Below, in pieces: positions 1 to 64,000 of a stretch of 64,000 bases of DNA (position 1 is the stretch's first letter; each line of letters begins with the position of its first letter). Where the stretch lies: assembly GCF_023347235.1 (NCBI RefSeq), contig NZ_CP094467.1, forward strand, positions 1,426,001 to 1,490,000, given 5' to 3'. Position numbers and translations under genes: made by a program. The stretch is from Faecalibacterium sp. I4-1-79. Its GTDB lineage: Bacteria > Bacillota > Clostridia > Oscillospirales > Ruminococcaceae. The notes under the pieces are model-generated. The model saw only the letters and a list, made by a program, of their open reading frames with translations, was not told the origin of the DNA and searched no databases.

Positions 1-112
1 GGGGCTTGCCGTCACCCTTGTACTTGCGGAGAACGGCATCAATTTCTTTTTTCTGGGCGCGGGTGAGCTTTTTGGGCTTTTCGGTTTCGCGGGGTATCGT
101 TTTTCTGGACAA
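1..112 (-). CDS. VirB4-like conjugation ATPase, N-terminus only
   Basis: Partial gene cut by the window edge; about 37 codons are visible. It starts at a TTG (112-110) preceded by a strong AGGAGG about 8 bases upstream, and overlaps the end of the PrgI gene in another frame. The visible residues include KKEIDAVLRKYKGDGKP, which resembles the N-terminus of VirB4/TraE ATPases of this ICE family. In those elements VirB4 directly follows PrgI and powers the type IV secretion channel from the inner face of the membrane. The identification rests on this short stretch plus gene order; no ATPase motif is in view. Confidence 0.6.
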   Translation of the reverse strand, partial: MSRKTIPRETEKPKKLTRAQKKEIDAVLRKYKGDGKP

Positions 113-464
113 TGGCCTTTACCTCCTGTTCCATTTGGTATTGCCGCACAAGGGCGGCGTAAGCATTGTTGGTCTGATAGGGCCTTTCCTTGGGACGAAT
201 AAAGCAGCACTGAATCATTTGCTGAATCACCACTTCAAGGGGCTGGCCGTGCCGCTCGAACAGAGCGAACAGCAGCCCCGGCAGCATGGCAAAAATCATC
301 AGCAGGGCCGCCGCGCTGTTGGAAAGATAGTCCCGGGTCAAAAAATAAAGCGGCCCGCCCGTGAGGAGCGCGCCGCCGAAGCAGACCAGCTGCCGCTTGG
401 TCAGCCCGAATAAGACTTTGGATTTTACATGGGTCAAATCTTTGGGAACGGTCACATACGCCAT
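39..464 (-). CDS. PrgI family T4SS membrane protein
   Basis: 141 aa. The start is the ATG at 464, which gives the typical N-terminus MAYVTVPKDLTHVKSK. Two hydrophobic segments lie at about residues 26-43 and 49-69, followed by a charged cytoplasmic tail rich in Lys and Arg. This is the architecture of PrgI, a VirB3-like small membrane protein that accompanies VirB4 in Gram-positive conjugation channels. It sits between TrbL/VirB6 and VirB4, as expected, and its 3' end overlaps the start of VirB4. A longer in-frame ORF upstream only reads through the TrbL gene and is not considered part of the protein. Confidence 0.8.
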   Translation of the reverse strand: MAYVTVPKDLTHVKSKVLFGLTKRQLVCFGGALLTGGPLYFLTRDYLSNSAAALLMIFAMLPGLLFALFERHGQPLEVVIQQMIQCCFIRPKERPYQTNNAYAALVRQYQMEQEVKAIVQKNDTPRNRKAQKAHPRPEKRN

Positions 465-484
465 ACGTTTTTCCTTTCTCGGCC

Positions 485-1348
485 TTAGTGGGCACCAAAC
501 ACCGACTTGCTGATGCTGCCGGTCTTGAACAGACAGAAACAGAGTAGCACGGTGTAGCCCATGCAGCCCCAGATGGCCCCGGCAATGTCCGCTGCACCTG
601 AAATGTTGCGTATCAGCACCGCATAGATGCCCACGACAATCATAATCAGGAACGCTTGGAAGCCTAACGCCAAAAGCGATTTCAAATAGTTCTGCCCGGT
701 GCTGCGCCACTCGCTGCTGCCCATGGTCGCCAGCGGGATAGGCCCCAGTGCGGTCACAACGTAAATCTCAATCATGCGGCCGTAGGTCACAAGGAAGATG
801 CAGATGGACAGGATGTTCATGGTCAGGCCCACCACAAGGGTCTGGAACCACAGGCTGAGCAGACTGCCGATGGTCATGCTTTCTAGCTGAAATTCCAGTC
901 CGGGTATCAGGCGGTCAAAGTGGATGGATGTTTCGCCGATGATAACGCCGGAACTTTGGTTGACAACGCTCTGGGTGGCATCGAACACACCCATAACGAT
1001 ATTCCATGTGTTGCTGACAATGAGGATGGCAAAAGCAGACTTGAAAATCCAGCGGAAGAACATGGAGGTGTCAAAGTCGTGCATATTGTTCTTTTCGGTA
1101 ATCATCTGGATAAGCTCATGGCACATCACAAGGGCAAGGATGGCCGCTGCAATGGGCAGCACCACCGTTTCGGAAAGACTGCGCAGCATATTGAAAATGC
1201 CGCTGTTCCATGCCTGCGGGGTAGAACCAACGTCCGAAGCGATTTCGCCCACCTTGGCGTTCACGTTGTCGAACAGGCCGGAGAGGTTGCCCGTGATGCC
1301 ATCTATCAAAATGCCTTTTATCCATTTCTCGATGATCTCACTAATCAA
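485..1348 (-). CDS. TrbL/VirB6-like conjugal transfer membrane protein
   Basis: 287 aa, starting at a TTG (1348) with AAAGGAGG about 9 bases upstream. After an amphipathic N-terminus there are about six hydrophobic segments and the typical motif VTALGPIPLATMGSSEW between membrane helices. This fits the CD1112-type VirB6/TrbL proteins that form the polytopic core of the mating channel. It lies directly downstream of the broken maff2 gene and upstream of prgI, the usual order. The distance from the ICE promoter has grown by 10.8 kb because of the nested element, so its expression may be affected. Confidence 0.85.
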   Translation of the reverse strand: MISEIIEKWIKGILIDGITGNLSGLFDNVNAKVGEIASDVGSTPQAWNSGIFNMLRSLSETVVLPIAAAILALVMCHELIQMITEKNNMHDFDTSMFFRWIFKSAFAILIVSNTWNIVMGVFDATQSVVNQSSGVIIGETSIHFDRLIPGLEFQLESMTIGSLLSLWFQTLVVGLTMNILSICIFLVTYGRMIEIYVVTALGPIPLATMGSSEWRSTGQNYLKSLLALGFQAFLIMIVVGIYAVLIRNISGAADIAGAIWGCMGYTVLLCFCLFKTGSISKSVFGAH

Positions 1349-1434
1349 GCAAAGATACCTCCTTTCCCGCGCCCTCCCATGTGAGCGGGAGAGCGCGGTG
1401 GGGTCTCAAAGGTGGATGTACGGATAAGTTGAGG

Positions 1435-1509
1435 TTAGCCCAGCAGCCCGGACAGCAGCGGGACAAGGGTCACGCCGATCAGGGCAACGCCGCCGCCCGC
1501 GACCAGCTG
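1435..1509 (-). pseudogene. maff2, 3' fragment (split by insertion)
   Basis: The minus strand reads 24 codons, ending GVALIGVTLVPLLSGLLG then TAA. This is the typical C-terminal half of Maff2, a hydrophobic protein of about 70 aa encoded between VirD4 and TrbL in this ICE family. No start codon or ribosome site precedes it, because the nested element is joined directly at 1509/1510. Joined to codons 1-47 at 12290-12430 it restores a 71-residue reading frame across one shared CAG codon. As it stands it should not be translated. Confidence 0.85.
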
Positions 1510-1520
1510 TTTTATCCCCA
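1500..1520. other. Junction of nested element, recombinase-proximal end
   Basis: Host maff2 sequence ends with GCGACCAGCTG at 1509 and element sequence starts TTTTATCCCCAATTAGG at 1510. The CTG at 1507-1509 is the candidate crossover core, shared with the other junction at 12287-12289. The recombinase gene ends 101 bases inside this junction, the usual layout for Tn4451-like elements. Confidence 0.7.
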
Positions 1521-1609
1521 ATTAGGTGTAAAACTCTGCTCGATGGCGGGCGGCGGCGTACAAAAAATCTATATGGTATTTTTTAAGAGAACCGTCCCGG
1601 CGGGACAGG

Positions 1610-3280
1610 TCAGGCAGTGACCTGTTCCACCTCCGGGATGGGTTTGAGATTAAAATGAATTTCGATAGAAATGTGTCTTGTTTTATCTTCGTCAATGCGC
1701 TCATGCACGACGATTTCTTTGATTAAGCGGTTGAGGGTGGCTGCGTCCAGCTCTGTGATGTTGGCGTATTCCTGAATGGCTTCCACCCATTGTTTTGCGT
1801 CATTGGCAAGCTGGACTTCATCGGACAGCCGCTTTCTGCCCTCGGACACTTTTGTTTTAAGCTCCGTCTGCTCGGTCTGTGTCTTTTCCAGCATGGTGTT
1901 GAAATTCTGCTCACTGATACGCCCTGCAATCATATCCTCATAAAGCCGCATGACCATTTTGTCCAGAACCTCAATCCGTTCCTCGTCCCTTGTAAGGGAG
2001 CGTTCCATTGCTTCCCGCTGTTCCCGCTGCTCGGCTTCACAGGTATTGGTCAGGCGGTCAGCAACCGCTTCCCCGTCCATCAGGGCAGCTCTGGCACATT
2101 CCCGGATTTTCCGCAGCACATGGCTGTAAAGGGTGTCATAGTCAATCCGGTGCTGGGTGCAGTGGTTCTTTCCAAAGGCATTGTAGGTCTTGCAGGAGTA
2201 AATCCGCTGGGGATGTTTTGCGTTTGTGTAGCGTATCGTCAGCGACTTCCCACACTCGCCGCATTTTATCAGTCCGGCAAACAGGCTGATTTCATTGGTC
2301 TGCCCCGGACGCTGGCGGGATTTCAGCTTGTTCTGCACAATATCAAAGCTCATGCGGTCAATCAGCGGTTCGTGCTGTCCCTCAACCACAACCCAGTCCT
2401 CCGGTTTCTTTTCCCCAATCGTGCCGATTTTGAAGCGGTAGTCTTTTTTCTGGGAAGCAATCGCCCCGGTGTAGACGGGATTCATCAAAAGGTCTTTGAT
2501 AACGGAGAAGTCCCACATATACCGCCCGTTTTCCGGGTCTTTCTTTTCCCATTTGGTGCGGGTATTGCGAAGCCCCCGTTCCCGGTTCCACCATGTGGGG
2601 CAGGGGATTTTTTCTTCCTCCAGCCGTCTGCGGATATAGTTCGGACCATGACCGTTTAGGGCATATCCGAAAATCAGCCGCACAATCGGGGCGGTTTCCT
2701 CGTCAATGAGCAGATGGTTTTTGTCCTCCGGGTCTTTCCGATACCCAAACGGGGCAAGACACCCGGTAAACTGTCCTTTCTGCGCTTTCAGAAGATAAGA
2801 GGAATGGACTTTCTTGGAAATATCCTTGCTGTACATCTCGTTCAGGATATTCTTGAACGGGGCAATGTCGTTGTTATCCCGTAAGGTGTCGATACCGTCA
2901 TTCATGGCGATATAGCGCACCCCGTTTCTTGGGAAAAAGTCCTCAATCAAATGCCCGGTTTGCAGATAGTTACGCCCCAGTCGGCTGAGGTCTTTCGTGA
3001 TAACAAGGTTGATTTGCCTGCGCTCAATGGATCTCAACATTCTCTGTAAATCAGGACGCTCCATATTAAGACCTGTGAAGCCATCGTCCTGATAGACTGC
3101 CACAACCTCCCATCCCTGCTTTTCGCAGTATTTTTCCAGCATATCACGCTGGTTTGCGATACTGGCACTTTCGCCTTGCAGGTCATCGTCCTTTGACAGT
3201 CTGCAATAGACCGCTGCACGATAGCCCCCGGCAAGTGCCGAACCGATTGTTCTGTATTCCATTTCGTTCATCATAGCCAT
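1610..3280 (-). CDS. Large serine recombinase (TnpX-like, DUF4368)
   Basis: 556 aa. The N-terminal resolvase domain has YCRLSKDDD with the nucleophilic serine at residue 29, then the conserved ITKDLSRLGRNYLQ segment. A Recombinase domain follows, then a zinc ribbon beginning CGECGKSL at about residue 340, a coiled coil rich in Glu and Arg (about 410-490), and a DUF4368-type C-terminus (EIVVHERI). Such proteins excise and insert elements through 2-bp core sites. The gene is next to one end of the 10.8-kb element and is almost certainly its integrase. The ATG at 3280 directly abuts the stop of the small upstream gene, suggesting translational coupling. Confidence 0.93.
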   Translation of the reverse strand: MAMMNEMEYRTIGSALAGGYRAAVYCRLSKDDDLQGESASIANQRDMLEKYCEKQGWEVVAVYQDDGFTGLNMERPDLQRMLRSIERRQINLVITKDLSRLGRNYLQTGHLIEDFFPRNGVRYIAMNDGIDTLRDNNDIAPFKNILNEMYSKDISKKVHSSYLLKAQKGQFTGCLAPFGYRKDPEDKNHLLIDEETAPIVRLIFGYALNGHGPNYIRRRLEEEKIPCPTWWNRERGLRNTRTKWEKKDPENGRYMWDFSVIKDLLMNPVYTGAIASQKKDYRFKIGTIGEKKPEDWVVVEGQHEPLIDRMSFDIVQNKLKSRQRPGQTNEISLFAGLIKCGECGKSLTIRYTNAKHPQRIYSCKTYNAFGKNHCTQHRIDYDTLYSHVLRKIRECARAALMDGEAVADRLTNTCEAEQREQREAMERSLTRDEERIEVLDKMVMRLYEDMIAGRISEQNFNTMLEKTQTEQTELKTKVSEGRKRLSDEVQLANDAKQWVEAIQEYANITELDAATLNRLIKEIVVHERIDEDKTRHISIEIHFNLKPIPEVEQVTA

Positions 3281-3478
3281 TTACCCACACAATCCAGACG
3301 GTATCCGGCTCTTTTGAACCTCATCTTCATTATACTTCAATTCTTTCTTTTTAGCAAGATATTCTTTTGTATTTGTCTTGCCGTATTTCTGGGAAATCAG
3401 GCTGACGAACACATCGGTGGCGTCCAGCTCCCCGTCAAATACAGTGGTCACATGAATCTCTGTTTTGTTTTTTGCCAT
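3281..3478 (-). CDS. Small conserved protein upstream of recombinase
   Basis: 65 aa, beginning MAKNKTEIHVTTVFDGELDA. It has no membrane segment or cysteine cluster; the C-terminal half is Lys-rich. Its stop is immediately followed by the recombinase ATG, so the two are one transcriptional and translational unit. Similar short ORFs sit just upstream of the recombinase in many Lachnospiraceae/Ruminococcaceae mobilizable elements, which suggests a directionality or accessory role, but no function can be assigned from sequence. Confidence 0.65.
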   Translation of the reverse strand: MAKNKTEIHVTTVFDGELDATDVFVSLISQKYGKTNTKEYLAKKKELKYNEDEVQKSRIPSGLCG

Positions 3479-3524
3479 AGGCAGTTATCCTCCATACATG
3501 AAAATAGCCAGACAGAGGGTGTCG

Positions 3525-3712
3525 GCAACGAAGTCCGGCAACGGGCTTCAAAAGACCTTGCAAACAATCTCAATCTGGCGGTGGTTACTATTTATACTTT
3601 TCTTTTATTTTTCTGTTGTTTTGGTTGTCATAGGGGAGAAAAGCCCGCAGTTATGGGTTTTTCCCCGGCAACCGGCTCGGCAACGGGATAGCAACGAAGT
3701 CGGCAACGGGCT
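3525..3712. repeat. Iteron-like CGGCAACG repeats
   Basis: The 241-base gap between the small recombinase-linked gene and the VapE gene contains a repeated block: GCAACGAAGTCCGGCAACGG then GCT at 3525-3547, and the same with one base fewer at 3691-3712. A further CGGCAACGGG copy is at 3678-3687. No coding frame explains them. Clustered direct repeats beside replication genes suggest an origin or recombinase accessory site; this is inference. Confidence 0.5.
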
Positions 3713-3719
3713 GTCATTT

Positions 3720-5114
3720 TCAGAATGGAAGCTCCATCTGCTCCGTGACCTCCACAAAACCGTCCATAGATTTTTCGGGCGGGTTGTCGGTGTCCGTTGC
3801 CGGGATTTCACGCTCCCAGCCCTTTTGTCTGCCATATTCCGCAAACATTCTTGGATTGGAAAAGTAGTTCCACCCGGTAATGCACTGGTTCATTATCTCG
3901 TTGATTTCCCGGATTTCCCATTGCTTCGGCTCGTCAAAGGTGTGATTTAAGGCTTCCTTGTAGAGCTGCTTGGAACAGACCGTTTCCCCGGTGTACTTAT
4001 CAAGGTAAGCCTGTATCATCCCGGCTTTGGTGTCCTCCGGCATAAAATCCCGCTGGTGTTCTTTGAGATACCGCTGCATGGCTGGGCTGAATGACAGCTT
4101 GTACCTGCCGCTTCGGTAAATCTCCATTGCTTCCGCCCACATCTGGCTGATATAGGCTCTGGAAGCGGCTTCGTCCTCCAAAATGTGAACCTCGGCTTGC
4201 TCCGGGTACACCATGACCGGGATAAATCGGCGGTTGCCGGAACGGTCAAGGGGGAGAAAGTCAAGGGCGTTGGAAGTACCGCCGAACACGCACTGACGGG
4301 GACGGTCTGCCGGGTGGGTTTCATAGGGTATCTTATAAACCTCTTTCTGTCGGCTTAGAAAAGACTTGATTTCCTCAATGCTCTTGGCATTGGCGGTTGC
4401 CATCATTTCCGACATTTCAATTATCCAGTGACCTTGCAGCTTGCGGTACACGTTATCATCGTCCAGCTTCCGCAAATCATCGGAAAACCACTCGTCCCGG
4501 ACTGCCAGCAGACGGAAGAAGGTGGACTTGCCAGCCCCCTGACCGCCTACCAGACACAGCATGATTTCAAACTTGCTTCCGGGCTTAAATGCCCTTGTAA
4601 TCGCCCCCAAAAGAAACAGCTTTAGGGCTTCATAGGTGTAATCGTCCACATCCGCCCCCAGAAAGTGCCGCAGACAGAAGCGGATGCGCTCCGTCCCGTC
4701 CCATGCAAGGCTGTTCAGAAAATCCCGGATGGGGTGGTACTTATTCTCATTCGCCACAATCCCGATGGCGGTTTCAATCTTTTTCTCACTGGTCAGCCCG
4801 TAGGTTTCCTCCAGATAGAGAAGCAGATACTTCATGTCTGTATCGGTCAGGGCTGTGCTTTCTCTGTGAAAACCGATGGGCTTTATGATGTCCTTTCGGT
4901 CGGTCAGGATGTTATAGGCGATTGCCCCGGCAAGCACCGGGTCACGCTGGAATACGGTCAGGCAGTTCCGTATGCTCTGGCGGACACCGCCTTTCTCGGT
5001 GGTTTCCAGAGTTGCCTTTACTTCCTCAACGCTCTGGGGCGGCTGCATGGCGTTCATGGTGTTTTTTAGTTCTTGCTGCGTCTGCGGCGGCAAGCTCTGC
5101 CATTCGCTGTTCAA
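3720..5114 (-). CDS. VapE-family (virulence-associated E) helicase-like ATPase
   Basis: 464 aa, probably starting at the TTG at 5114. A P-loop GGQGAGKST is at about residues 190-198, followed by a Walker-B-like HWIIEMSEM and the FGGTSNALDFLPLDRSGNRRF segment typical of VapE proteins. These superfamily 3-like ATPases work with a primase in the replication of phage satellites and mobilizable elements. The 5' end overlaps the CHC2 primase gene by 89 bases, so the two are co-expressed and likely act as a primase-helicase pair. Confidence 0.85.
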   Translation of the reverse strand: MNSEWQSLPPQTQQELKNTMNAMQPPQSVEEVKATLETTEKGGVRQSIRNCLTVFQRDPVLAGAIAYNILTDRKDIIKPIGFHRESTALTDTDMKYLLLYLEETYGLTSEKKIETAIGIVANENKYHPIRDFLNSLAWDGTERIRFCLRHFLGADVDDYTYEALKLFLLGAITRAFKPGSKFEIMLCLVGGQGAGKSTFFRLLAVRDEWFSDDLRKLDDDNVYRKLQGHWIIEMSEMMATANAKSIEEIKSFLSRQKEVYKIPYETHPADRPRQCVFGGTSNALDFLPLDRSGNRRFIPVMVYPEQAEVHILEDEAASRAYISQMWAEAMEIYRSGRYKLSFSPAMQRYLKEHQRDFMPEDTKAGMIQAYLDKYTGETVCSKQLYKEALNHTFDEPKQWEIREINEIMNQCITGWNYFSNPRMFAEYGRQKGWEREIPATDTDNPPEKSMDGFVEVTEQMELPF

Positions 5115-5670
5115 GCTGTATCACATCCTTTCCATGTTCCGTAATCAGTGAAGCGATTTCCTCCGTATCCCCAAACAGCAGCACATCCAGCAGATATTCC
5201 ACATGGGCTTGCTTCTGCAAGGCTTCCACGAACCGGGGATGAAACGCTTCCTCCGGGGAGTGCGGGGCATAGTCGGTTTTCCATACCCGTAAGAGGTGTA
5301 GATAATCGGCAAGGACACGGAAGCAATGTGCCTTTGCTTCCCGGAACTGTTCTTCCGGGGATTTCTGCCGGGGCTTGGGCTTCCTTGCCCTGCCCGGTGG
5401 CTTCCAGTCCTCATAGGCAAGCCCGAAGTCACTCGCCAACTGTGCGGCGGCTTCCTTTTTCCCCAGCCCGTACAGGGCAGCTACAAAATCAATCACATCC
5501 CCATCTGCACCACATCCGAAGCAGTGGAAACGCTTGTCCAGCTTCATGCTGGGGGTCTTATCGTTGTGGAACGGGCAGCAAGCCATCCCGTTTCTGTTTA
5601 CCCGGATTCCGTAATGCTCCGCAGCCTGTCTTGTCGTAACGGACTGCTTCACAGCTTCAAATACATTCAA
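5026..5670 (-). CDS. CHC2 zinc-finger DNA primase-like protein
   Basis: 214 aa from a TTG start at 5670, chosen because AGGAGG sits 7 bases upstream; a longer frame back to 5715 lacks such a site. The N-terminal zinc finger has CPFH (Cys32, His35) and HCFGCG (Cys50, Cys53), the DnaG CHC2 pattern, and the DVIDFV segment follows. The catalytic TOPRIM domain of full DnaG is absent, so this is a primase-type DNA-binding half that probably works with VapE. It lies between the relaxase and vapE genes. Confidence 0.85.
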   Translation of the reverse strand: MNVFEAVKQSVTTRQAAEHYGIRVNRNGMACCPFHNDKTPSMKLDKRFHCFGCGADGDVIDFVAALYGLGKKEAAAQLASDFGLAYEDWKPPGRARKPKPRQKSPEEQFREAKAHCFRVLADYLHLLRVWKTDYAPHSPEEAFHPRFVEALQKQAHVEYLLDVLLFGDTEEIASLITEHGKDVIQLEQRMAELAAADAARTKKHHERHAAAPER

Positions 5671-5736
5671 ATCAATTCCTCCTTGTAAAAAAGAACAGGC
5701 ACTTATCATTCTCAATCTGAAAATGGCAAGTGCCTG

Positions 5737-7311
5737 TTAAAGTTCCATATCCTGTTGTTTGTGTTTCGTCTGCGCCGGGGCGTTTTTCTGTGCTCTCTTC
5801 TCGTCAGCCTTATCCTGCAAGACTTCTTTGAGGGGCTGCTTCTTGGGCGGCTCTTTGCTTTCCTCTGTGCCGGGTGTGGCTTTCCGTACCCAGTAGCGGA
5901 TGTCCCACAGCTTCTTCAAATCTTCCTGCACCTCGGTCAACGGTACTTTCAAGTCTGCGATTTCGTCCACAAGCTTCGCCTGTTCCTGCAAAAGCTCCTT
6001 TTTCGTGCTGTCCTTATCGTCCGGGTGCTTGGCAAGGTAGGCACTGGCTTTCTCAAACCGGGCAACCTCCGGGTGTTCCAGCTTGAATTTTTCCTTAGTT
6101 TTCTTGAAAAATATCTTCTGGTATTTCTCATAAACGGGCTTACATTCCTTACAGTCCGTCCGGGCGGCAAGGATAGCGTCAATCACGTTGCTGCGGGTTT
6201 CCTTTGGCTTCATCTGCTTTCGGTAGTCGGCGGCAGATTTCCCGGACGTTTCTATAAAGTTTTCCAAATCCTCCACGGTGGAAAGTCCCTTTCTCTGGAG
6301 ATAGGACAGGGCTTCGCTGACTGCCTTTAAGTCTTTGGAAGTCCCCCGGCTTTGTCCCGCCCGTGTCCAGCTGCTCCGTTCTGCCTTTCGTATCTCCATA
6401 TACTTCATCAGCAGATTGGGAAGAAAGACCGCTTCCTCCGCAGCTTTTTGGGCAAGCAGTTCATTCCGCTTTTCGCTAAGCTCCGCAATCCAGCCTTTGA
6501 GATTTTTAATAAGCTGCCGGATGGACTTCATCAAACTATTGGCGGCTTTGATTTCTCGGTTCAGGTTGCCGATGTTCGTCTGAATCCCACGCTTTTCCAT
6601 CTGCCGGACAGCAGCCCCTTCATGGACGGTAGGGATAATATCAAGCCCCTGTCTTTCGTAAGAACGGAGATCTACTCGTTCCGGGCGGTTGTTGGCTTCC
6701 AGATAGCGGTTTTGGATGACCTCCCATTCATGCCGCCAGATTTCGCCATATTTGCGGTCGTTCCAGTCAACCGTATCTTCCTTGTGGCTTTTCCACCTGC
6801 CGGACGGGAGCTTGATTCGTTCCCCGTTCTTATCAAGTTCATAGACCTTGCGGCTCTTGGGAAGCCATTTCCCACGCTCATCCATTGCCCGCATGGTCAG
6901 CATGACATGGGCGTGTGGGTTTCCGTCCCCTTTGTCATGGATGGCAAAATCCACGCACATTCCTTTGGAAACAAACTGCTGGCGGCAGAAATCCCGTACA
7001 AGGGCGGCGTACTGGTCGGGCGGTATCTCTCTGGGAATGGAAAGCACCCACCGCCTTGCAAGCTGGGAGTTCCATTGCTTCTCAACAGCTTCGGCAGCGT
7101 TCCAGAGGGTGTTGCGGTCTGTGTACTCCAGGGGAGCGTTTGCCGGGAGCAGGATTTCATTGTGGACGATACCACGCTTTTCCGGGTAGTGTTTTACTTC
7201 CTGGTCATATTCACAGAACAGCTTTTCGCCGCTCTGGTAAGCAGCGGCGGCAACCGCAGACTGGCGGTGGCTGCGCTGCACAATAGAGATTTCGTTGTGT
7301 GGACAGGGCAT
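5737..7311 (-). CDS. MobA/MobL family relaxase (MOBQ-like)
   Basis: 524 aa from the ATG at 7311 (AAGGAGG upstream). The N-terminus MPCPHNEISIVQRSHRQSAV is typical of MobA/MobL, and Tyr25 in AAAAYQSG is the likely nicking residue. The metal-binding motif HDKGDGNPHAHVML is at about residues 125-138 (the HUH histidines are His133 and His135). The C-terminal half is a long charged coiled coil. It would nick oriT and pilot single-stranded DNA into the channel. An upstream in-frame extension to 7482 has no ribosome site and is rejected. An oriT-like site lies 1 kb upstream at 8309-8341. Confidence 0.92.
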   Translation of the reverse strand: MPCPHNEISIVQRSHRQSAVAAAAYQSGEKLFCEYDQEVKHYPEKRGIVHNEILLPANAPLEYTDRNTLWNAAEAVEKQWNSQLARRWVLSIPREIPPDQYAALVRDFCRQQFVSKGMCVDFAIHDKGDGNPHAHVMLTMRAMDERGKWLPKSRKVYELDKNGERIKLPSGRWKSHKEDTVDWNDRKYGEIWRHEWEVIQNRYLEANNRPERVDLRSYERQGLDIIPTVHEGAAVRQMEKRGIQTNIGNLNREIKAANSLMKSIRQLIKNLKGWIAELSEKRNELLAQKAAEEAVFLPNLLMKYMEIRKAERSSWTRAGQSRGTSKDLKAVSEALSYLQRKGLSTVEDLENFIETSGKSAADYRKQMKPKETRSNVIDAILAARTDCKECKPVYEKYQKIFFKKTKEKFKLEHPEVARFEKASAYLAKHPDDKDSTKKELLQEQAKLVDEIADLKVPLTEVQEDLKKLWDIRYWVRKATPGTEESKEPPKKQPLKEVLQDKADEKRAQKNAPAQTKHKQQDMEL

Positions 7312-7414
7312 TTTGTGTTCCTCCTTTCCGTTTTTGGACATAGAAAAAGCAGGATACCTTTTCAGATTTCCTGCTTGTTGTGCCGCTGGGGGCGGCGGGT
7401 ATTTAGTAATACAT

Positions 7415-7831
7415 TTACATAGTTTTGTGCAAGTACCAAAGTCGCACAATAAATACAATTTGTCCAATAGCATAAGCCCCAATAATAGTGAAACATGGGA
7501 CTACTGTCATATATCCGGTGAAAATCAAAGCAAAAATAGAAACAGCAATCGTAACATTCATTACCTTGAAGCCACTTGCCATAGCAGCATTACTAAGCGA
7601 AATATTTCTCTCGTCATTTTCCTCTATTTCCATTTCTTTGGTTTTCTTAACGAACAAGTCGCACACACCAGATACAATCAGCAAAATTCCAATGAGAGAT
7701 GTACCTACTACTATTAAGTCGGGACGTGGCACAGGTATTATTTCATGTACTCCCAAACCGTATGTTAGCAATCCTCCCAGTAGAATAATCATTCCTGTAA
7801 CTGTCATTAAAATCAACAACCTTTTTTTCAT
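7415..7831 (-). CDS. Small four-helix membrane protein
   Basis: 138 aa from the ATG at 7831, with AGGAGG 7 bases upstream (a TTG two codons earlier is too close to that site). Hydrophobic segments lie at about residues 5-25, 40-58, 88-108 and 112-130, with a charged loop KKTKEMEIEENDERNISL between the second and third. It starts 3 bases after the stop of an XRE regulator, a pairing common in Firmicutes. The function is unknown; by analogy with similar pairs it may be a membrane partner of the regulator. Confidence 0.75.
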   Translation of the reverse strand: MKKRLLILMTVTGMIILLGGLLTYGLGVHEIIPVPRPDLIVVGTSLIGILLIVSGVCDLFVKKTKEMEIEENDERNISLSNAAMASGFKVMNVTIAVSIFALIFTGYMTVVPCFTIIGAYAIGQIVFIVRLWYLHKTM

Positions 7832-7833
7832 AA

Positions 7834-8031
7834 TCAATCCTCCTCGTAAATAAAAATTTCTTCAATACTCATGTTGAAATATCTGGCAATCTTAAATGCC
7901 AACTGAATAGATGGGTTATAGCGTCCGTTTTCCAAAGAGCCGATGGTCTGTCGTGATACTTCCAATGCATTTGCTAAATCTTCTTGCTTTATGCCTCGTT
8001 GCTTTCGTAATTCTTCCAGGCGATTTTTCAT
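7834..8031 (-). CDS. XRE-family helix-turn-helix regulator
   Basis: 65 aa, essentially one HTH_3 domain: QEDLANALEVSRQTIGSLEN is the helix-turn-helix and the protein ends soon after IEEIFIYEED. Proteins of this size bind DNA as dimers and usually repress their own promoter. A near-consensus promoter and a perfect 16-base palindrome lie directly upstream (8050-8101). It is co-transcribed with the membrane protein that follows. Confidence 0.88.
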   Translation of the reverse strand: MKNRLEELRKQRGIKQEDLANALEVSRQTIGSLENGRYNPSIQLAFKIARYFNMSIEEIFIYEED

Positions 8032-8049
8032 GTCATCCTCCTCTCTTAT

Positions 8050-8114
8050 GGAAAGTTAACTTTCCATGCTTCCATTATATCACATAGTTCTTTTATGTCA
8101 AGTTAGCTTTCCAT
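8050..8114 (-). promoter_or_regulatory. Promoter and palindromic operator of XRE gene
   Basis: On the minus strand TTGACA (8101-8096) and TATAAT (8079-8074) are 16 bases apart. Between the -10 box and the start codon is a perfect palindrome, GGAAAGTTAACTTTCC (8050-8065). A second, partial copy (GGAAAGCTAACTTG, 8114-8101) overlaps the -35 box. Two sites bracketing the promoter suggest cooperative autorepression by the XRE protein. Confidence 0.75.
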
Positions 8115-8308
8115 TTGCATTATATTTTATGAAACTTATCGGCTGGGAACAGCTTGCAACGCAAGGTGTCCCCAGATGGCAAGTCCACAAAAGGGTAGCT
8201 GGCGGCAGCCAGCGCAGGGGAAGCGTAGCGTCCCCTGTATGATTTGGAGCAGACCTTGACTGCGGAAAATCACAGCCCTCCGGCAAGGAGCCTTCGGAGA
8301 ACGCAATG

Positions 8309-8341
8309 CACCAACCTCTGGGTGGTGTATAATTGCGCCCT
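8309..8341 (+). other. Candidate origin of transfer (MOBQ/IncQ-type nic)
   Basis: TAATTGCGCCCT at 8330-8341 matches the RSF1010/R1162 nic core TAAGTGCGCCCT at 11 of 12 positions. As in IncQ plasmids it is directly preceded by an inverted repeat: CACCAACC (8309-8316) can pair with GGTGGTG (8321-8327) with one bulge. It lies in a non-coding stretch, 8032-8348, between the XRE gene and the DUF3847 gene, in an element that encodes a MobA/MobL relaxase. The rest of that stretch holds only the promoter at 8050-8101 and a short palindrome (CCTTAG-TAAA-CTAAGG, 8339-8354). Confidence 0.65.
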
Positions 8342-8348
8342 TAGTAAA

Positions 8349-8645
8349 CTAAGGGGTTTCCGGCTTCTCCCGTTCCAGCAGTTTTTTCAATAGTTCCTGC
8401 GTGTCCTGCCTGTGAAAAATGAGTTTCAACAACAGCATGACATCATCATCTGTCAGGCGTTCCGGCTCTTGCAGAAAACTTTCCAGCATACCGCCACGGG
8501 TACAGAGCCGGTGCGTTCGTTCCTTTCGGGTAAGCTGCTTTAACTGGTACTGCAATGCCTTTTCATCATTGATGGCTTTCCGCAGTTTCTTTTCGCTTTT
8601 CTCCAGCTCCCAGTTGAGTTTTTCCAGCTTTGAGGTCTCAGGCAA
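8349..8645 (-). CDS. DUF3847 protein, probable mobilization accessory
   Basis: 98 aa. The N-terminal half is a Lys/Glu-rich coiled coil (LEKLNWELEKSEKKL), then the DUF3847 hallmark RKERTHRLCTRGGMLESFL. A similar motif occurs in MobC-type proteins, which help the relaxase open oriT. The gene ends beside the oriT-like site, and its 5' end overlaps the RepA-like gene, which supports a DNA-processing role. The exact function is inferred. Confidence 0.75.
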   Translation of the reverse strand: MPETSKLEKLNWELEKSEKKLRKAINDEKALQYQLKQLTRKERTHRLCTRGGMLESFLQEPERLTDDDVMLLLKLIFHRQDTQELLKKLLEREKPETP

Positions 8646-8979
8646 GGGCAGCGTCCTCCTTTCCCGGTATCAGCACATAAATCCGGTTTGGTTCTCCCAC
8701 GCCCTGACGCACCCGCATGATAAGCCCAGCGGTTTCCAGTTCATTCAGAGAACGCTTGACCGTCATGGAGTTGCGGGACAGGACTGTAGCAATGGCTGTG
8801 ACAGGGAAGCAGACAAACAGGATTCCGTTTTCGTCCTCCTGCCCTTTGGATAGCATAGCGTCCAGCATCCGGCAGTACATGACCTTTGCGGTGCTGCTGA
8901 CTGGAAATCCTGTCAACGCTATGGGAAATGGCATACACGGCGGCAATGGTGTGTCTATCGTCATAAATTCAAAATTCAT
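8638..8979 (-). CDS. Replication initiator A-like winged-helix protein
   Basis: 113 aa. It matches the N-terminal part of RepA_N initiators: FPIALTGFPVSSTAKVMYCRMLDAM, then a winged helix (VLSRNSMTVKRSLNELETAG). It is much shorter than plasmid RepA proteins, which carry a second domain, so it may be a regulator or a reduced initiator. It overlaps both neighbours by a few bases (DUF3847 downstream, the zinc-finger gene upstream), forming a tight three-gene unit. Confidence 0.75.
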   Translation of the reverse strand: MNFEFMTIDTPLPPCMPFPIALTGFPVSSTAKVMYCRMLDAMLSKGQEDENGILFVCFPVTAIATVLSRNSMTVKRSLNELETAGLIMRVRQGVGEPNRIYVLIPGKEDAALA

Positions 8980-9164
8980 TCGGTGTGTTCCTCCTTTTTC
9001 TTTGCTCGTTTGGATAAATAACGGGGGCAGTCAACCACAACCGCCCGGAAGCTCTGCCTGCACCCATGCTGGCATTTCCGGCATAATTCGTTGTAAGTGA
9101 CACGCCCCCGGTCATTGAGGTAAAAGGAAAGCTCATGCTTCCTCTTTTTGCTCATTCTCGGCAT
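8976..9164 (-). CDS. Small cysteine-rich, basic protein
   Basis: 62 aa with an ATG at 9164 and GGGAGGAAG upstream. The core YNELCRKCQHGCRQSFRAVV has three closely spaced cysteines, with a fourth in VDCPRYL; this is a likely zinc-binding knuckle. It is strongly basic (KKRK, KRAKKK), as expected for a nucleic-acid-binding protein. It is the first gene of the unit with the RepA-like and DUF3847 genes. Similar ORFs are common in these elements, but their function is not known. Confidence 0.65.
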   Translation of the reverse strand: MPRMSKKRKHELSFYLNDRGRVTYNELCRKCQHGCRQSFRAVVVDCPRYLSKRAKKKEEHTE

Positions 9165-9646
9165 ATTGCGCTTCCTCCCGTTTTTGTGTATGGTTTCGGG
9201 GCGATTTTCGGCAAAATTACGGTCATAGAGCCGCTTAAAATCTCCCGAAGTATCAGCGATAGGGTAGACTATCCCCCTATCAGATTGTCGTGTTTCGGTA
9301 TCATTTCGGTGTCAGTTCGCCAGTTCTCCCCGGTGTCGTTCCTCCCCTGAATCTCACAGCGGCGTATCGCTCCCTTTGGTACGCTCGTTTCGGTCAGGGT
9401 TCCTCCATATCCCTGCCAAAAGTCATGGCGCTACATCGCCGGGGAAGCATATCCCACACAGGCTGGTCATTCGATTGGAATAATCCATCGATGAACTACC
9501 TGTATCATAGAACATTTTTGTGCCCTGTGCCGTATATCCACAAAGTAGGAATCAGGGGGAAAATCAGAAATTTCCACGATTGCGGAAAGTGTGATATAAT
9601 CCAGTTAAACGGCAGAAATAAAACCACCGGAAAGGAGCGTGCGCCC
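9165..9646. other. 482-base divergent intergenic region, possible origin
   Basis: No convincing gene: the plus-strand frame entering from 9290 lacks a ribosome site until 9647. It contains an inverted repeat GATAGGG...CCCTATC (9258-9281) and three copies of TTTCGGT (9293-9299, 9304-9310, 9388-9394). A TATAAT (9594-9599) lies before the XRE gene, preceded by a TTTCC...GGAAA inverted repeat. The position between a RepA-like unit and a divergent regulator would suit an origin or control region; this is not proven. Confidence 0.4.
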
Positions 9647-10453
9647 ATGAAAGTTGCAACAAGCATACAGGAACGCCTTTGGGAACTCCGCAAAGACAAA
9701 GGCTTAAATCTGGAAGAACTATCAAAGCTGACGGGCATTTCTAAATCAGCCCTTGGCAGTTATGAAAAAGAGGATTATAAGGAAATCAATCATGGCAACC
9801 TTATCACGCTGGCAGACTTCTATGGGGTTTCCGTCGATTATCTGCTGTGCCGGACAGAGAACAGGGAGCAGATCAACACGCCACTGACGGAGCTGCATTT
9901 GAACGATGAGATGGTGGCACTGCTGAAAAGCGGTCGGATTAACAACCGTCTGCTCTGCGAACTTGCCACCCATAAGGACTTTATCAAGTTTCTTGCGGAC
10001 ATTGAGATTTATGTGGACGGGATTGCCACCATGCAAATCCAAAATCTCAACTCCCTTGTTGATACCGTCCGGCATGAAATTATTGAACGGTATCGCCCCG
10101 GCGAAGATGACCCGCATTTGAAGGTGCTGCAAGCCGCACATATCAGTGATGATGAGTATTTCAGTCACATGGTTCTGGATGACCTCAACCTGATTATCCG
10201 GGATATTCGGGAATTCCACAAAAAGGACAGCGAGAGTGCGCCCCAAACTACCATTGCCGATGAACTGAAAGAAAATCTGGAAGCGGTCGAAAATTTCAAG
10301 GGCAGTCGAGATGAAAAACTGGTTATCCTTTACTGCAAGCAGCTTGGTATCAACTATAAAAACCTGTCAGAAGAAGAATTTCGCTGGTTCATTCGTATTC
10401 TCAAAAAATCAAAGAAAATGGGAACGCCTATCAGCCAGAGGAAAAAACGGTAA
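9647..10453 (+). CDS. XRE-family regulator with long C-terminal domain
   Basis: 268 aa from the ATG at 9647 (GGAAAGGAG upstream). The N-terminal HTH (NLEELSKLTGISKSALGSYE, about residues 18-37) is followed by a conserved DFYGVSVDYLLCRTE segment and about 190 residues without a recognisable enzyme motif. It is the only plus-strand gene in the element and is divergent from the replication/mobilization unit, so it may control that unit. The frame extends upstream, but that part has no start signal and lies in non-coding DNA. Confidence 0.85.
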   Translation: MKVATSIQERLWELRKDKGLNLEELSKLTGISKSALGSYEKEDYKEINHGNLITLADFYGVSVDYLLCRTENREQINTPLTELHLNDEMVALLKSGRINNRLLCELATHKDFIKFLADIEIYVDGIATMQIQNLNSLVDTVRHEIIERYRPGEDDPHLKVLQAAHISDDEYFSHMVLDDLNLIIRDIREFHKKDSESAPQTTIADELKENLEAVENFKGSRDEKLVILYCKQLGINYKNLSEEEFRWFIRILKKSKKMGTPISQRKKR

Positions 10454-10514
10454 AGGAAAACCGCTGTTGCATGGTTTGTTGGATTCCATGTAGCAGCGGT
10501 TTGTGCTGTGGTTA

Positions 10515-11477
10515 TTATTTCATTCGTTTTCTTAATATTCGGCGATAATTTGTTTCTCCCTTTGGTGCGTCCTGTATAATTTCCAACACACCATCTTCAA
10601 GCATTTTATCAATGCGATTGGAAATCCATACATCACTAATTCCAAGTTGATATTTTCCTAAAACATTACCTATGACAATAGCCATTTTGAATTGCTCTGG
10701 CTGTTCCGCAATTTCACGAAGAATGAAACTATCATATATATCTTCTGAAACGCTTTGCAATTTACCATTTAACATTGCACGCAAAGGTGCATTTTCATTT
10801 TGAAGTTGATTCCATTTCATAGTACAAGCTGAAAGAAATACAGGATTAGCTTTCTCTTGTAGAGTTATATAGTTTCCCCATTCGCCAGGAGACACCTCGC
10901 CCCATGCTATTTTGGATGTCATAGTATTTTCTTTTCCATATTCCCATGTAGGTAACTTAACCAAATAAATTGTTGTCTGGCAGTTTAATGGTTGAAGTTG
11001 TTTCATAAGCCAATACATACCACAAAGCTCATCTGGATTATAGCTATACCAAATGCGAATTTCTTCCCCAGCTACATATCGTTCAATCACTGAGGTCAAT
11101 GTAGTTTTAATTTTCTGTATTTTTTCTTCAACCTGATAATCTAAATCCTCTACAAAGCAGACAGACAGCATTTTCTTGAAAATATTTTTCCGCTGTTCGC
11201 CAATTCCATTATCAGAAATATCTCCCACACTAAGAACCATATCAAAACAATAAACATCACTGCTCTTGCCTCCCAATGGAATAGCATTCTCCCAAGCAAT
11301 GCGTTCTTGTTCCTGTGCTTGAAGCTGTGCCTTTTTCATTTCATCTGAAGATGGAACACTCCCGTCTTCGTGCCTCATAAATATTGAAACAGCACTTCCT
11401 CTATACTTTCCCTTGCCGTAAGTTTGGGCAATTTTCAAACTTCCACAGGCACTTTCACCAAATACAATTTCAATCAT
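10515..11477 (-). CDS. DUF1835/DUF3658 domain protein, element cargo
   Basis: 320 aa. The N-terminus MIEIVFGESACGSLKIAQTY fits DUF1835 and the C-terminal part (SDVWISNRIDKMLEDGVLEI) fits DUF3658, a common pairing of unknown function in Firmicutes. There is no signal peptide or membrane segment. The gene is clearly richer in A+T than its neighbours and is not part of the mobilization or replication machinery, so it looks like the passenger gene of the element. It could serve the host, but no role can be stated. Confidence 0.75.
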   Translation of the reverse strand: MIEIVFGESACGSLKIAQTYGKGKYRGSAVSIFMRHEDGSVPSSDEMKKAQLQAQEQERIAWENAIPLGGKSSDVYCFDMVLSVGDISDNGIGEQRKNIFKKMLSVCFVEDLDYQVEEKIQKIKTTLTSVIERYVAGEEIRIWYSYNPDELCGMYWLMKQLQPLNCQTTIYLVKLPTWEYGKENTMTSKIAWGEVSPGEWGNYITLQEKANPVFLSACTMKWNQLQNENAPLRAMLNGKLQSVSEDIYDSFILREIAEQPEQFKMAIVIGNVLGKYQLGISDVWISNRIDKMLEDGVLEIIQDAPKGETNYRRILRKRMK

Positions 11478-11506
11478 CTTATATACCTCCGATTTAATTG
11501 CTCCCG

Positions 11507-11884
11507 TTATGAATAAATCATCTCATACAAAACAATTTCTTCTGCCCTGTTGTGAATGTTATTGCAACGCTGCACCCATTCCATTTGTCGGGTACACTTC
11601 AATTCCTCTGTCACGCCCTCGGTAGCTTTCATCTGCTCCATGATAGTGTCTAACCGTTTTTGTGCCTGTTCATTCAGGTCTGCAAGATATGTCAACAATT
11701 CTCCGGTCAGTATCAATGTATTCAATCTGGCTGGGTGGACTTCTCTTAAATATTCCCGGTGCATTCGTCCGTACTTTCCGATAGGGCGGTGTTCCTCCGG
11801 CAGTTTCAAGCCTGGAATGTAGTAATCTCCGACAAGGATATAATCAATTCCGTTTTCCGTTATTCTTGGTTTCAATTCGCTCAT
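11507..11884 (-). CDS. tnpV: TnpV-family transposon-encoded protein
   Basis: 125 aa with the TnpV hallmark RPIGKYGRMHREYLREVHP in the first half and a helical second half. TnpV is carried by Tn4451-type mobilizable transposons next to the integrase module, but its role is unknown. Its start overlaps the end of the XRE gene by about 40 bases, so both come from the promoter at 12180-12208. Confidence 0.85.
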   Translation of the reverse strand: MSELKPRITENGIDYILVGDYYIPGLKLPEEHRPIGKYGRMHREYLREVHPARLNTLILTGELLTYLADLNEQAQKRLDTIMEQMKATEGVTEELKCTRQMEWVQRCNNIHNRAEEIVLYEMIYS

Positions 11885-12116
11885 GTTCCTTACCTCCTGT
11901 GGAAGCAGGCTCGTCTGGTACTAACTCAATCACATCAGTAATCTCACAATTCAGAGTTTCACAGATACGGGCTAATGTATCCATGCTGATGTGCTTTCCC
12001 TCTTTGCTCATGTTGGCAATCATATTTGTTGTCATACCAGCAGCAAGCCTTAAATCCTCTTTTCTCATATCACGCTCTAACAGTGTGTGCCAGAGTGGTT
12101 TATAGCTGATGTGCAT
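11844..12116 (-). CDS. XRE-family (HTH_26-like) regulator
   Basis: 90 aa from the ATG at 12116. The helix-turn-helix spans about residues 17-60 (MTTNMIANMSKEGKHISMDT, then ARICETLNCEITDVIELV), the pattern of small YozG-like regulators. The charged tail overlaps tnpV. It is the first gene at this end of the nested element and is preceded by its own near-consensus promoter with an overlapping palindrome, which suggests self-repression. A frame extension to 12206 lacks a ribosome site. Confidence 0.85.
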   Translation of the reverse strand: MHISYKPLWHTLLERDMRKEDLRLAAGMTTNMIANMSKEGKHISMDTLARICETLNCEITDVIELVPDEPASTGGKEHERIETKNNGKRN

Positions 12117-12179
12117 ATTGTTTTCCTGCCTTTCTATCCATACCACCGGGGCGGTTGCCCCGGCAGGAACTTTTCTCTT

Positions 12180-12208
12180 ATTATAACACCAATCTTGTGA
12201 AATCACAA
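12180..12208 (-). promoter_or_regulatory. Promoter with palindrome before XRE-tnpV
   Basis: Minus-strand TTGTGA (12208-12203) and TATAAT (12185-12180) are separated by 17 bases. The palindrome TTGTGA-AA-TCACAA (12195-12208) covers the -35 box and is a probable operator. The promoter is 80-110 bases inside the element end. Confidence 0.65.
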
Positions 12209-12271
12209 TTTATTCTTGTAGCCTGCCGCTGATACCGTCTGGATTGTGCATTCCCTTTCTTTTTGTTCCCT

Positions 12272-12430
12272 TTAATTAGCCATGAACTGCTTCACGCCCT
12301 GGCTCTTGCTGCCGGGGTTATCCTGTCCATAGCCCTCCAACAGGTTGATGCCACCCCAGACACACAGGGCACCGCCCAGACCGACCACAATCGTCTGCAA
12401 AGTATCAACTGCGCTGTTGAAAAATTCCAT
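12272..12430 (-). pseudogene. maff2, 5' fragment (split by insertion)
   Basis: From the ATG at 12430 this reads MEFFNSAVDTLQTIVVGLGG and on through LLEGYGQDNPGSKSQGVK, the highly typical N-terminal two thirds of Maff2. After codon 47 the frame enters the nested element and ends five codons later (QFMAN, stop at 12272). The missing C-terminal membrane helix is at 1435-1509. Maff2 lies between VirD4 and TrbL in these ICEs and is probably a small membrane or pilin-like channel component, so the split may disable or modulate ICE transfer. Confidence 0.88.
12280..12300. other. Junction of nested element, tnpV-proximal end
   Basis: Element sequence ends TTTAATTAGCCATGAACTG at 12289 and host maff2 continues with CTTCACGCCCTGG. 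CTG at 12287-12289 repeats the CTG at 1507-1509. Removing the element leaves GCGACCAGCTG-CTTCACGCC, which restores the KQLVAGGG reading of Maff2. Confidence 0.7.
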
Positions 12431-12492
12431 AAGGTCCTCACTTTCTGCCGCTTGTTCTGCGGCACTCAAAAATTTTTTCAAAAAATGCCGCC

Positions 12493-14301
12493 TCATTCGG
12501 CGGCTGCATCTTCATCCGACAGGTCGATTTCGTACAGGTCAAAACTTTCGTCCTGTGCGACTACCTGCTGCCGTTTCCGGCGCAGGGTGGATAAGAACCT
12601 GTCCACCTCAAAGGTATTCTTTTTGTCCGCGTCCGCAAGGTACTTGTAGTGCGGGTGCTTTGTAATGTCGAACTTCTCCGAGAAGAACGGCCTCACGCCC
12701 CGCAGCTGCAAAATGCACCTGCCGCCGTCCATGATTGCGATTTCGTCCTCTGACATCAACGCCTTTCCTAATTTTTGATAGTTCAGTCCGTGGGAGGTTT
12801 GAGAACCCCGGTTCTCGCTGGTGTTGAAACTGTCGATGGTCTCTTTCCCCAGCGCATCGGAGATCTCTTTGGCATTCTTACCCCGCCCACTCAAAAAGAG
12901 AACAGAATCGCAGTTGTCCGAAATGATTTCGGCCGCATCCTTGTAGATGGCTTTTAGCTGCGACTGGCTCTGCAAAATGATGGATGCCGAGATTTCCCGG
13001 CTGCGGATGGTGGCGATCAGCTTGTCGAAGTTGGGAATCTGCCCAATGTTGGCGAACTCGTCCAGAATCAGCCGTACATGGACAGGCAGCCGACCGCCGT
13101 ATTTATCATCCGCACGGTCACACAGCAGATTGATAAGCTGGCTTTGAAGCATGGCAAGAATGAAGTTGAAGGTGGTGTCCGTGTCGCTCATAATCAGGAA
13201 CAATACCGTCTTTTCATCCCCGATGGTGTCCAGTTCCATTTCATCGACCTCCATCAGCTCCCGCACCTCCCGGATGTCAAATGGGGCTAAACGGGCACCA
13301 CAGCTTATCAGGATGGAGGAACGGGTCTTGCCGGCCGACAGCAAAAACTTTTTGTACTGCCGGACGGCGAAGTGGTCCGGGTCTTTCTGTTCCAGCCGTT
13401 CAAACATGAGGTCCACCGGGCTTTGAAAGTCCGGGTCATCCTCGCGGGCTTCACTGGCGTTTATCATTTCCAGCAGGGTGGTGAAGTTCATTTCCTCTGC
13501 CGGGGCCTCGTACCAGATGTAGCCAATGAGTGCGGTGTAGAACAGCCGTTCCGACTTCACCCAAAAATCTTCTGCTGATTTTTCACCCTCGCCTTTGGTG
13601 TTAGCGATAAGGGTATTCACTAGCTTCAGCACGTCTTTTTCCGAGTGGATGTAGACAAAGGGGTTGTACTTCATGGACTTGGAAAAGTTTATCGTGTTCA
13701 GGATTTTCACCCGGTAGCCTGCCCGCTGGAACATTTGGCCCATTTCCAGAACCAGTGTGCCTTTTGGGTCTGTGACCACGAATGAGGTGGGATAGTCGGA
13801 AGTGGGGAAACATTGCATGAGGTTGGGCTTCACATAGAAGCGGGTCTTGCCGCTGCCGGAGCCGCCGATCACAAGCACATTTTTATTCTGGGCTGTTTTG
13901 GGGTCTTTGGGCCGCCCAGTCATGGTCAGGCGTTCGGTCTGGGTCAGCAGGATGTTGTTTTCAAACTTGAGGTCGATGTACGGGGCAATGTCTTTAGCGG
14001 TGCCCCACCGGGCAGAACCGTATTCCTCGCCCTTGCGGTACTTCTTGGCGTTCTTGCCCTTGCTGTACACGATGAGCCGGACAGCCACCGCCCCGGCAAC
14101 GCCCACGCACAGGTCAAACAGATGCAGGCTGGGCAGCGGGCTTGCAAAGGCGACAGAGATGCCGTTCGTCAGGTGGAGCAGCTTTGCCGAAGCATCCACG
14201 CCCGCCGCCAGACGGTACGCCTGCCCGCATTTGGCGAACAGGTACACGAACAGCAGATACGGTAGATTCAGCACCAGCAGCTTTTTCCATTCAGGCTTCA
14301 T
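12493..14301 (-). CDS. virD4: VirD4-type coupling protein
   Basis: 602 aa. Two N-terminal membrane segments (about residues 8-24 and 60-80) are followed by a Walker A motif GGSGSGKT near residue 146 and a Walker B region RLILDEFANIGQIP. This is the TraG/VirD4 ATPase that hands relaxase-bound DNA to the secretion channel at the membrane. Its ATG overlaps the stop of pcfB (ATGA), and maff2 follows. The acidic C-terminus (DLSDEDAAAE) is typical. The gene looks intact. Confidence 0.93.
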   Translation of the reverse strand: MKPEWKKLLVLNLPYLLFVYLFAKCGQAYRLAAGVDASAKLLHLTNGISVAFASPLPSLHLFDLCVGVAGAVAVRLIVYSKGKNAKKYRKGEEYGSARWGTAKDIAPYIDLKFENNILLTQTERLTMTGRPKDPKTAQNKNVLVIGGSGSGKTRFYVKPNLMQCFPTSDYPTSFVVTDPKGTLVLEMGQMFQRAGYRVKILNTINFSKSMKYNPFVYIHSEKDVLKLVNTLIANTKGEGEKSAEDFWVKSERLFYTALIGYIWYEAPAEEMNFTTLLEMINASEAREDDPDFQSPVDLMFERLEQKDPDHFAVRQYKKFLLSAGKTRSSILISCGARLAPFDIREVRELMEVDEMELDTIGDEKTVLFLIMSDTDTTFNFILAMLQSQLINLLCDRADDKYGGRLPVHVRLILDEFANIGQIPNFDKLIATIRSREISASIILQSQSQLKAIYKDAAEIISDNCDSVLFLSGRGKNAKEISDALGKETIDSFNTSENRGSQTSHGLNYQKLGKALMSEDEIAIMDGGRCILQLRGVRPFFSEKFDITKHPHYKYLADADKKNTFEVDRFLSTLRRKRQQVVAQDESFDLYEIDLSDEDAAAE

Positions 14302-14768
14302 CGTTCCAGCCCCCTTTGCTTGATTTTTTCTTTGGCGCGTTTCGGCTGCTGGGCCGCTTTCTGCTTGGCTGCGGTCAGCACCTTGCGGATGGAGGGCCGC
14401 TGCTCCTTAGTGAGCGTTTTGGCCGTGAACTCCCGGAACGCCTGTTCCAGATTATCCGCATCCTTGGCCTTGAAGATCACGATGTAGTGGGGCGGCTGGG
14501 TGGTCTTGTCCTTGCGCAAGGTAAAGTCCACGCCGTACTTCTTGGCGCAGGGCTTGAACGCCCCGATGTTCGCCTCCGTGACTTCAATGTTGGTCAGAGC
14601 CGCGCCGTGGGCTTTCAGCTGTTTCAGGCTTTGCTTGCCGTGATGCAGCTTTGGCCCCTTGGCCCGGTGCTGCAAATATTTTTTCAGGGCAGCTTGCAGC
14701 GCTTGGGCGGTGAGTTTGCCTGTTTTCAAGGACAGGGCAATGGTTTTCTGGGTGACTTCTTCCTGCAA
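14298..14768 (-). CDS. PcfB family conjugation protein
   Basis: 156 aa, beginning at a TTG (14768) with AAGGAGGG 7 bases upstream. It shows the PcfB/DUF3801 pattern: TGKLTAQALQAALKKYL near the start and GVDFTLRKD in the middle, ending in a Lys/Arg-rich tail. PcfB is a soluble accessory factor that links the relaxosome to the coupling protein in enterococcal pCF10-type systems. Its stop overlaps the virD4 start, so the two are translationally coupled. Confidence 0.85.
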   Translation of the reverse strand: MQEEVTQKTIALSLKTGKLTAQALQAALKKYLQHRAKGPKLHHGKQSLKQLKAHGAALTNIEVTEANIGAFKPCAKKYGVDFTLRKDKTTQPPHYIVIFKAKDADNLEQAFREFTAKTLTKEQRPSIRKVLTAAKQKAAQQPKRAKEKIKQRGLER

Positions 14769-14868
14769 TATGAATCCCTCCTTGTTGCAGAAAATTCAGA
14801 GCGGCAGCTAGGGTGGAACCACCAGCCGCCGCAGGTAAAGGGTTCTCATTGGTGGACGCTCCTTTCGG

Positions 14869-15783
14869 TCAGGCATTGGGCGGACAGTTCCAATCGGGCT
14901 GCGCCATATCGTGCGCCACAAGGGACGCATAGTAGCTGTTGATGGTGCTGGGGGCGTTGAACAGCATGGCCCGCAGGTATTGCTTGATGTTGCGGACTTT
15001 GGTGGTGTTATCCCGCAGGCAGTCCATGACGAACTCGATGTGATGGCTGTCCAGTTTCAGGAACTTGGCCTTGACCAACTCTGCCGGGTAATCGTCCCCG
15101 GCCACCCGGATGGACTTGCGGTTGGTGCAGACGGTTTCCAGCAGGATGTCCACGATCTCGTCCAGCTGTTCCCGGTCTATCCGGGGATTCTGGATGAGGG
15201 TGTCATACTCGATGTTCTCCAAAATCAGGTCCCGGTAGATTTGATAGGCCGTTTCCTTTCGGCTTCCGGTCCGTTCCGGCGGCGGTGCCGCTGCCTCGTC
15301 TTCGTCCAAAGGCAAGGGGTTTGGGGAATGGATAGGAATGGAATCGGTATTTAATCCCTCTTTCTTTTGTTTTTCTGTAATTAGTTTATCTTTATTTAAT
15401 TGCATTGGATTTTCCAACGTAGGGTTTTCCTGTGTGGGATTCTCCAACGTTGGATTTTCCAATGTAGGTGAAACCGATGCAGGAACGGGCTGCGGCAGCT
15501 CGAAGATTACATAGTCTGCACCACGCAGCCGCCCTTTCTCGTCCCGTTCTCTGGAACGCTGGATGTAGCCCGCCTGTTCCAGTTCCCGGATGGCCTGCCG
15601 TATCGCGTCGATGCTTTCCCGGTTGATACGGGCCAGCCCTTGCAGGGTGTAGTCCCAATCTTCCGGCAGGGAGAGCATTTGGGAGAGTAAGCCTTTGGCT
15701 TTCAGGGACAAGGCCCGGTTCCGCAGGTGGTGGTTTGACATGACCGTGTAGCCGCTGTTCTTTTCTACCCGAAAAACTGCCAT
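14869..15783 (-). CDS. DUF6017 replication initiator/helix-turn-helix protein
   Basis: 304 aa. The N-terminal winged helix (SLKAKGLLSQMLSLPEDWDY, then RESIDAIRQAIRELEQAGYI, about residues 27-75) resembles phage and ICE replisome organizers. The C-terminal DUF6017 domain (about 180-295) includes YLRAMLFNAPSTINSYYASL. Between them is a low-complexity linker with four tandem copies of a five-residue unit, TLENP (one as TQENP). It is the first gene of the ICE beside rlmD and probably starts ICE replication. No truncation is visible. Confidence 0.82.
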   Translation of the reverse strand: MAVFRVEKNSGYTVMSNHHLRNRALSLKAKGLLSQMLSLPEDWDYTLQGLARINRESIDAIRQAIRELEQAGYIQRSRERDEKGRLRGADYVIFELPQPVPASVSPTLENPTLENPTQENPTLENPMQLNKDKLITEKQKKEGLNTDSIPIHSPNPLPLDEDEAAAPPPERTGSRKETAYQIYRDLILENIEYDTLIQNPRIDREQLDEIVDILLETVCTNRKSIRVAGDDYPAELVKAKFLKLDSHHIEFVMDCLRDNTTKVRNIKQYLRAMLFNAPSTINSYYASLVAHDMAQPDWNCPPNA

Positions 15784-15813
15784 TTCACGGATGCCTCCTT
15801 TCTGTTTTTGGGC

Positions 15814-15852
15814 AAAAAAAAAGCCGCAGGCTTTTTGTGAAAGTCTGCGGCT
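15814..15852 (-). terminator. Intrinsic terminator at ICE/rlmD boundary
   Basis: AGCCGCAG (15822-15829) pairs with CTGCGGCT (15845-15852), and on the minus strand the hairpin is followed by nine T (plus-strand A run 15814-15822). It would stop transcripts coming from rlmD before the ICE genes. Confidence 0.8.
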
Positions 15853-15870
15853 ATGCCGATTGTTAGATAT

Positions 15871-16008
15871 TCAATTCTTTGTGTTTCCGCACTCCATATC
15901 AATTACCACCGAAACAGTAATGTGATTTTCAATGCGTTTGTTGCGGAGTTTATCGCCCTCGCCATCGAACACAACGTGACGAGAAAATAACGTAAAACGG
16001 AGGATTTC
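15871..16008 (-). pseudogene. Remnant reading frame at ICE end
   Basis: An open frame of about 45 codons directly after the rlmD stop reads RHVVFDGEGDKLRNKR and ends MECGNTKN. It has no start codon of its own with a ribosome site and upstream it runs through rlmD in the wrong frame, so it looks like the 3' tail of a broken gene. The VVFDGEGD...HITV pattern recalls DUF4368 tails of serine recombinases, but the match is weak. It may mark an attachment site scar. Confidence 0.3.
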
Positions 16009-16010
16009 TA

Positions 16011-17384
16011 CTAGATTTCTCTTTGTAGCGAAACTATCGCTTCGACGTGCTTCGTCCTTGGGAACAGATCCACCGGCTGCACCTTTTCTGCATGGTACCC
16101 ATTCTTTTCCAGCCATGCGGCGTCTCGGGCGGCGGTGGCGGGGTTGCAACTGACATACACCACCCGGCGGGGTGCCATGCGCACCACAGCGGAGAGAGTG
16201 GCTTCATCGCAGCCCTTGCGGGGCGGGTCCAGCATTACGATATCCGGGTGCAGGCCCTCGGCGGCAAGCTGGGTGGCAGCCTGTCCGGCATCGGCGCAGA
16301 AGAAGCGGCTCTTGGCTGCTACGGTCTCGCCCATGCGGGCAGCGTTGGCCTTGGCGCTCTCGATGGCCTCTGGCACGATCTCCACACCGATCAGCTCCCT
16401 GCATCGCTCGGCCATGGAAAGGCCGATGGTTCCCATGCCGCAGTAGAGATCCAGCAGCGCGTCGTCCGGGGTCAGCTGCGCGTACTGCGCGGCAACCCCG
16501 TACAGCCGCTCGGCGGCCAGTGTGTTGACCTGATAGAAGGACAGCGGCCCCAGACGCACCGGTACGCCGCAGAGAGTGTCCTCAATGTAGCCCGGACCGT
16601 ACAGGATATGGTTTTCGCCGCCCAGAATGACGTTGGTATTTTTGGCGTTGACGTTGAGCAGAATGGTGCTGATGGCCGGGAACTGCTTCCGCAGCGCGGT
16701 GCAAAGCTGCTCTGCGTGGGGCAGCTTTGCACGGGTGCATACCAGACACACCATGATCTGCCCGCTGTGCGCGCCGCGCCGCAGGAAGATGTGCCGTACC
16801 AGCCCCTTGCCACTCTGCTCGTCGTAGGGACGGATGCCCTGCTGTGCAAAAAAGGCGCACAGTGCGTTGCCGATCTCGTTCAGCATGCCGGGCTGCAGCT
16901 TGCAGTCCGGGCAGGGGACGATGCGGTGGGTACGTCCGGCGTAAAAGCCGATGCAAGGCGCACCGTTCTTGTCCACGCCCACAGGAAACTGCACCTTGTT
17001 GCGGTAGCGGTCCACCTCCGGGGAGGGCAGGATATCCAGCACCGGAACCTCCAGCCCGCCGATGCGGCGGAAGGCATCCAGCACACTTTCCTGTTTGGCG
17101 CGCAACTCTGCGGCGTAGTCCAGATGCCGCAGACTGCACCCGCCGCAGGGGCCTGCCACCGGGCAGTCCACCGGAATGCGGTCCGGCGAGGGGGTGAGCA
17201 GCTCGTCCAGAATGCCAAAGGCATACCGGCCGCAGTCCTTTACAATGCGCACCCGGGCTTCGTCCCCCGGGGCAGTGCCGGGCACGAATACGGCCTCACC
17301 ATCGGCACTGTGGGCAACGCCGCTGCCGTCGCTGGAAAGGCGCTCGATGCGCAGGGTCAGAATCTGGTTTTTCTGTAAAGGCAT
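16011..17384 (-). CDS. rlmD: 23S rRNA (uracil-5-)-methyltransferase RlmD/RumA
   Basis: 457 aa. It has an N-terminal TRAM domain (about 1-60), an iron-sulfur cysteine set (CPVAGPCGGC near residue 75 and CPDCKL near 160), the SAM-binding motif LLDLYCGMGTIGLSMA and the catalytic region LDPPRKG and VYVSCNPATAARD with the nucleophilic Cys. The enzyme makes 5-methyluridine in 23S rRNA from SAM. The final residues KHVEAIVSLQREI fit a normal C-terminus, so the adjoining ICE preserved the reading frame. Confidence 0.9.
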   Translation of the reverse strand: MPLQKNQILTLRIERLSSDGSGVAHSADGEAVFVPGTAPGDEARVRIVKDCGRYAFGILDELLTPSPDRIPVDCPVAGPCGGCSLRHLDYAAELRAKQESVLDAFRRIGGLEVPVLDILPSPEVDRYRNKVQFPVGVDKNGAPCIGFYAGRTHRIVPCPDCKLQPGMLNEIGNALCAFFAQQGIRPYDEQSGKGLVRHIFLRRGAHSGQIMVCLVCTRAKLPHAEQLCTALRKQFPAISTILLNVNAKNTNVILGGENHILYGPGYIEDTLCGVPVRLGPLSFYQVNTLAAERLYGVAAQYAQLTPDDALLDLYCGMGTIGLSMAERCRELIGVEIVPEAIESAKANAARMGETVAAKSRFFCADAGQAATQLAAEGLHPDIVMLDPPRKGCDEATLSAVVRMAPRRVVYVSCNPATAARDAAWLEKNGYHAEKVQPVDLFPRTKHVEAIVSLQREI

Positions 17385-17411
17385 GGTTTCTCCTTGTGTG
17401 ATGGGCTCAGG

Positions 17412-18272
17412 TTACAGTTGGGCAGGGCTTGCCGGGTCGGCGTCCTGCTGGGCGGCAAAATACTTGCTGGGCGGCACGCCCTTGGCGCGTTTGAACACCC
17501 GCGAGAAGTAGAACTGGTCAAAGAAGCCTACCGACACCGCCACCTCTGCAATGGAAAGGCTGCCGGCACGCAACAGTTTGCAGGCTTCGTTGATGCGGTA
17601 CTCAGTCAGGTAGTCGATGGGGCTCTTGCCCACATTCAGCATGAACACCCGGTACAGGTGGCTGCGGGAAACCCCCACGCTCTTGGCTACGTCGTCAATG
17701 GAGATGTCGTGGGAGTAGTTGAACTGGATGTACTTGATGGCGTTCAGCACATACTGGCTGGAAGAGGAGGCCGTGTGAGGCTTGCCTGCGCTGGTCTCCC
17801 GCATCAAAGCGGCGATGAACAGGTACAGATACCCCACCATGGCAGCCTCGTCCTGCGGCTGTAGCCCACGGGAAGAGTAGATGTTGTTCAGGGCTGCCCG
17901 CATCCCGTCCGGGTCGCTGGTGTGGTGCACGGGTGCATCGTCTGTAAAGGGCAGCTGCGCGGCAAGCTTGTGGGCACAGGCACCGTTAAAGCCCACCCAG
18001 CTGTACTCCCACGGCTGCTGTTCGTCGGCGGTATAGCGGATCAGCTGGCTGGGGCGGGCGAAGAAAAGATCACCCTCGCTCACCTCCCAAGTGCGGCCGC
18101 CCACCTCAAAGATGCCCTTGCCGGATACCACCAGATGGATCAGGTAGTGGTCGCGGATGCCGGGACCCCATGTCTGACCCGGAGCGCACCGCTCCAAGCC
18201 GCAGTTGAAGATGGACAATTCAATGTTGTTGGTGTAATTCTGCTTAAAGGATTGCTTATAAACGTCTGGCAT
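17412..18272 (-). CDS. AraC-family regulator, sugar-type
   Basis: 286 aa. The N-terminal cupin sensor (FEVGGRTWEVSEGDLFFARP, about residues 55-85) is typical of AraC regulators of galactosides and alpha-galactosides. The C-terminal double helix-turn-helix begins near SIDDVAKSVGVSRSHLYRVF, and IAEVAVSVGFFDQFYFSRVF is the second recognition helix. It is divergent from the galactokinase gene, so control of galactose use is the likely job. Its 3' end faces rlmD, 28 bases away. Confidence 0.88.
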   Translation of the reverse strand: MPDVYKQSFKQNYTNNIELSIFNCGLERCAPGQTWGPGIRDHYLIHLVVSGKGIFEVGGRTWEVSEGDLFFARPSQLIRYTADEQQPWEYSWVGFNGACAHKLAAQLPFTDDAPVHHTSDPDGMRAALNNIYSSRGLQPQDEAAMVGYLYLFIAALMRETSAGKPHTASSSSQYVLNAIKYIQFNYSHDISIDDVAKSVGVSRSHLYRVFMLNVGKSPIDYLTEYRINEACKLLRAGSLSIAEVAVSVGFFDQFYFSRVFKRAKGVPPSKYFAAQQDADPASPAQL

Positions 18273-18308
18273 GGCAGCTTTACCTCCGTCCTGTCACATT
18301 CTGCACCC

Positions 18309-18338
18309 AGTATACCATAGAACGCCCTGCAAATTCAA
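18309..18338 (-). promoter_or_regulatory. Promoter of AraC-type gene
   Basis: Minus-strand TTGAAT (18338-18333) and TATACT (18314-18309) with an 18-base spacer, 37 bases before the start codon. Confidence 0.6.
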
Positions 18339-18398
18339 CAAAAGTACATCTTATTCTTTGCAACTGACGCCGAAATTTGGATTTTTGGGTCAAATAAA

Positions 18399-18427
18399 TT
18401 GAAAAAAAGCCCGAAATGCATTACAAT
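18399..18427 (+). promoter_or_regulatory. Promoter of galactokinase gene
   Basis: TTGAAA (18399-18404), 17-base spacer, TACAAT (18422-18427), 45 bases before the ATG. The divergent AraC promoter is about 60 bases away, so one regulator could act on both. Confidence 0.65.
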
Positions 18428-18472
18428 AAGCAAAAAGAGCAGAATCGTTCATTCTGGAGGGGAGGAGCTGTC

Positions 18473-19765
18473 ATGGCCACCAGTGCACAACTCAGAAAAC
18501 AGATCCTGCAGGGCAGCTGGGACGACGCACTTGCTGCACTTTATGGGGCGAACCCGGCGGTGCTGCAACGGCAGCGCGGGCGCTATGCGGCGGCGCTGGA
18601 ACAGTTCGAGCTGTATTTCGGCCCCGGGCGGCAGGTGCAGGTGTACTCTGCACCGGGGCGGGCAGAGCTGGGCGGTAACCACACGGATCATCAGGGCGGC
18701 TATGGCCTTGCGGCGGCGGTCACGCTGGATCTGGTGGCGGTGGCGGCCCGCAACACGGATGGCTATGTGCGGGTCAAGTCCCGGGGCTTCAACAAACTGG
18801 ATGTCATTGATCTTGCTACCGCAGAGCCGCAGGCAGGGGAGATCACCCACTCGGCCAGTCTGATCCGCGGCATTGCCGAGGGATTCCGCGCAGTGGGCAA
18901 GCAGATCGGCGGCTTTGATGCCTATACCGCCAGCGATGTGCTGCGCGGCTCCGGGCTGTCCAGTTCGGCGGCGTTCGAGATGGGCATGGCCTCCATCTGG
19001 AACGAGGAATACAGTACCGGGCTGACCCCGGCAGAGCTGGCCGGCATTTGCCAGTATGCGGAAAATACCTATTTCGGCAAGCCCAGCGGCCTGCTGGATC
19101 AGCTGACCAGTGCGGTGGGCGGTATTATCTTTGCGGATTTTGCCGATCCGCGCACCCCAAAGATTGAAAAACTCCACGCAGACGGTCTGCTGCCGGAGGG
19201 AATGTTCCTCTGCGTCACCGATACCCGGGGCAGCCACAGCGAACTGACCGGAGAGTTTGCAGCCATCCGGCAGGAGATGGAGCAGGTGGCCGCCTGCTTC
19301 GGTAAGCCGCTGCTGGGGCAGGTACAGGAGACGGCATTCTGGGCGGCACTGCCTGCCTTGCGCAGCCGCTGCGGAGACCGTGCAGTGCTGCGGGCGATCC
19401 ATTATTTTGAGGAAAACGCACGCACGCTGGCGCAGCGGGATGCGCTTTATGCAAAGCGGTTTCCGGTGTTTGCGGGGCTGGTGAAGCAGAGCGGACAGGC
19501 TTCCTTTGCGCTGTGCCAGAACGTGTACTGCACAGCGGATGTGCGGCATCAGGGGCTGTCGGTGGCGCTGGCCTTGAGCCAGAGCATTCTGGAAGGCACC
19601 GAGGGCGCGTGGAGGATGCAGGGCGGCGGCTTTGCAGGCACCATCCAAGCCTATGTGCCCAGGCGGCTGCTCGGGCGGTACCATACAGCCATTGAGCGGG
19701 TGTTCGGGCAGGGCAGCTGCTATGTGCTGCGCTTGCGGGAGCAGGGCGCAGTCCGGGTGATCTGA
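18473..19765 (+). CDS. galK: Galactokinase (GHMP kinase family)
   Basis: 430 aa from the ATG at 18473, which follows GGAGGGGAGGAG; an in-frame ATG at 18416 overlaps the promoter and is rejected. The galactokinase signature PGRAELGGNHTDHQGG is near residue 60 and the GHMP phosphate loop LRGSGLSSSAAFE near 160. The catalytic Asp is probably in GKPSGLLDQ. The enzyme phosphorylates galactose at C1 in the Leloir pathway. No galT or galE is adjacent. The C-terminal GGGFAGTIQAYV is the family's third motif. Confidence 0.9.
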   Translation: MATSAQLRKQILQGSWDDALAALYGANPAVLQRQRGRYAAALEQFELYFGPGRQVQVYSAPGRAELGGNHTDHQGGYGLAAAVTLDLVAVAARNTDGYVRVKSRGFNKLDVIDLATAEPQAGEITHSASLIRGIAEGFRAVGKQIGGFDAYTASDVLRGSGLSSSAAFEMGMASIWNEEYSTGLTPAELAGICQYAENTYFGKPSGLLDQLTSAVGGIIFADFADPRTPKIEKLHADGLLPEGMFLCVTDTRGSHSELTGEFAAIRQEMEQVAACFGKPLLGQVQETAFWAALPALRSRCGDRAVLRAIHYFEENARTLAQRDALYAKRFPVFAGLVKQSGQASFALCQNVYCTADVRHQGLSVALALSQSILEGTEGAWRMQGGGFAGTIQAYVPRRLLGRYHTAIERVFGQGSCYVLRLREQGAVRVI

Positions 19766-19776
19766 ACAAAACAAAA

Positions 19777-19820
19777 AGCCGTGCATAACCGGAATGCTCC
19801 GGGATGCACGGCTTATTTTT
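19777..19820. terminator. Bidirectional terminator, galK / peptide operon
   Basis: AGCCGTGCAT (19777-19786) pairs with ATGCACGGCT (19804-19813), followed by a T-rich run on the plus strand and preceded by an A-rich run that serves the minus strand. It ends galK and the convergent double-glycine peptide operon. Confidence 0.85.
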
Positions 19821-19825
19821 ATGGC

Positions 19826-20188
19826 TTACTGTTGCAGCGAAAAAGGCTGGGGGAGAGAATTCTCGACCGGCTTGGCACCTCTCTGCTGAACATTATCCAG
19901 ATACTGGACGGCAGTGACGGCAGTCTCGCGGGTGATGCCAAGCAGACGGCCGATCTGCTGAGAGAGCTTGATCCCGGTCTGCACACCTGCCTTGATCATG
20001 CGGAAAAGCAGCATAGGCACAAAGGTAAAGGAGAACGAGATCAGCCCGCCTTCCCAGAAGAAATCACCAAAGTGCAGATTATCAAAAAAGCTGCCGACAG
20101 CATCGCCGAATTCGCTGCCGCCAAAGGCAGCACGCTGCTCCTCGGGGGAGAGGGCTGCGTAGGAAGAGGGCAGCTGAAGCTTTTTCAT
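19826..20188 (-). CDS. Double-glycine-leader protein A (bacteriocin-like)
   Basis: 120 aa from the ATG at 20188 (AAGGAG 11 bases upstream). The first 24 residues, MKKLQLPSSYAALSPEEQRA then AFGG, look like a leader for a peptidase-containing ABC exporter: LS-x-EE followed by Gly-Gly. The predicted mature part of about 96 residues has an aromatic segment (FFDNLHFGDFFWEGG), a hydrophobic helix (LISFSFTFVPMLLFRMI) and an amphipathic C-terminus. The leader shares LQLPxxYxxLSxEE and GG with the upstream gene. No transporter or immunity gene is next to it. The function is unknown. Confidence 0.65.
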   Translation of the reverse strand: MKKLQLPSSYAALSPEEQRAAFGGSEFGDAVGSFFDNLHFGDFFWEGGLISFSFTFVPMLLFRMIKAGVQTGIKLSQQIGRLLGITRETAVTAVQYLDNVQQRGAKPVENSLPQPFSLQQ

Positions 20189-20222
20189 AAATAAGAACAC
20201 TCCTTTCCGGGTCGATGAAAGA

Positions 20223-20693
20223 TCAGCACAGAGCTACCAGAGTAGGCAGACAATTCTGCTGCTCGGCGGCCTCCTGTTCTGCCTTCTTTTTGGCCTGAAT
20301 TTCGTTGTACGTATTCTTAAAGGCGTCCACAAGATTTTTGATGGAGAGATAGATGCTGCGTGCCTGACAATAGGCATAATAACCGCCCAGACCAGCCATA
20401 CCGATCGTGGCAACCTTGCTCCATGTGTTCAGCTTGCCCCAGTAGTGCCCTATGGCATCACCAACGCTCAAACCGTCGTTCAGGGCATTCTGCATACCGG
20501 AGACTGCGCCCTGGAACGCATAGCGCCCCATCAAGCCCAGCAGATTTACCGTAACATTGATGCCAAAGGCCATGACCTGCTGCGGGGTGATGTTGATGGA
20601 AAAGGCACCGCCCTCGGTGTAGGTCATCTCCTCGGCAGAGAGCACAGAGTAGCCGGCAGGCAGCTGCAGCGGGCGCTGATATGTATGATCCAT
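20223..20693 (-). CDS. Double-glycine-leader protein B (bacteriocin-like)
   Basis: 156 aa from the ATG at 20693 (AAAGGAG 9 bases upstream). The leader ends LQLPAGYSVLSAEEMTYTEGG when the first eight residues and the flanking text are set aside; it is a classic EM...GG processing pattern. The mature part has Gly-rich hydrophobic helices (NLLGLMGRYAFQGAVSG, VATIGMAGLGGYYAY), a Lys-rich helix, and ends with two cysteines in NCLPTLVALC. It is first in the operon, with protein A 35 bases downstream. It is larger than most class II bacteriocins. Confidence 0.68.
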   Translation of the reverse strand: MDHTYQRPLQLPAGYSVLSAEEMTYTEGGAFSINITPQQVMAFGINVTVNLLGLMGRYAFQGAVSGMQNALNDGLSVGDAIGHYWGKLNTWSKVATIGMAGLGGYYAYCQARSIYLSIKNLVDAFKNTYNEIQAKKKAEQEAAEQQNCLPTLVALC

Positions 20694-20751
20694 GATGGAA
20701 AACTCCTTTCGTACACAGAACTCCCCAAGGGGCAGTTCATCTAGTAACTGA

Positions 20752-20780
20752 ATTGTAGCATATCTGCACAAAAATGACAA
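20752..20780 (-). promoter_or_regulatory. Promoter of the peptide operon
   Basis: Minus-strand TTGTCA (20780-20775), 17-base spacer, TACAAT (20757-20752), 58 bases before the start codon. The 343-base gap 20694-21036 holds this promoter and the malQ terminator; nothing else is recognised. Confidence 0.7.
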
Positions 20781-20937
20781 GAGAGCGCGGGTTTGAAAAC
20801 CATGATACATTTGTGAATATATTGTGACGGAATGCTGAAAAACTGACCTGAATACGCTGTAAACACGCAAAGCGCCTGCTTTTTTTACGGCGAAAAAATG
20901 TTGTAGCAAAAACGTGCTGAAAAAGAGGACAACAAAG

Positions 20938-20998
20938 GCATCTGCCCGTACCCGCTGTGCTGCGCAGGACGCAGCAGCGGGCAAAGCAGATGCCTTGT
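20938..20998 (-). terminator. Terminator after malQ
   Basis: AGGCATCTGC and GCAGATGCCT form the outer stem of a long hairpin, with an inner GC-rich stem (CCCGCTG / CAGCGGG). On the minus strand it is followed by TTTGTTG, so it ends the maltodextrin operon. Confidence 0.7.
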
Positions 20999-21036
20999 GT
21001 ATTTTACAGGTTGCCAGACGAAAGGGGAACGGGCAT

Positions 21037-22518
21037 TTAAAGCCTTTCCGGCACACGCTCATACAGCGTGGTCAGCTCGGCGATGTGCCCGGCCAATGTT
21101 GCGGGTAGGGGCTGCGCCAGCCGCCAGTGCCAGTTTGCGCCCTGTGTGCTGGGGGTGTTGATGCGGGCCTCGCTGCCCAGATGCAGCCAGTCTGCCAGCG
21201 GGATGATGGCAGTATCCGAAACACTGGCAAGGCATGCGCAGATCATGCCTTCGGTCAGGGTCTCCGGTGTGCAGCGCAGATACCGGCAGGCGTATGCCAC
21301 ATCCTCGGCGCTGGCGTTGTTGCGCCAGCCCTCAGTGGTCACGTTGTCGTGGGTGCCGGTGTACACCACGCTGTTGCGGGGGTAGGTGTGGGGCAGGTAG
21401 TTGCCCGACTCCCGGCTGTCGAAGGCGAACTGCATGATCTTCATGCCCGGGTAACCGCTCTCGGCCAGCATCGCCTTCACCTCCGGGGTCAAGTAGCCCA
21501 GATCCTCGGCGATGATATTGCCGCCGCCCAGCGCCTGCTGCATGGCGTGGATAAAGTCCCGGTCAGGGCCTTTTTCCCAGTGACCGCCCGCAGCCGTGGT
21601 GCTTCCGGCAGGGATGGAATAGTAACTCTCAAAGCCCCGGAAATGGTCGATGCGCACCACATCATAGATGGAGGTGGCGTGCTTCATGCGCTGCTTCCAC
21701 CAGTCAAAGCCAGTGGCCTTGTGGGCAGGCCAGTCGTACAGCGGGTTGCCCCACAGCTGGCCGTCTGCCGCAAAGGCATCCGGCGGACAGCCGGCTACAT
21801 GGGTCAGGTGCATCTGTCCATCGGTCTGGAACAACTCCGGGTGAGTCCACAGGTCGCTGGAATCCGGGCTGACGTAGATGGGGATATCACCCACCAACAG
21901 GACACCCTTGCGGTTGGCATAGGCTTTCAGTGCGTTCCACTGGGTATAGAAGAAGAATTGCACTGCCTTGTGGTAGCAGATCTGGTCAGCCAGCCGTGCT
22001 TTTGCGGCGGCAATGACCTCCGGCTCCCGGCAGCGCAGGGCGTCCGGCCAGTCGGCAAGGCCTGCCTGCCCCTGCTCTGCCTTTACGGCCATGAACAGGG
22101 CGTAGTCCTCCAGCCAGAAGCTCTGTGCTGTGCAGAAGGCTTCGTAAGCAGGGGAGGGGGCAGCCAGCAGCCGGTCGGCGGCCTTTTTCAGCAGCACCGG
22201 GCGCTGGTTGTACAGCGCACCGTAGTCAACGGTGCTCACCGGCTGCGCGGCGGGGATCTCTTCGGCGGTCAGATAGCCATCTGCCGCCAGCAGACGAAAA
22301 TCAATAAAGTAGGGGTTTCCGGCAAAGGCGGAAAAGCTCTGGTAGGGGCTGTCGCCATAGCCGGTAGGGCCGATGGGCAAAATCTGCCAATAGGTCTGCT
22401 TTGCCTCGGCCAGAAAATCAACGAATGCGGTCGCTTCACTGCCCAGCGTACCGATGCCAAAAGGCCCCGGCAGACTGAACACCGGCATCAAAATGCCGCT
22501 TGCACGCATAACGTGCAC
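21037..22518 (-). CDS. malQ: 4-alpha-glucanotransferase (amylomaltase)
   Basis: 493 aa, the normal size for the bacterial GH77 family. Hallmarks are YDVVRIDHFRGFESYY (nucleophile Asp), IIAEDLGYLTPEV (acid/base Glu) and YTGTHDNVTTEGW. The enzyme moves glucan segments between maltodextrins and releases glucose in the cytoplasm. It is the last gene of the operon with two permeases, a binding protein and a LacI regulator, so it processes the imported maltodextrins. Four bases separate it from the upstream permease gene. Confidence 0.93.
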   Translation of the reverse strand: MHVMRASGILMPVFSLPGPFGIGTLGSEATAFVDFLAEAKQTYWQILPIGPTGYGDSPYQSFSAFAGNPYFIDFRLLAADGYLTAEEIPAAQPVSTVDYGALYNQRPVLLKKAADRLLAAPSPAYEAFCTAQSFWLEDYALFMAVKAEQGQAGLADWPDALRCREPEVIAAAKARLADQICYHKAVQFFFYTQWNALKAYANRKGVLLVGDIPIYVSPDSSDLWTHPELFQTDGQMHLTHVAGCPPDAFAADGQLWGNPLYDWPAHKATGFDWWKQRMKHATSIYDVVRIDHFRGFESYYSIPAGSTTAAGGHWEKGPDRDFIHAMQQALGGGNIIAEDLGYLTPEVKAMLAESGYPGMKIMQFAFDSRESGNYLPHTYPRNSVVYTGTHDNVTTEGWRNNASAEDVAYACRYLRCTPETLTEGMICACLASVSDTAIIPLADWLHLGSEARINTPSTQGANWHWRLAQPLPATLAGHIAELTTLYERVPERL

Positions 22519-22522
22519 CTCC

Positions 22523-23365
22523 TTAGCCCTTTACAGCACCGGCCACGACACCCTCGATGATGTACTTCTGGCAGGTCATGTAGAGGATAATAATGGGGAT
22601 GATCGCAATGATGATGCAGGCCATCATGGGAGCCAGCTCCACGCGGCCGTAGCCGCCGCGGAAATACTGGATGGCCATGGGGATGGTGCGGTACTTCTTG
22701 ATATCCAGCACCAGCGTGGGCAGCAGATAGTCGTTCCATACCCACATGGTCTCCAGAATAGCGGTGGAGATCATGGTAGGCTTCAGGATGGGGAACACGA
22801 CCTTGAAGAAGATCTGGATGGGGTTGCAGCCGTCGATCATGGCGGCTTCCTCAATCTCCATGGGCACACTCTTCATAAAGCCGGTAAACATGAACACGGC
22901 CAGACCAGCGCCGAAGCCCAGATAGATGATGCAGATGTTCCAAGGGTTGTTCAGCTTCAGCCGGTCAGCGGTCTTGGACAGGGTGAACATGACCATCTGG
23001 AAGGGGACGACCATGGAGAACACGATCAGCAGGTTCATGAACTTGCTCAGCTTGTTGTTTACGCGGGTCAGGTACCAACCGGTCATGGAGCAGCACAGCA
23101 GGATCAGCACCACGCTGGTGATAGTAATCAGAAGGCTGTAACCCATGCTGGAGAGGAAGTCCATCTTGGTCACGCCGTAAACGTAGTTGCGCAGACCGGC
23201 AAAGGTTTCGGCGGTGGGCAGACGGAACACCGTAGAAGTGGTAAAGCTGCCTTCGGTCTTTAAGCTGTTCAGCAGGATCAGCACGATGGGGTAGATCCAC
23301 AGCAGGCAGAGAAGCACCATTACAACAATAAGGATGACATCCCAGGTTCTTTTCCGTTTCGACAT
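22523..23365 (-). CDS. ABC sugar permease, MalG type
   Basis: 280 aa with six hydrophobic segments and the EAA loop EEAAMIDGCNPIQIFFKVVF that contacts the ATPase. It ends IIEGVVAGAVKG, a usual C-terminus of MalG-like permeases. Its ATG overlaps the stop of the MalF-type gene by one base, giving coupled translation. With that partner it forms the membrane channel for maltodextrin uptake. No ATPase gene is in the operon; a shared MsmX/MsmK-type ATPase elsewhere is the likely partner. Confidence 0.9.
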   Translation of the reverse strand: MSKRKRTWDVILIVVMVLLCLLWIYPIVLILLNSLKTEGSFTTSTVFRLPTAETFAGLRNYVYGVTKMDFLSSMGYSLLITITSVVLILLCCSMTGWYLTRVNNKLSKFMNLLIVFSMVVPFQMVMFTLSKTADRLKLNNPWNICIIYLGFGAGLAVFMFTGFMKSVPMEIEEAAMIDGCNPIQIFFKVVFPILKPTMISTAILETMWVWNDYLLPTLVLDIKKYRTIPMAIQYFRGGYGRVELAPMMACIIIAIIPIIILYMTCQKYIIEGVVAGAVKG

Positions 23366-24216
23366 TACTGCTGCACCTCCTTAGAGCGGGTAAAGTGGAG
23401 CTGGATCAGCGAGATGACCACCACGATCAGGAAGAACACTACGGCCTTTGCCTGACCAATGCCCTTCCACTGCGCACCGGAGCGGCCGTAGAAGGTGTTG
23501 TAGATGTTCAGAGCCAGCATTTCACTTGCGTTGGCGGGCTCGCCTGCGGTCAGGGCTACGTTCTGGTCGAACAGCTTGAAGCTGTTGGTCAGGGTCAGGA
23601 AGGTGCAGATGGTCACGCTGGGCATGACCATGGGGATCTTGATCTTGAACAGGATCTCACGGTCGTTTGCACCGTCGATCTTAGCGGCCTCAATCAGGTC
23701 GCCGGGCACGCTCTGCAGGCCGGCCACATAGATGATCATCATGTAGCCGATCTGCTGCCAGCACATCAGGATGACCAGACCGACAAAACCGGCCTTGGCA
23801 TCCAGTGCCAACAGGGGCCTCTGCAGGTTGGCCAGCACACCGTTGAGCAGGATCTGCCAGATGTAGCCCAGCAGGATGCCGCCGATCAGGTTGGGCATAA
23901 AGAATACGGTACGGAAGATGTTGGTGCCCTTGATGCCGCGGGTCAGCACCAGCGCAATGGCAAAGGCGCACACATTGATGAGCACGGTGCTCACCACGGT
24001 AAACACCGCCGTAAAGCCGAAAGCGTGCAGGAAGGTGGAATCCTGAAATACCGAGATGTAGTTCTGGATGCCCACAAAGGTGGTCTTGGAAACGGTAGTG
24101 AACCGCTGGAAGGACAGGTAAACGCCCCAGATAAAGGGCCAGATGAAGCCGATAATAAAGGCGACCAGAGTAGGCAGCACAAATATCGGCCAGTATTTAC
24201 TAATGGCTTTTTGCAT
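23365..24216 (-). CDS. ABC sugar permease, MalF type
   Basis: 283 aa, six membrane segments, with the EAA loop EAAKIDGANDREILFKIKIP. It lacks the long periplasmic insertion of Gram-negative MalF, as usual in Firmicutes. It is the first permease after the binding-protein gene, separated from it by a strong hairpin (24244-24283) that probably lowers permease transcription relative to the binding protein. Confidence 0.9.
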   Translation of the reverse strand: MQKAISKYWPIFVLPTLVAFIIGFIWPFIWGVYLSFQRFTTVSKTTFVGIQNYISVFQDSTFLHAFGFTAVFTVVSTVLINVCAFAIALVLTRGIKGTNIFRTVFFMPNLIGGILLGYIWQILLNGVLANLQRPLLALDAKAGFVGLVILMCWQQIGYMMIIYVAGLQSVPGDLIEAAKIDGANDREILFKIKIPMVMPSVTICTFLTLTNSFKLFDQNVALTAGEPANASEMLALNIYNTFYGRSGAQWKGIGQAKAVVFFLIVVVISLIQLHFTRSKEVQQ

Positions 24217-24243
24217 GATATACCTCCTGAGGGAGCTGTCTGA

Positions 24244-24283
24244 TAAAAAAGAAAGGAGGCGGGCGAACTTATCGCCCGCCTCC
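24244..24283 (-). terminator. Intra-operon terminator/attenuator
   Basis: On the minus strand GGAGGCGGGCG pairs with CGCCCGCCTCC (24255-24283) and is followed by TTTCTTTTTT. It lies between the binding-protein gene and the permeases. It should stop part of the transcripts or stabilise the upstream mRNA, so that binding protein exceeds permease. Confidence 0.75.
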
Positions 24284-24318
24284 CATTTTAATTCCTAGGG
24301 AGATCTCCGGTCAAAGAC

Positions 24319-25659
24319 TTAGCCGTTGGCCAGCTTGTACTCCTTGGCCCAGCCATCCACAAATGCGGTGACAACGTCGTCCCACTTGCCGGTGCCTGCT
24401 GCGTATGCAGTCAGAGCGCTGCCCACGCCGTTCTTCCACTCCTCGGAAGGCATGGTGGAGAAGCACCAGTCAACACTGGTCTTGCCGTCGGCCACATACT
24501 GGTTTGCAATGGTGATCAGGGGGTTGGTGGAGTCCTTAGCCTTCTTGAAGGGGATGACGAAGCCCATCTTGTCAGCCATCGCGCTGGTGCCGGTCTCAGA
24601 GGTGACACACCAGTACAGGAAGTCCAGAGTAGCCTGAATGTCAGCCTCGGAAGAGGTGTTGTTGACACACCAGAAGTTCTCGGAACCGGTGCACAGACCC
24701 TGATTTTCCTCGCCGTCCACGCCGATGTAAATGGGCAGCATACCCAGATTGTCGTCGCCCAGATCCTTCACATCATTGTAAGCCCAGGTGCCGTTCTGGT
24801 AGAACACAGCCTTCTTGCCCACAAACTCAGCCACAGCGTCGTTGCCGGTCTTGGAAGCCAGCAGCTTGGGATCGCAGGTGGAATCGGTGATGTACAGATC
24901 CCAAATCTGCTTGTAGTTGTCCAGATAGGTACCCTTGATGGCGTCGGTGGAGCTAATGCCGTCTGCCTTGTACTCGTAGTAGATGGGCAGGTTTGCCAGA
25001 TGGGTCTTGAAGCGCCAGTCAGAAGAACCGTCCATGCCAGCAGAGGTGAAAGCACCGTCCACGCCCAGCTCAGCCTTGCGGGCCTGAATGTCGTCAGCAA
25101 CCTTCTTCAGGTCGGCAAAACCCTTGATGTCCTCCTGCTTGTAACCGGCAGCGGTCAGCAGTTCCTTGTTGTAGATGATGCCGTAGGTCTCGATGACGTA
25201 TGCAATACTGGTAACAGCGTCGCCGTCCTTCAGTGCAAAGGAATCGCTGGTCAGCTCGCCGTACAGCTGGCTGCCGGACAGATCGTAGCAGTAATCCTTC
25301 CAGTTAGCAAGACCAACAGGGCCGTTCACCTGGAACAGGGTGGGAGCCTCGCTCTTCTCCATCTCGCTCATCAGGGTGGTCTCGTACTGGCCGGAAGCGG
25401 CGGTGACAACGGTCACAGGCACGCCGGTTTCCTTGGTGTACTCAGCGGCCAGATCCTGCCAATCCTGATCCTGCTCCGGCTTGAAGTTCAGGTAGTAGAC
25501 CTTGCCGTCTGCCTTTGCAGCGGTGCTGGAAGCAGCGGTAGAACTGGCAGCAGAGGAAGCGGTGCTGCTGGAAGAGCCGCCACAGGCAGCCAGACCCAGA
25601 GCAGCGGCAGAAACGCCAGCGGCCTTCAGGAAGTTACGACGAGTGATCATCTTTTTCAT
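24319..25659 (-). CDS. Sugar-binding lipoprotein of maltodextrin ABC transporter
   Basis: 446 aa. The N-terminus MKKMITRRNFLKAAGVSAAA then LGLAAC gives a lipobox with Cys26 and also a twin-arginine-like motif (RRNFLK). A Ser/Thr/Ala-rich linker (about 28-50) joins it to a family 1 solute-binding fold. It should capture maltodextrins outside the cell and deliver them to the two permeases. The start is supported by AGAAGGAG upstream. MalE-type specificity is inferred from malQ in the same operon. Confidence 0.88.
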   Translation of the reverse strand: MKKMITRRNFLKAAGVSAAALGLAACGGSSSSTASSAASSTAASSTAAKADGKVYYLNFKPEQDQDWQDLAAEYTKETGVPVTVVTAASGQYETTLMSEMEKSEAPTLFQVNGPVGLANWKDYCYDLSGSQLYGELTSDSFALKDGDAVTSIAYVIETYGIIYNKELLTAAGYKQEDIKGFADLKKVADDIQARKAELGVDGAFTSAGMDGSSDWRFKTHLANLPIYYEYKADGISSTDAIKGTYLDNYKQIWDLYITDSTCDPKLLASKTGNDAVAEFVGKKAVFYQNGTWAYNDVKDLGDDNLGMLPIYIGVDGEENQGLCTGSENFWCVNNTSSEADIQATLDFLYWCVTSETGTSAMADKMGFVIPFKKAKDSTNPLITIANQYVADGKTSVDWCFSTMPSEEWKNGVGSALTAYAAGTGKWDDVVTAFVDGWAKEYKLANG

Positions 25660-25733
25660 AATAAGTTCTCCTTCTTATTAAAATTACAGATCAACTATAT
25701 ACTCTCCGTCCTTCGACGGAGGGAATACAACAT

Positions 25734-26741
25734 TTAAATTGCCCTTACGCTTTCGCCCTGCTGCAATTCCGGCTGCAGGGTCACGGTCTGGGCAGGGGAG
25801 CCATGCTCGATCTGCCGCACCAACAGTTCGATGCTTTGCAGTGCGATCTGCTCGCTGGGCTGGACGATGGTGGTCATCACCGGTACGCAGTAGCGGGACA
25901 TTGTGATGCCGTCAAAGCCGATCACCGAAACATCTTCCGGCACCCGGAACCCGGCGCTCACCAGCGCCCGGATGGCACCAAAGGCGATGACGTCGCTCAT
26001 GGCGAACAGGGCGGTGAAATCCGCCCGGCGGGCCAGCAGGCTGTTCATGGCGTGGTAAGCGGACTCGAAATCGTAGTTGGACAGGCCGTACAGTTTGTCG
26101 TTGAACAGGATGCCTGCATCCTCCATGGCTTCCTGTGCGCCCTTGCGGCGCATCACACTGGGGTAGCTGGTCACCGGGCCGCCCAGAACGGCGATCTTGC
26201 GGTGTCCCTGCCGGATGAGGTAGTCCACAGCGGTATAGGCCGCTGCCCGATCATCCACACCCACCATGGAAAGGTTGGGAAAGTTCAGCTCATCTGTGAC
26301 CAGCGTGGTGAGTACCGAAGGGACATTGATGCTGTCAAAGCCCCGTTGGAAGTTGGCCACGCTGCCACCCAAGAAGATGATGCCCTTGGGTTTGATCTCC
26401 CGCAGGATCTTTTCGGCGGCGTCGATCTCGTTGGCGTTCTCGTCCAGATAAGAGACGATGCCGTTGTACCCGTACAGGGTGGCGGCGCGCTGGAGCTGCA
26501 CCAGAAAATCGGAAAAGAAGATGTTCCGGGTGCCTTTAACTACGAACACCAGACTGCGGGACTGCTGGATCTTCAGCTGTCGGGCGTTGGTGTTGGGCAC
26601 GAACCCGGCCTCCCGCATCACTTTCAGAACATGCTCCTTGGTCTCCGGGCGAACATCCGGCCTGTCGTTGATCACACGGGAGATGGTGCTGACGGAGCAG
26701 CCGCTGATCCGTGCAATATCCTTGATGGTCAGGTTTGCCAT
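25734..26741 (-). CDS. LacI-family regulator of the maltodextrin operon
   Basis: 335 aa from the ATG at 26741, chosen because the HTH starts at once: LTIKDIARISGCSVSTISRV. The periplasmic-binding-like effector domain follows (GHRKIAVLGGP, SVIGFDGITMSRYCVP). An upstream frame extension to 26906 crosses the operator region and is rejected. The gene leads directly into the binding-protein gene with a 74-base gap that contains a small hairpin (CTCCGTC...GACGGAG, 25706-25723). It probably senses a maltodextrin and controls this operon. Confidence 0.88.
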   Translation of the reverse strand: MANLTIKDIARISGCSVSTISRVINDRPDVRPETKEHVLKVMREAGFVPNTNARQLKIQQSRSLVFVVKGTRNIFFSDFLVQLQRAATLYGYNGIVSYLDENANEIDAAEKILREIKPKGIIFLGGSVANFQRGFDSINVPSVLTTLVTDELNFPNLSMVGVDDRAAAYTAVDYLIRQGHRKIAVLGGPVTSYPSVMRRKGAQEAMEDAGILFNDKLYGLSNYDFESAYHAMNSLLARRADFTALFAMSDVIAFGAIRALVSAGFRVPEDVSVIGFDGITMSRYCVPVMTTIVQPSEQIALQSIELLVRQIEHGSPAQTVTLQPELQQGESVRAI

Positions 26742-26772
26742 GTCGGCGGGCCTCGCTTTCTGAAAGTGTTTC

Positions 26773-26796
26773 GGGAACGTTGTCGGGAACGTTCCC
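26773..26796. promoter_or_regulatory. LacI-type operator upstream of regulator gene
   Basis: GGGAACGTTCCC (26785-26796) is a perfect palindrome with the central CG typical of LacI-family operators, and an adjacent partial copy GGGAACGTT starts at 26773. The pair lies 32-55 bases before the regulator's start codon. Autoregulation of the lacI-maltodextrin operon is the likely use. Confidence 0.65.
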
Positions 26797-26990
26797 AGTG
26801 ACATTAGTATGGCACATTCTGTATAAAAAATCAATAAGGTTAATTCAACTTTGTACAAGGTGTGCAATGCTGCCCCTCGCATTTGTGCAGTTTGATTTGC
26901 GTGCAAAGCAGCAAAACCGAAAATACCGATAATTCCCGGTACAAGTCGGAAACACCCGGGACAATCGTACCGGTTTGTAACTTTTTGCGA

Positions 26991-27004
26991 GGAAAACGCT
27001 TTCC
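26991..27004. promoter_or_regulatory. cre-like palindrome
   Basis: GGAAAACGCTTTCC has the central-CG inverted repeat of LacI/CcpA operators. It lies in the 315-base divergent gap between the LacI-type gene and the P-loop kinase gene. Close to catabolite-response elements but not an exact match. The rest of the gap shows only the operator at 26773-26796 and a TATACT before the kinase gene. Confidence 0.35.
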
Positions 27005-27056
27005 GGTACGCAGCTGAATGTGCTATACTATGTGAAAAAGAGAGGGGGGAAATGTT

Positions 27057-27650
27057 ATGATCTTATCCTTGCAGGGCTGCATGGCAGTGGGAAAGACCAC
27101 GGTGGCCCGCTATCTGGAACAGCACTGCCAGCAGGTACAGGTCTGCTTTGAGGACAACGCTGCCGTCCTTGCAGAGATAAAGCGGCGTAGGCTGAATAAG
27201 AACTGTTATGCGGACTATCTGGAGATCCAACGGCTTTTTTTGCGCAATGAGCTACGCCGCGGGCAGAAAGCAAAAAAATACCCCCACGCTGTGATGGATT
27301 TCGGCGCGGAGGAGATTGAGTTCTACACCTTGAACTACCCCAAAAGCAGGGGGCTGGAGTGGGAGATCGAAGCAATTCGGCAAGCCTTAGCACCGGAGCT
27401 TGCAGCAGTGCAGGCTTGTATGCCGGAGCATATTCTGTTTCTGGACGCTTCCGAATTCGTCCTGCGTGCCCGTAAAGCGGGAGATACCACCCGTTCCCGG
27501 GAATTCTTTGCGTATTACCTGAACCATCTTCTGCCGCTGAAACGGGAATGGTTCCGGGAAAAGAAAAACGTAACATTTCTTTCTACCGATGGGCTGACAG
27601 CCCGGCAGGTGGGGGAGAAGGCAAAACAGTGGTGTGAACAGTATATCTAA
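27057..27650 (+). CDS. P-loop kinase-like protein (deoxynucleoside kinase-like)
   Basis: 197 aa with an N-terminal P-loop QGCMAVGKTT (residues 6-15) and a later LDASEFVLRARKAGD segment resembling the LID/Arg region of deoxynucleoside kinases. No export signal. The substrate cannot be told from sequence; the fold could also serve another small-molecule kinase. It is monocistronic, preceded by GAGGGGGG and ended by a strong terminator. Confidence 0.65.
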   Translation: MILSLQGCMAVGKTTVARYLEQHCQQVQVCFEDNAAVLAEIKRRRLNKNCYADYLEIQRLFLRNELRRGQKAKKYPHAVMDFGAEEIEFYTLNYPKSRGLEWEIEAIRQALAPELAAVQACMPEHILFLDASEFVLRARKAGDTTRSREFFAYYLNHLLPLKREWFREKKNVTFLSTDGLTARQVGEKAKQWCEQYI

Positions 27651-27659
27651 CGCAAACAA

Positions 27660-27697
27660 AAAAGCGCTCTCGCCTTGTCATCGGTGAGAGCGCTTTG
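27660..27697. terminator. Bidirectional terminator, kinase / rpsR
   Basis: AAAGCGCTCTC pairs with GAGAGCGCTTT around a short loop (27660-27697). It lies between the convergent kinase and rpsR genes, with A- and T-rich flanks. Confidence 0.75.
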
Positions 27698-27737
27698 CTG
27701 ATTGCTGATTATTTTGATCGGGTTGGTTTTTTAAAGA

Positions 27738-27995
27738 TTAGTCGCTGACGTAGGGCATCAGAGCAACGTGACGAGCACGCTTGATGGCGATGGTCAGTGC
27801 GCGCTGATGGTAAGCGCAGGTGCCGGTCACACGGCGGGGAATGATCTTAGCACGCTCAGAGACGTACTTACGCAGACGGGGCACGTCCTTGTAATCGATG
27901 GTGTCGATGCGATCGACACAGAAGCTGCAAACCTTCTTGCGGCCGCGACGCATGGGGCGTGCGGGGCGAGAGCCTTCGGTTCTTTCAAAAGCCAT
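27738..27995 (-). CDS. rpsR: 30S ribosomal protein S18
   Basis: 85 aa; the family core is clear in [37 protein letters not shown] and [16 protein letters not shown]. It binds S6 in the platform of the 30S subunit. It is third in rpsF-ssb-rpsR, the standard bacterial order. The N-terminal extension with Arg and Pro and CSFC, a possible zinc pair, is common in Firmicutes. Confidence 0.95.
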
Positions 27996-28041
27996 TGCTT
28001 ATTACCTCCTATTGGATTTTTAACGGATAGACCGTTTCGTG

Positions 28042-28521
28042 TCAGAACGGCAGGTCATCGCTGTCATCAATGACGGCGAAGTCGTCTGCATTACCGGCAG
28101 AGTAGCTGGGAGCTGCCTCCACAGCAGCCGGGCGGGCAGGCGCTGCGTTCTGGTAGGACGGAGCGGCATTCTGATAGCCGTTTCCGTCACCTGCATTGCT
28201 GCTCTTGGGGCCTGCAAAGTTGATGTTGCTGGCAACCACCTCAACGGCAGTGCGGTTTGCGCCGGTCTTATCCTGATACTGACGGGACTGCAAACGGCCG
28301 TCCACAACGATCAGGGAACCTTTCTGGAAATAGCGGCAGACAAACTCGGCCTGCCGATCCCATGCAACCACATCGATCCAGTCCGCCACGCTCTGCCCAT
28401 TGGCATCGCGGCGCCCGCGGTCGCAGGCAATGCGGAACGAAGCAACGTTCTTGCCGGTAGTGGTCTGACGCATTTCAGGGTCACGTGCAAGGCGACCCAT
28501 GATAGCAACAACATTCAACAT
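28042..28521 (-). CDS. ssb: Single-stranded DNA-binding protein
   Basis: 159 aa. The OB fold spans about residues 1-105 (MLNVVAIMGRLARDPEMRQT, then FRIACDRGRRDANG), followed by a Pro/Ala/Tyr-rich linker and the acidic tip DDSDDLPF that recruits replication and repair proteins. It lies between rpsF and rpsR, the normal place for the housekeeping SSB. Confidence 0.95.
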   Translation of the reverse strand: MLNVVAIMGRLARDPEMRQTTTGKNVASFRIACDRGRRDANGQSVADWIDVVAWDRQAEFVCRYFQKGSLIVVDGRLQSRQYQDKTGANRTAVEVVASNINFAGPKSSNAGDGNGYQNAAPSYQNAAPARPAAVEAAPSYSAGNADDFAVIDDSDDLPF

Positions 28522-28551
28522 AGTACGGTTTCCCTTTCTGTCACAGAAGAA

Positions 28552-28836
28552 TTACTCCTCGTGAGCAATGATCAGGCTGCGCATAACGCCTTCAGTGATC
28601 TTGTACACACGGTCCAGCTCAGCGGGGAAGCTGGGCTCGCTGGTGAAGTTGATCACGGTGTAGACGCCCTCTTCCTCGTCGTTGATGGGGTAGGCCAGAC
28701 GGCGCTTGCCCCACTCGTCGATAGAATCGATCGTACCGTTAGCCTCGATCAGGGACTTGAACTTACCCACCAGAGCGGCGGAAGCCTCCTCATCGAGAGC
28801 GGCGCTGGTAATCAGCATGGTTTCGTACTTTGCCAT
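28552..28836 (-). CDS. rpsF: 30S ribosomal protein S6
   Basis: 94 aa from the ATG at 28836 with AAGGAGG upstream; the longer frame to 29145 passes through the leader and promoter and is rejected. MAKYETMLITSAALDEEA and IDEWGKRRLAYPINDEEEGV are typical of S6. It is the first gene of the operon, under a consensus promoter with a structured leader. Confidence 0.95.
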   Translation of the reverse strand: MAKYETMLITSAALDEEASAALVGKFKSLIEANGTIDSIDEWGKRRLAYPINDEEEGVYTVINFTSEPSFPAELDRVYKITEGVMRSLIIAHEE

Positions 28837-28892
28837 TTTTGTAGCACCTCCTTTTGGACTTGAGGGCCCTGCGGATCTGCAAGGCCAAGGGT

Positions 28893-28920
28893 ACACAGGC
28901 TGCGGTATCGCGGCCTGTGT
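28893..28920 (-). promoter_or_regulatory. Hairpin in rpsF leader, candidate S6:S18 site
   Basis: On the minus strand ACACAGGC pairs with GCCTGTGT around a 12-base loop that contains ACCG. It lies in the rpsF 5' leader, where many bacteria carry an S6:S18-binding RNA with a CCG-containing element for autorepression. The match to that motif is only approximate. Confidence 0.4.
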
Positions 28921-28945
28921 GGTGTGTCTGTTCAGACAGCAATTT

Positions 28946-28974
28946 ATTATAGCAAGCTTCTTTGCTTCTGTCAA
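28946..28974 (-). promoter_or_regulatory. Consensus promoter of rpsF-ssb-rpsR
   Basis: Minus-strand TTGACA (28974-28969), exactly 17 bases, TATAAT (28951-28946): a perfect housekeeping-sigma promoter about 110 bases before rpsF. Confidence 0.9.
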
Positions 28975-29007
28975 GCTTTTTTGACAAAAAGAACGATAAA
29001 AAATGTT

Positions 29008-29036
29008 TTGCATTTTTTGGTAAAAAGGACTATAAT
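29008..29036 (+). promoter_or_regulatory. Promoter of the antiporter gene
   Basis: TTGCAT (29008-29013), 17 bases, TATAAT (29031-29036), 81 bases before the ATG. Confidence 0.75.
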
Positions 29037-29117
29037 GTAAACGATTTCCCTGCAATATGGCAGGGCCGGGGCTCCGGCAGTGGCAGGGAAGTGGGAAAAA
29101 TAAAAGGAGGATAATCC

Positions 29118-30311
29118 ATGTATTCGTTGTTTCGAGATCTGGCAATCATCATCTTAAGCGCGAAATTCTTCGGACTGGTGGCGCGTAAGTGCAAGGCTCC
29201 GCAGGTGGTGGGTGAGATCATCGCCGGCCTGCTCATCGGCCCCTGCGTGCTGAATCTGGTGCAGATCAGCGATTCCATCTCCGTCTTTGCAGAGATCGGC
29301 GTTGTGATGCTCATGTTCACCACCGGCCTCGGCACCAACCTGAAAGAGCTGATCAAGGCAGGCCCTATCGCCACCCTGATCGCTACCGTTGGCGTGGCTG
29401 TGCCTCTGGTGGGCGGCACCTTATTATATGGTGCGTTCTACGGCTTTGCCGCAGTTGGCAGCCCGGAGTTCTACCGGGCACTGTTCATCGGCACCATTAT
29501 GACCGCTACCAGTGTGTCCATCACGGTGGCTACCTTGCAGGAGCTTGGGCACCTGAAGAGTTTTCTGGGCACTACCATCGTCAGCGCCGCTGTCATTGAT
29601 GATGTCATCGGCATCGTGGTGCTCACCTGTGTTCTGGGCGCCAGCAGCGGCACCGGTACGGGTCTGGGCAAGGTGCTGTTCAACACCCTGCTGTTCTTTG
29701 CCACCGCACTGGGCGTTGGCCTTGTGGTGCACTACGCCATGAAGTGGCTGGACCAGCGCAACCCCCATACCCAGCGTATCACTATTGTAAGTATGGCGTT
29801 CTGCTTTGCCATGGCCTACATTGCTGAGGAATACTTCGGCATCGCCGATATCACCGGTGCTTACATTGCAGGCATCGTGCTGTGCACCATGGATGACGCA
29901 CCCTATGTGGAGCGCCGAGTGGATATCAGCAACTACGTTATCTTTGCGCCGATCTTCTTTGCCTCCATCGGCCTTAAGACCGATATCAGCGGCCTGACCC
30001 CGGAGATTTTACTCTTCTGCGTCTGCTTCGTGGTGGTGGCACTGATCACCAAGATCATCGGCTGCGGTCTGGCTGCAAAGATCTGCCGCTTCAACTGGGA
30101 CGATTCCCTGAAGGTCGGCGTCGGTATGATGACCCGCGGCGAGGTGGCACTGATCGTGGCACAGAAGGGCTTGGCCATCGGCGTGGTAGACCCGGTCTAC
30201 TTCACTGCTGTGATCCTGCTGATCGTGGTGTCCAGCGTGGCTACCCCGCTGGCACTCAAGGCCATGTTCACCAAGCGCCCGCCCGTGCCGCATCCCAGTC
30301 AGGCAAAATAA
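29118..30311 (+). CDS. Cation:proton antiporter (Na+/H+ exchanger family)
   Basis: 397 aa with about 12 membrane segments. GEIIAGLLIGPCVLNL and TGLGTNLKELIKAG near the start and VIDDVIGIVVLTCV and MTRGEVALIVAQKGL later are hallmarks of the CPA2/KefB-type exchanger domain, with the paired acidic residues DD in the core. There is no C-terminal TrkA-N domain, so it is a short form. It exchanges Na+ or K+ for protons across the membrane. It is monocistronic, between its own promoter and terminators. Confidence 0.88.
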   Translation: MYSLFRDLAIIILSAKFFGLVARKCKAPQVVGEIIAGLLIGPCVLNLVQISDSISVFAEIGVVMLMFTTGLGTNLKELIKAGPIATLIATVGVAVPLVGGTLLYGAFYGFAAVGSPEFYRALFIGTIMTATSVSITVATLQELGHLKSFLGTTIVSAAVIDDVIGIVVLTCVLGASSGTGTGLGKVLFNTLLFFATALGVGLVVHYAMKWLDQRNPHTQRITIVSMAFCFAMAYIAEEYFGIADITGAYIAGIVLCTMDDAPYVERRVDISNYVIFAPIFFASIGLKTDISGLTPEILLFCVCFVVVALITKIIGCGLAAKICRFNWDDSLKVGVGMMTRGEVALIVAQKGLAIGVVDPVYFTAVILLIVVSSVATPLALKAMFTKRPPVPHPSQAK

Positions 30312-30327
30312 ATCGGGTTTGTATTTG

Positions 30328-30366
30328 GGATTCCGAAACGCCTGCAGGCATTTCGGAACCCCTTTT
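30328..30366 (+). terminator. Terminator after antiporter gene
   Basis: A 15-base stem with two mismatches (arms at 30328-30342 and 30347-30361) around a TGCA loop, followed by CTTTTTATC. It belongs to a family of hairpins with a YGCR loop seen also at 52951, 63861 and 63964. Confidence 0.75.
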
Positions 30367-30383
30367 TATCTGAATATAGGCAA

Positions 30384-30430
30384 AAACGGGGCTGTTGCAC
30401 ATTGTTTCGTGCAACAGCCCCGTTTTTATT
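30384..30430. terminator. Bidirectional terminator, antiporter / galU
   Basis: AAACGGGGCTGTTGCAC (30384-30400) pairs perfectly with GTGCAACAGCCCCGTTT (30409-30425), with T and A runs outside the stem. It also ends the convergent galU gene. Confidence 0.88.
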
Positions 30431-30445
30431 ATTTACGCAGCGTCT

Positions 30446-31321
30446 TTACAGCGTTTTGCAGAACTCCTTCAGGTAGGCGCGGAACTCCTCGCCGATCTCA
30501 GGGTGCTGCAGTGCCAGCTCCACCTGTGCCTCCACGACCTTGAGCTTGTTGCCCATATCGTAGTGCTTGCCGGTAAACTCCACAGCGGTCATGCCGCCGC
30601 GGGTGCGGGCGTACTCTGCCATGGCATCGGTCAGCTGAATCTCGCCGCCGGCACCGGGCTTGGTGTGGGCAAGGATCTCGTAGATCTCCGGGGTCAGCAA
30701 TACACGGCCCAGAATGGAATAGTTGCTGAACTCCTGCCCCTTCTTGGGCTTCTCGATCATATCATCCACAAAGAAGTAGTTGTCGTGGATAGGAGTGGTC
30801 TTTAAGCTGCAGTAGCGGCTCACATCCTCCCAAGGCACAGCGGATACACCGGCGACCGGACGGCCGAACTCCTCGTAGGCACGGATCAGCTGGGCACAGA
30901 CCGGATCCTCGCCCCAGATCACGTCGTCGCCGTAGATGACCACAAAGGGATCATCGCCGGTAAAGGCCTTGGCGGTGTTGACTGCGTGGCCCAGACCCAG
31001 CGTCTCCTTCTGGCGCACGAACAGGATATTGGCCAGATTGGCAATGCCCAAGCACTCTTCCAGCATCTTTTCCTTGCCGGGCTTTGCCAGCTTTTCCTCC
31101 AGCTCGGGGCTGCGGTCAAAGTGATCCTCGATAATGCTCTGGTTGCGGCCCAGAATGATCAAAATATCGGTAATGCCGGAGCGAACGGCCTCTTCCACCA
31201 AATACTGGATGGCGGGCTTGTCCACGAGGGGCAGCATACCCTTGGGCATTGCCTTGGTAGCGGGCAGTACGCGGGTGCCAAGACCCGCAGCCGGAATAAC
31301 GGCTTTGGTGACTTTTTTCAT
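30446..31321 (-). CDS. galU: UTP-glucose-1-phosphate uridylyltransferase
   Basis: 291 aa. GLGTRVLPATKAMPKGMLPL is the nucleotidyltransferase motif and VDKPAIQYLVEEAV follows; GDDVIWG holds the metal-binding Asp pair. The enzyme makes UDP-glucose for glycolipids, polysaccharides and the Leloir pathway. The start is at ATG 31321. It stands alone here, with its own terminator. Confidence 0.94.
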   Translation of the reverse strand: MKKVTKAVIPAAGLGTRVLPATKAMPKGMLPLVDKPAIQYLVEEAVRSGITDILIILGRNQSIIEDHFDRSPELEEKLAKPGKEKMLEECLGIANLANILFVRQKETLGLGHAVNTAKAFTGDDPFVVIYGDDVIWGEDPVCAQLIRAYEEFGRPVAGVSAVPWEDVSRYCSLKTTPIHDNYFFVDDMIEKPKKGQEFSNYSILGRVLLTPEIYEILAHTKPGAGGEIQLTDAMAEYARTRGGMTAVEFTGKHYDMGNKLKVVEAQVELALQHPEIGEEFRAYLKEFCKTL

Positions 31322-31399
31322 AATGATTCTCCCATGTCCTCATTTTATGCACGGCGAACCGCGCTTTTCAGCAGGATCCCCATCCTGCGTGAAACAGAA

Positions 31400-32389
31400 T
31401 TAAATAAAGGTGCCTACCAATGCATTCAGGTCCGGCCCCAGCAGCATGGAACAAAGGCTGCCAACGAGCATCAGCAGGATGAACGCACCGATGCAGGCCG
31501 CAATGCTGACGCCGCCCTGCGCGTTCAGCACGGCGCGGCGCTGTTCCGGGTCCGGGAACTCGGCACGGATGCGGCGGATGCGTGCAGCTGCGCTGCGGCG
31601 GTAAAGCCACTTGCCATATAGTCCCCGTACCAGCATCAGCACAAAGCTGAGAAGGGACATGATGCGGCTCAGCACCACCAGTGCGGAAGCACTGATTCCA
31701 GCGGTCAAGGGACTGCCGGTGGTCTGCATCATACTGATTAAAGTAGGGACGAACAGCAGCAGCTCTGCGGCCAGAAAGCCGAAGGCCGGCTTCCACGCTT
31801 TGCGGTAGAAAAAGTAGAAGGGACCGAACAGCAGCGCCGAAAAGCTCATGGAGATCTTGGAGTGGCGCAGCTGCATCTGGCTGTAATCGTTCAGGTAGAC
31901 CGGCGCAGCTGTGCCGATAAAATCCACCCAGTCCTGATAGGGTACACCATCGATCAGTTCATCCTTGCCAAAAGCGGCGCGCACGTTGCGGTGCACCGGG
32001 TCAACGACCTTTTCCGTAAAGTTCCGGTACATTTCGTCCCGGTACATCCCGCTGTAATCGAAATCCCGGTTCTGCTCGGCGCTGGCGGCAGCGCGGTCGT
32101 TGGGCTGTTCTGCACTCTCCGGGGGCAGGGCAGCGCCGCAGCAGCGGCAGACGCTTTCGCTGCGCAGGGTGCGCTCCCCACAGGCGGGGCAGGTGCGCAG
32201 CTGTGCATCCTGATAAGGGAACTTCCACTCGTAGCCTGCGCCATGGGCAGGGGCGTGGATGCACAGACCCATCTTCTCATAACAGGTGCGGTGATAGGGT
32301 GCACCGCAGTCCGGGCAGACCACGATGTCGTCCTGAAGGGTCAGCGGCTTGCCGCAGCCCTCACAGGGACAGCCATAATATTTCGGCAT
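31400..32389 (-). CDS. RING-finger/zinc-ribbon membrane protein (DUF2628-like)
   Basis: 329 aa. The N-terminus has a RING-like metal cluster (CPCEGCGKPL, VVCPDCGAPYHRTCYEKMG), then a zinc ribbon (RTCPACGER, SVCRCCGAAL). The C-terminal half has a DUF2628-type region with about four membrane segments, starting near SFSALLFGPFYFFYRKAWKP. This layout matches the prokaryotic RING finger family 1 found in gut Firmicutes. A ubiquitin-ligase role is not implied; the function is unknown. Monocistronic. Confidence 0.75.
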   Translation of the reverse strand: MPKYYGCPCEGCGKPLTLQDDIVVCPDCGAPYHRTCYEKMGLCIHAPAHGAGYEWKFPYQDAQLRTCPACGERTLRSESVCRCCGAALPPESAEQPNDRAAASAEQNRDFDYSGMYRDEMYRNFTEKVVDPVHRNVRAAFGKDELIDGVPYQDWVDFIGTAAPVYLNDYSQMQLRHSKISMSFSALLFGPFYFFYRKAWKPAFGFLAAELLLFVPTLISMMQTTGSPLTAGISASALVVLSRIMSLLSFVLMLVRGLYGKWLYRRSAAARIRRIRAEFPDPEQRRAVLNAQGGVSIAACIGAFILLMLVGSLCSMLLGPDLNALVGTFI

Positions 32390-32491
32390 GATATCCTCCT
32401 GTGAAATCGATCATACTGGTATTATACTCCCCCGGGAATGAAAAGAAAAGGTGAAAATCTTCAAAATTCCGGCAAGATAGTATTTTTCCTC

Positions 32492-32520
32492 TTTACTTTA
32501 TCACAGATTCTCGGTATACT
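32492..32520 (+). promoter_or_regulatory. Promoter of prfB
   Basis: TTTACT (32492-32497), 17 bases, TATACT (32515-32520), giving a leader of about 120 bases before prfB. Confidence 0.65.
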
Positions 32521-32648
32521 AATGAAGTATCTGTGTATAAACTGTGTCTTTTGGCAGGGTAGAAAATACGCGCTGTGCGTGCGTTTTGCACCCTGCCGGG
32601 GACGTTATCTGTTATGATGGAAACCCTTGAACGAGAGGAACGTAGAGA

Positions 32649-33770
32649 ATGATCACGATTGATGAACTGAAAGTGCAGCTGGCCGAGCACGCCAAGGCCG
32701 TTAAGGACCTGGAAGAAGCACTGGCCATTGAAGCAAGCCGCAAGCGCGTGCAGGAGCTGGAGCACACCATGTCCCGCCCCGGCTTTTATGATGATGCAGA
32801 ACTGAGCAAGAAGGTCTTTGACGAGATCGGCGACCTGAAGGGCAAGCTGAACCGTTTTGAAAAGCTGCAGGGCCTGTACGATGACGCCGAGACCATGCTG
32901 GAAATGCTGGACGAGGAGTACGACCCCGCCATGATCCCCGAGGCCGAGGAGGCTGTGAACACCGTGGGCAAGGCTGTGGAGGAACTGCAGCTGATGACCA
33001 TGCTGAACGGCGAGTACGACCACAGCAACGCCATCCTTACCTTCCACGCAGGCACCGGCGGCACCGAGGCGCAGGACTGGGCCGAGATGCTGTATCGTAT
33101 GTATAATAAGTGGGCACAGGCACACGGCATGACCGTGGAGGTGCTGGATTATCAGGACGGCGACGAAGCCGGTCTGAAGAGCGCTTCCATGATGGTCAAG
33201 GGTGCCAACGCCTACGGCCTGCTCAAGAGTGAGAACGGCGTGCACCGTCTGGTGCGTGTCTCTCCCTTTGACGCCAACGCCCGCCGCCAGACCAGCTTTG
33301 CCTCTCTGGAGGTTATGCCCGAGCTGGACAACACCATTCAGGTGGACATCCGCCCCGAGGATATCGAGATGCAGGTGTACCGCTCCTCCGGCGCCGGCGG
33401 CCAGCACATCAATAAGACCTCTTCTGCTGTCCGTCTGATCCACAAGCCCACCGGCGTCGTGGTCAGCTGCCAGACCCAGCGCAGCCAGTTCCAGAACCGT
33501 GACTACGCCATGGAAATGCTGAAGGCCAAGCTCTACCAGATCGCCAAACAGCAGCACATGGATAAGATCGATGACATCAAGGGCGTGCAGAACGAGATCG
33601 CATGGGGTCACCAGATCCGCAGCTATGTGTTCATGCCCTACACCATGGTCAAGGATCACCGCACCAACTACGAGACCGGCAACGTGGATGCCGTGATGGA
33701 TGGCGATATCGATGAGTTCATCTTCGCCTACCTCAAAGCCGCCAGCCGCGGCGAGCTGCAGGACGCATAA
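32649..33770 (+). CDS. prfB: Peptide chain release factor 2
   Basis: 373 aa. The tripeptide anticodon region SPFDANARRQTSF (SPF means RF2, which reads UGA and UAA) and the catalytic SGAGGQHINKT are present. The gene is one uninterrupted frame. The region around codons 22-30, where many prfB genes carry an in-frame UGA and a +1 programmed frameshift, has no CTTTGA or similar here, so RF2 feedback control by frameshift is absent. The start is ATG 32649 with AGAGGAACG upstream. Confidence 0.95.
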   Translation: MITIDELKVQLAEHAKAVKDLEEALAIEASRKRVQELEHTMSRPGFYDDAELSKKVFDEIGDLKGKLNRFEKLQGLYDDAETMLEMLDEEYDPAMIPEAEEAVNTVGKAVEELQLMTMLNGEYDHSNAILTFHAGTGGTEAQDWAEMLYRMYNKWAQAHGMTVEVLDYQDGDEAGLKSASMMVKGANAYGLLKSENGVHRLVRVSPFDANARRQTSFASLEVMPELDNTIQVDIRPEDIEMQVYRSSGAGGQHINKTSSAVRLIHKPTGVVVSCQTQRSQFQNRDYAMEMLKAKLYQIAKQQHMDKIDDIKGVQNEIAWGHQIRSYVFMPYTMVKDHRTNYETGNVDAVMDGDIDEFIFAYLKAASRGELQDA

Positions 33771-33792
33771 GCGCCTGTCTCTGTAAAATCAT

Positions 33793-33836
33793 AACCGCAC
33801 CTGTGTCCATTTTTGGATGCGGGTGCGGTTTTTTCG
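33793..33836 (+). terminator. Terminator after prfB
   Basis: AACCGCACC (33793-33801) pairs with GGTGCGGTT (33822-33830), followed by TTTTCG. Confidence 0.85.
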
Positions 33837-33886
33837 TCCTTTTCGGCGCATAATAGATCTGAAAAATGCGCAGGGGAGGCCGTAAA

Positions 33887-35110
33887 ATGTCTAAGCACAG
33901 CATCGTCCGGTGGGGGAAGATCATGGGTGCCTATCTGCTGGTGGCCGCCGTGGCGGCGCTGGGCTGGCTGTGGTGCGCCCTGCCGGAGCAGGTCTATCTG
34001 GAGCCGGAGCAGCCCCTTGCGCTGCCCCGCTTTGGCTGGGTGGAACCGCTGCGCGGACACGGCAGCCGTAATGTAGCCAGCACCCGGGCAGCGGGCAGCT
34101 ATCAGACCACGCTGGCGCTGGGTGGCTGGCTGCCGGTCAAGACCATCCGCGCCACCGTGATGCAGCGCCCCACGGTCACGGTATGCGGTACGCCCTTTGG
34201 GGTAAAAATGTTCTCAGAGGGAGCGCTTGTGGTGGGATTTTCCGAGGTACACACTGCCGCCGGTACGGTGAACCCCGCAAAGCAGGCGGGGCTGCGGCTG
34301 GGCGACCGGGTGATCCGCATGGGAAACATCGTCACCGAGACCAACGAGCAGGTTCATGCCGCGCTGGAAGCCGCTGCCGGTGCGGCGGTGGAGGTGGTCT
34401 ACGTCCGCAAAGGAGAGCAACGGCAGACCACCCTTTTGCCGGTGTGGGATACCCAGAACGCCCAGTGGCGGGCAGGGATGTGGGTGCGGGACTCTTCTGC
34501 CGGGGTGGGTACTCTGACCTTTGTGGACGCGCAAGCCGGGGTATTTGCCGGGCTGGGACACCCTATCAGCGACAGTGACACCGGCGAGCGGGTTGCCCTG
34601 CGCAGTGGCGAGATCGTGACTTGCCAGATCGTGGGCTGCACCGGCGGCACCGCCGGAAGCCCCGGGGAGCTGAAGGGCAAATTTATCAGCGACCATGCCC
34701 TTGGCAGAATTTGTATCAACGGCGAAAACGGCGTCTACGGCACGGTAAGCACCGCCATTGCCGGGCAGCAGACAGAGCTTGCCTTTGCGCAGGAGGTGCT
34801 GCCCGGTGCGGCAGAGATCCTGACTACTACCAGCGGCGAAACGCCCCGCAGCTACCGTGTCTATATAGAAAAGGTGAACGACGCCGACCCGCACCGCAAC
34901 ATGGTGCTGCGCGTCACCGACCCGGCACTGCTGGCGCAGACCGGCGGCATCGTGCAGGGGATGAGCGGCAGCCCTATCCTGCAAAACGGACGGCTGGTGG
35001 GTGCAGTGACCCATGTGCTGGTCAATGACCCGACACGAGGCTACGGTATTTTTGCACAAACCATGCTGGAACAGGCACATTCCGTGCCCGGAACGGACGC
35101 AGCAGCATAA
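33887..35110 (+). CDS. spoIVB: Stage IV sporulation protein B (S55 peptidase)
   Basis: 407 aa from the ATG at 33887 (GGGGAGG upstream). It has one N-terminal membrane anchor (about 12-32), a PDZ domain (about 110-190: PAKQAGLRLGDRVIRMGNIV) and the S55 protease domain with GLGHPISDSDTG (catalytic His) and GMSGSPILQNGRLVGAVTH (catalytic Ser). In spore formers it is secreted across the inner forespore membrane to trigger sigma-K activation. It is directly upstream of spo0A, the conserved order in Bacillota. The gene looks intact although the presumed host group is not known to form spores. Confidence 0.92.
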   Translation: MSKHSIVRWGKIMGAYLLVAAVAALGWLWCALPEQVYLEPEQPLALPRFGWVEPLRGHGSRNVASTRAAGSYQTTLALGGWLPVKTIRATVMQRPTVTVCGTPFGVKMFSEGALVVGFSEVHTAAGTVNPAKQAGLRLGDRVIRMGNIVTETNEQVHAALEAAAGAAVEVVYVRKGEQRQTTLLPVWDTQNAQWRAGMWVRDSSAGVGTLTFVDAQAGVFAGLGHPISDSDTGERVALRSGEIVTCQIVGCTGGTAGSPGELKGKFISDHALGRICINGENGVYGTVSTAIAGQQTELAFAQEVLPGAAEILTTTSGETPRSYRVYIEKVNDADPHRNMVLRVTDPALLAQTGGIVQGMSGSPILQNGRLVGAVTHVLVNDPTRGYGIFAQTMLEQAHSVPGTDAAA

Positions 35111-35159
35111 AAAAGTATGACATTCGAGCAGAATTTCCATAATTTCCCAAAATAAACCG

Positions 35160-35188
35160 TTGAACTATCTGGAAAATTATGGTAAAAT
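35160..35188 (+). promoter_or_regulatory. Promoter of spo0A
   Basis: TTGAAC (35160-35165), 17 bases, TAAAAT (35183-35188), 41 bases before the start codon. No perfect 0A box (TGTCGAA) is seen. Confidence 0.6.
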
Positions 35189-35229
35189 CCATGGTGTTAA
35201 GGGAACTGCACACATTGGAGGAAACAACC

Positions 35230-35988
35230 ATGGATAAAGTGAGATTCTTGATGTCGGATACCGGTGCTCAGATCACAGAAGCCTGTCGTGAGGCGCTGGA
35301 GCAAAAGGGCGTGGAAGTGACCGTTGTGGAAAAGGATGGAAATAAAGTTTTGCAGAAGATGCTGGCCGTTCGCCCGCAGGTAGTGCTGCTGGATGCCTTT
35401 ATGCCCGGGCTGGATGCGTTGGCGGTCAAGCAGCGCTACAACGCCGCAGGGGAGCGCCACACCTCGTTTTTTGTTACCGGCGCGTTCCAGAGCGAGGAAA
35501 TGGTACAGGAGCTGCTTGACGAAGGCTTTGCCTACTATTTCGTCAAGCCCTTTGACGAAAGCGTGCTTGCAGCCCGGGTGCTCAAGGCGGCAAGTGGACA
35601 GGAAAAGCACCTGCTTCATACCAGCGTGGACAGTGACGAGTTGACCGTCACCGAAATACTGCACCAAATTGGCGTGCCCGCCCATATCAAGGGCTACCAG
35701 TTCCTGCGGGATGCCATTTTGCTCACCATGAACGAGCCGGAGTATATCAACGCCGTGACCAAGCGCCTGTACCCGGAAATCGCCAAAAAGAACGGCACTA
35801 CCGCCAGCCGGGTGGAGCGGGCCATTCGCCACGCCATCGAGGTGGCATGGGATAGGGGAGACGTGGATACCCTCAACAGCTACTTCGGCTATACCATCCA
35901 TAACCTGCGCGGTAAGCCCACCAACTCGGAATTCATCGCAATGATAGCTGATAAGATGCGGCTGGATAAGCGGCAGAGGGTGGGGTAA
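35230..35988 (+). CDS. spo0A: Spo0A-type response regulator
   Basis: 252 aa from the ATG at 35230 (GGAGGAAAC upstream). The receiver domain keeps the phosphorylation Asp in [16 protein letters not shown] and the Lys in VKPFD. The acidic pair seen as ADDN in B. subtilis Spo0A is MSDTG here, so the second Asp is replaced by Thr. The effector domain is very well kept ([53 protein letters not shown]). It is the master regulator of sporulation and stationary phase in spore formers; in this organism it may control other late functions. Confidence 0.9.
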
Positions 35989-36060
35989 CATCTGCAAATT
36001 GAAAATACGGCTGATTTGAGCACTGCTTTTGAAAAGCGTGATAAAAACTAAATTAACAGA

Positions 36061-36104
36061 AGAGCCGCAGTCGGGGATTTTCTTCCCGGCTGCGGCTCTT
36101 TTGA
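36061..36104 (+). terminator. Terminator after spo0A
   Basis: AGAGCCGCAG-t-CGGG pairs with CCCG-g-CTGCGGCTCT (36061-36100), followed by TTTTG. Very similar to the hairpin at 36400-36443 on the other side of the small RHH gene. Confidence 0.85.
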
Positions 36105-36118
36105 TATGAATAAACGTA

Positions 36119-36292
36119 TTACGGCTCGATTTTGATTTTATCTTTGGCGTATTCCAACGCAAGGCCAATAAGCTCGTTTCGAGAACGGTTTGTTTTCTGC
36201 GCCAAATCGTCGTAAAAGTCAACAATGGATTTGTCTACCCGAATCGTGAACATAACAGGTTCTGTGCGCTTTGTTATCTTGAGTTCGTCCAT
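36119..36292 (-). CDS. Ribbon-helix-helix (CopG-like) regulator 1
   Basis: 57 aa from the ATG at 36292; a longer frame to 36457 lacks a start signal. VMFTIRVDKSIVDFYDDLAQ is the strand-helix part and NRSRNELIGLALEYAKD the second helix. Such proteins bind operators as dimers. It is paralogous to the next minus-strand gene (both have SRNELI and a C-terminal Lys/Glu-rich end). A perfect 22-base palindrome 56 bases upstream (36348-36369) is a probable operator. No toxin gene is adjacent. Confidence 0.75.
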   Translation of the reverse strand: MDELKITKRTEPVMFTIRVDKSIVDFYDDLAQKTNRSRNELIGLALEYAKDKIKIEP

Positions 36293-36347
36293 AATTATCA
36301 CCCTGTTTCTATTATGATGCACAGAATGATAGAAAGAAATGTTATAA

Positions 36348-36380
36348 TTATGTTTACAATTAAACATAAAATGATATAAT
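36348..36380 (+). promoter_or_regulatory. Palindrome and plus-strand promoter
   Basis: TTATGTTTA-CAAT-TAAACATAA (36348-36369) is a perfect inverted repeat. It overlaps a plus-strand promoter: TTTACA (36353-36358), 16 bases, TATAAT (36375-36380). Binding of an RHH protein would block this promoter. Confidence 0.6.
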
Positions 36381-36386
36381 GAAGGT

Positions 36387-36443
36387 GGAAGATAGCAAAA
36401 GCCGCAGATAGGAATTTCTTCCCTACTGCGGCTCTCTTTTTGG
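36387..36443 (+). ncRNA. Candidate small RNA between RHH genes
   Basis: A plus-strand promoter (36353-36380) is followed only 20 bases later by a terminator hairpin (AGCCGCAG / CTGCGGCT, 36400-36433) with CTCTTTTT. No ORF lies between. The predicted transcript is about 57 bases. The hairpin may instead serve the minus-strand RHH gene 2, so an RNA product is only a possibility. Confidence 0.35.
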
Positions 36444-36453
36444 AATGTGTCTA

Positions 36454-36657
36454 TCAATCATCCTTGATTTCAAGGTTTTCCAGCCCAAACTCAACGCACA
36501 ACTGAATCAGTTCGTTGCGGCTGTGCCCGGTTTGCGTGGTGATTGCATCCAAACGCTTGATGGTATCTTCTGACAGGCGCACGGAAACAACGGCAGTTTT
36601 ACCCAATGCAGCCCGGCGGGGACGAATTATAAGCTTTTTGTTCAAGTTGTTATCCAT
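36454..36657 (-). CDS. Ribbon-helix-helix (CopG-like) regulator 2
   Basis: 67 aa. A basic N-terminus (KKLIIRPRRAALGK) precedes the RHH fold: TAVVSVRLSEDTIKRLDAIT, then GHSRNELIQLCVEFGLENL. It is divergent from the TPR-Ltp lipoprotein gene, and the shared intergenic region holds three TGTAG/CTACA palindromes, so it probably represses itself and the lipoprotein. The gene sits in an AT-rich block unlike the flanking core genes. Confidence 0.75.
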   Translation of the reverse strand: MDNNLNKKLIIRPRRAALGKTAVVSVRLSEDTIKRLDAITTQTGHSRNELIQLCVEFGLENLEIKDD

Positions 36658-36673
36658 AGCGCACCTCTTTTTA

Positions 36674-36751
36674 CTACAAGTGTAGCCAAAAGACGGCTGA
36701 TTTTGTAGCCTACAATTATAATAATTGAACTATAAGTGTATACATTTGTAG
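36674..36751. promoter_or_regulatory. Repeated TGTAG/CTACA operator cluster
   Basis: Three related sites lie in the divergent region: CTACAAGTGTAG (36674-36685), TTGTAGCCTACAA (36703-36715) and GTGTATACATTTGTAG (36736-36751). A minus-strand TATAAT (36720-36715) overlaps the middle site and a plus-strand TATAAT is at 36762-36767. The arrangement fits cooperative binding by RHH regulator 2. Confidence 0.55.
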
Positions 36752-36829
36752 CATTTAGATGTATAATTGACAAAAGGAGGGCAGACAAAACCGAACAAAC
36801 GTCATTTACCAGTTAGGAGGAAAATCGGA

Positions 36830-37882
36830 ATGAGGCGTAAAATAGCCGGGACAGTTGGCTCAGTGTTGCTTTGTGTTTTGTTGCTTGCTGGATGCAGCGA
36901 CGGCGCAAGTACAGCAGATAGCACAGCAGTCAATTCAGTAAGCCAAAGTTCACAACAGGAAACCGTAGATACCACAGCAACGTCAGAAGCAATATCTAAG
37001 GAAGAACAAGAGCGCAAGGCGGCGCTTGAGGAGTCGGAACGAAAGTTCAAGTCAGCTGAGAACTATCAAGAAGGCGGCGAATATTTCAAAGCCTATTCGC
37101 TGTACCAAAAAGTGATAGAAGATGATTCTAACTATACAGAAGCACAGAAACGCGCAACCGAAATGTTAGACTTGTATTGGAAACAGCAAGATGCTTTAGT
37201 GGAGCAGGGGGAATATCAGACCGCTATTGAAAATACAGCTAGTGCAATGAGTTTCATGGGGCTGACTTCTCCATTGGATAGCGGTATCGAATTAGAAAAG
37301 ACAATCTTACAAGTTGCTGAAAAGCTTGCCCAAAGCTGCGGCTTCTCAAACCCGAAAGCAACTATGAAAATTTTTCCAATAACGGGAAGTACGCCTATTT
37401 TTTATATCAATATCGAGTGTGACAATATAAACGGAAAAGCACTTAGTTCTTTAGCAAATGATACAATCATAAAAAAATACGATGAATTGTCCGACAAAAT
37501 GAATGAATCAATCTTTAAGGCCAGCATGGGATTCAATTCTATTCTTTTGGGAGACATTCATAGCAATGGAAAATGGTACAGCGTTTTTAACGAAAAGCTA
37601 ACTGTCAGTACCGATGAGGAACGGGACAATCCCTCAACATCTAGCACCTCAAATAATGGATATTCTACGGGTGGCCCCGGTGTAGGTAAAAAGCCAAGCA
37701 AGAGCAATAGTTCTACATCGAGTAACACGAATAATATAACACAAGAGCATAGAAATGCACTTTCAAAGGCAGAATGGTACTATCATAATCTGGATTTGTC
37801 TAAATCACAAGTTCGCGAACAGCTTGAATTTGAAGGCTATGAAAAAGACGCGATAGACTACGCTATGAAGAATCTAACCTAA
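36830..37882 (+). CDS. TPR-like lipoprotein with C-terminal Ltp domain
   Basis: 350 aa from the ATG at 36830 (TAGGAGG upstream). Signal peptide with lipobox LLLAGC (Cys22); a coiled, Glu/Lys-rich stretch; a TPR-like helical repeat (YQEGGEYFKAYSLYQKVIED, about 80-120); a middle domain of unknown fold; a Ser/Asn-rich linker (about 260-305); and one C-terminal Ltp repeat, ALSKAEWYYHNLDLSKSQVR then EQLEFEGYEKDAI. Ltp domains occur in prophage superinfection-exclusion lipoproteins such as that of phage TP-J34. The gene is AT-rich and looks recently acquired. Confidence 0.78.
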   Translation: MRRKIAGTVGSVLLCVLLLAGCSDGASTADSTAVNSVSQSSQQETVDTTATSEAISKEEQERKAALEESERKFKSAENYQEGGEYFKAYSLYQKVIEDDSNYTEAQKRATEMLDLYWKQQDALVEQGEYQTAIENTASAMSFMGLTSPLDSGIELEKTILQVAEKLAQSCGFSNPKATMKIFPITGSTPIFYINIECDNINGKALSSLANDTIIKKYDELSDKMNESIFKASMGFNSILLGDIHSNGKWYSVFNEKLTVSTDEERDNPSTSSTSNNGYSTGGPGVGKKPSKSNSSTSSNTNNITQEHRNALSKAEWYYHNLDLSKSQVREQLEFEGYEKDAIDYAMKNLT

Positions 37883-37897
37883 GAACCAGCCCCAGCA

Positions 37898-37938
37898 AAA
37901 GACCGCAGACGGAACAAAAGCCGTTTGCGGTCTTTCTC
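37898..37938 (+). terminator. Terminator after Ltp lipoprotein gene
   Basis: AAAGACCGCA-g-ACGG pairs with CCGT-t-TGCGGTCTTT (37898-37934), followed by CTCTTT. Confidence 0.8.
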
Positions 37939-37939
37939 T

Positions 37940-37967
37940 TTGCATTTTCCCTCCTATCTGGTATAAT
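37940..37967 (+). promoter_or_regulatory. Promoter of alkD-like gene
   Basis: TTGCAT (37940-37945), 16 bases, TATAAT (37962-37967). The -10 box overlaps an in-frame ATG at 37966, which shows that the true start is further downstream. Confidence 0.7.
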
Positions 37968-37989
37968 GATGCAGAAGGGAAGTGACAAA

Positions 37990-38709
37990 ATGCCGGAAGT
38001 GGATGTGATCCGTGCGCAGCTGTTTGCGCTGCAGGATAAGGAATATCAGATCTTTAACAGCCGCCTGATGCCTACATTGCCACCGGAAACGGTGATCGGG
38101 GTGCGAGTGCCGCTGCTGCGCAAGCTGGCAAAACAGCTGGCAAATACCCCGGAAGCGGAGGTGTTTCTGCAAGAACTGCCGCATTTTTATTATGAAGAAA
38201 ACGCTCTCCACGCCTTTCTGCTGGAGCATGTCCGGGATTACGGCACAGCGCTGGCGGCAACTGAGCGCTTTTTGCCCTATGTGGATAACTGGGCAGTCTG
38301 CGATAGCTTCAGCCCCAAGGTGTTTGCGCAGCATAAGCCGGAACTGCTGGCCGCTATCCGGCGCTGGCTGGGCTCTGACCAAGTGTATACCGTGCGCTAC
38401 GGGATCGGGATGCTTATGCGGTATTATCTGGATGATGCCTTCAGCCCGGAATATCTGGCTTGGGTGGCGGCGGTGCACAGCGAGGAATACTATGTCAATA
38501 TGATGCGGGCATGGTATTTTGCCACTGCACTGGCGAAGCAGCCCGCAGCGGCACTGCCGTGGCTGACCGAAAAGCGGCTGGACGTGTGGACGCACAACAA
38601 GACCATTCAGAAAGCGGTGGAAAGCTACCGCATCACCCCGGAGCAAAAGCAGGCTTTGCGGGCGCTGCGCATTCGTTCACAAAAGCTTTGCGAAGAACGA
38701 CGCGTTTGA
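37990..38709 (+). CDS. DNA alkylation repair protein (AlkD-like)
   Basis: 239 aa from the ATG at 37990. The all-helical HEAT-like fold of the AlkC/AlkD family is indicated by RVPLLRKLAKQL, YVDNWAVCDSFSPKVF and YNI-like repeats ending in HNKTIQKAVESYRI; the NWAVCD motif contains the active-site Trp and Asp. AlkD glycosylases remove N3- and N7-alkylated purines. It is a single gene just upstream of pyrH, which has its own promoter. Confidence 0.85.
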   Translation: MPEVDVIRAQLFALQDKEYQIFNSRLMPTLPPETVIGVRVPLLRKLAKQLANTPEAEVFLQELPHFYYEENALHAFLLEHVRDYGTALAATERFLPYVDNWAVCDSFSPKVFAQHKPELLAAIRRWLGSDQVYTVRYGIGMLMRYYLDDAFSPEYLAWVAAVHSEEYYVNMMRAWYFATALAKQPAAALPWLTEKRLDVWTHNKTIQKAVESYRITPEQKQALRALRIRSQKLCEERRV

Positions 38710-38712
38710 CTG

Positions 38713-38741
38713 TTTACAATGTGGCGAATTTATTGTAAAAT
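38713..38741 (+). promoter_or_regulatory. Promoter of pyrH operon
   Basis: TTTACA (38713-38718), 17 bases, TAAAAT (38736-38741), 60 bases before pyrH. Confidence 0.65.
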
Positions 38742-38801
38742 AGAGTATAGTAAAAATGCCGGGTCTGTCCGGCGAAAGATAAAACAGGTGGTGTTTGGAT
38801 T

Positions 38802-39512
38802 ATGGCATTGAAATATAAGCGTATCCTTTTGAAGATCAGCGGCGAGGCGCTGGGCGGCGAAAAGGGCATGGGCTTTGACGAGCCCACCATGGACGCTATT
38901 TGCGGCGGCGTGAAGAAGGCCCACGAGCTTGGCGTGCAGATCGGCATCGTTGTGGGCGGCGGCAACTTCTGGCGCGGCCGCTCCAGTGGTAAGATGGAGC
39001 GCACGCTGGCCGATAAGATCGGTATGCTGGCTACGGTGATGAACGCACTGGCCGTTTCTGATAAGCTGGAGCAGCTGGGTGTGCCTACCGAGGTGTTCAC
39101 CTCGATCACCATGCCGCAGGTGGCGCCTGCCTTTACCCGCAAGGACGCGTTGCGCGCCATGGATGAGGGCAAAATCGCTGTGTTCGGCGGCGGCACCGGC
39201 AATCCCTTCTTCTCTACCGATACGGCTACCGCCTTGCGCGCCGTGGAGGTGAGCGCCGATGTGATGTTCAAGGCAACCATGGTGGACGGCGTTTACGATA
39301 AGGACCCCCACAAGTACCCGGACGCCAAAAAGTACGATACCCTTACCTTTACCAAGGTGCTGGAGGATCAGCTGGCTGTTATGGACGGTACCGCAGCTAC
39401 CCTGTGCCGCGACAACAAGCTGCCCATTCTGGTGTTTGATCTGGCCGACCCGGACAACATCGCACGGGCTGTGCAGGGCGAGAACGTGGGCACGCTGGTC
39501 TACGAGGGCTAA
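38802..39512 (+). CDS. pyrH: Uridylate (UMP) kinase
   Basis: 236 aa, standard length. KRILLKISGEALGGEKGMGF, VGGGNFWRGR and the C-terminal VFDLADPDNIARAVQGENVG are typical of PyrH, a hexameric amino-acid-kinase-fold enzyme that makes UDP from UMP. It starts the conserved block pyrH-frr-uppS-cdsA-dxr-rseP. A 17-base palindrome (GCAGCGCA-g-TGCGCTGC, 39554-39570) lies between it and frr. Confidence 0.95.
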   Translation: MALKYKRILLKISGEALGGEKGMGFDEPTMDAICGGVKKAHELGVQIGIVVGGGNFWRGRSSGKMERTLADKIGMLATVMNALAVSDKLEQLGVPTEVFTSITMPQVAPAFTRKDALRAMDEGKIAVFGGGTGNPFFSTDTATALRAVEVSADVMFKATMVDGVYDKDPHKYPDAKKYDTLTFTKVLEDQLAVMDGTAATLCRDNKLPILVFDLADPDNIARAVQGENVGTLVYEG

Positions 39513-39612
39513 GCATAGCGCCCCGGTGCAACTGCATACGATTGGATAGAGCAGCAGCGCAGTGCGCTGCCTGCATGGATCAATAGAATAAAGAAACAGG
39601 AGAACAACGACA

Positions 39613-40167
39613 ATGAGCAGCAACACCAAGGTTTTCGAAGATAAGATGAAGAGCTCTGTGGAGCACCTGAGCCGAGAGCTGGCCGCGGTGCGCGCAGGCC
39701 GCGCAAACCCCGCCGTGCTGGATAAGGTGGTCGTGGATTACTACGGTGCTCCCACCCCCATCCAGCAGTTGGCCGCTGTGGCAGTCTCTGAGGCACGCAC
39801 CCTCACCATCACCCCTTGGGACCGCACCTTGCTGCGTCCCATCAGCAAGGCAATCATGGCCAGCGATGTGGGCATTACCCCCATTGATGACGGCGTTACC
39901 ATCCGCCTGAACTTCCCCGCACCCAACGAGGAGCGCCGCAAGCAGCTGGCTAAGGAAGTCTCCAAGCTGGGCGAGGACGCCAAGGTTGCCGTGCGTAACG
40001 TGCGCCGCGATGCCATGGATAAGGCCAAGGCTATGAAGAAGGCCGGCGAACTGACCGAGGACACCCAAAAGACCATGGAAGAGGATGTCCAGAAGCTGAC
40101 CGATAAGTATATCAAGAACATTGATGCTGCCGTGGAAGAAAAGCAGAAGGAGATCATGGCCGTCTGA
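39613..40167 (+). CDS. frr: Ribosome recycling factor
   Basis: 184 aa, standard length. SVEHLSRELAAVRAGRANPA, PWDRTLLRPISKAI and RRDAMDKAKAMKKAGELTED are family hallmarks of this three-helix-bundle protein. It splits post-termination ribosomes together with EF-G. The position after pyrH is the normal order. AGGAG lies upstream of the ATG. Confidence 0.95.
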   Translation: MSSNTKVFEDKMKSSVEHLSRELAAVRAGRANPAVLDKVVVDYYGAPTPIQQLAAVAVSEARTLTITPWDRTLLRPISKAIMASDVGITPIDDGVTIRLNFPAPNEERRKQLAKEVSKLGEDAKVAVRNVRRDAMDKAKAMKKAGELTEDTQKTMEEDVQKLTDKYIKNIDAAVEEKQKEIMAV

Positions 40168-40260
40168 TCCGCAGCACACAATAACGATTGGGAGGTGCCG
40201 TGCGCTGGTGAAAGGTGCGCGGCACTTTTTGCAGGGCAGCCCTGCTGCCGGGAGGTATAA

Positions 40261-40974
40261 ATGGCACACCCCAAAGAATTTGCCGAGGGGCTTTCTATCG
40301 GCATCATCATGGACGGCAATGGCCGCTGGGCGAAAAACCGCGGTCTGCCCCGCACCGCAGGACATAAGAAGGGTGCGGCGGTGTTCAAGGATATTGCCAA
40401 CTATTGCGATGAGCTTGGCGTAGCATCGGTGTATTTCTACGCGTTCTCCACCGAGAACTGGAAGCGCCCGCTGGAAGAGGTGGGTGCCATCATGAAGCTG
40501 TTCGCCCAGTACCTCATCGAGGGCTTTGACTATAAGAACCGCAATATCCGCATCAAATTTTTGGGCGACCGTACTGCGCTGGACCCAAAGCTGCAAAAGA
40601 TGATGAACGAGCTGGAAGGGGACTCTGCCTGCAAGACCGGCATGACCCTGAACATCGCCATCAACTACGGCGGCCGCCCGGAGATCGTGCGGGCGGCGCA
40701 GCAGCTGGCCGCAAAGGCCGCGGCAGGCGAGATCCGCCCCGAGGACATCAACGAGCAGATGATGAGCGATGCCATGTACACCGCCGGACAGAAGGACCCG
40801 GACTTTATCCTGCGTCCCAGCGGTGAAAAGCGGCTGTCCAACTTCATGCTCTGGCAGGCCGCCTATTCGGAACTGGTGGAGATGGATGTGCTCTGGCCGG
40901 ACTTTACCCGCGCCGATTTGGACACCGCCATTGAGGAGTTCAACCACCGCAGCCGCCGGTTCGGCGGCATCTGA
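40261..40974 (+). CDS. uppS: Isoprenyl transferase (undecaprenyl-PP synthase)
   Basis: 237 aa. The cis-prenyltransferase signature IIMDGNGRWAKNRGLPRTAG contains the catalytic Asp, and YFYAFSTENWKRP and DPDFILRPSGEKRLSNFMLW follow. The enzyme builds the C55 lipid carrier for peptidoglycan and teichoic acid synthesis from IPP, which dxr and ispG in the same block help make. GGGAGG precedes the ATG. Confidence 0.94.
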   Translation: MAHPKEFAEGLSIGIIMDGNGRWAKNRGLPRTAGHKKGAAVFKDIANYCDELGVASVYFYAFSTENWKRPLEEVGAIMKLFAQYLIEGFDYKNRNIRIKFLGDRTALDPKLQKMMNELEGDSACKTGMTLNIAINYGGRPEIVRAAQQLAAKAAAGEIRPEDINEQMMSDAMYTAGQKDPDFILRPSGEKRLSNFMLWQAAYSELVEMDVLWPDFTRADLDTAIEEFNHRSRRFGGI

Positions 40975-41101
40975 GCGGCCCGCTGTCCGTATTGCAAACC
41001 CTGCACCTATGGTGCAGACCCGACAGACCCGGTACTTCCTCGGGTCGGAATGCGTTGCCCTGCAAGGGGCTGCTGCCGGAAGAACAAAGGAGATCAAACC
41101 T

Positions 41102-41962
41102 ATGAAAACACGCATTATTACTGCGATCGTGGGCATTCTGGTGCTCATTGGCGTGATGTTTACCTTCAACACCATGGTGTTCAATCTGGTGATCGCAGCC
41201 ATCACCCTGATCGCCATCCACGAGATTTACAGCGCCCTCGGCTTTGAAAAAAAGGACTGGCTCATGTACGCAGTGCTGGTACCCTACACATTGCTGGTCA
41301 TGCTTTCCAGTTACAGCGCCATGCGCAAGCTGGTCATGCCCATGTCTTTTGTGCTGGTCACCTTTTTTGCCATCTATCTGGTGGTGCGCAACGGCACCAT
41401 CAGCTACCAGAAGGCCAGCGGTCTTTTGGTGTTTTCGGGCATCGTGATCTTCTGCTTCTATTCTTTTATCCAGCTCAAGGAGCGTCTGCCGGTGGAAAAA
41501 TTCGGCTATGATGCGGTTTTCTTCATCCTACTCATCCTCTGCTTTGCATGGGGCGGCGATACCTGTGCCTATTTTGCAGGCCGCGCCTTTGGCAAGCATA
41601 AGCTGTGCCCGGTGGTCAGCCCCAAAAAGACGGTAGAGGGTGCCATCGGCGGCGTGCTGGGCACCATGGTGTTCGGCGTGGTCGCTACCCTCATCTACTC
41701 TATTGCGGCAAACCGCATGGAAGCCTTTACCCGCTCTAATATCGGCGTTTCTATGTATGTTATTATCGCACTGCTGGGCTGCATCGCTGCGGTGCTGGGC
41801 ATCTACGGCGATCTGTTTGCCAGTGTGGTCAAACGCCAGTGCGGCATTAAGGACTACGGCACCATCTTCCCGGGTCACGGCGGCATTCTGGATCGCTTTG
41901 ACAGTGTGATGTTCATCGCGCCCTTCGTGACCATGGTCATCACCGCCGTGTTCTACGCCTGA
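41102..41962 (+). CDS. cdsA: Phosphatidate cytidylyltransferase
   Basis: 286 aa from the ATG at 41102 (AAAGGAG upstream); the longer frame from 40769 overlaps uppS and is rejected. About eight membrane segments and the C-terminal CDP-DAG synthase signature DLFASVVKRQCGIKDYGTIF then PGHGGILDRFDS. It makes CDP-diacylglycerol, the precursor of membrane phospholipids. Confidence 0.93.
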   Translation: MKTRIITAIVGILVLIGVMFTFNTMVFNLVIAAITLIAIHEIYSALGFEKKDWLMYAVLVPYTLLVMLSSYSAMRKLVMPMSFVLVTFFAIYLVVRNGTISYQKASGLLVFSGIVIFCFYSFIQLKERLPVEKFGYDAVFFILLILCFAWGGDTCAYFAGRAFGKHKLCPVVSPKKTVEGAIGGVLGTMVFGVVATLIYSIAANRMEAFTRSNIGVSMYVIIALLGCIAAVLGIYGDLFASVVKRQCGIKDYGTIFPGHGGILDRFDSVMFIAPFVTMVITAVFYA

Positions 41963-41980
41963 TACAGGGAGGAATCTATC

Positions 41981-43132
41981 ATGTCTAAAAAAATTACGCT
42001 GCTGGGCTCTACCGGTTCCATCGGTACCCAGAGTCTGGATGTCATCCGCGCTCAAGGGTACGAGGTCTACGGCCTTTCTGCCCACAGCCATGTGGAAAAG
42101 ATCTTGCAGCAGATCGAGGAATTCCACCCGAAATACGTCTGCATGACCGACCCGGATGCCGCCGCAAAGCTGGACGCTGCGCTGGCAGGCCGGGCAAATG
42201 CGCCCAAGCTGCTCACCGGCCCGGAGGGGCTGAAGGAGCTGGCCGCGCTGGACGGCCCGGATGTGGTGCTGAACAGCGTGGTGGGTATTGCCGGCCTTGG
42301 TGCCAGCCTGTGCGCCATCGAAAGCGGCCACGATCTGGCACTGGCCAACAAGGAGAGCCTTGTCACCGGCGGTCATCTGGTCACGCAGGCTGTGGAAAAG
42401 CACGGCGTGCAGCTGCTTCCAGTAGATAGCGAGCACTCTGCCATCTTCCAGTGCCTGCAGGATAAGGAGAGCGCCCCCAGCCTGACCAAAATTCTGCTCA
42501 CAGCCTCCGGCGGCCCCTTTTTCGGCATGACCACCGAGCAGCTGCGCGGCAAGACCCGGGCAGACGCGCTCAAGCACCCCAACTGGAATATGGGCGCGAA
42601 GATCACCATCGACTCCGCCACCCTGATGAACAAGGGTCTGGAGCTGATCGAGGCTGTATGGCTCTTCGGTCTGCCCCCGGAAAAAATTCAGATCGTGGTG
42701 CAGCGCCAGAGCATCGTCCACTCTGCGGTGCAGTTCAGCGATAATTCGATCATCGCGCAGCTGGGTGTGCCGGATATGCGCATCCCTATCCAGTACGCCC
42801 TGACCTACCCCAAGCGTGTGCCGGGCGTAGTGCCGGAGCTGGACTTTACCACCCTGAAGCTGCTCACCTTCGACGTGGCCGATGAAGAGACCTTCCGTTG
42901 CCTTGCCGCCTGCAAAAAGGCCATTCGCAAGGGCGGTCTTGGCCCCTGCGCCGCCAACGGTGCCAACGAGGAAGCCGTTAAGCTGTTCCTTGAGGACAAG
43001 ATCGGCTTTTTGGATATCGGCCGCTTGGTGGAGGCTGTTGTGGATAGCGACAGCTTTGGCGGCGACTATACGCTGGCAGACGTATACGAGTGCGACCGCA
43101 TGGCGCGCGCATTCGTGCGGGCACACCTGTAA
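41981..43132 (+). CDS. dxr: 1-deoxy-D-xylulose 5-phosphate reductoisomerase
   Basis: 383 aa. NADPH-binding GSTGSIGTQSLDVI at the N-terminus, LANKESLVTGG, and the metal/substrate motif PVDSEHSAIFQCLQ. It commits DXP to the MEP isoprenoid pathway; ispG, a later step, is two genes downstream. 18 bases separate it from cdsA. Confidence 0.95.
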   Translation: MSKKITLLGSTGSIGTQSLDVIRAQGYEVYGLSAHSHVEKILQQIEEFHPKYVCMTDPDAAAKLDAALAGRANAPKLLTGPEGLKELAALDGPDVVLNSVVGIAGLGASLCAIESGHDLALANKESLVTGGHLVTQAVEKHGVQLLPVDSEHSAIFQCLQDKESAPSLTKILLTASGGPFFGMTTEQLRGKTRADALKHPNWNMGAKITIDSATLMNKGLELIEAVWLFGLPPEKIQIVVQRQSIVHSAVQFSDNSIIAQLGVPDMRIPIQYALTYPKRVPGVVPELDFTTLKLLTFDVADEETFRCLAACKKAIRKGGLGPCAANGANEEAVKLFLEDKIGFLDIGRLVEAVVDSDSFGGDYTLADVYECDRMARAFVRAHL

Positions 43133-43199
43133 CGCTTTATCAGCAATATACGCCTTGGCGCTGTTTTTGTAATGGCCCCGGGACGATATAGGAGAACGA

Positions 43200-44312
43200 A
43201 TGTCATTTATTATCACCATTCTTGCCGCACTGCTCGTGTTCAGTGCGGTGATCGCCATCCACGAGTTCGGGCATTTTACTGTGGCAAAGCTCTGCGGCAT
43301 TCAGGTCAACGAGTTTTCCATCGGCATGGGGCCGGTGCTCTGGAAAAAGAACCATAAGGGCACCCAGTACAGTCTGCGTGCCCTGCCTGTGGGCGGTTTT
43401 GTAGCGCTGGAAGGGGAGGAAAGCCCCGAAAGCCAGCAGGCAGAAGCTGCCCATACTGTGCAGGAGCAGCCCGCCCAGGAGACCGAAGCATCTGTGCAGC
43501 CCACTGGCGTCCCCCTGAATGAAGCGCCGGTGTGGCAGCGGGCACTGGTCATGGTAGCCGGTGCTGTCATGAATTTCGTGCTGGGCTTTGTGGTGCTGGT
43601 GTTTTTGATCGCCGCCCAGAATGAGCCTATCACCAGCAAGACCATCTACGCCATTCAGGACGGTGCCCTCTGCGGGCAGACCGGCCTGCAGGCGGGGGAC
43701 AAGGTTCTGGCGGTGAACGGCCGCCGCTGCTTTGTGGCCAATGATATCCTGTACGAGCTGGTGCGCACCCGGTCTTACAGCGCAGATTTTACCGTCCTGC
43801 GGGACGGCCAAAAGGTGCAGCTGCCGGGGGTACAGTTTGACACATGGCAGGACGAAAAGGGCGAGACCCACATGAGCATCGGCTTTTCCGTCTACGGGCT
43901 GGAAAAGACCCCCGGCAATGTGCTGCGGGAGGCAGGCAACAGCGTGCTGTACTATGGGCGCATCGTGTTCACCTCCCTTGTGGACTTAGTGCGCGGGCGG
44001 GAGAGCATCAACAACCTCTCCGGCCCGGTGGGCATCGTATCGGCCATCGGGCAGGCCGCCAGCTACGGCTGGCAGGATCTGCTGGAGATGCTGGCGCTCA
44101 TCACCGTCAACCTTGGCATCCTCAACCTGCTGCCATTCCCGGCGCTGGATGGCGGCAAGGTGGTATTTTTGGTCATTGAAGGCGTTACCGGCCATGCTGT
44201 GCCGGAAAAGCTGCAAAGCGTGCTCACCCTTGCAACCTTCGGGCTGCTGTTCGGGCTGATGATCTTTGCAACCTACAACGATATTCTCCGGCTTATTACC
44301 GGGACAGTATAA
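43200..44312 (+). CDS. rseP: RIP metalloprotease (RseP/RasP, site-2 protease)
   Basis: 370 aa. HEFGH (about residues 21-25) in the first membrane helix is the zinc site, and NLLPFPALDGG (near 315) supplies the third ligand. A PDZ domain lies around 150-230, and a variable Glu/Gln/Pro-rich insertion at about 70-100. It cleaves anti-sigma factors and signal-peptide remnants inside the membrane. It lies between dxr and ispG, as in many Clostridia. Confidence 0.93.
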   Translation: MSFIITILAALLVFSAVIAIHEFGHFTVAKLCGIQVNEFSIGMGPVLWKKNHKGTQYSLRALPVGGFVALEGEESPESQQAEAAHTVQEQPAQETEASVQPTGVPLNEAPVWQRALVMVAGAVMNFVLGFVVLVFLIAAQNEPITSKTIYAIQDGALCGQTGLQAGDKVLAVNGRRCFVANDILYELVRTRSYSADFTVLRDGQKVQLPGVQFDTWQDEKGETHMSIGFSVYGLEKTPGNVLREAGNSVLYYGRIVFTSLVDLVRGRESINNLSGPVGIVSAIGQAASYGWQDLLEMLALITVNLGILNLLPFPALDGGKVVFLVIEGVTGHAVPEKLQSVLTLATFGLLFGLMIFATYNDILRLITGTV

Positions 44313-44327
44313 GAAAGGGGAACCCTT

Positions 44328-45374
44328 ATGCGGCAGAAAAAACGTGAAGTGAAGATCGGCAATGTGACCATCGGCGGCAGCAACCCCATTGCGGTGCAGA
44401 CCATGCTCAATGTGCCGGTGGAGGACATCGAGGGCAATGTGGCACAGGCTAAGCGGTGCGAAGCCGCTGGCTGTCAGATTTTGCGGGTGACCTGTCCCAG
44501 CCCGGCAGATGCAAAGTGCATCGAGGCCGTCAAAAACGCGGTGAATATCCCCATCGTGGCGGATATCCACTTTGACTACAAGGCCGCGCTGGCCTGCGCG
44601 GACGTGGGTGTGGATAAGATCCGCATCAACCCGGGCAACATCGGCGATGACGACCGGGTAAAGGCGGTGGTGGATGCCTGCCAGCAGAAGAACATCCCCA
44701 TCCGCATCGGCGTCAACGGCGGCAGTCTGGAAAAGCACATTCTGGCCCGCTACGGCGCACCCACCCCGGAAGCCATGGTGGAAAGCGCTTTGTACCATGT
44801 GCGCCTGCTGGAAAAGTTCGATTTCAATAACATCGTCATCTCCATCAAAAACTCCAACGTACCCCGCATGATGGAAGCCTACCGTCAGCTCAGCGCCGTC
44901 ACCGACTACCCGCTCCATGTGGGCGTCACCGAGGCCGGCACCTACCAGATGGGTCTGCTGAAAAGCGGCATGGGTATCGGCGGTATGCTGCTGGAGGGCA
45001 TCGGTGACACCATCCGCGTGTCGCTGGCTGCAGACCCGGAAAAAGAGGTGGAGGCAGGCTTCAACATCCTGCGCGCCGTGGGCTTCCCCGTTACCGGGCC
45101 GGAGGTCATCACCTGTCCCACCTGCGGACGCACCCAGTACCCCTGTACCGAGATCGCCAACGAAGTGGAAAAGCGGCTGCAGGGCTATAAAAAGTCCATC
45201 AAGGTGGCCGTGATGGGCTGCGTTGTCAACGGCCCCGGCGAAGCCCGCGAAGCCGATATCGGCATTGCAGGCGGCAAGGGCGAGGCCGTGCTGTTCATCC
45301 ACGGCCAGCCCATCAAAAAGCTGACCGGCGATAACATTCTGGATCAGTTCATGGACGAGATCTATAAATTGTAA
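44328..45374 (+). CDS. ispG: HMB-PP synthase (GcpE/IspG)
   Basis: 348 aa. The N-terminal TIM barrel (GNVTIGGSNPIAVQTMLNVP) is followed by the iron-sulfur domain with CPTCGRTQYPC and CVVNGPGEAREADIGIAGG. It converts MEcPP to HMBPP in the MEP pathway using a 4Fe-4S cluster. A hairpin (ACTGCC...GGCAGT, 45389-45420) lies between it and polC and may weaken read-through. Confidence 0.94.
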   Translation: MRQKKREVKIGNVTIGGSNPIAVQTMLNVPVEDIEGNVAQAKRCEAAGCQILRVTCPSPADAKCIEAVKNAVNIPIVADIHFDYKAALACADVGVDKIRINPGNIGDDDRVKAVVDACQQKNIPIRIGVNGGSLEKHILARYGAPTPEAMVESALYHVRLLEKFDFNNIVISIKNSNVPRMMEAYRQLSAVTDYPLHVGVTEAGTYQMGLLKSGMGIGGMLLEGIGDTIRVSLAADPEKEVEAGFNILRAVGFPVTGPEVITCPTCGRTQYPCTEIANEVEKRLQGYKKSIKVAVMGCVVNGPGEAREADIGIAGGKGEAVLFIHGQPIKKLTGDNILDQFMDEIYKL

Positions 45375-45458
45375 GCATTCTTTTCACTACTGCCACACCT
45401 GCAAAAACGGGTGCGGCAGTTTGTGTTGTAAAGAACCCACCAAAAAGGAGTACCATTT

Positions 45459-48400
45459 GTGAAACCACTTGTTTCCCAGCTGTGGCCGCAGTTTATGGCG
45501 GACCCGGATTTCGCGGCCTGTTTCGGGCAGGTGATCGTGGAGCACGCCCGGATGCTGCGGCAGGAGCGGCAGGTCGAGTTTACCCTGCGCAGCGCCGCCC
45601 CGCTGGATCAGAACCTCTGCGCCCGGTTGCTGGCTTCCCTGCAGCCGGACTATGAAGGCTTTGAACTGAAGATCAAAAACCTGTTCGGCTATGCCATGCT
45701 GGACGAGCACGCTTTGCGCATCCTGCTGGAGGACATGAAGCGGGACGGTGTGCCCATCAACGGCTTTCTGGACAGGAGCAGCATTACTATCACCGGGCAG
45801 AACATCACGGTGGGGGTGTGCCACGGTACAAAGTTTTTGCAGGAGATGGGCTTTGAAGAACTGCTTGCCAAGCGCATTGCCGAGCACACCGGCGTTACCC
45901 CAAAGGTGACGCTGCAAAGCGCGGTGACTGCGGCCGAGCAGCAGCAGATGGAAGAAAAGCTGGAGCGCAAGATCGCACCGCCGGTGGTCAAATTTGAGAA
46001 AAAGAACACTGCACCGTCTATCAAGGTGGAGGGGCTCAACCTTACCGACAAGCCGGTCACCATCTTCCACGGCAAAATGTTCACCCCCAAAAACCTTACC
46101 CCCCTCAAGGATCTGGGCGGCGAGGGCGGCAAGTGCATGATCTGGGGCGATGTGTTCTTTACCGAGGTCAAGGGCAACTACCGCAAGATCTATACTGTGT
46201 CCATCACCGACTATACCGGATCTATCAATCTGAAGGTCCGCGCACAGGAAGGGGAGGACTGCTCCAAGTGGGAGGGCATCGGCAAGGGTAGCACGGTCAT
46301 CGTGCGTGGCGACTGTTCCTACGATAAATACGAGCACGACTACATCGTATACCCCTACGATGTGCTGATCGTGGAGCGCAAAAAGCGAGAGGATACCGCC
46401 CCGGAAAAGCGGGTGGAGCTGCATCTGCACACCAAGCTTTCCAGCATGGACGGCTTCTGCGACCCCGGCGGCATCGTCAAGCTGGCGCACCGCATGGGAC
46501 ACCCCGCCATTGCCATCACCGACCACGGCGTGTGTCAGGGCTACCCGGAAGCTATGCTGGCAGCCGATGACATCCACAAAAAGGACCCGGATTTCAAACT
46601 CATCTACGGGTGCGAAGCCTATTTTGTGGACGACATGGTGCCCTGCGTCTATGGCATAAAGGATCAGCCGCTGGACGGCGAGTTCTGCGTGTTCGATACC
46701 GAGACCACCGGCCTTGACCCCGGGGTAGAGTACCTTACCGAGATTGGCGCGGTCATCATCCGCAATGGCGAGGTGGTGGAGGAGTTTGATACCTTTGTCA
46801 AGCCCGGCAAGCCCATCACCCCCAAGATCACCGAGCTGACCGGCATCACCAACGAGATGGTAGCGGATGCCCCCGGCGAAAAGGAAGCGCTGGAAGCTTT
46901 CCTTGCCTTTGCCAGCGACCGCATTCTGGTGGGTCACAACGTCCACGCTTTTGATATGCGCTTTCTGCGGGCAGCTGCTAAGCGCAGCGGCATCAAGCTG
47001 GAGCCTACCTATATCGACACTCTGACCATGGCGCAGACCATGTACCCCGGCCTGCACAACTATAAACAGGGCACGATCAACAAGCATTTGGAGCTGCCTA
47101 CCTATGAGGCGCACCGCGCCTGCGAGGACTCCGCTGCACTGGGACGCATCTTCTGCGTGATGCTGAACGACTTAGCGGAAAAAGAGGTAACGAAGGTCAG
47201 CGAGATCAACACCGGTCTGGGCGGCAACCGCGAGGTGCTGAAAAAGAAGTACTACCACCTCATCATTCTGGTCAAGAATCAGATGGGTCTGAAGAACCTG
47301 TACAAAATCGTCAGCGAGGCGCATGTCAACTACTTCTTCAAAAAGCCCCGCGTGCCCCGCAGCCTGCTGAACAAGTACCGGGACGGCCTGCTGCTCACCA
47401 GCGCCTGTGAGGCAGGCGAGCTGTACCGCGCCATTGTGGACGGCACCAGCTACGAGGAGCTGAAAAAGATCGCCGCCTACTACGATATTCTTGAGATCCA
47501 GCCGTTGGGCAACAACGCCTATATGGTGCGGGACGGCAAGGTGGACAGCGAGGAGCGGATCAAGGAATTCAACCGTACCGTCATCAAGCTGGGCGAGGAT
47601 CTGCACAAGCCGGTCATCGCCACCGGCGACGTACACTTTACCGAGCCGGAGGATGCGATCTACCGCGCTGTACTGCAGGCAGGCAACGGCTTTAAGGATG
47701 CCGATAATCAACCGCCGCTGTTCTTCCGCACCACGCAGGATATGTTGGCGCAGTTCTACTATCTGCCCAAGGAAAAGGCCTACGAGGTGGTGGTAAAGAA
47801 TCCCCGCAAGATCGCCGCCATGATCGACAATAATGTGCGTGCCATCCCCCGGGGCACCTACCCGCCCAGCATCGAGGGCGCAGAGCAGCAGCTGCGCGAT
47901 GCCACATGGGAGCACGCCAAGCGGGATTACGGCGACCCCTTGCCTGAGATCGTGGAAAAGCGGCTGCAAAAGGAGCTGGACTCCATCTGCGGCCACGGCT
48001 ATGCGGTTCTGTACGTCATTGCGGTCAAGCTGGTGGCCTACTCCAATGCGGGCGGCTATCAGGTGGGCAGCCGTGGCTCTGTCGGCTCCTCCGCCGTGGC
48101 GCACTTTTCCGGCATCTCGGAGGTGAACAGTCTACCGCCCCACTACCGCTGCCCCAAGTGCAAGCACAGCGAGTTTATCACCGACGGCAGCGTGGACGAC
48201 GGCTTTGACCTGCCGGACAAAAACTGCCCCCAGTGCGGCACCCGGATGCTTGTGGATGGCCACGACATCCCCTTCGAGACCTTCCTCGGCTTCTACGGCG
48301 ATAAGGAACCAGATATCGACCTGAACTTCTCCGGCGAGTACCAGTCTAATGTGCACCGCTACACCGAGGAACTGTTCGGCAAGGCCAACGTGTTCAAGGC

Positions 48401-49748
48401 CGGTACGGTGTCCGGTATTCAGGATAAAACGGCCTACGGCTACGTTAAAAAATATCTGGACGAGCGGCAGCGCACCGTGAACCACGCCGAGGAAAACCGC
48501 CTGACGCTGGGCTGCACCGGTGTCAAGCGCACCACCGGCCAGCACCCCGGCGGCATGGTGGTCGTGCCGGACACCTACGAGATCTACGATTTCTGCCCCA
48601 TCCAGCACCCGGCGGATGACGTGGCGGGCGGTCTGCTGACCACCCACTTCGAGTTTAAGTATCTGCACGACACCCTGCTCAAGCTGGACGAGCTGGGCCA
48701 CGATATGCCCACCTTCTACAAGTATTTTGAGGAATACACCGGCATCTCGGTAGACAGCATCCCCATGAACGACCCCAAGGTGTACAGCCTGCTGACCAGC
48801 CCGGAAGCGCTTGGCGTGACCCCGGAGCAGATCGACAGCCAGACCGGCACCTTCGGCATCCCGGAAATGGGCACGAACTTTGTGCGCGGAATGTTGGTGG
48901 AAGCACGGCCTAAGAATTTCTCGGAGCTGATCCAGATCTCCGGTCTGTCCCACGGCACGGACGTGTGGACGGGCAACGCGGACGAGCTGATCCGCAGCGG
49001 CACCTGCACCATTGCAGAGGTCATCGGCTGCCGTGACAGTATTATGCTGTACCTGCTGCGCAAGGGGCTGGAACCCAAGATGGCTTTTGATATCATGGAA
49101 GCCGTGCGTAAGGGCAAGGTGGCTAAGGGTGGCTTCCAGCCGGGCTGGGAGGAAGCCATGCGGGAGCATGAGGTGCCGGACTGGTACATCGAGAGCTGCC
49201 GTAAGATCAAGTATATGTTCCCCAAGGCCCATGCTGTGGCCTATCTGATGAGTGCCATCCGCCTGATGTGGTACAAGATCTACAAGCCGCAGGCCTTCTA
49301 TGCGGTGTACTTTACCGTGCGCGGCGACGATATCGACTACGAAGCCGCCATAGGCGGTGCTGCCGTGGCGCGTGCCCACATGGAGGCGGTCAAGCGCCGT
49401 CTGAAGGAGGAAAAGAACGCCAAGGACGAGGACGTGCTGGTCAGCTTGCAGCTGGTCAACGAGATGCTGAGCCGCGGGTACGAGTTTTTGCCCATCGAGC
49501 TGGGCAAGAGCCGCGGTTCCAAGTATGTGGTGGAGGACGACAAGGTGCGTCTGCCCTTCAGCGCCCTGAAGGGTCTCGGCGGTGCAGCTGCCGAGGCGCT
49601 GGAACGGGTGACTATCCACGGAGAGGAATATATCTCGGTGGAGGAGTTGCAGCAGGCTTCCGGCGTGGGCAGCAGCATTCTGGACCGTCTGCGTCAGGTG
49701 GGCGCACTGGGCGACCTGCCCGAGAGCAGTCAGGTGAGCTTTTTCTGA
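45459..49748 (+). CDS. polC: DNA polymerase III PolC
   Basis: 1429 aa from a GTG start (45459) with AAAAAGGAG upstream, near the usual length. Order: N-terminal domain; OB fold (about 200-310); PHP domain beginning HLHTKLSSMDGFCD near 321; a DnaQ-like exonuclease inserted at about 405-575 (FCVFDTETTGLD, VGHNVHAFDMRFL); the rest of PHP; then the C-family polymerase with a zinc ribbon (CPKCKH...CPQCG, about 897-930). It is the replicative, proofreading polymerase of low-GC Gram-positives and is intact. Confidence 0.96.
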   Translation: MKPLVSQLWPQFMADPDFAACFGQVIVEHARMLRQERQVEFTLRSAAPLDQNLCARLLASLQPDYEGFELKIKNLFGYAMLDEHALRILLEDMKRDGVPINGFLDRSSITITGQNITVGVCHGTKFLQEMGFEELLAKRIAEHTGVTPKVTLQSAVTAAEQQQMEEKLERKIAPPVVKFEKKNTAPSIKVEGLNLTDKPVTIFHGKMFTPKNLTPLKDLGGEGGKCMIWGDVFFTEVKGNYRKIYTVSITDYTGSINLKVRAQEGEDCSKWEGIGKGSTVIVRGDCSYDKYEHDYIVYPYDVLIVERKKREDTAPEKRVELHLHTKLSSMDGFCDPGGIVKLAHRMGHPAIAITDHGVCQGYPEAMLAADDIHKKDPDFKLIYGCEAYFVDDMVPCVYGIKDQPLDGEFCVFDTETTGLDPGVEYLTEIGAVIIRNGEVVEEFDTFVKPGKPITPKITELTGITNEMVADAPGEKEALEAFLAFASDRILVGHNVHAFDMRFLRAAAKRSGIKLEPTYIDTLTMAQTMYPGLHNYKQGTINKHLELPTYEAHRACEDSAALGRIFCVMLNDLAEKEVTKVSEINTGLGGNREVLKKKYYHLIILVKNQMGLKNLYKIVSEAHVNYFFKKPRVPRSLLNKYRDGLLLTSACEAGELYRAIVDGTSYEELKKIAAYYDILEIQPLGNNAYMVRDGKVDSEERIKEFNRTVIKLGEDLHKPVIATGDVHFTEPEDAIYRAVLQAGNGFKDADNQPPLFFRTTQDMLAQFYYLPKEKAYEVVVKNPRKIAAMIDNNVRAIPRGTYPPSIEGAEQQLRDATWEHAKRDYGDPLPEIVEKRLQKELDSICGHGYAVLYVIAVKLVAYSNAGGYQVGSRGSVGSSAVAHFSGISEVNSLPPHYRCPKCKHSEFITDGSVDDGFDLPDKNCPQCGTRMLVDGHDIPFETFLGFYGDKEPDIDLNFSGEYQSNVHRYTEELFGKANVFKAGTVSGIQDKTAYGYVKKYLDERQRTVNHAEENRLTLGCTGVKRTTGQHPGGMVVVPDTYEIYDFCPIQHPADDVAGGLLTTHFEFKYLHDTLLKLDELGHDMPTFYKYFEEYTGISVDSIPMNDPKVYSLLTSPEALGVTPEQIDSQTGTFGIPEMGTNFVRGMLVEARPKNFSELIQISGLSHGTDVWTGNADELIRSGTCTIAEVIGCRDSIMLYLLRKGLEPKMAFDIMEAVRKGKVAKGGFQPGWEEAMREHEVPDWYIESCRKIKYMFPKAHAVAYLMSAIRLMWYKIYKPQAFYAVYFTVRGDDIDYEAAIGGAAVARAHMEAVKRRLKEEKNAKDEDVLVSLQLVNEMLSRGYEFLPIELGKSRGSKYVVEDDKVRLPFSALKGLGGAAAEALERVTIHGEEYISVEELQQASGVGSSILDRLRQVGALGDLPESSQVSFF

Positions 49749-49762
49749 AATATTCATAAAGA

Positions 49763-49806
49763 AAAAATCTCCGCGCTGGGTGTGATTACCCAATGCGGAG
49801 ATTTTT
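49763..49806. terminator. Bidirectional terminator, polC / fakA
   Basis: AAAAATCTCCGC pairs with GCGGAGATTTTT (with an inner GGG/CCC stem), flanked by A and T runs. It ends polC and the convergent fakA operon. Confidence 0.88.
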
Positions 49807-49840
49807 ATTTGCAGTGATACGAATCAGAGCAGGGGAGCAC

Positions 49841-51535
49841 TTACTCCACGCTGATCATATAGTAGTAAACGGGCTGGCCGCCGCGGATGTGGCTTACCTC
49901 CACATGGTTGGGGCACTTTGCCTTGACGATCTCGGTAACCTTCTCGGCATCCTCGTCGCTCACGTCACAGCCGGAAATAATGGTGACAAAGCTGGAATCC
50001 TTCTTGCACATATTGCGTGCCAGACGGTAGGTGGCCTTGGTGATATCGGTGGAGGTGGAAACGATCTTGCCGTTCTCCAGCGCCATGATCTCGCCCTTGC
50101 GGATGCGCTTGCCGTCATACTCGCTGTCGCGGGCGGCGTAGGTGATCAGACCGGTGGATACCTTGTCGGCAGCAGCCATCATGTTGATGGTGTTGGTCTC
50201 GGCGTTCACAGAGGGGTCAAAGTTCAGCAGTGCGGTAATGCCCATGGGCACGGTGCGGGTGGGCAGCACGACTACCTGACGGTCGGCCAGCTTCTGCGCC
50301 TGTTCGGCTGCCATGATGATGTTCTTGTTGTTGGGCAGCACGAACACAGTCTTGGCGGGCACACTCTGGATGGCTGCCAGAATGTCCTCAGTGGAGGGGT
50401 TCATGGTCTGACCGCCGGACACCACGGCATCTGCTGCCAGATCGGTGAACACAGCCTTCAGACCCTCACCGGCGGCAACAGCCACAAAGCCGTAGTCGCG
50501 GCTGGGATCCACGGCAGCGTAGATGAACTCGCTGGCCTGAGAGGGAGCCTTCTCGGCAGAAGCCTGCTTTTCAAGGCTCTTGCCCTGCTTCTGGCGGGCA
50601 AGGAACTGCTCGTGCATATTCTCAATCTTGAAGTTGGTCAGATAGCCGTACTTGATGGCCTCGCTCAGGATCTTGCCGGGGTCGGCAGTGTGAACGTGCA
50701 GGTTGATGACATCGTCATCCTCAATGCAGACCACGCTGTCGCCGTTGGACTCTGCAAAGGCGCGCATCTTGGCGGCGCTGGCACCCTCGTACTTATTGAT
50801 GAGGAACTGGGTGCAGTAGCCGTTGGTAATGTCCTCCACCTTCATCAGGTCGTCAGTGAACACGCCCTTACCGGCATTTTCGGTGGACAGCTTTGCCTTG
50901 TTGGGGGAAGCCTCGCCACCGGCAATCATGTCCTCGCCATGGAACACCTTGCCCATGCCCTCAAAGATGACCATAATGCCCTGACCGCCTGCGTCCACAA
51001 CGCCGGCCTTCTTCAGCACGGGCAGCAGGTTGGGGGTGTCCTCCAGTGCCTTCTGACCGGCAGTCAGCACCACGTCCCACAGGGCGGGCACATCGGCAGC
51101 ATCACTGGCAGCGGCTTCCTCAGAGGCCACGCGGGCAACGGTCAGGATAGTGCCCTCGGTGGGCTTCATCACGGCCTTGTAAGCGCCCTCAACACCCTTC
51201 TGCAGGGCGGCCACGATATCGGCAGCGTCAGCCTCTTTTTTGCCCTCCAAAGCCTTGGAAAAGCCGCGGAACAGCAGGCTGGTGATAACGCCGGAGTTGC
51301 CGCGCGCACCGCGCAGCATGGCAGAAGCAGCAGTCTTGGCAGCTTCGCCCACGGTGCAGCTGTCGTCCAGAGCTTCCAGCTCACGCACGGCAGCGCCCAC
51401 GGTCATGCCCATGTTGGTGCCGGTGTCGCCATCCGGCACAGGGAAAACGTTCAGCTCGTCCACGCGGGAACGCTGGTTGTTGATGTTGTTGGCGCCGGAA
51501 ATGATGGCGTCGCGCAGGATCTTACCAGAAATCAT
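49841..51535 (-). CDS. fakA: Fatty-acid kinase subunit FakA (YloV, DAK2)
   Basis: 564 aa. The N-terminal DhaL/DAK2 domain has VFPVPDGDTGTNMGMTVGAA, the nucleotide/metal site, and the C-terminal DegV-like DUF1949 part (VFVLPNNKNIIMAAEQA, VVVLPTRTVPMGITALL) is typical of YloV. FakA phosphorylates fatty acids bound to a FakB (DegV) protein, feeding phospholipid synthesis; fakB is not in the window. It follows the Asp23-family gene yloU, the conserved order. Confidence 0.9.
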   Translation of the reverse strand: MISGKILRDAIISGANNINNQRSRVDELNVFPVPDGDTGTNMGMTVGAAVRELEALDDSCTVGEAAKTAASAMLRGARGNSGVITSLLFRGFSKALEGKKEADAADIVAALQKGVEGAYKAVMKPTEGTILTVARVASEEAAASDAADVPALWDVVLTAGQKALEDTPNLLPVLKKAGVVDAGGQGIMVIFEGMGKVFHGEDMIAGGEASPNKAKLSTENAGKGVFTDDLMKVEDITNGYCTQFLINKYEGASAAKMRAFAESNGDSVVCIEDDDVINLHVHTADPGKILSEAIKYGYLTNFKIENMHEQFLARQKQGKSLEKQASAEKAPSQASEFIYAAVDPSRDYGFVAVAAGEGLKAVFTDLAADAVVSGGQTMNPSTEDILAAIQSVPAKTVFVLPNNKNIIMAAEQAQKLADRQVVVLPTRTVPMGITALLNFDPSVNAETNTINMMAAADKVSTGLITYAARDSEYDGKRIRKGEIMALENGKIVSTSTDITKATYRLARNMCKKDSSFVTIISGCDVSDEDAEKVTEIVKAKCPNHVEVSHIRGGQPVYYYMISVE

Positions 51536-51590
51536 TGTTTTTACTCCTTAGTATCTGGCCGGAAAATCCCGGCTCGAGTTTGCAGACAAA

Positions 51591-51941
51591 TCAGGCGATG
51601 ACGTCATCCACGGACACCACCACGCGGGCGACCTTCAGCCCGGTGGCCTGCTCCACCTCGTCCTTGACGCGGTGGGAGATGCTGCGGGCGGCGGTGGAAA
51701 TGTTCAGGCCGTAGCTGACGGCAATGTGCAGCTCGATGACCAGACGCCCATTCTGCTGGGTCACGCGCACACCCTTTTCCGGGTAATCGGAACCGTATAC
51801 CATGCTTTTCACAGCGTCAGTCATATTACGGGGAGCCATGGCAGCAACGCCGTAGCACTGTTTGGTGGCTTCACCCACCAGGGTGGAAAAATACCCATCA
51901 GTAAAGCTGACATTCCCAAGCGGGAAACGGGAAGTGATCAT
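51591..51941 (-). CDS. Asp23/Gls24 family envelope stress protein (YloU)
   Basis: 116 aa. GVAAMAPRNMTDAVKSMVYG and the strand-helix pattern up to VKDEVEQATGLKVARVVVSV are typical of the Asp23 fold. Such proteins are membrane-associated via partners and linked with cell-envelope stress. It is the first gene of a two-gene operon with fakA (55 bases apart). Confidence 0.88.
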   Translation of the reverse strand: MITSRFPLGNVSFTDGYFSTLVGEATKQCYGVAAMAPRNMTDAVKSMVYGSDYPEKGVRVTQQNGRLVIELHIAVSYGLNISTAARSISHRVKDEVEQATGLKVARVVVSVDDVIA

Positions 51942-52042
51942 AGTCGCTCTGCTCCTTTATGTTATTTTTCATAAAAATACACGCAAGGGTCGGGGGTATT
52001 GGCTGCGCAAAACGAAACTTGCCTCAGATAAACACCCACCCT

Positions 52043-52071
52043 ATTATACAACTTTGCACCGTGGTTGTACA
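52043..52071 (-). promoter_or_regulatory. Promoter of yloU-fakA
   Basis: Minus-strand TGTACA (52071-52066), 17 bases, TATAAT (52048-52043). The 512-base gap 51942-52453 holds this promoter, a short hairpin (GCGCTGC...GCAGC near 52160) and, before the CBS gene, the stem AAAAGGGGCT / AGCCCCCTTTT (52325-52348), which could be an attenuator. No gene is evident there. Confidence 0.55.
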
Positions 52072-52453
52072 GTTCAAATTGTTGGATTTACTGCTTTTTG
52101 CGCTCCTTTTGCATCATTTTGGTAAAGAAAAAAGGGAGAACTGCCCTCGACAGCCCTCGCGCTGCTTTGCGCAGCGGGCGTGGTATGCTGAAGGCAGGCT
52201 GTGCGGAACCTATCAAAACGGAAAGTATGACAAATGAAGAAAAACAATCTGTGAATAAATTATAAAAGCTTCCTTGTCTGGCTTTCTTTGTCTATGAAAA
52301 AGTGCTAAAATAGAAACAGAGAAGAAAAGGGGCTGCCAGCCCCCTTTTCCCATGATACTTCCCGGAATACGCCGGACGCACGGCACATTACATAGCGCAG
52401 ACAGACCGTTCCAACAGGTATTGCCTGCAAAAAATGCGATAGGAGTTGTTGGC

Positions 52454-52909
52454 ATGAACATTCTCTTTTTTCTTTCCCCAAAGCAGGATCTGATGTACGT
52501 TTACGATGACTTTACCCTCCGGCAGACGTTGGAAAAGTGGGAAAACAACCGCTACGCCTCCATTCCGGTGCTGAACCGCAAGGGCGAATATGTGGGCACG
52601 CTAACCGAGGGCGATATCCTGTGGGGACTGAAAAAATACCATGGTCTGGATCTGGAAGCGGCCGAGGACATTCCCATCTCAGAGTTTGCGCATAAGCGGG
52701 ACTACAAAGCCGTCACGGTGACCACCAGCATGGATGAACTGGTGGAAGCCGCCATGAACCAGAACTTCGTCCCGGTGGTGGATGACCGGGGCATTTTCAT
52801 CGGCATTGTGCGGCGGCAGGCCATCATCCGCTACTGCTACGATAAATCCCGCAAGATTGAAATGACCCGTACCGGCCGCCCTGTAAAGGAGCTTGCCAGC
52901 GTACATTAA
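52454..52909 (+). CDS. CBS-domain pair protein
   Basis: 151 aa from the ATG at 52454 (AGGAG upstream); the frame reaches back to 52352 but without a start signal. Two CBS units: YVYDDFTLRQTLEKWENNRY with IPVLNRKGEYVGTLTEGDIL, and AVTVTTSMDELVEAAMNQNF with VPVVDDRGIFIGIVRRQAII. CBS pairs bind adenine nucleotides. As a stand-alone protein it may be a nucleotide sensor; partner unknown. Confidence 0.85.
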   Translation: MNILFFLSPKQDLMYVYDDFTLRQTLEKWENNRYASIPVLNRKGEYVGTLTEGDILWGLKKYHGLDLEAAEDIPISEFAHKRDYKAVTVTTSMDELVEAAMNQNFVPVVDDRGIFIGIVRRQAIIRYCYDKSRKIEMTRTGRPVKELASVH

Positions 52910-52950
52910 AACAGATGCCGTATTTGGCTGTGTCCTTCCCATGAAGATTT

Positions 52951-52985
52951 AAGCCCGGAAAGTCCGCAGACTTTCCGGGCTTATT
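52951..52985 (+). terminator. Terminator after CBS gene
   Basis: AAGCCCGGAAAGTC pairs perfectly with GACTTTCCGGGCTT around a CGCA loop (52951-52982), followed by ATTCTT. It belongs to the YGCR-loop hairpin group. Confidence 0.8.
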
Positions 52986-53053
52986 CTTCAAATAGGGCTC
53001 CCGCTAATTATGCCCAGAGCGCAAGCGGCGGGCATTTAAAAAACTTTTACACG

Positions 53054-53094
53054 GAACGAGGACGCTGCACATTTACCGTGCAGCGCCCTCGTTG
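53054..53094 (-). terminator. Terminator after nfnB
   Basis: On the minus strand AACGAGG-GCGCTGCAC pairs with GTGCAGCG-CCTCGTT, then a moderately T-rich run. It ends the nfnAB operon. A further weak hairpin (ATGCCC...GGGCAT) lies at 53011-53037. Confidence 0.7.
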
Positions 53095-53108
53095 TTTATG
53101 CTATTTGC

Positions 53109-54503
53109 TTACTTATTGCGGATGTACTCGTCTATGGCCTTTGCAGCTGCCTTACCGGCACCCATGGCCTTGATGACGGTAGCAGCGCCGGTCACAGCGT
53201 CACCACCGGCATACACGCCGTCGCGGCTGGTCTTGCCCTCGTCGCCCTCGGTCACGATGCAGCCGTGCTTGTTGGTCTCCAGACCCGGGGTGGTGGAACG
53301 GATCAGCGGGTTGGGGCTGGTGCCCAGACTCATGATCACGGTATCCACCTCCAGCTCGAACTCGCTGCCCGGCTTTTCAATGGGACGGCGGCGGCCGGAA
53401 GCGTCCGGCTCACCCAGCTCCATCTCGATGCAGGTCATGGAGTGTACAAAGCCGTCCTCGTCCGGGTGGATGGCAACAGGGTTGCACAGGGTCTTGAAGA
53501 TGATGCCCTCTTCCTCGGCGTGCTCCACCTCTTCCTTACGGGCGGGCAGCTCAGCCATGCCGCGGCGGTAGACGATGTACACGCTCTCGGCACCCAGACG
53601 CAGGGCGCTGCGGGCAGCGTCCATGGCCACGTTGCCGCCGCCCACAACGGCAACCTTCTTGCCGGTGCGGATGGGGGTCTTGCTGGTGGGCAGGTAAGCC
53701 TTCATCAGGTTGGAGCGGGTCAGGAACTCGTTGGCAGAGTACACGCCTTTCAGGCTCTCGCCGGGGATGTTCATGAAGCGGGGCAGACCAGCACCGGAGC
53801 CCACAAACACAGCCTCGTAGCCGTACTCGCCCATCAACTCGTCAATGGTCAGCACTTTGCCGATGACCATGTTGCACTCAAAATCCACGCCCATCTTCTT
53901 CAGGCCGTCGATCTCCTGCTGGACGATGGCCTTGGGCAGACGGAACTCGGGGATGCCGTACATCAGCACACCGCCTGCAACATGCAGAGCCTCGTAAACG
54001 GTGACCTTGTAGCCCAGCTTTGCCAGATCGCCTGCAGCGGTCAGGCCGGCAGGGCCTGCGCCGATGATGGCAACCTTATGGCCGTTCCATTCAGGCACGA
54101 TGGGTGCGGTGTGCACGTTCTCGCGGTGCCAGTCGGCCACAAAACGCTCCAGACGTCCAATGGCCACCGGCTCGTTCTTGATGCCGCGGGTGCACTTGCC
54201 CTCGCACTGGCTCTCCTGCGGGCAGACACGACCACAGACAGCAGGCAGGGAAGAGGAGCGGTTGATCACCTGATAGGCGGCCTCAAAGTCGCCCTCGGCA
54301 ACATGGGCGATAAACTCCGGGATGTCGATGCCCACGGGGCAGCCGGACTGGCAGGGCTTGTTCTTGCAGCCGATGCAGCGCTTGGCCTCGTTCACAGCCA
54401 TCTCAGCGGTGTAGCCCAGAGCCACTTCCTTAAAGTTTTTGTTGCGGACGTTGGGGTCCTGCGTGGGCATGGGGCACTTTTTGGGGTCCATATTGAAAGC
54501 CAT
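53109..54503 (-). CDS. nfnB: NADH-dependent ferredoxin:NADP+ oxidoreductase subunit B
   Basis: 464 aa from the ATG at 54503. N-terminal iron-sulfur domain with CIGCKNKPCQSGCPVGIDIP and CGRVCPQESQCEGKC (two 4Fe-4S clusters), then an FAD site (VAIIGAGPAGLTAAGDLAKL) and an NADP site (VAVVGGGNVAMDAARSALRL). Such proteins are often annotated as GltA, the glutamate synthase small chain, but the length and the adjacent 281-aa subunit match NfnB of the electron-bifurcating transhydrogenase. No glutamate synthase large subunit is nearby. Confidence 0.85.
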   Translation of the reverse strand: MAFNMDPKKCPMPTQDPNVRNKNFKEVALGYTAEMAVNEAKRCIGCKNKPCQSGCPVGIDIPEFIAHVAEGDFEAAYQVINRSSSLPAVCGRVCPQESQCEGKCTRGIKNEPVAIGRLERFVADWHRENVHTAPIVPEWNGHKVAIIGAGPAGLTAAGDLAKLGYKVTVYEALHVAGGVLMYGIPEFRLPKAIVQQEIDGLKKMGVDFECNMVIGKVLTIDELMGEYGYEAVFVGSGAGLPRFMNIPGESLKGVYSANEFLTRSNLMKAYLPTSKTPIRTGKKVAVVGGGNVAMDAARSALRLGAESVYIVYRRGMAELPARKEEVEHAEEEGIIFKTLCNPVAIHPDEDGFVHSMTCIEMELGEPDASGRRRPIEKPGSEFELEVDTVIMSLGTSPNPLIRSTTPGLETNKHGCIVTEGDEGKTSRDGVYAGGDAVTGAATVIKAMGAGKAAAKAIDEYIRNK

Positions 54504-54504
54504 T

Positions 54505-55350
54505 TTACATTCCCTCCTGAGTCTTGAACAGGTTGCAGGCTGCCTCACGGGCGTGTGCCTCAAACGGGCGGTACATGGTGCCGCGTGCCATTGCCTCGTC
54601 AAAATCCACCAGATCGCCATCAAAGTCTGGGCCGTCCACGCAGGCGAACTTGGTCTGACCGCCCACGGTCAGGCGGCAGCCGCCGCACATACCGGTGCCG
54701 TCGATCATGATGGGGTTCATGGAAACGATGCTCTTCAGGCCGTGCTTCTGGCAGGTCTTGACCACAAACTTCATCATGATCAGCGGGCCGATGGTGATGA
54801 CCAGATCGTACTGGTTGCCGGCAGCCACCAGCTCATCCAGCGCAGCGGTGACCACGCCCTTGGTGCCGTAGCTGCCGTCATCAGTCATGATGCGCAGCTC
54901 GTCGCTGCAGGCGTTGAACTCGTCCTCAAGAATCAGCAGGTCCTTATTGCGGAAGCCGACCACGCTGTGTACCACACAGCCCTGATCGTGCAGTTCCTTG
55001 GCAATGGGCAGTGCAATGGCGCAGCCTACGCCGCCGCCCACAACGCACACCTTCTTCAGACCCTCGGTCTCGGTGGCGCGACCCAGCGGGCCGACAAAAT
55101 CGTGGACACAATCGCCTGCGTTCAGGCTGTTCAGCTCCATGGTGGTACCGCCCACGATCTGGAAGATGATATCTACGGTGCCCTTTTCGCGGTCGTAACC
55201 GGCCACGGTCAGGGGGATACGCTCGCTGTCCTCAAACGGACGTACAATGATGAACTGACCCGGCTTTGCCTTTTTGGCAATCAGCGGGGCTTCAATGACC
55301 ATCTTTGTCACGGTGGGATTCAGCGCGACCTTTTCAGTGATCTTATACAT
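54505..55350 (-). CDS. nfnA: NADH-dependent ferredoxin:NADP+ oxidoreductase subunit A
   Basis: 281 aa, the exact size of typical NfnA. FAD site RPFEDSERIPLTVAGYD, NAD site VCVVGGGVGCAIALPIAKEL, and a 2Fe-2S motif GTGMCGGCRLTVGG with a further Cys in FACVDGPDF. With NfnB it bifurcates electrons of NADPH to NAD+ and ferredoxin, or the reverse, balancing redox pools in butyrate-forming anaerobes. The two genes are one base apart in the order A-B. Confidence 0.85.
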   Translation of the reverse strand: MYKITEKVALNPTVTKMVIEAPLIAKKAKPGQFIIVRPFEDSERIPLTVAGYDREKGTVDIIFQIVGGTTMELNSLNAGDCVHDFVGPLGRATETEGLKKVCVVGGGVGCAIALPIAKELHDQGCVVHSVVGFRNKDLLILEDEFNACSDELRIMTDDGSYGTKGVVTAALDELVAAGNQYDLVITIGPLIMMKFVVKTCQKHGLKSIVSMNPIMIDGTGMCGGCRLTVGGQTKFACVDGPDFDGDLVDFDEAMARGTMYRPFEAHAREAACNLFKTQEGM

Positions 55351-55449
55351 TGCGTTAGCTCCTTTTTGCTGGCAATTCCTTTTTCTTTTCTATAAATGGA
55401 AGCTGCATCCGCGCGGGTGCAGCTTTCCGTTTGACAAAGCGTCCTCTTT

Positions 55450-55478
55450 ATTATAATAGTTTGTGAAATAGAAAGCAA
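55450..55478 (-). promoter_or_regulatory. Promoter of nfnAB
   Basis: Minus-strand TTGCTT (55478-55473), 17 bases, TATAAT (55455-55450), about 100 bases before nfnA. A hairpin (AAGCTGCA...TGCAGCTT, 55400-55424) is in the leader. A plus-strand TTGACA (55431-55436) with a TATAAT 15 bases on could be a weak extra promoter. The 330-base gap 55351-55680 holds these and the tRNA promoter. Confidence 0.55.
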
Positions 55479-55606
55479 CTGTATTTTGCCCGTGCACACA
55501 GCCGTGCGAAACGAGGTAAAAAGGGGGAATGTGGTGCTGCACACAAAATAAAAAGAACGTACCAGAGTTAAAAGACGTTCTTTTTCAAAAAAATGTAATT
55601 TTGTGG

Positions 55607-55635
55607 TTGACAACTGCCGGAGTGTGCGGTATAAT
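55607..55635 (+). promoter_or_regulatory. Consensus promoter of tRNA cluster
   Basis: TTGACA (55607-55612), exactly 17 bases, TATAAT (55630-55635), 45 bases before the first tRNA. Confidence 0.92.
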
Positions 55636-55680
55636 AACCAACGTCGCCGGACAACAGACCGGCAAAAACAAATGGAATGT

Positions 55681-55756
55681 GCGGCCGTAGCTCATCTGGT
55701 AGAGCGCCACCTTGCCAAGGTGGAGGTAGCGAGTTCGAGCCTCGTCGGCCGCTCCA
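55681..55756 (+). tRNA. tRNA-Gly(GCC), copy 1
   Basis: Acceptor GCGGCCG/CGGCCGC, anticodon loop TTGCCAA, T-loop GTTCGAGCC, CCA encoded. Identical to the copy at 56162. Confidence 0.96.
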
Positions 55757-55761
55757 TATGT

Positions 55762-55837
55762 GGAAGTTTAGCTCAGCTGGGAGAGCATCTGCCTTACAAG
55801 CAGAGGGTCAGCGGTTCGAGCCCGTTAACTTCCACCA
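55762..55837 (+). tRNA. tRNA-Val(TAC)
   Basis: Acceptor GGAAGTT/AACTTCC, anticodon stem TCTGC/GCAGA around CTTACAA, T-loop GGTTCGAGCCC, CCA encoded. Confidence 0.95.
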
Positions 55838-55840
55838 TAT

Positions 55841-55914
55841 GGCCCGGTAGCTCAGTTGGTTAGAGCACCAGCCTGTCACGCTGGGGGTCGTCGGTTCGAG
55901 CCCGATCCGGGTCG
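55841..55914 (+). tRNA. tRNA-Asp(GTC)
   Basis: Acceptor GGCCCGG/CCGGGTC with one G-T pair, anticodon loop TGTCACG, T-loop GGTTCGAGCCC. The discriminator G is followed by TATTTG, so CCA is not encoded, unlike the other four. Confidence 0.94.
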
Positions 55915-55919
55915 TATTT

Positions 55920-55995
55920 GCCTCTGTAGCTCAGTCGGTAGAGCAGGGGACTGAAAATCCCCGTGTCATTGGTTCGATTCCGATCGGAGGCACCA
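55920..55995 (+). tRNA. tRNA-Phe(GAA)
   Basis: Acceptor GCCTCTG/CGGAGGC (one mismatch-tolerant G-T type pair), anticodon stem GGGGA/TCCCC around CTGAAAA, T-loop GGTTCGATTCC, CCA encoded. Confidence 0.95.
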
Positions 55996-55999
55996 CGTT

Positions 56000-56063
56000 G
56001 AAAATCCTGTCATTCATCGGGAAGTCTTGCAAGCAAGACTTCTGTGATGAATACCAGATTTTC
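56000..56063 (+). terminator. Nested hairpin between tRNA genes
   Basis: Three nested stems share one axis: GAAAATC/GATTTTC (56000-56006, 56057-56063), TTCATC/GATGAA and GAAGTCTTGC/GCAAGACTTC (56021-56030, 56033-56042). TCCTTTT follows. It probably ends the first four-tRNA transcript; it may also be an interspersed repeat. Confidence 0.55.
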
Positions 56064-56161
56064 TCCTTTTCCCCACAAAATCTTGCTTTGCAAGCTTTCG
56101 CGGGGACCCCGAAATTCGCAAGAATAGCTCGGGAGGGTGCAGGGATAAATGCACCGGATAT

Positions 56162-56237
56162 GCGGCCGTAGCTCATCTGGTAGAGCGCCACCTTGCCAAG
56201 GTGGAGGTAGCGAGTTCGAGCCTCGTCGGCCGCTCCA
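56162..56237 (+). tRNA. tRNA-Gly(GCC), copy 2
   Basis: Same 76 bases as copy 1, including CCA. No clear promoter of its own is seen, so it may depend on read-through. Confidence 0.96.
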
Positions 56238-56242
56238 ATACG

Positions 56243-56286
56243 AAGCCATCGTTGATGCAGAAATGCAAAAGCGATGGCTTTTTGTT
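56243..56286 (+). terminator. Terminator of tRNA cluster
   Basis: AAGCCATCG (56243-56251) pairs with CGATGGCTT (56272-56280), followed by TTTTG. Region 56287-56399 after it holds nothing recognised. Confidence 0.85.
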
Positions 56287-56399
56287 TTGTGTGGCAATGG
56301 TCGGAAATGCTCTCCACTTGCCAAAGCAAAGAGCCGCCGTACAACACGATGCACAGCAGCTCTTCTTACAATATAAATATAACAGCACCGCAGAGCTGA

Positions 56400-57326
56400 T
56401 TACATCACCATGGTGATGATCAACGCACACAGCGGCAGGGTGATGATGCTGAGCAGGGTGGTCAGCACCACGCTGCCGGCGGCAAAGTGCTCATCGTGGC
56501 CGAACTGCACCGCAAATACCGAGGTGATAGCGGCAGCCGGGCAGCATTCCAGCAGCGTGACCACCTGTGCGGCAGTGCCGTGGAAGCCCAGCACCCCGAA
56601 CAGTGCCAGCGTAGCCGCCGGGATCAGCAACATACGCACACAGGCAAGCTTCCAGATGTGCTTGTCGGTCACGATGCTGCGCACGTCACCGGCGGCGATC
56701 AGCATCCCGGTGATGAGCATGGACAGCGGGGTGTTTACCCCGGCCAGCAGTTCCAGCGGCTGGGTGATCAGGGCAGGCAGCGGGATCTGCAGCAGATAGA
56801 TGCCCAAGCCCACTACAATGGCATACAGTACCGGGGTGCGCACCAGACTGCGGGCAACCTCCTTTACGCTGGAGCCGCCGCTGACAAGACCGTAGCCCAG
56901 CGTCCACAGCAGAATGTTGAACACGGTAACGTAGGCACTGGCATACAAAAGACCCTCGGAGCCGAACAGCGCCGAAATAAGCGGGAAGCCCATGTACGCT
57001 GCGTTGGAAAAAATGCAGGCAAACCGGAAAATGGGCATCCGGCTGTCGGTCTTGCGCGCCGTGAGCAGCAGGGTGATCACGGTTCCCAGCAGCACGGACA
57101 GGACACTCATGCCAAAAGCCGCCAGCAGATTACGCAGGATCTGGGTGCTGAACTCCATGCGGTAAGAGTTTACCACCATGGCCGGTACGATGATGTACAC
57201 CAGCAGATTGGAAAGCGCCTGTTTGTTTTCCAACTTGAGCACACCGGTCTTGACCGCCACCATGCCTGTGCCGATCAGTAGGAACAAGACCGCGACCTGC
57301 TGCGCGGTGATGAGAGCCAGTTCCAT
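56400..57326 (-). CDS. AEC family transporter (auxin efflux carrier-like)
   Basis: 308 aa, about ten membrane segments in two five-helix halves. TGMVAVKTGVLKLENKQALS near the N-terminus and NLLVYIIVPAMVVNSY are typical of the AEC/YwkB family, which exports malate or other organic acids. The substrate is not known. Monocistronic; AGGAGGAAA precedes the ATG. Confidence 0.85.
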   Translation of the reverse strand: MELALITAQQVAVLFLLIGTGMVAVKTGVLKLENKQALSNLLVYIIVPAMVVNSYRMEFSTQILRNLLAAFGMSVLSVLLGTVITLLLTARKTDSRMPIFRFACIFSNAAYMGFPLISALFGSEGLLYASAYVTVFNILLWTLGYGLVSGGSSVKEVARSLVRTPVLYAIVVGLGIYLLQIPLPALITQPLELLAGVNTPLSMLITGMLIAAGDVRSIVTDKHIWKLACVRMLLIPAATLALFGVLGFHGTAAQVVTLLECCPAAAITSVFAVQFGHDEHFAAGSVVLTTLLSIITLPLCALIITMVM

Positions 57327-57446
57327 AAAATTTCCTCCTCTAAGGTCGTAACGAATATACTACGAAAGATACAACACGGGTATAGCACAAAACCCTGCGG
57401 ATAGCAAGGCTAAACGCAGGGTTTTGCAAGATTTTGCTGTTACAGT

Positions 57447-58436
57447 TTACAAAATGACATTTTTGATCAGCAGGGAAATGCTGCCGTCATCAGCGTGCAG
57501 GAATTCTACCTCGGATTCCGCGTTCAACAGCTCGGTGGGGATCTTCACCTCGATGCCGTTGGCGGTGCGCAGGCTGCGGCTTTCCATCCGGCGGATGCGG
57601 GCGGGGGTCACGGTCACCGGCTGGGCGGCGCTGTCAATGACATCGCTCTTTTCCACATAGTCGTCAAAGGGCACGGCGGCGAGGGGATATTCCTCTTCCA
57701 GCTGCTGGCGCACCTGCTGGATGGACACCTGATTGTCGTTGTCGGCGGCCTGATTGGCGATCATCATGGCCACCTGTGCCTCCACATGGGGCGTTTCGGC
57801 GTAGTTTTCCTGCACAGCCTGCACGGCGGCTTCCTGAATGGCCTGCAGCTTTTTCTTTTCCGGCTGAGCGGTGGTGTACTGGAACACCACGGTGGAGAGG
57901 TAAAACTCTTTATGACCGTCAATATCATACTTCTTTTCCAGCAGCCGCATGGAGTAATCGGTCAGGTCTACCAGTGCGCCCTCCTCCACCTTGCCGCTCT
58001 GGGTGGGCAGGCAGGCGCGCTGCTGGATGATGGAGTTCACCGGTGCGCCCTCTACAGTCTCGGTGTAGTGGGTGTAGCCGTTTTTGTAGTTCAGCTTCAG
58101 GATGCCCAGCCACGGCGCACCGTCCCGGGTAAAATCCACCACGGCAAGGTCTGCCCCGGGGATGGTGGTGTGGGCGTGCATATAGTCGAACAGCACCCCG
58201 GCAATGCGGCAGGAAAGGTCCACAAAGTCCTGATTGTGCTCCAACTCATTTTTAAAGGCCGAGTCCGGCAGCGGGCGGCACTGGCGGATCTCGTCGCTGG
58301 CCAGCAGCTTTTCAATGTGGTTCTGCAGGTAGGCGTTCTTTTCGGCAGTCAGCTCCATGGGCCCGCCGCTGAGCACCGGCGCATCCATGGTGGTATCCAG
58401 AACGTGCAGAATGGCCTGATGAATGATGATCTCCAT
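57447..58436 (-). CDS. 37-kDa nucleoid-associated protein (NdpA/YejK family)
   Basis: 329 aa. MEIIIHQAILHVLDTTMDAP is the family start; FVDLSCRIAGVLFDYM and GILKLNYKNGYTHYTE follow. Proteins of this family coat DNA in Enterobacteria; in Firmicutes they are often near phage or other mobile genes, but none is adjacent here. The gene is divergent from recD2. Confidence 0.8.
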   Translation of the reverse strand: MEIIIHQAILHVLDTTMDAPVLSGGPMELTAEKNAYLQNHIEKLLASDEIRQCRPLPDSAFKNELEHNQDFVDLSCRIAGVLFDYMHAHTTIPGADLAVVDFTRDGAPWLGILKLNYKNGYTHYTETVEGAPVNSIIQQRACLPTQSGKVEEGALVDLTDYSMRLLEKKYDIDGHKEFYLSTVVFQYTTAQPEKKKLQAIQEAAVQAVQENYAETPHVEAQVAMMIANQAADNDNQVSIQQVRQQLEEEYPLAAVPFDDYVEKSDVIDSAAQPVTVTPARIRRMESRSLRTANGIEVKIPTELLNAESEVEFLHADDGSISLLIKNVIL

Positions 58437-58532
58437 TGTTGCTCCTCATTTCGTGACGTAGTGTTTGCGCCCAGTATAGCACAACCGCCGGAAAAAGGCG
58501 AGAGCTGCCCGGGGATTTTGCGGATTCTACAA

Positions 58533-58561
58533 TTTACAAATCCCGCCAAAAGGGCTATACT
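58533..58561 (+). promoter_or_regulatory. Promoter of recD2
   Basis: TTTACA (58533-58538), 17 bases, TATACT (58556-58561), about 30 bases before the GTG. Confidence 0.7.
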
Positions 58562-58591
58562 TATAATATCTGTGCAAAGGAGGTGGAGCTG

Positions 58592-60826
58592 GTGGACGAG
58601 CAGCAGCTGGAACAGATCGAAGGCGTCGTGGAGGATATCATCTACGAGAACGAGGATAACGGCTATACGGTGTTCGAGGTCTCCGGCGGCGGGGTGCTCA
58701 CGGTGGTCTGCGGCATCGTAGGCGAGTTGCACGCAGGCGAGAGCGTCATCTGCCGCGGCCGGTACGAAAACCACGCCACCTATGGCCGCCAGTTCCACGC
58801 GCAGGAATGCGAGACCGATATGCCCAAGGATCTGGAAGCGGTGTATGCCTTTCTGGCCAGCCGTTCCCTGCCGTATATCGGCGCAAGGACTGCGGATAAG
58901 ATCATTGATATGTTCGGGGCTGAAGCGCTGGAGGTCATCGCCAACGACCCCGCCCGGCTGACCAAGATTCCCGGCATCTCGCCGGATAAAGCCGACCGCA
59001 TCCAGCAGGAGTTCAAGCGGATGTTCGGAATGCGGGAACTCATCGCTTATCTGGCGCAGTTCGAGATCAGCCCACGCAAGGCTATGGAGGTGTTCAAAGC
59101 CTTTGGCGTGGGGGCGATGCAGGCCATTGCGTCAAACCCCTATCTGCTGTGCGGGGAGCCGCTGCAGCTGGACTTCCGCCACGCGGACAGCATCGCCCAG
59201 TACTACCACATGGAAGGGGACTGCGCCCAGCGGCTGGAAGCTGCCCTGCTGCGCACCTTGCGCCACAATGCGGGCAACGGCCACACCTGTCTGCCCCGGG
59301 CGCAGCTGCTGGCGACGGCCTCCAACTTTATCCATCAGCCGCCGGAAAAGCTGGCCCGTGCACTGGATCACTGCATCGAAACGGAAGAACTGGCCGTAAA
59401 AATGTTCGATGCCGTGCCTTATATCTACCTGCCGGATCTTCTGGCAGCGGAGCAGGACATTGCCGATCGGCTGAATCTGCTGGCAAAGCGCGGCAAGAAC
59501 ACTTCCCGGGATCTGGATAAAAACATCCAGATCTTAGAGCTGACCCAAGGCTTTGCCTACGCCCCCTTGCAAAGGGAAGCCATCCGCAAAGCTATGACCG
59601 AGAACTGCCTTGTGCTCACCGGCGGCCCCGGCACCGGCAAGACCACTACCGTCAACGCTATTTTGCAGCTGCTGGAAAATCAGGCCGAGCGGGTAGCCCT
59701 GTGTGCTCCCACCGGCCGTGCCGCCAAGCGTCTCAGCGAACTGACCGGCCGCAAGGCCAGCACCATCCACCGACTGTTGGAGGTGGACTACACCGGTGGC
59801 GTGGTCAGCTTTATCCATAACGACAAAAACCTGCTCAAGTGTGACGTGGTCATTCTGGACGAGATGAGCATGGTGGACGTCAAGCTGTTTCAGGCGCTCA
59901 TTGCGGCACTGCGCTACACCTGCCGTATTATTATGGTAGGCGATGCCGACCAGCTGCCCAGCGTGGGCGCGGGCAACATCCTCAGCGAGGTCATCCGCTC
60001 CGGCTGTGTGCCCACCGTCTGCCTGAACGAGATCTTCCGGCAGGCAAAGCGCAGCCTCATCGTGGAAAACGCCCACCATATCATCTCCGGCGAGCCGCTG
60101 CAAAAGGGCAGCAAGACTGATGACTTCTTCTTTCTGGAGACGGATGGCGAGGCTGCGCAGCGTCTGGTGTGCGACCTTGTCACAACCCGGCTGCCCCGGA
60201 GCTATGGCTTTGACCCCATCCGGGATATTCAGGTGCTGTGTCCCACAAAGCTTGGCCCCACCGGCACGCAGGCGCTGAACGTGGAACTGCAAAACCTGCT
60301 CAACCCGCCCCAGAAGGGCAAGCCCCAGCTGCAAAGCGCCGCCCGGGTGTTCCGGGTGGGGGACAAGGTGATGCAGGTGCGCAACAACTACGAGATCGTC
60401 TGGAACCGCATCGGCGGCGAGCAGGGCGTAGGTGCCTACAACGGCGATATCGGCATCGTGGAAAGCATCAACCTGCGGGAGCGCTCCATGGTGGTGCGTA
60501 TGGACGACCGGCGTCTGCTCTACCCGGCAGAAAACCTGAACGAACTGGAAATCGCCTATGCCATCACAGTGCACAAAAGTCAGGGCAGCGAGTTCCCGGC
60601 GGTGATCCTGCCGGTGGCGCAGGTGCCGCCAAGGCTGTGCTACCGCAACCTGTTCTACACCGGCGTCACCCGCGCGCGCAGATTGTGCGTTGTGGCGGGC
60701 CGCAGGGACGTGGTGAACAGCATGATGAGCAACATCCGGCAGAACCTGCGTTACAGCGGTCTGTGCGCTCTGCTGCAGGCCGGACAGCCGCCGGAGCAGC
60801 TCAGCACAGAAGGGGAAAGCCCCTGA
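58592..60826 (+). CDS. recD2: RecD2-type ATP-dependent DNA helicase
   Basis: 744 aa from the GTG at 58592, chosen because AAGGAGG ends 8 bases upstream; the frame also has a GTG at 58583 inside that site. N-terminal OB and helix-hairpin-helix region (LPYIGARTADKIIDMFG, about 95-150), then Walker A GGPGTGKTTT near 343, Walker B ILDEMSMVD, and motif VI-like VHKSQGSEFPAVILP. It is a 5'-3' SF1B helicase acting alone, without RecBC, in DNA repair. Confidence 0.92.
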   Translation: MDEQQLEQIEGVVEDIIYENEDNGYTVFEVSGGGVLTVVCGIVGELHAGESVICRGRYENHATYGRQFHAQECETDMPKDLEAVYAFLASRSLPYIGARTADKIIDMFGAEALEVIANDPARLTKIPGISPDKADRIQQEFKRMFGMRELIAYLAQFEISPRKAMEVFKAFGVGAMQAIASNPYLLCGEPLQLDFRHADSIAQYYHMEGDCAQRLEAALLRTLRHNAGNGHTCLPRAQLLATASNFIHQPPEKLARALDHCIETEELAVKMFDAVPYIYLPDLLAAEQDIADRLNLLAKRGKNTSRDLDKNIQILELTQGFAYAPLQREAIRKAMTENCLVLTGGPGTGKTTTVNAILQLLENQAERVALCAPTGRAAKRLSELTGRKASTIHRLLEVDYTGGVVSFIHNDKNLLKCDVVILDEMSMVDVKLFQALIAALRYTCRIIMVGDADQLPSVGAGNILSEVIRSGCVPTVCLNEIFRQAKRSLIVENAHHIISGEPLQKGSKTDDFFFLETDGEAAQRLVCDLVTTRLPRSYGFDPIRDIQVLCPTKLGPTGTQALNVELQNLLNPPQKGKPQLQSAARVFRVGDKVMQVRNNYEIVWNRIGGEQGVGAYNGDIGIVESINLRERSMVVRMDDRRLLYPAENLNELEIAYAITVHKSQGSEFPAVILPVAQVPPRLCYRNLFYTGVTRARRLCVVAGRRDVVNSMMSNIRQNLRYSGLCALLQAGQPPEQLSTEGESP

Positions 60827-60965
60827 TAAAACCACGCAGAACAGCGGCAAAGCTTGTATACTTTTTGCCGCAACTATGTTATACTAAAGCAGTCTTTGTT
60901 TTTTGCCCGCAGCTGCGGGCGTTACATACATGATAGAGGAACGCAGAGAAAGGAATCAGGCAATT

Positions 60966-61991
60966 ATGGCACAGAATGATATCGGCATCGACCTTGGTAC
61001 TACTACCATCATCATCGCGCAGGAGGGCAAGGGCGTGGTGCTCAACCAGCCCAGCGTTGTGGCAATGGATACCCGCAAGAACACCGTGCTGGAAGCCGGC
61101 GATAAAGCACTGGCTATGGTGGGACGCACGCCCAACTACATCTCCGCTATCTTCCCGCTGAAGGATGGCGTCATCAGTGACCACACCATGACCCGGGAGC
61201 TGATCTGCCGCTTTGTCAAGCAGGTGTACAGCTCCCACATGGTCAAGCCCCGGGTGGCAGTGTGCGTGCCTGCCGCTATTACCGGCATTGAGAGCGACGC
61301 CGTGGTGGAGGCTGTGGTGGCCGCCGGTGCCCGTCAGGTGTACCTGATCGATGAGCCTATCGCCGCAGCCCTTGGCTCCGGCATCGACATCACCCTGCCG
61401 GATGGCCGCATGATCATTGATATCGGCGGCGGCACCACGGATATCGCCGTGCTGAGCCTTGGCGGCAAGGTCAAGGCCACCAGTGTGCGCGTGGCCGGTA
61501 ACCACTACGATGAGGAGATCCTCAAGCACGTCCGCAACAAATACAGCATTGCCATCGGCCAGCGCACCGCCGAGGAACTGAAGAAGCACGTTGCCTGCTG
61601 CCCCCAAAAGACCGATTTCCACGAGAGCATGGAGATCAAGGGCCGTAGCCTGCTTACCGGTCTGCCGGTGCGCGTGACCGTTTCCACCGATGATCTGTAC
61701 GAGCCGGTGATGATGCTCAGCGAGCAGATCGGCACCGCAGCCCATCAGGTGCTGGAAAAGACCCCGCCCGAACTGGCAGGCGATATCTACCGCAACGGCG
61801 TTATGCTGACCGGCGGCGGTGCCCAGCTGCACGGCCTGACCGAATATCTGAGCCAGGAACTGAAGGTGGAGGTCACCGTCTCGCCGGATCCCGTAAACTG
61901 CGTTGCACTGGGCACGGCACAGAGCCTTTCCATCGGTGATAAGCTGGAAACCGGCTTTACGGATGCTACTCCGCGCATCGGCCGCCGCTAA
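60966..61991 (+). CDS. mreB: Rod-shape protein MreB/Mbl
   Basis: 341 aa from the ATG at 60966. The actin-fold nucleotide motifs IGIDLGTTTIIIA and MIIDIGGGTTDIAVLSLGG are clear, and GVMLTGGGAQLHGLTEYL closes the site. It forms cytoskeletal filaments that guide wall synthesis. No mreC or mreD follows, so it is a stand-alone copy of the MreB/Mbl family; MreBH or Mbl identity cannot be separated here. Confidence 0.9.
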   Translation: MAQNDIGIDLGTTTIIIAQEGKGVVLNQPSVVAMDTRKNTVLEAGDKALAMVGRTPNYISAIFPLKDGVISDHTMTRELICRFVKQVYSSHMVKPRVAVCVPAAITGIESDAVVEAVVAAGARQVYLIDEPIAAALGSGIDITLPDGRMIIDIGGGTTDIAVLSLGGKVKATSVRVAGNHYDEEILKHVRNKYSIAIGQRTAEELKKHVACCPQKTDFHESMEIKGRSLLTGLPVRVTVSTDDLYEPVMMLSEQIGTAAHQVLEKTPPELAGDIYRNGVMLTGGGAQLHGLTEYLSQELKVEVTVSPDPVNCVALGTAQSLSIGDKLETGFTDATPRIGRR

Positions 61992-62053
61992 GCTTGGTTC
62001 GTTTTGTCCATGTCATATCACAAAGCAGCAAAAATAAAATTTGTTAATTTTTG

Positions 62054-62082
62054 TTGAAATGATTGGCAAAATACGGTATACT
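62054..62082 (+). promoter_or_regulatory. Promoter of decarboxylase genes
   Basis: TTGAAA (62054-62059), 17 bases, TATACT (62077-62082), 69 bases before the gamma-subunit gene. Confidence 0.7.
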
Positions 62083-62151
62083 ATACCCAAATTGATTTTC
62101 TGCTAACGATGTTGTATCGCTTGCAGTATCCAACAAACAGGAGGAAAAACC

Positions 62152-62508
62152 ATGGACTTAGGTTTCGATGTGGTCGTTACCATTACTGGTATCGTGCTGG
62201 TGTTCCTGATCCTCGTGCTGCTGATGGCTATCATCACGCTGGAGGGCAAGATCTTCGACTCGATGAATGCCAAGAAGAAGGCCGCTAAGACTGTTGCGCA
62301 AGCACCCGCAGCAAAGCCCGCTGCCGCTCCGGTACAGCAGGCTGCGCCCGCTCCTCAGGTAGAGGAGGGCATCCCTGGTGACGTGGTGGCCGCTATTATG
62401 GCTGCTATCCATGCAATGGGCAACGGCAAGTACACCCTTAAGGCAGTGCGTCGTGGCAAAAATGGCTGGGGCAAGGCCGGCGTGAACGACACCACGGCCC
62501 CGTTTTAA
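62152..62508 (+). CDS. Na+-decarboxylase gamma subunit (OadG family)
   Basis: 118 aa. One N-terminal membrane helix (about 6-30, GIVLVFLILVLLMAIITLEG), an Ala/Pro/Gln-rich linker (about 45-72) and a C-terminal tail ending GWGKAGVNDTTAPF. OadG-type subunits anchor the carboxyltransferase alpha subunit to the membrane beta subunit of oxaloacetate, methylmalonyl-CoA or glutaconyl-CoA decarboxylases. It is followed after 15 bases by the beta gene. Confidence 0.82.
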   Translation: MDLGFDVVVTITGIVLVFLILVLLMAIITLEGKIFDSMNAKKKAAKTVAQAPAAKPAAAPVQQAAPAPQVEEGIPGDVVAAIMAAIHAMGNGKYTLKAVRRGKNGWGKAGVNDTTAPF

Positions 62509-62523
62509 CACAGGAGGAAGAGC

Positions 62524-63732
62524 ATGACACAGTTTATTGATACTCTGGTCGGTATTTTCCAAAGTTCCGGCTTTGCACAGTTTGGCCAGCCCGGCGGCTG
62601 GCTGTACGCCGTGATGATCTGCGTGGGCTGCTTTTTGCTGTACCTCGCCATCGTCAAGGAGTTCGAACCCCTGATCCTGCTGCCCATGGCCTTTGGTATG
62701 ATCCTTGCCAACCTCCCCGGCAGCGGCATCATCCACATGCAGTACTTCGTTGGTGACGGTCTGGAGCACCCCATGTGGGTCGAGATCCTGAACAACGGCG
62801 GTCTGGCTGATATGCTCTACATGGGCGTTAAGCTGGGCATCTACCCGCCGCTGATCTTCCTCGGCATCGGCACCATGACCGACTTTGCACCCCTGATCTC
62901 CAACCCCAAGAGCCTGCTGCTGGGCGCTGCCGCACAGTTTGGTATCTTCGGTACTTACATGGGTGCCCGTCTGCTGGTCGCTACTGGTCTGGTAGACTTC
63001 ACCCAGAAGCAGTCCGCTGCCATCTCCATCATCGGCGGTGCCGACGGTCCTACCGCTATCTTCGTTACCTCCCGTCTGGCACCTGAGCTGCTGGGCAGTA
63101 TCGCCGTGGCAGCCTACAGCTACATGGCACTGGTGCCCGTCATCCAGCCGCCCATCATGAAGGCACTGACCAGCTCCAAGGAGCGCTCTGTGGTCATGAA
63201 GCAGCTGCGCACTGTCTCCAAGACCGAGAGGATCATCTTCCCCATCATGGTCGCCATCATCGTTTCCCTCATCGTACCGGATGCCGCCGTTCTGGTCGGT
63301 ATGCTGATGCTGGGCAACCTGATGAAGGAGTGCGGCGTTGTGGACCGTATCCAGAAGACCGCCGGTAATGAGCTGATGAACATCATCACCATCTTCCTGG
63401 CTCTGTCTGTTGGCTGCACCACCAGTGCAAACACCTTCCTGAATACCCGCACCCTGTTCATCATCGTGCTGGGTCTGATCGCCTTCTCCTTCGGCACCGC
63501 AGCCGGTGTGCTGTGCGGCAAGGTCATGTACAAGCTGACCGGCGGTCAGGTGAACCCCCTGATCGGTTCTGCCGGCGTTTCCGCCGTGCCTATGGCCGCT
63601 CGTGTTTCCCAGAAGGTCGGCCAGAGCGAGAACCCCTCCAACTTCCTGCTGATGCACGCCATGGGCCCCAACGTGGCCGGCGTTATCGGTTCTGCCGTTG
63701 CTGCTGGTATCCTGATCAACATCTTCGGCTAA
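62524..63732 (+). CDS. Na+-translocating decarboxylase beta subunit
   Basis: 402 aa, about ten membrane segments. GIGTMTDFAPLISNPKSLLL, IIGGADGPTAIFVTSRLAP with the ion-binding Asp, and QPPIMKALTSSKER are hallmarks of the OadB/GcdB/MmdB family. It couples decarboxylation of biotin-CO2 to Na+ export. The alpha and biotin carrier subunits are not next to it; the transcript ends at 63791, so substrate (glutaconyl-CoA, methylmalonyl-CoA or oxaloacetate) cannot be told here. Confidence 0.92.
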   Translation: MTQFIDTLVGIFQSSGFAQFGQPGGWLYAVMICVGCFLLYLAIVKEFEPLILLPMAFGMILANLPGSGIIHMQYFVGDGLEHPMWVEILNNGGLADMLYMGVKLGIYPPLIFLGIGTMTDFAPLISNPKSLLLGAAAQFGIFGTYMGARLLVATGLVDFTQKQSAAISIIGGADGPTAIFVTSRLAPELLGSIAVAAYSYMALVPVIQPPIMKALTSSKERSVVMKQLRTVSKTERIIFPIMVAIIVSLIVPDAAVLVGMLMLGNLMKECGVVDRIQKTAGNELMNIITIFLALSVGCTTSANTFLNTRTLFIIVLGLIAFSFGTAAGVLCGKVMYKLTGGQVNPLIGSAGVSAVPMAARVSQKVGQSENPSNFLLMHAMGPNVAGVIGSAVAAGILINIFG

Positions 63733-63755
63733 GCAAAACCTGAAATACGACCTCA

Positions 63756-63794
63756 AGAGCCATCGCACAAGGCTGTGCGGTGGCTCTTTTTGTG
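63756..63794 (+). terminator. Terminator after beta-subunit gene
   Basis: AGAGCCA-CGCACA pairs with TGTGCG-TGGCTCT (63756-63786), followed by TTTTTG. Confidence 0.88.
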
Positions 63795-63860
63795 CAGAAC
63801 GATTTCAATGGCCTCCGCTGCGCTTTGGCCATATTCAGCGGAATTATGATTTATTATTTC

Positions 63861-63896
63861 GGGATAACGGAGCGTCTGCGGACGCTCCGTTATCCC
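63861..63896. repeat. Perfect hairpin with TGCG loop
   Basis: GGGATAACGGAGCGTC pairs over 16 bases with its complement around TGCG. No gene is in the last 260 bases, which hold this hairpin and the one at 63964. Confidence 0.7.
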
Positions 63897-63963
63897 ATTT
63901 TCACGGGAGAGGACGTAAGAGGTAACAGCAGACGTTTCCAGTTACGACCCCTTCTGTGAAAAA

Positions 63964-63999
63964 GAGGTTCTGAAACGCCCGCAGGCGTTTCAGAACCTC
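63964..63999. repeat. Perfect hairpin with CGCA loop
   Basis: GAGGTTCTGAAACGCC pairs over 16 bases with its complement around CGCA; it ends one base before the window edge. The stem resembles that at 30328-30361. Confidence 0.7.
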
Positions 64000-64000
64000 A

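Follow-up and report, generated by a model that had tools for sequence, protein, structure and literature searches.

We propose that two adjacent genes of Faecalibacterium sp. I4-1-79, here called A and B, encode a MAM-like envelope protein and a membrane-associated partner, both of which would be exported by the MAM-type PCAT of the cell, a reading in which we have moderate confidence. In the scheme we have in mind, the A-B mRNA would be made from an extended -10 promoter. Each leader would then dock on the C39 domain of PCAT and be cut after its GG, and the mature protein would be pumped out, a step that we infer from the leaders, the transporter and their co-occurrence. Outside the cell, mature A may serve as a helical envelope subunit, as reported for MAM, and mature B may stay with A at the membrane, through its conserved hydrophobic core, as an anchor or cap. 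Since the leader of B has Gln at position -7 and is possibly used less efficiently, an unequal A:B ratio could result.

MAM itself is reported to be the most abundant envelope protein of F. duncaniae; it was found in surface extract without its first 21 residues, and one leader-bearing MAM peptide was found in the envelope fraction (PMC12184118). The same paper suggests, from an in silico link, that PCAT cleaves and exports MAM, and it also proposes that MAM assembles into a hexameric lattice.

The A-B locus and its transcription unit

The window, that is, the whole stretch of 64,000 nucleotides that was analysed, carries the pair on its minus strand with the following features.

20780-20752, minus strand: promoter, extended -10 type (TTGTCA, 17 bp, TGC TACAAT)
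20718..20738, minus strand: stem-loop near the predicted mRNA 5' end, with covariation among homologous leader mRNAs
20703..20710, minus strand: ribosome-binding site of A, GAAAGGAG, identical in 16 aligned leader mRNAs
20223..20693, minus strand: gene A, 156 aa, MAM-like protein with a double-glycine leader
20607..20693, minus strand: leader of A, 29 aa, ending in LQLPAGYSVLSAEEMTYTEGG, with predicted cleavage after GG
20226..20606, minus strand: mature A, 127 aa, starting AFSINIT, all-helical by prediction
20189..20222, minus strand: A-B intergenic stretch, 34 nt, holding the B ribosome-binding site AAAGGAG
19826..20188, minus strand: gene B, 120 aa, second double-glycine-leader protein
20117..20188, minus strand: leader of B, 24 aa, MKKLQLPSSYAALSPEEQRAAFGG, Gln at -7, with cleavage after GG predicted
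19829..20116, minus strand: mature B, 96 aa, starting SEFGDAV, with the conserved hydrophobic stretch GGLISFSFTFVPMLLF
19777-19813, minus strand: terminator hairpin (z -5.32, 0/200 shuffles equally stable)

The original prediction had described two reading frames of one operon with matching double-glycine leaders and with mature parts of about 127 residues from AFSINIT and about 96 residues from SEFGDAV, served by one promoter and one terminator; our analysis bears out each of these points, the common leader pattern being LPxxYxxLSxEE...GG. The N-terminus of gene A is MDHTYQRPLQLPAGYSVLSAEEMTYTEGG, and gene B opens with the leader given above. Both genes have good ribosome-binding sites, that of A reading GAGAGGAG in locus L028 and GAGAGGAA in locus L036, two loci outside the 16-row leader-mRNA alignment. 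The reading frame of A stays open upstream as far as 21062, and we set its start at 20693 because the promoter, the ribosome-binding site and the homologues all point there. Upstream of the pair lie malQ and a sugar ABC transporter operon, and behind B lies a convergent galactokinase gene; between galactokinase and malQ, no separate gene besides A and B was evident. Purifying selection acts on both genes: dN/dS against the close relative L013 is 0.025/0.143 for A and 0.066/0.216 for B, well below 1 in each case. For the flanks, the comparison with L092, whose A matches that of L013, gave 0.015/0.239 for malQ and 0.024/0.285 for galactokinase. Elsewhere in the window, the product of 12493-14301 (minus strand) matches Pfam T4SS-DNA_transf and is a VirD4/TraG-like type IV coupling protein, a hint of a conjugative element.

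A consensus scan of 19600-21100 returned the A-B promoter as its sole promoter-like site, where 0.9 would be expected by chance. Even with one site found against 0.9, the promoter call is credible because its architecture is kept in 26/26 homologous loci, each of which has TTGT(C/T)(A/G), exactly 17 bp, TG(C/T/G) and TA(T/C)AAT upstream of A (best site per locus, chosen by script). That this extended -10 promoter drives A-B, and how strongly, we infer from its sequence. The terminator hairpin, which is common to B and the convergent galactokinase gene, was absent from the output of the same scan over 19600-21100. The region upstream of the MAM gene of this genome looks different from the A-B promoter when the best sites are compared. 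A promoter shared with MAM was therefore rejected, and the A-B promoter is not claimed as a family-wide feature.

By itself, the leader mRNA of the window has no unusual stability (z -1.06, 32/200 shuffles equally stable). At 23 of the 26 loci the predicted leader mRNA folds best with a local hairpin near its 5' end; L017, L026 and L027 fold differently. In alignment A6, which holds 16 of the 26 leader mRNAs after near-identical ones and the longer L028 and L036 were dropped, a 5-bp stem is paired in 93.6% of 78 cells and shows two-sided changes at all five pairs, where slid versions reach at most 62.8% paired. None of 500 shuffles came as high on four of five measures, and 4/500 did on the remaining one; kinship among the sequences can inflate these covariation counts, and the window's own stem sits in a shifted register. 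The structure of this stem-loop is conserved more than its sequence. A hairpin at the extreme 5' end would suggest a stabilised, well-expressed A-B mRNA.

The leaders, the transporter and their distribution

The 21-residue leader cores of A and B are identical at 11/21 positions. For PCAT1, the printed leader consensus is L(-12)xxxE(-8)L(-7)xxxxG(-2)G(-1); binding of the leader falls strongly when either -7 or -12 is changed to Ala (PMC6959990). The A leader fits this consensus with Leu -12, Glu -8, Met -7 and GG; Met stands at -7 in 25/26 A homologues, and most MAM leaders have Met or Leu there. The B leader keeps Leu -12, Glu -8 and GG, and position -7 is Gln in the window. Among the 26 B homologues, -7 is Gln in 17 and Leu or Met in 6, Glu stands at -8 in 25, Ile, Leu or Val at -12 in 25, Pro at -18 in 23 and Tyr at -15 in 22, with positions numbered from the first GG, so that GG at -1/-2 is there by construction in these counts. 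GG is invariant among the 15 aligned B proteins (alignment A2).

Profile searches agree with this picture. A leader profile made from MAM only found all 26 A leaders at 10.5-29.4 bits (window A 18.5) and reported 23/26 B leaders at 8.4 bits at most; since it picked up window A and missed window B, the B leader appears divergent and the A leader typical. Two of 1,040 shuffled N-termini scored 13.0 and 11.7 bits on this profile, against 10.5 for the weakest A leader. Because the MAM-only profile was too narrow for B and its shuffles scored high, we used a wider held-out profile of 42 leaders (A homologues, MAM and other leader proteins), from which all B and window A were excluded and in which A leaders of relatives were still included. 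It gave 47.5 bits for window A and 12.6 bits for window B, and it found the B homologues in 26/26 cases at 9.7-21.4 bits, against 6.6 for the best of 2,600 shuffled B N-termini. With Gln at -7, where PCAT binding favours Leu or Met, the leader of B would be weaker than that of A, and B is perhaps a poorer PCAT cargo.

The original prediction called for a C39 peptidase ABC transporter encoded away from the pair and was to fall if the genome had none; one is present, so this condition did not refute the claim. The 3.23-Mb one-contig genome encodes a single C39-domain protein, of 778 aa, at about 1.973 Mb (G000:C1, L003:10860-13196). It scores 91.9 bits on PF03412 in its C39 domain and 575.7 bits on TIGR01193 (cut-off 523.85), and it carries Q8, C14, H92, GDP at 138-140, GIETVK, Walker A and LSGG. 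Q8, C14 and H92 match the residues printed for the F. duncaniae PCAT (PMC12184118), and we took D139 of the GDP motif as the equivalent of the printed F. duncaniae Asp136. The solved structures nearest to the transporter are entries named ABC-type bacteriocin transporter. We take the nearest solved transporter matches, 4ry2 and 6v9z, to be PCAT1. Judged by these motifs, the protein is a C39 peptidase fused to an ABC exporter, with its catalytic residues, and of the PCAT type. It lies about 0.5 Mb from the A-B pair, and MAM is at another site, 1.224 Mb (L010:7303-7746); the MAM protein, MMMPANFSAVSENEMTYVMGG..., fits the MMMPAN signature. Downstream of PCAT, on the plus strand, L003:13356-13811 encodes a product of 151 aa that has no Pfam family at E 1e-5, and L003:14886-16514 encodes one that combines group 2 bacterial Ig-like repeats with a hydrophobic segment at its C-terminus.

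A search for further proteins with this leader, as the original prediction had advised, gave six in this genome counting A and B: the pair itself, MAM, a second tandem pair at 211 kb and a 77-aa protein. The profile contained the leaders of these very proteins, which makes the six a listing and no independent test. The second tandem pair (L011:7201-7530 and 7606-8025, minus strand, 75 nt apart; in tandem also in the relative L039) is like A-B in layout and leader type, but its mature parts, which carry an (A/N)DMxxSxxN-type motif, differ by eye from those of A-B. Its second protein has a weak match to TIGR03893 (type 2 lantibiotic; E 0.002, below cut-off). The 77-aa protein, with leader MTTSTMKMPASYSAIEAEEMTYLDGG, is encoded within L012 7707-8036 on the plus strand, at about 2.42 Mb. 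Loci L052, L054-L057 and L066 have, near their MAM matches, an extra MAM-like protein with leader MTFPANYAVIAEDELTYV(T/N)GG that the MMMPAN signature would miss.

Homologues of A, MAM apart, occur in 26 of 31 genomes of the genus, and A lies directly upstream of B on the same strand at 26/26 loci with a gap of 24-111 nt, a range that, like the A and B sets used below for hhalign, rests on start codons chosen by script. The same order holds in 13/13 named loci with a B homologue, all of them Faecalibacterium. MAM is likewise found in 26/31 genus genomes, as is a PCAT-type C39 domain (88 bits or more), which sits in a frame of 776-846 aa in 25. In G029 this domain stands in a frame of just 203 aa, for which either a disrupted transporter gene or a sequence error could account. 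With G029 counted as having the domain, pair and domain are concordant in 29/31 genomes (Fisher p = 7.7e-4, with the 31 genomes treated as independent and shared ancestry as a confounder). The pair, MAM, PCAT and every leader protein are missing from four genomes (G019, G020, G021 and G027), of which G021 has a C39 match of 32.6 bits only, in a 293-aa frame. G025 (79% complete) has MAM and PCAT and no pair; in G026 (77% complete) the pair is present, and no MAM or PCAT was found. Leader-type proteins number two to eight per genome in 27/31 and none in 4/31.

In a family sample, the B profile matched 4/297 genomes and 1/126 genera, all four Faecalibacterium; five genomes of this genus are listed in the sample, four of them matching, and the 293 genomes without a match include every one from outside the genus. 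In an order sample, the leader profile matched 4/295 genomes at E 1e-4, in 2/148 genera, three of them of this genus. The remaining match, at locus L105 in another genus of the order, is a single protein whose leader, MKFPSSYTLMDVEEMTYVDGG, closely resembles those of this set.

The flanks are also conserved. malQ is beside A-B in 11/13 named loci, and 10/13 retain the series sugar-ABC permease, malQ, A, B, galactokinase-family gene. In L092-L095 the galactokinase-family gene is convergent and 79-95% identical to that of the window; in L097-L102 it shares the orientation of the pair, and its identity to that of the window is 42-43%. L096 has malQ-A-B without a galactokinase match, and L103 and L104, the latter a 6.5-kb contig, show none of these flanks. 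The nearest named locus is that of F. prausnitzii ATCC 27768 (malQ 97%, A 94% and B 89% identical). The N-terminus of the MAM of L061, in genome G003, equals by eye the 42-residue peptide printed for F. duncaniae; therefore L016, from the same genome, would be the pair of F. duncaniae or a near relative.

The mature proteins and their likeness to MAM

For hhalign, we used all 26 A and all 26 B proteins with leaders removed, and a MAM set of 28 proteins (27 distinct), pattern-picked from loci L042-L071; the alignments A1 and A2 hold 16/26 A and 15/26 B, near-identical rows having been dropped. Mature A against mature MAM scored 28.9 (E 2.9e-4, 78 columns, probability 40%), and the reverse direction scored 27.3 (probability 29%), against 15.3 for the best of 60 column shuffles and 17.0 and 16.1 for reversed profiles. 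When A was split, the 14 rows nearer the window (L004-L025) scored 23.0 (probability 9.4) and the other 12 (L026-L037) 20.5 (probability 4.8). The AlphaFold model of A is poor (pLDDT 58.8) and has helices at 37-72, 77-87 and 90-146, where those printed for MAM are 37-70, 74-86 and 100-119 (PMC12184118). The predicted helix order of A resembles that of MAM; because the leader lengths differ, this comparison rests on order and lengths rather than on residue numbers. Taking these together, A looks like a distant cousin of MAM.

Mature B gave no such match: it scored 9.9 against MAM (best of 60 shuffles 14.7), and mature A against mature B scored 14.3 (best of 60 shuffles 15.4). The candidate that B is a MAM relative was therefore rejected, its profile comparisons being no better than shuffles. 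Where the original prediction had recognised no family, the leaders of both proteins now fall in the same set as those of MAM, and a remote similarity to mature MAM extends to mature A and not to mature B.

The most conserved stretch of B is SFTFVPxLLF, with S53, F56, P58, L60 and F62 invariant in both alignments. Its hydrophobic 19-residue maximum is 1.57-2.15 in 26/26 homologues and at least 1.6 in 22; a maximum of 1.6 is reached in 11/26 A homologues and 2/28 MAM. Such a maximum would suit a membrane-associated segment, yet it is not peculiar to B. The AlphaFold model of B is also poor (pLDDT 57.1), with helices at 15-21, 26-37 and 53-104. The mature part is 62-97 aa long among the 26 B homologues and 114-131 aa among those of A. 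Searched with window A and B, Pfam gave matches below its curated cut-offs only, and NCBIfam, PHROGs and PADLOC gave no match at E 1. Among the A proteins, a weak match to Pfam Bacteriocin_IIc appears in 2/16 (best E 0.0016). A PDB sequence search with the two family profiles turned up nothing of use: the A profile hit two designed helical proteins (E 0.04), and the B profile had no hit.

A is thus like MAM in its double-glycine leader core (PA-Y/F...E-M-x-Y..GG), its genus, its single-PCAT genome, its similar length and its predicted helices, and in the weak, remote profile similarity of its mature part, which is absent for B. Unlike MAM, the A-B pair lies at a malQ-side locus, has the second gene B and lacks the MMMPAN signature: in the form MMMPANx(8,11)VxGG printed in PMC12184118, it matches neither A (LQLPAGYSVLSAEEMTYTEGG) nor B (LQLPSSYAALSPEEQRAAFGG). 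PCAT1 and its cargo CtA of Clostridium (Acetivibrio) thermocellum share with A-B a leader of 24-29 residues with L(-12), E(-8) and GG, and the cargo is 66 aa long against 127 and 96 aa for A and B (lengths only). They differ from A-B in that the A-B genes lie away from PCAT and in the Gln at -7 of B. Among the titles and abstracts listed by searches of the open literature, none concerned the A-B pair. MAM was collected by PSI-BLAST in PMC8836110, where ten MAM clusters and their gene context are described, and by the MMMPAN signature, which A and B lack, in PMC12184118; in PMC6295017, the passages on MAM make no mention of relatives.

Alternative readings and what the pair may mean

The original prediction had offered an unusually long two-peptide bacteriocin as one example of what the pair might be. 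Class IIb two-peptide bacteriocins, whose killing needs both peptides, come with an adjacent immunity gene and a dedicated transporter. A-B resembles them in its two adjacent GG-leader genes and its helical, hydrophobic, Gly-containing mature parts, and the weak Bacteriocin_IIc match in A points the same way. However, neither an immunity gene nor a transporter is evident beside A-B, where the flanks are malQ and galactokinase, and a bacteriocin is therefore unlikely; the pair is, moreover, present in 26/31 genus genomes and malQ-adjacent in 11/13 named loci rather than scattered, and its mature parts are far longer. We accordingly do not favour a bacteriocin pair and regard it as very improbable. 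That A and B are secreted signals or host-directed proteins, acting on neighbouring cells or, as claimed for MAM, on the host epithelium, seems to us improbable as well. It draws on the link to MAM, whose expression in HEK cells reduced an NF-kB reporter (PMC8836110), and on the fast divergence of A, which is 38-43% identical to L093-L096 in best segments where malQ is 81-89% identical. But surface proteins would equally be expected to change fast, pheromones are rarely long proteins, and no receptor gene was seen among the neighbours of the pair in the window.

An unlikely but somewhat more serious rival accepts the export of A and takes B as no normal PCAT substrate: its leader would be kept or rarely cut, and B would act on PCAT as a membrane chaperone, escort or limiter for A. 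The Gln at -7 in 17/26 B leaders, at a position where a hydrophobic residue matters for PCAT1 binding (PMC6959990), would fit this, as would the membrane-like hydrophobic stretch of B and the failure of the MAM-only profile to report window B. Against it stand the invariant GG of the 15 aligned B proteins, the conserved positions -8, -12, -15 and -18, and the Leu or Met at -7 in 6/26, because a leader that is not used would need no conserved positions. We keep to the reading in which PCAT would export both A and B. A more specific form of it, in which A and B are two parts of a surface lattice or pore, A being a MAM-like lattice subunit and B its membrane anchor, is one we put forward tentatively and consider rather doubtful.

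Much work has gone into MAM as an effector protein of a major gut bacterium linked to health. The conserved A-B operon, found in the same genomes and with the same type of leader, suggests that MAM is perhaps one member of a larger set of envelope proteins exported by PCAT. The pair would offer new targets for explaining differences between strains and a natural test of the hypothesis that MAM is exported by PCAT, and it may exemplify a surface layer assembled from small proteins that an ABC transporter exports. If the lattice reading were true, the envelope of Faecalibacterium would be dressed by some two to eight PCAT cargos and not by MAM alone, in a surface layer unlike those of large Sec-exported S-layer proteins.
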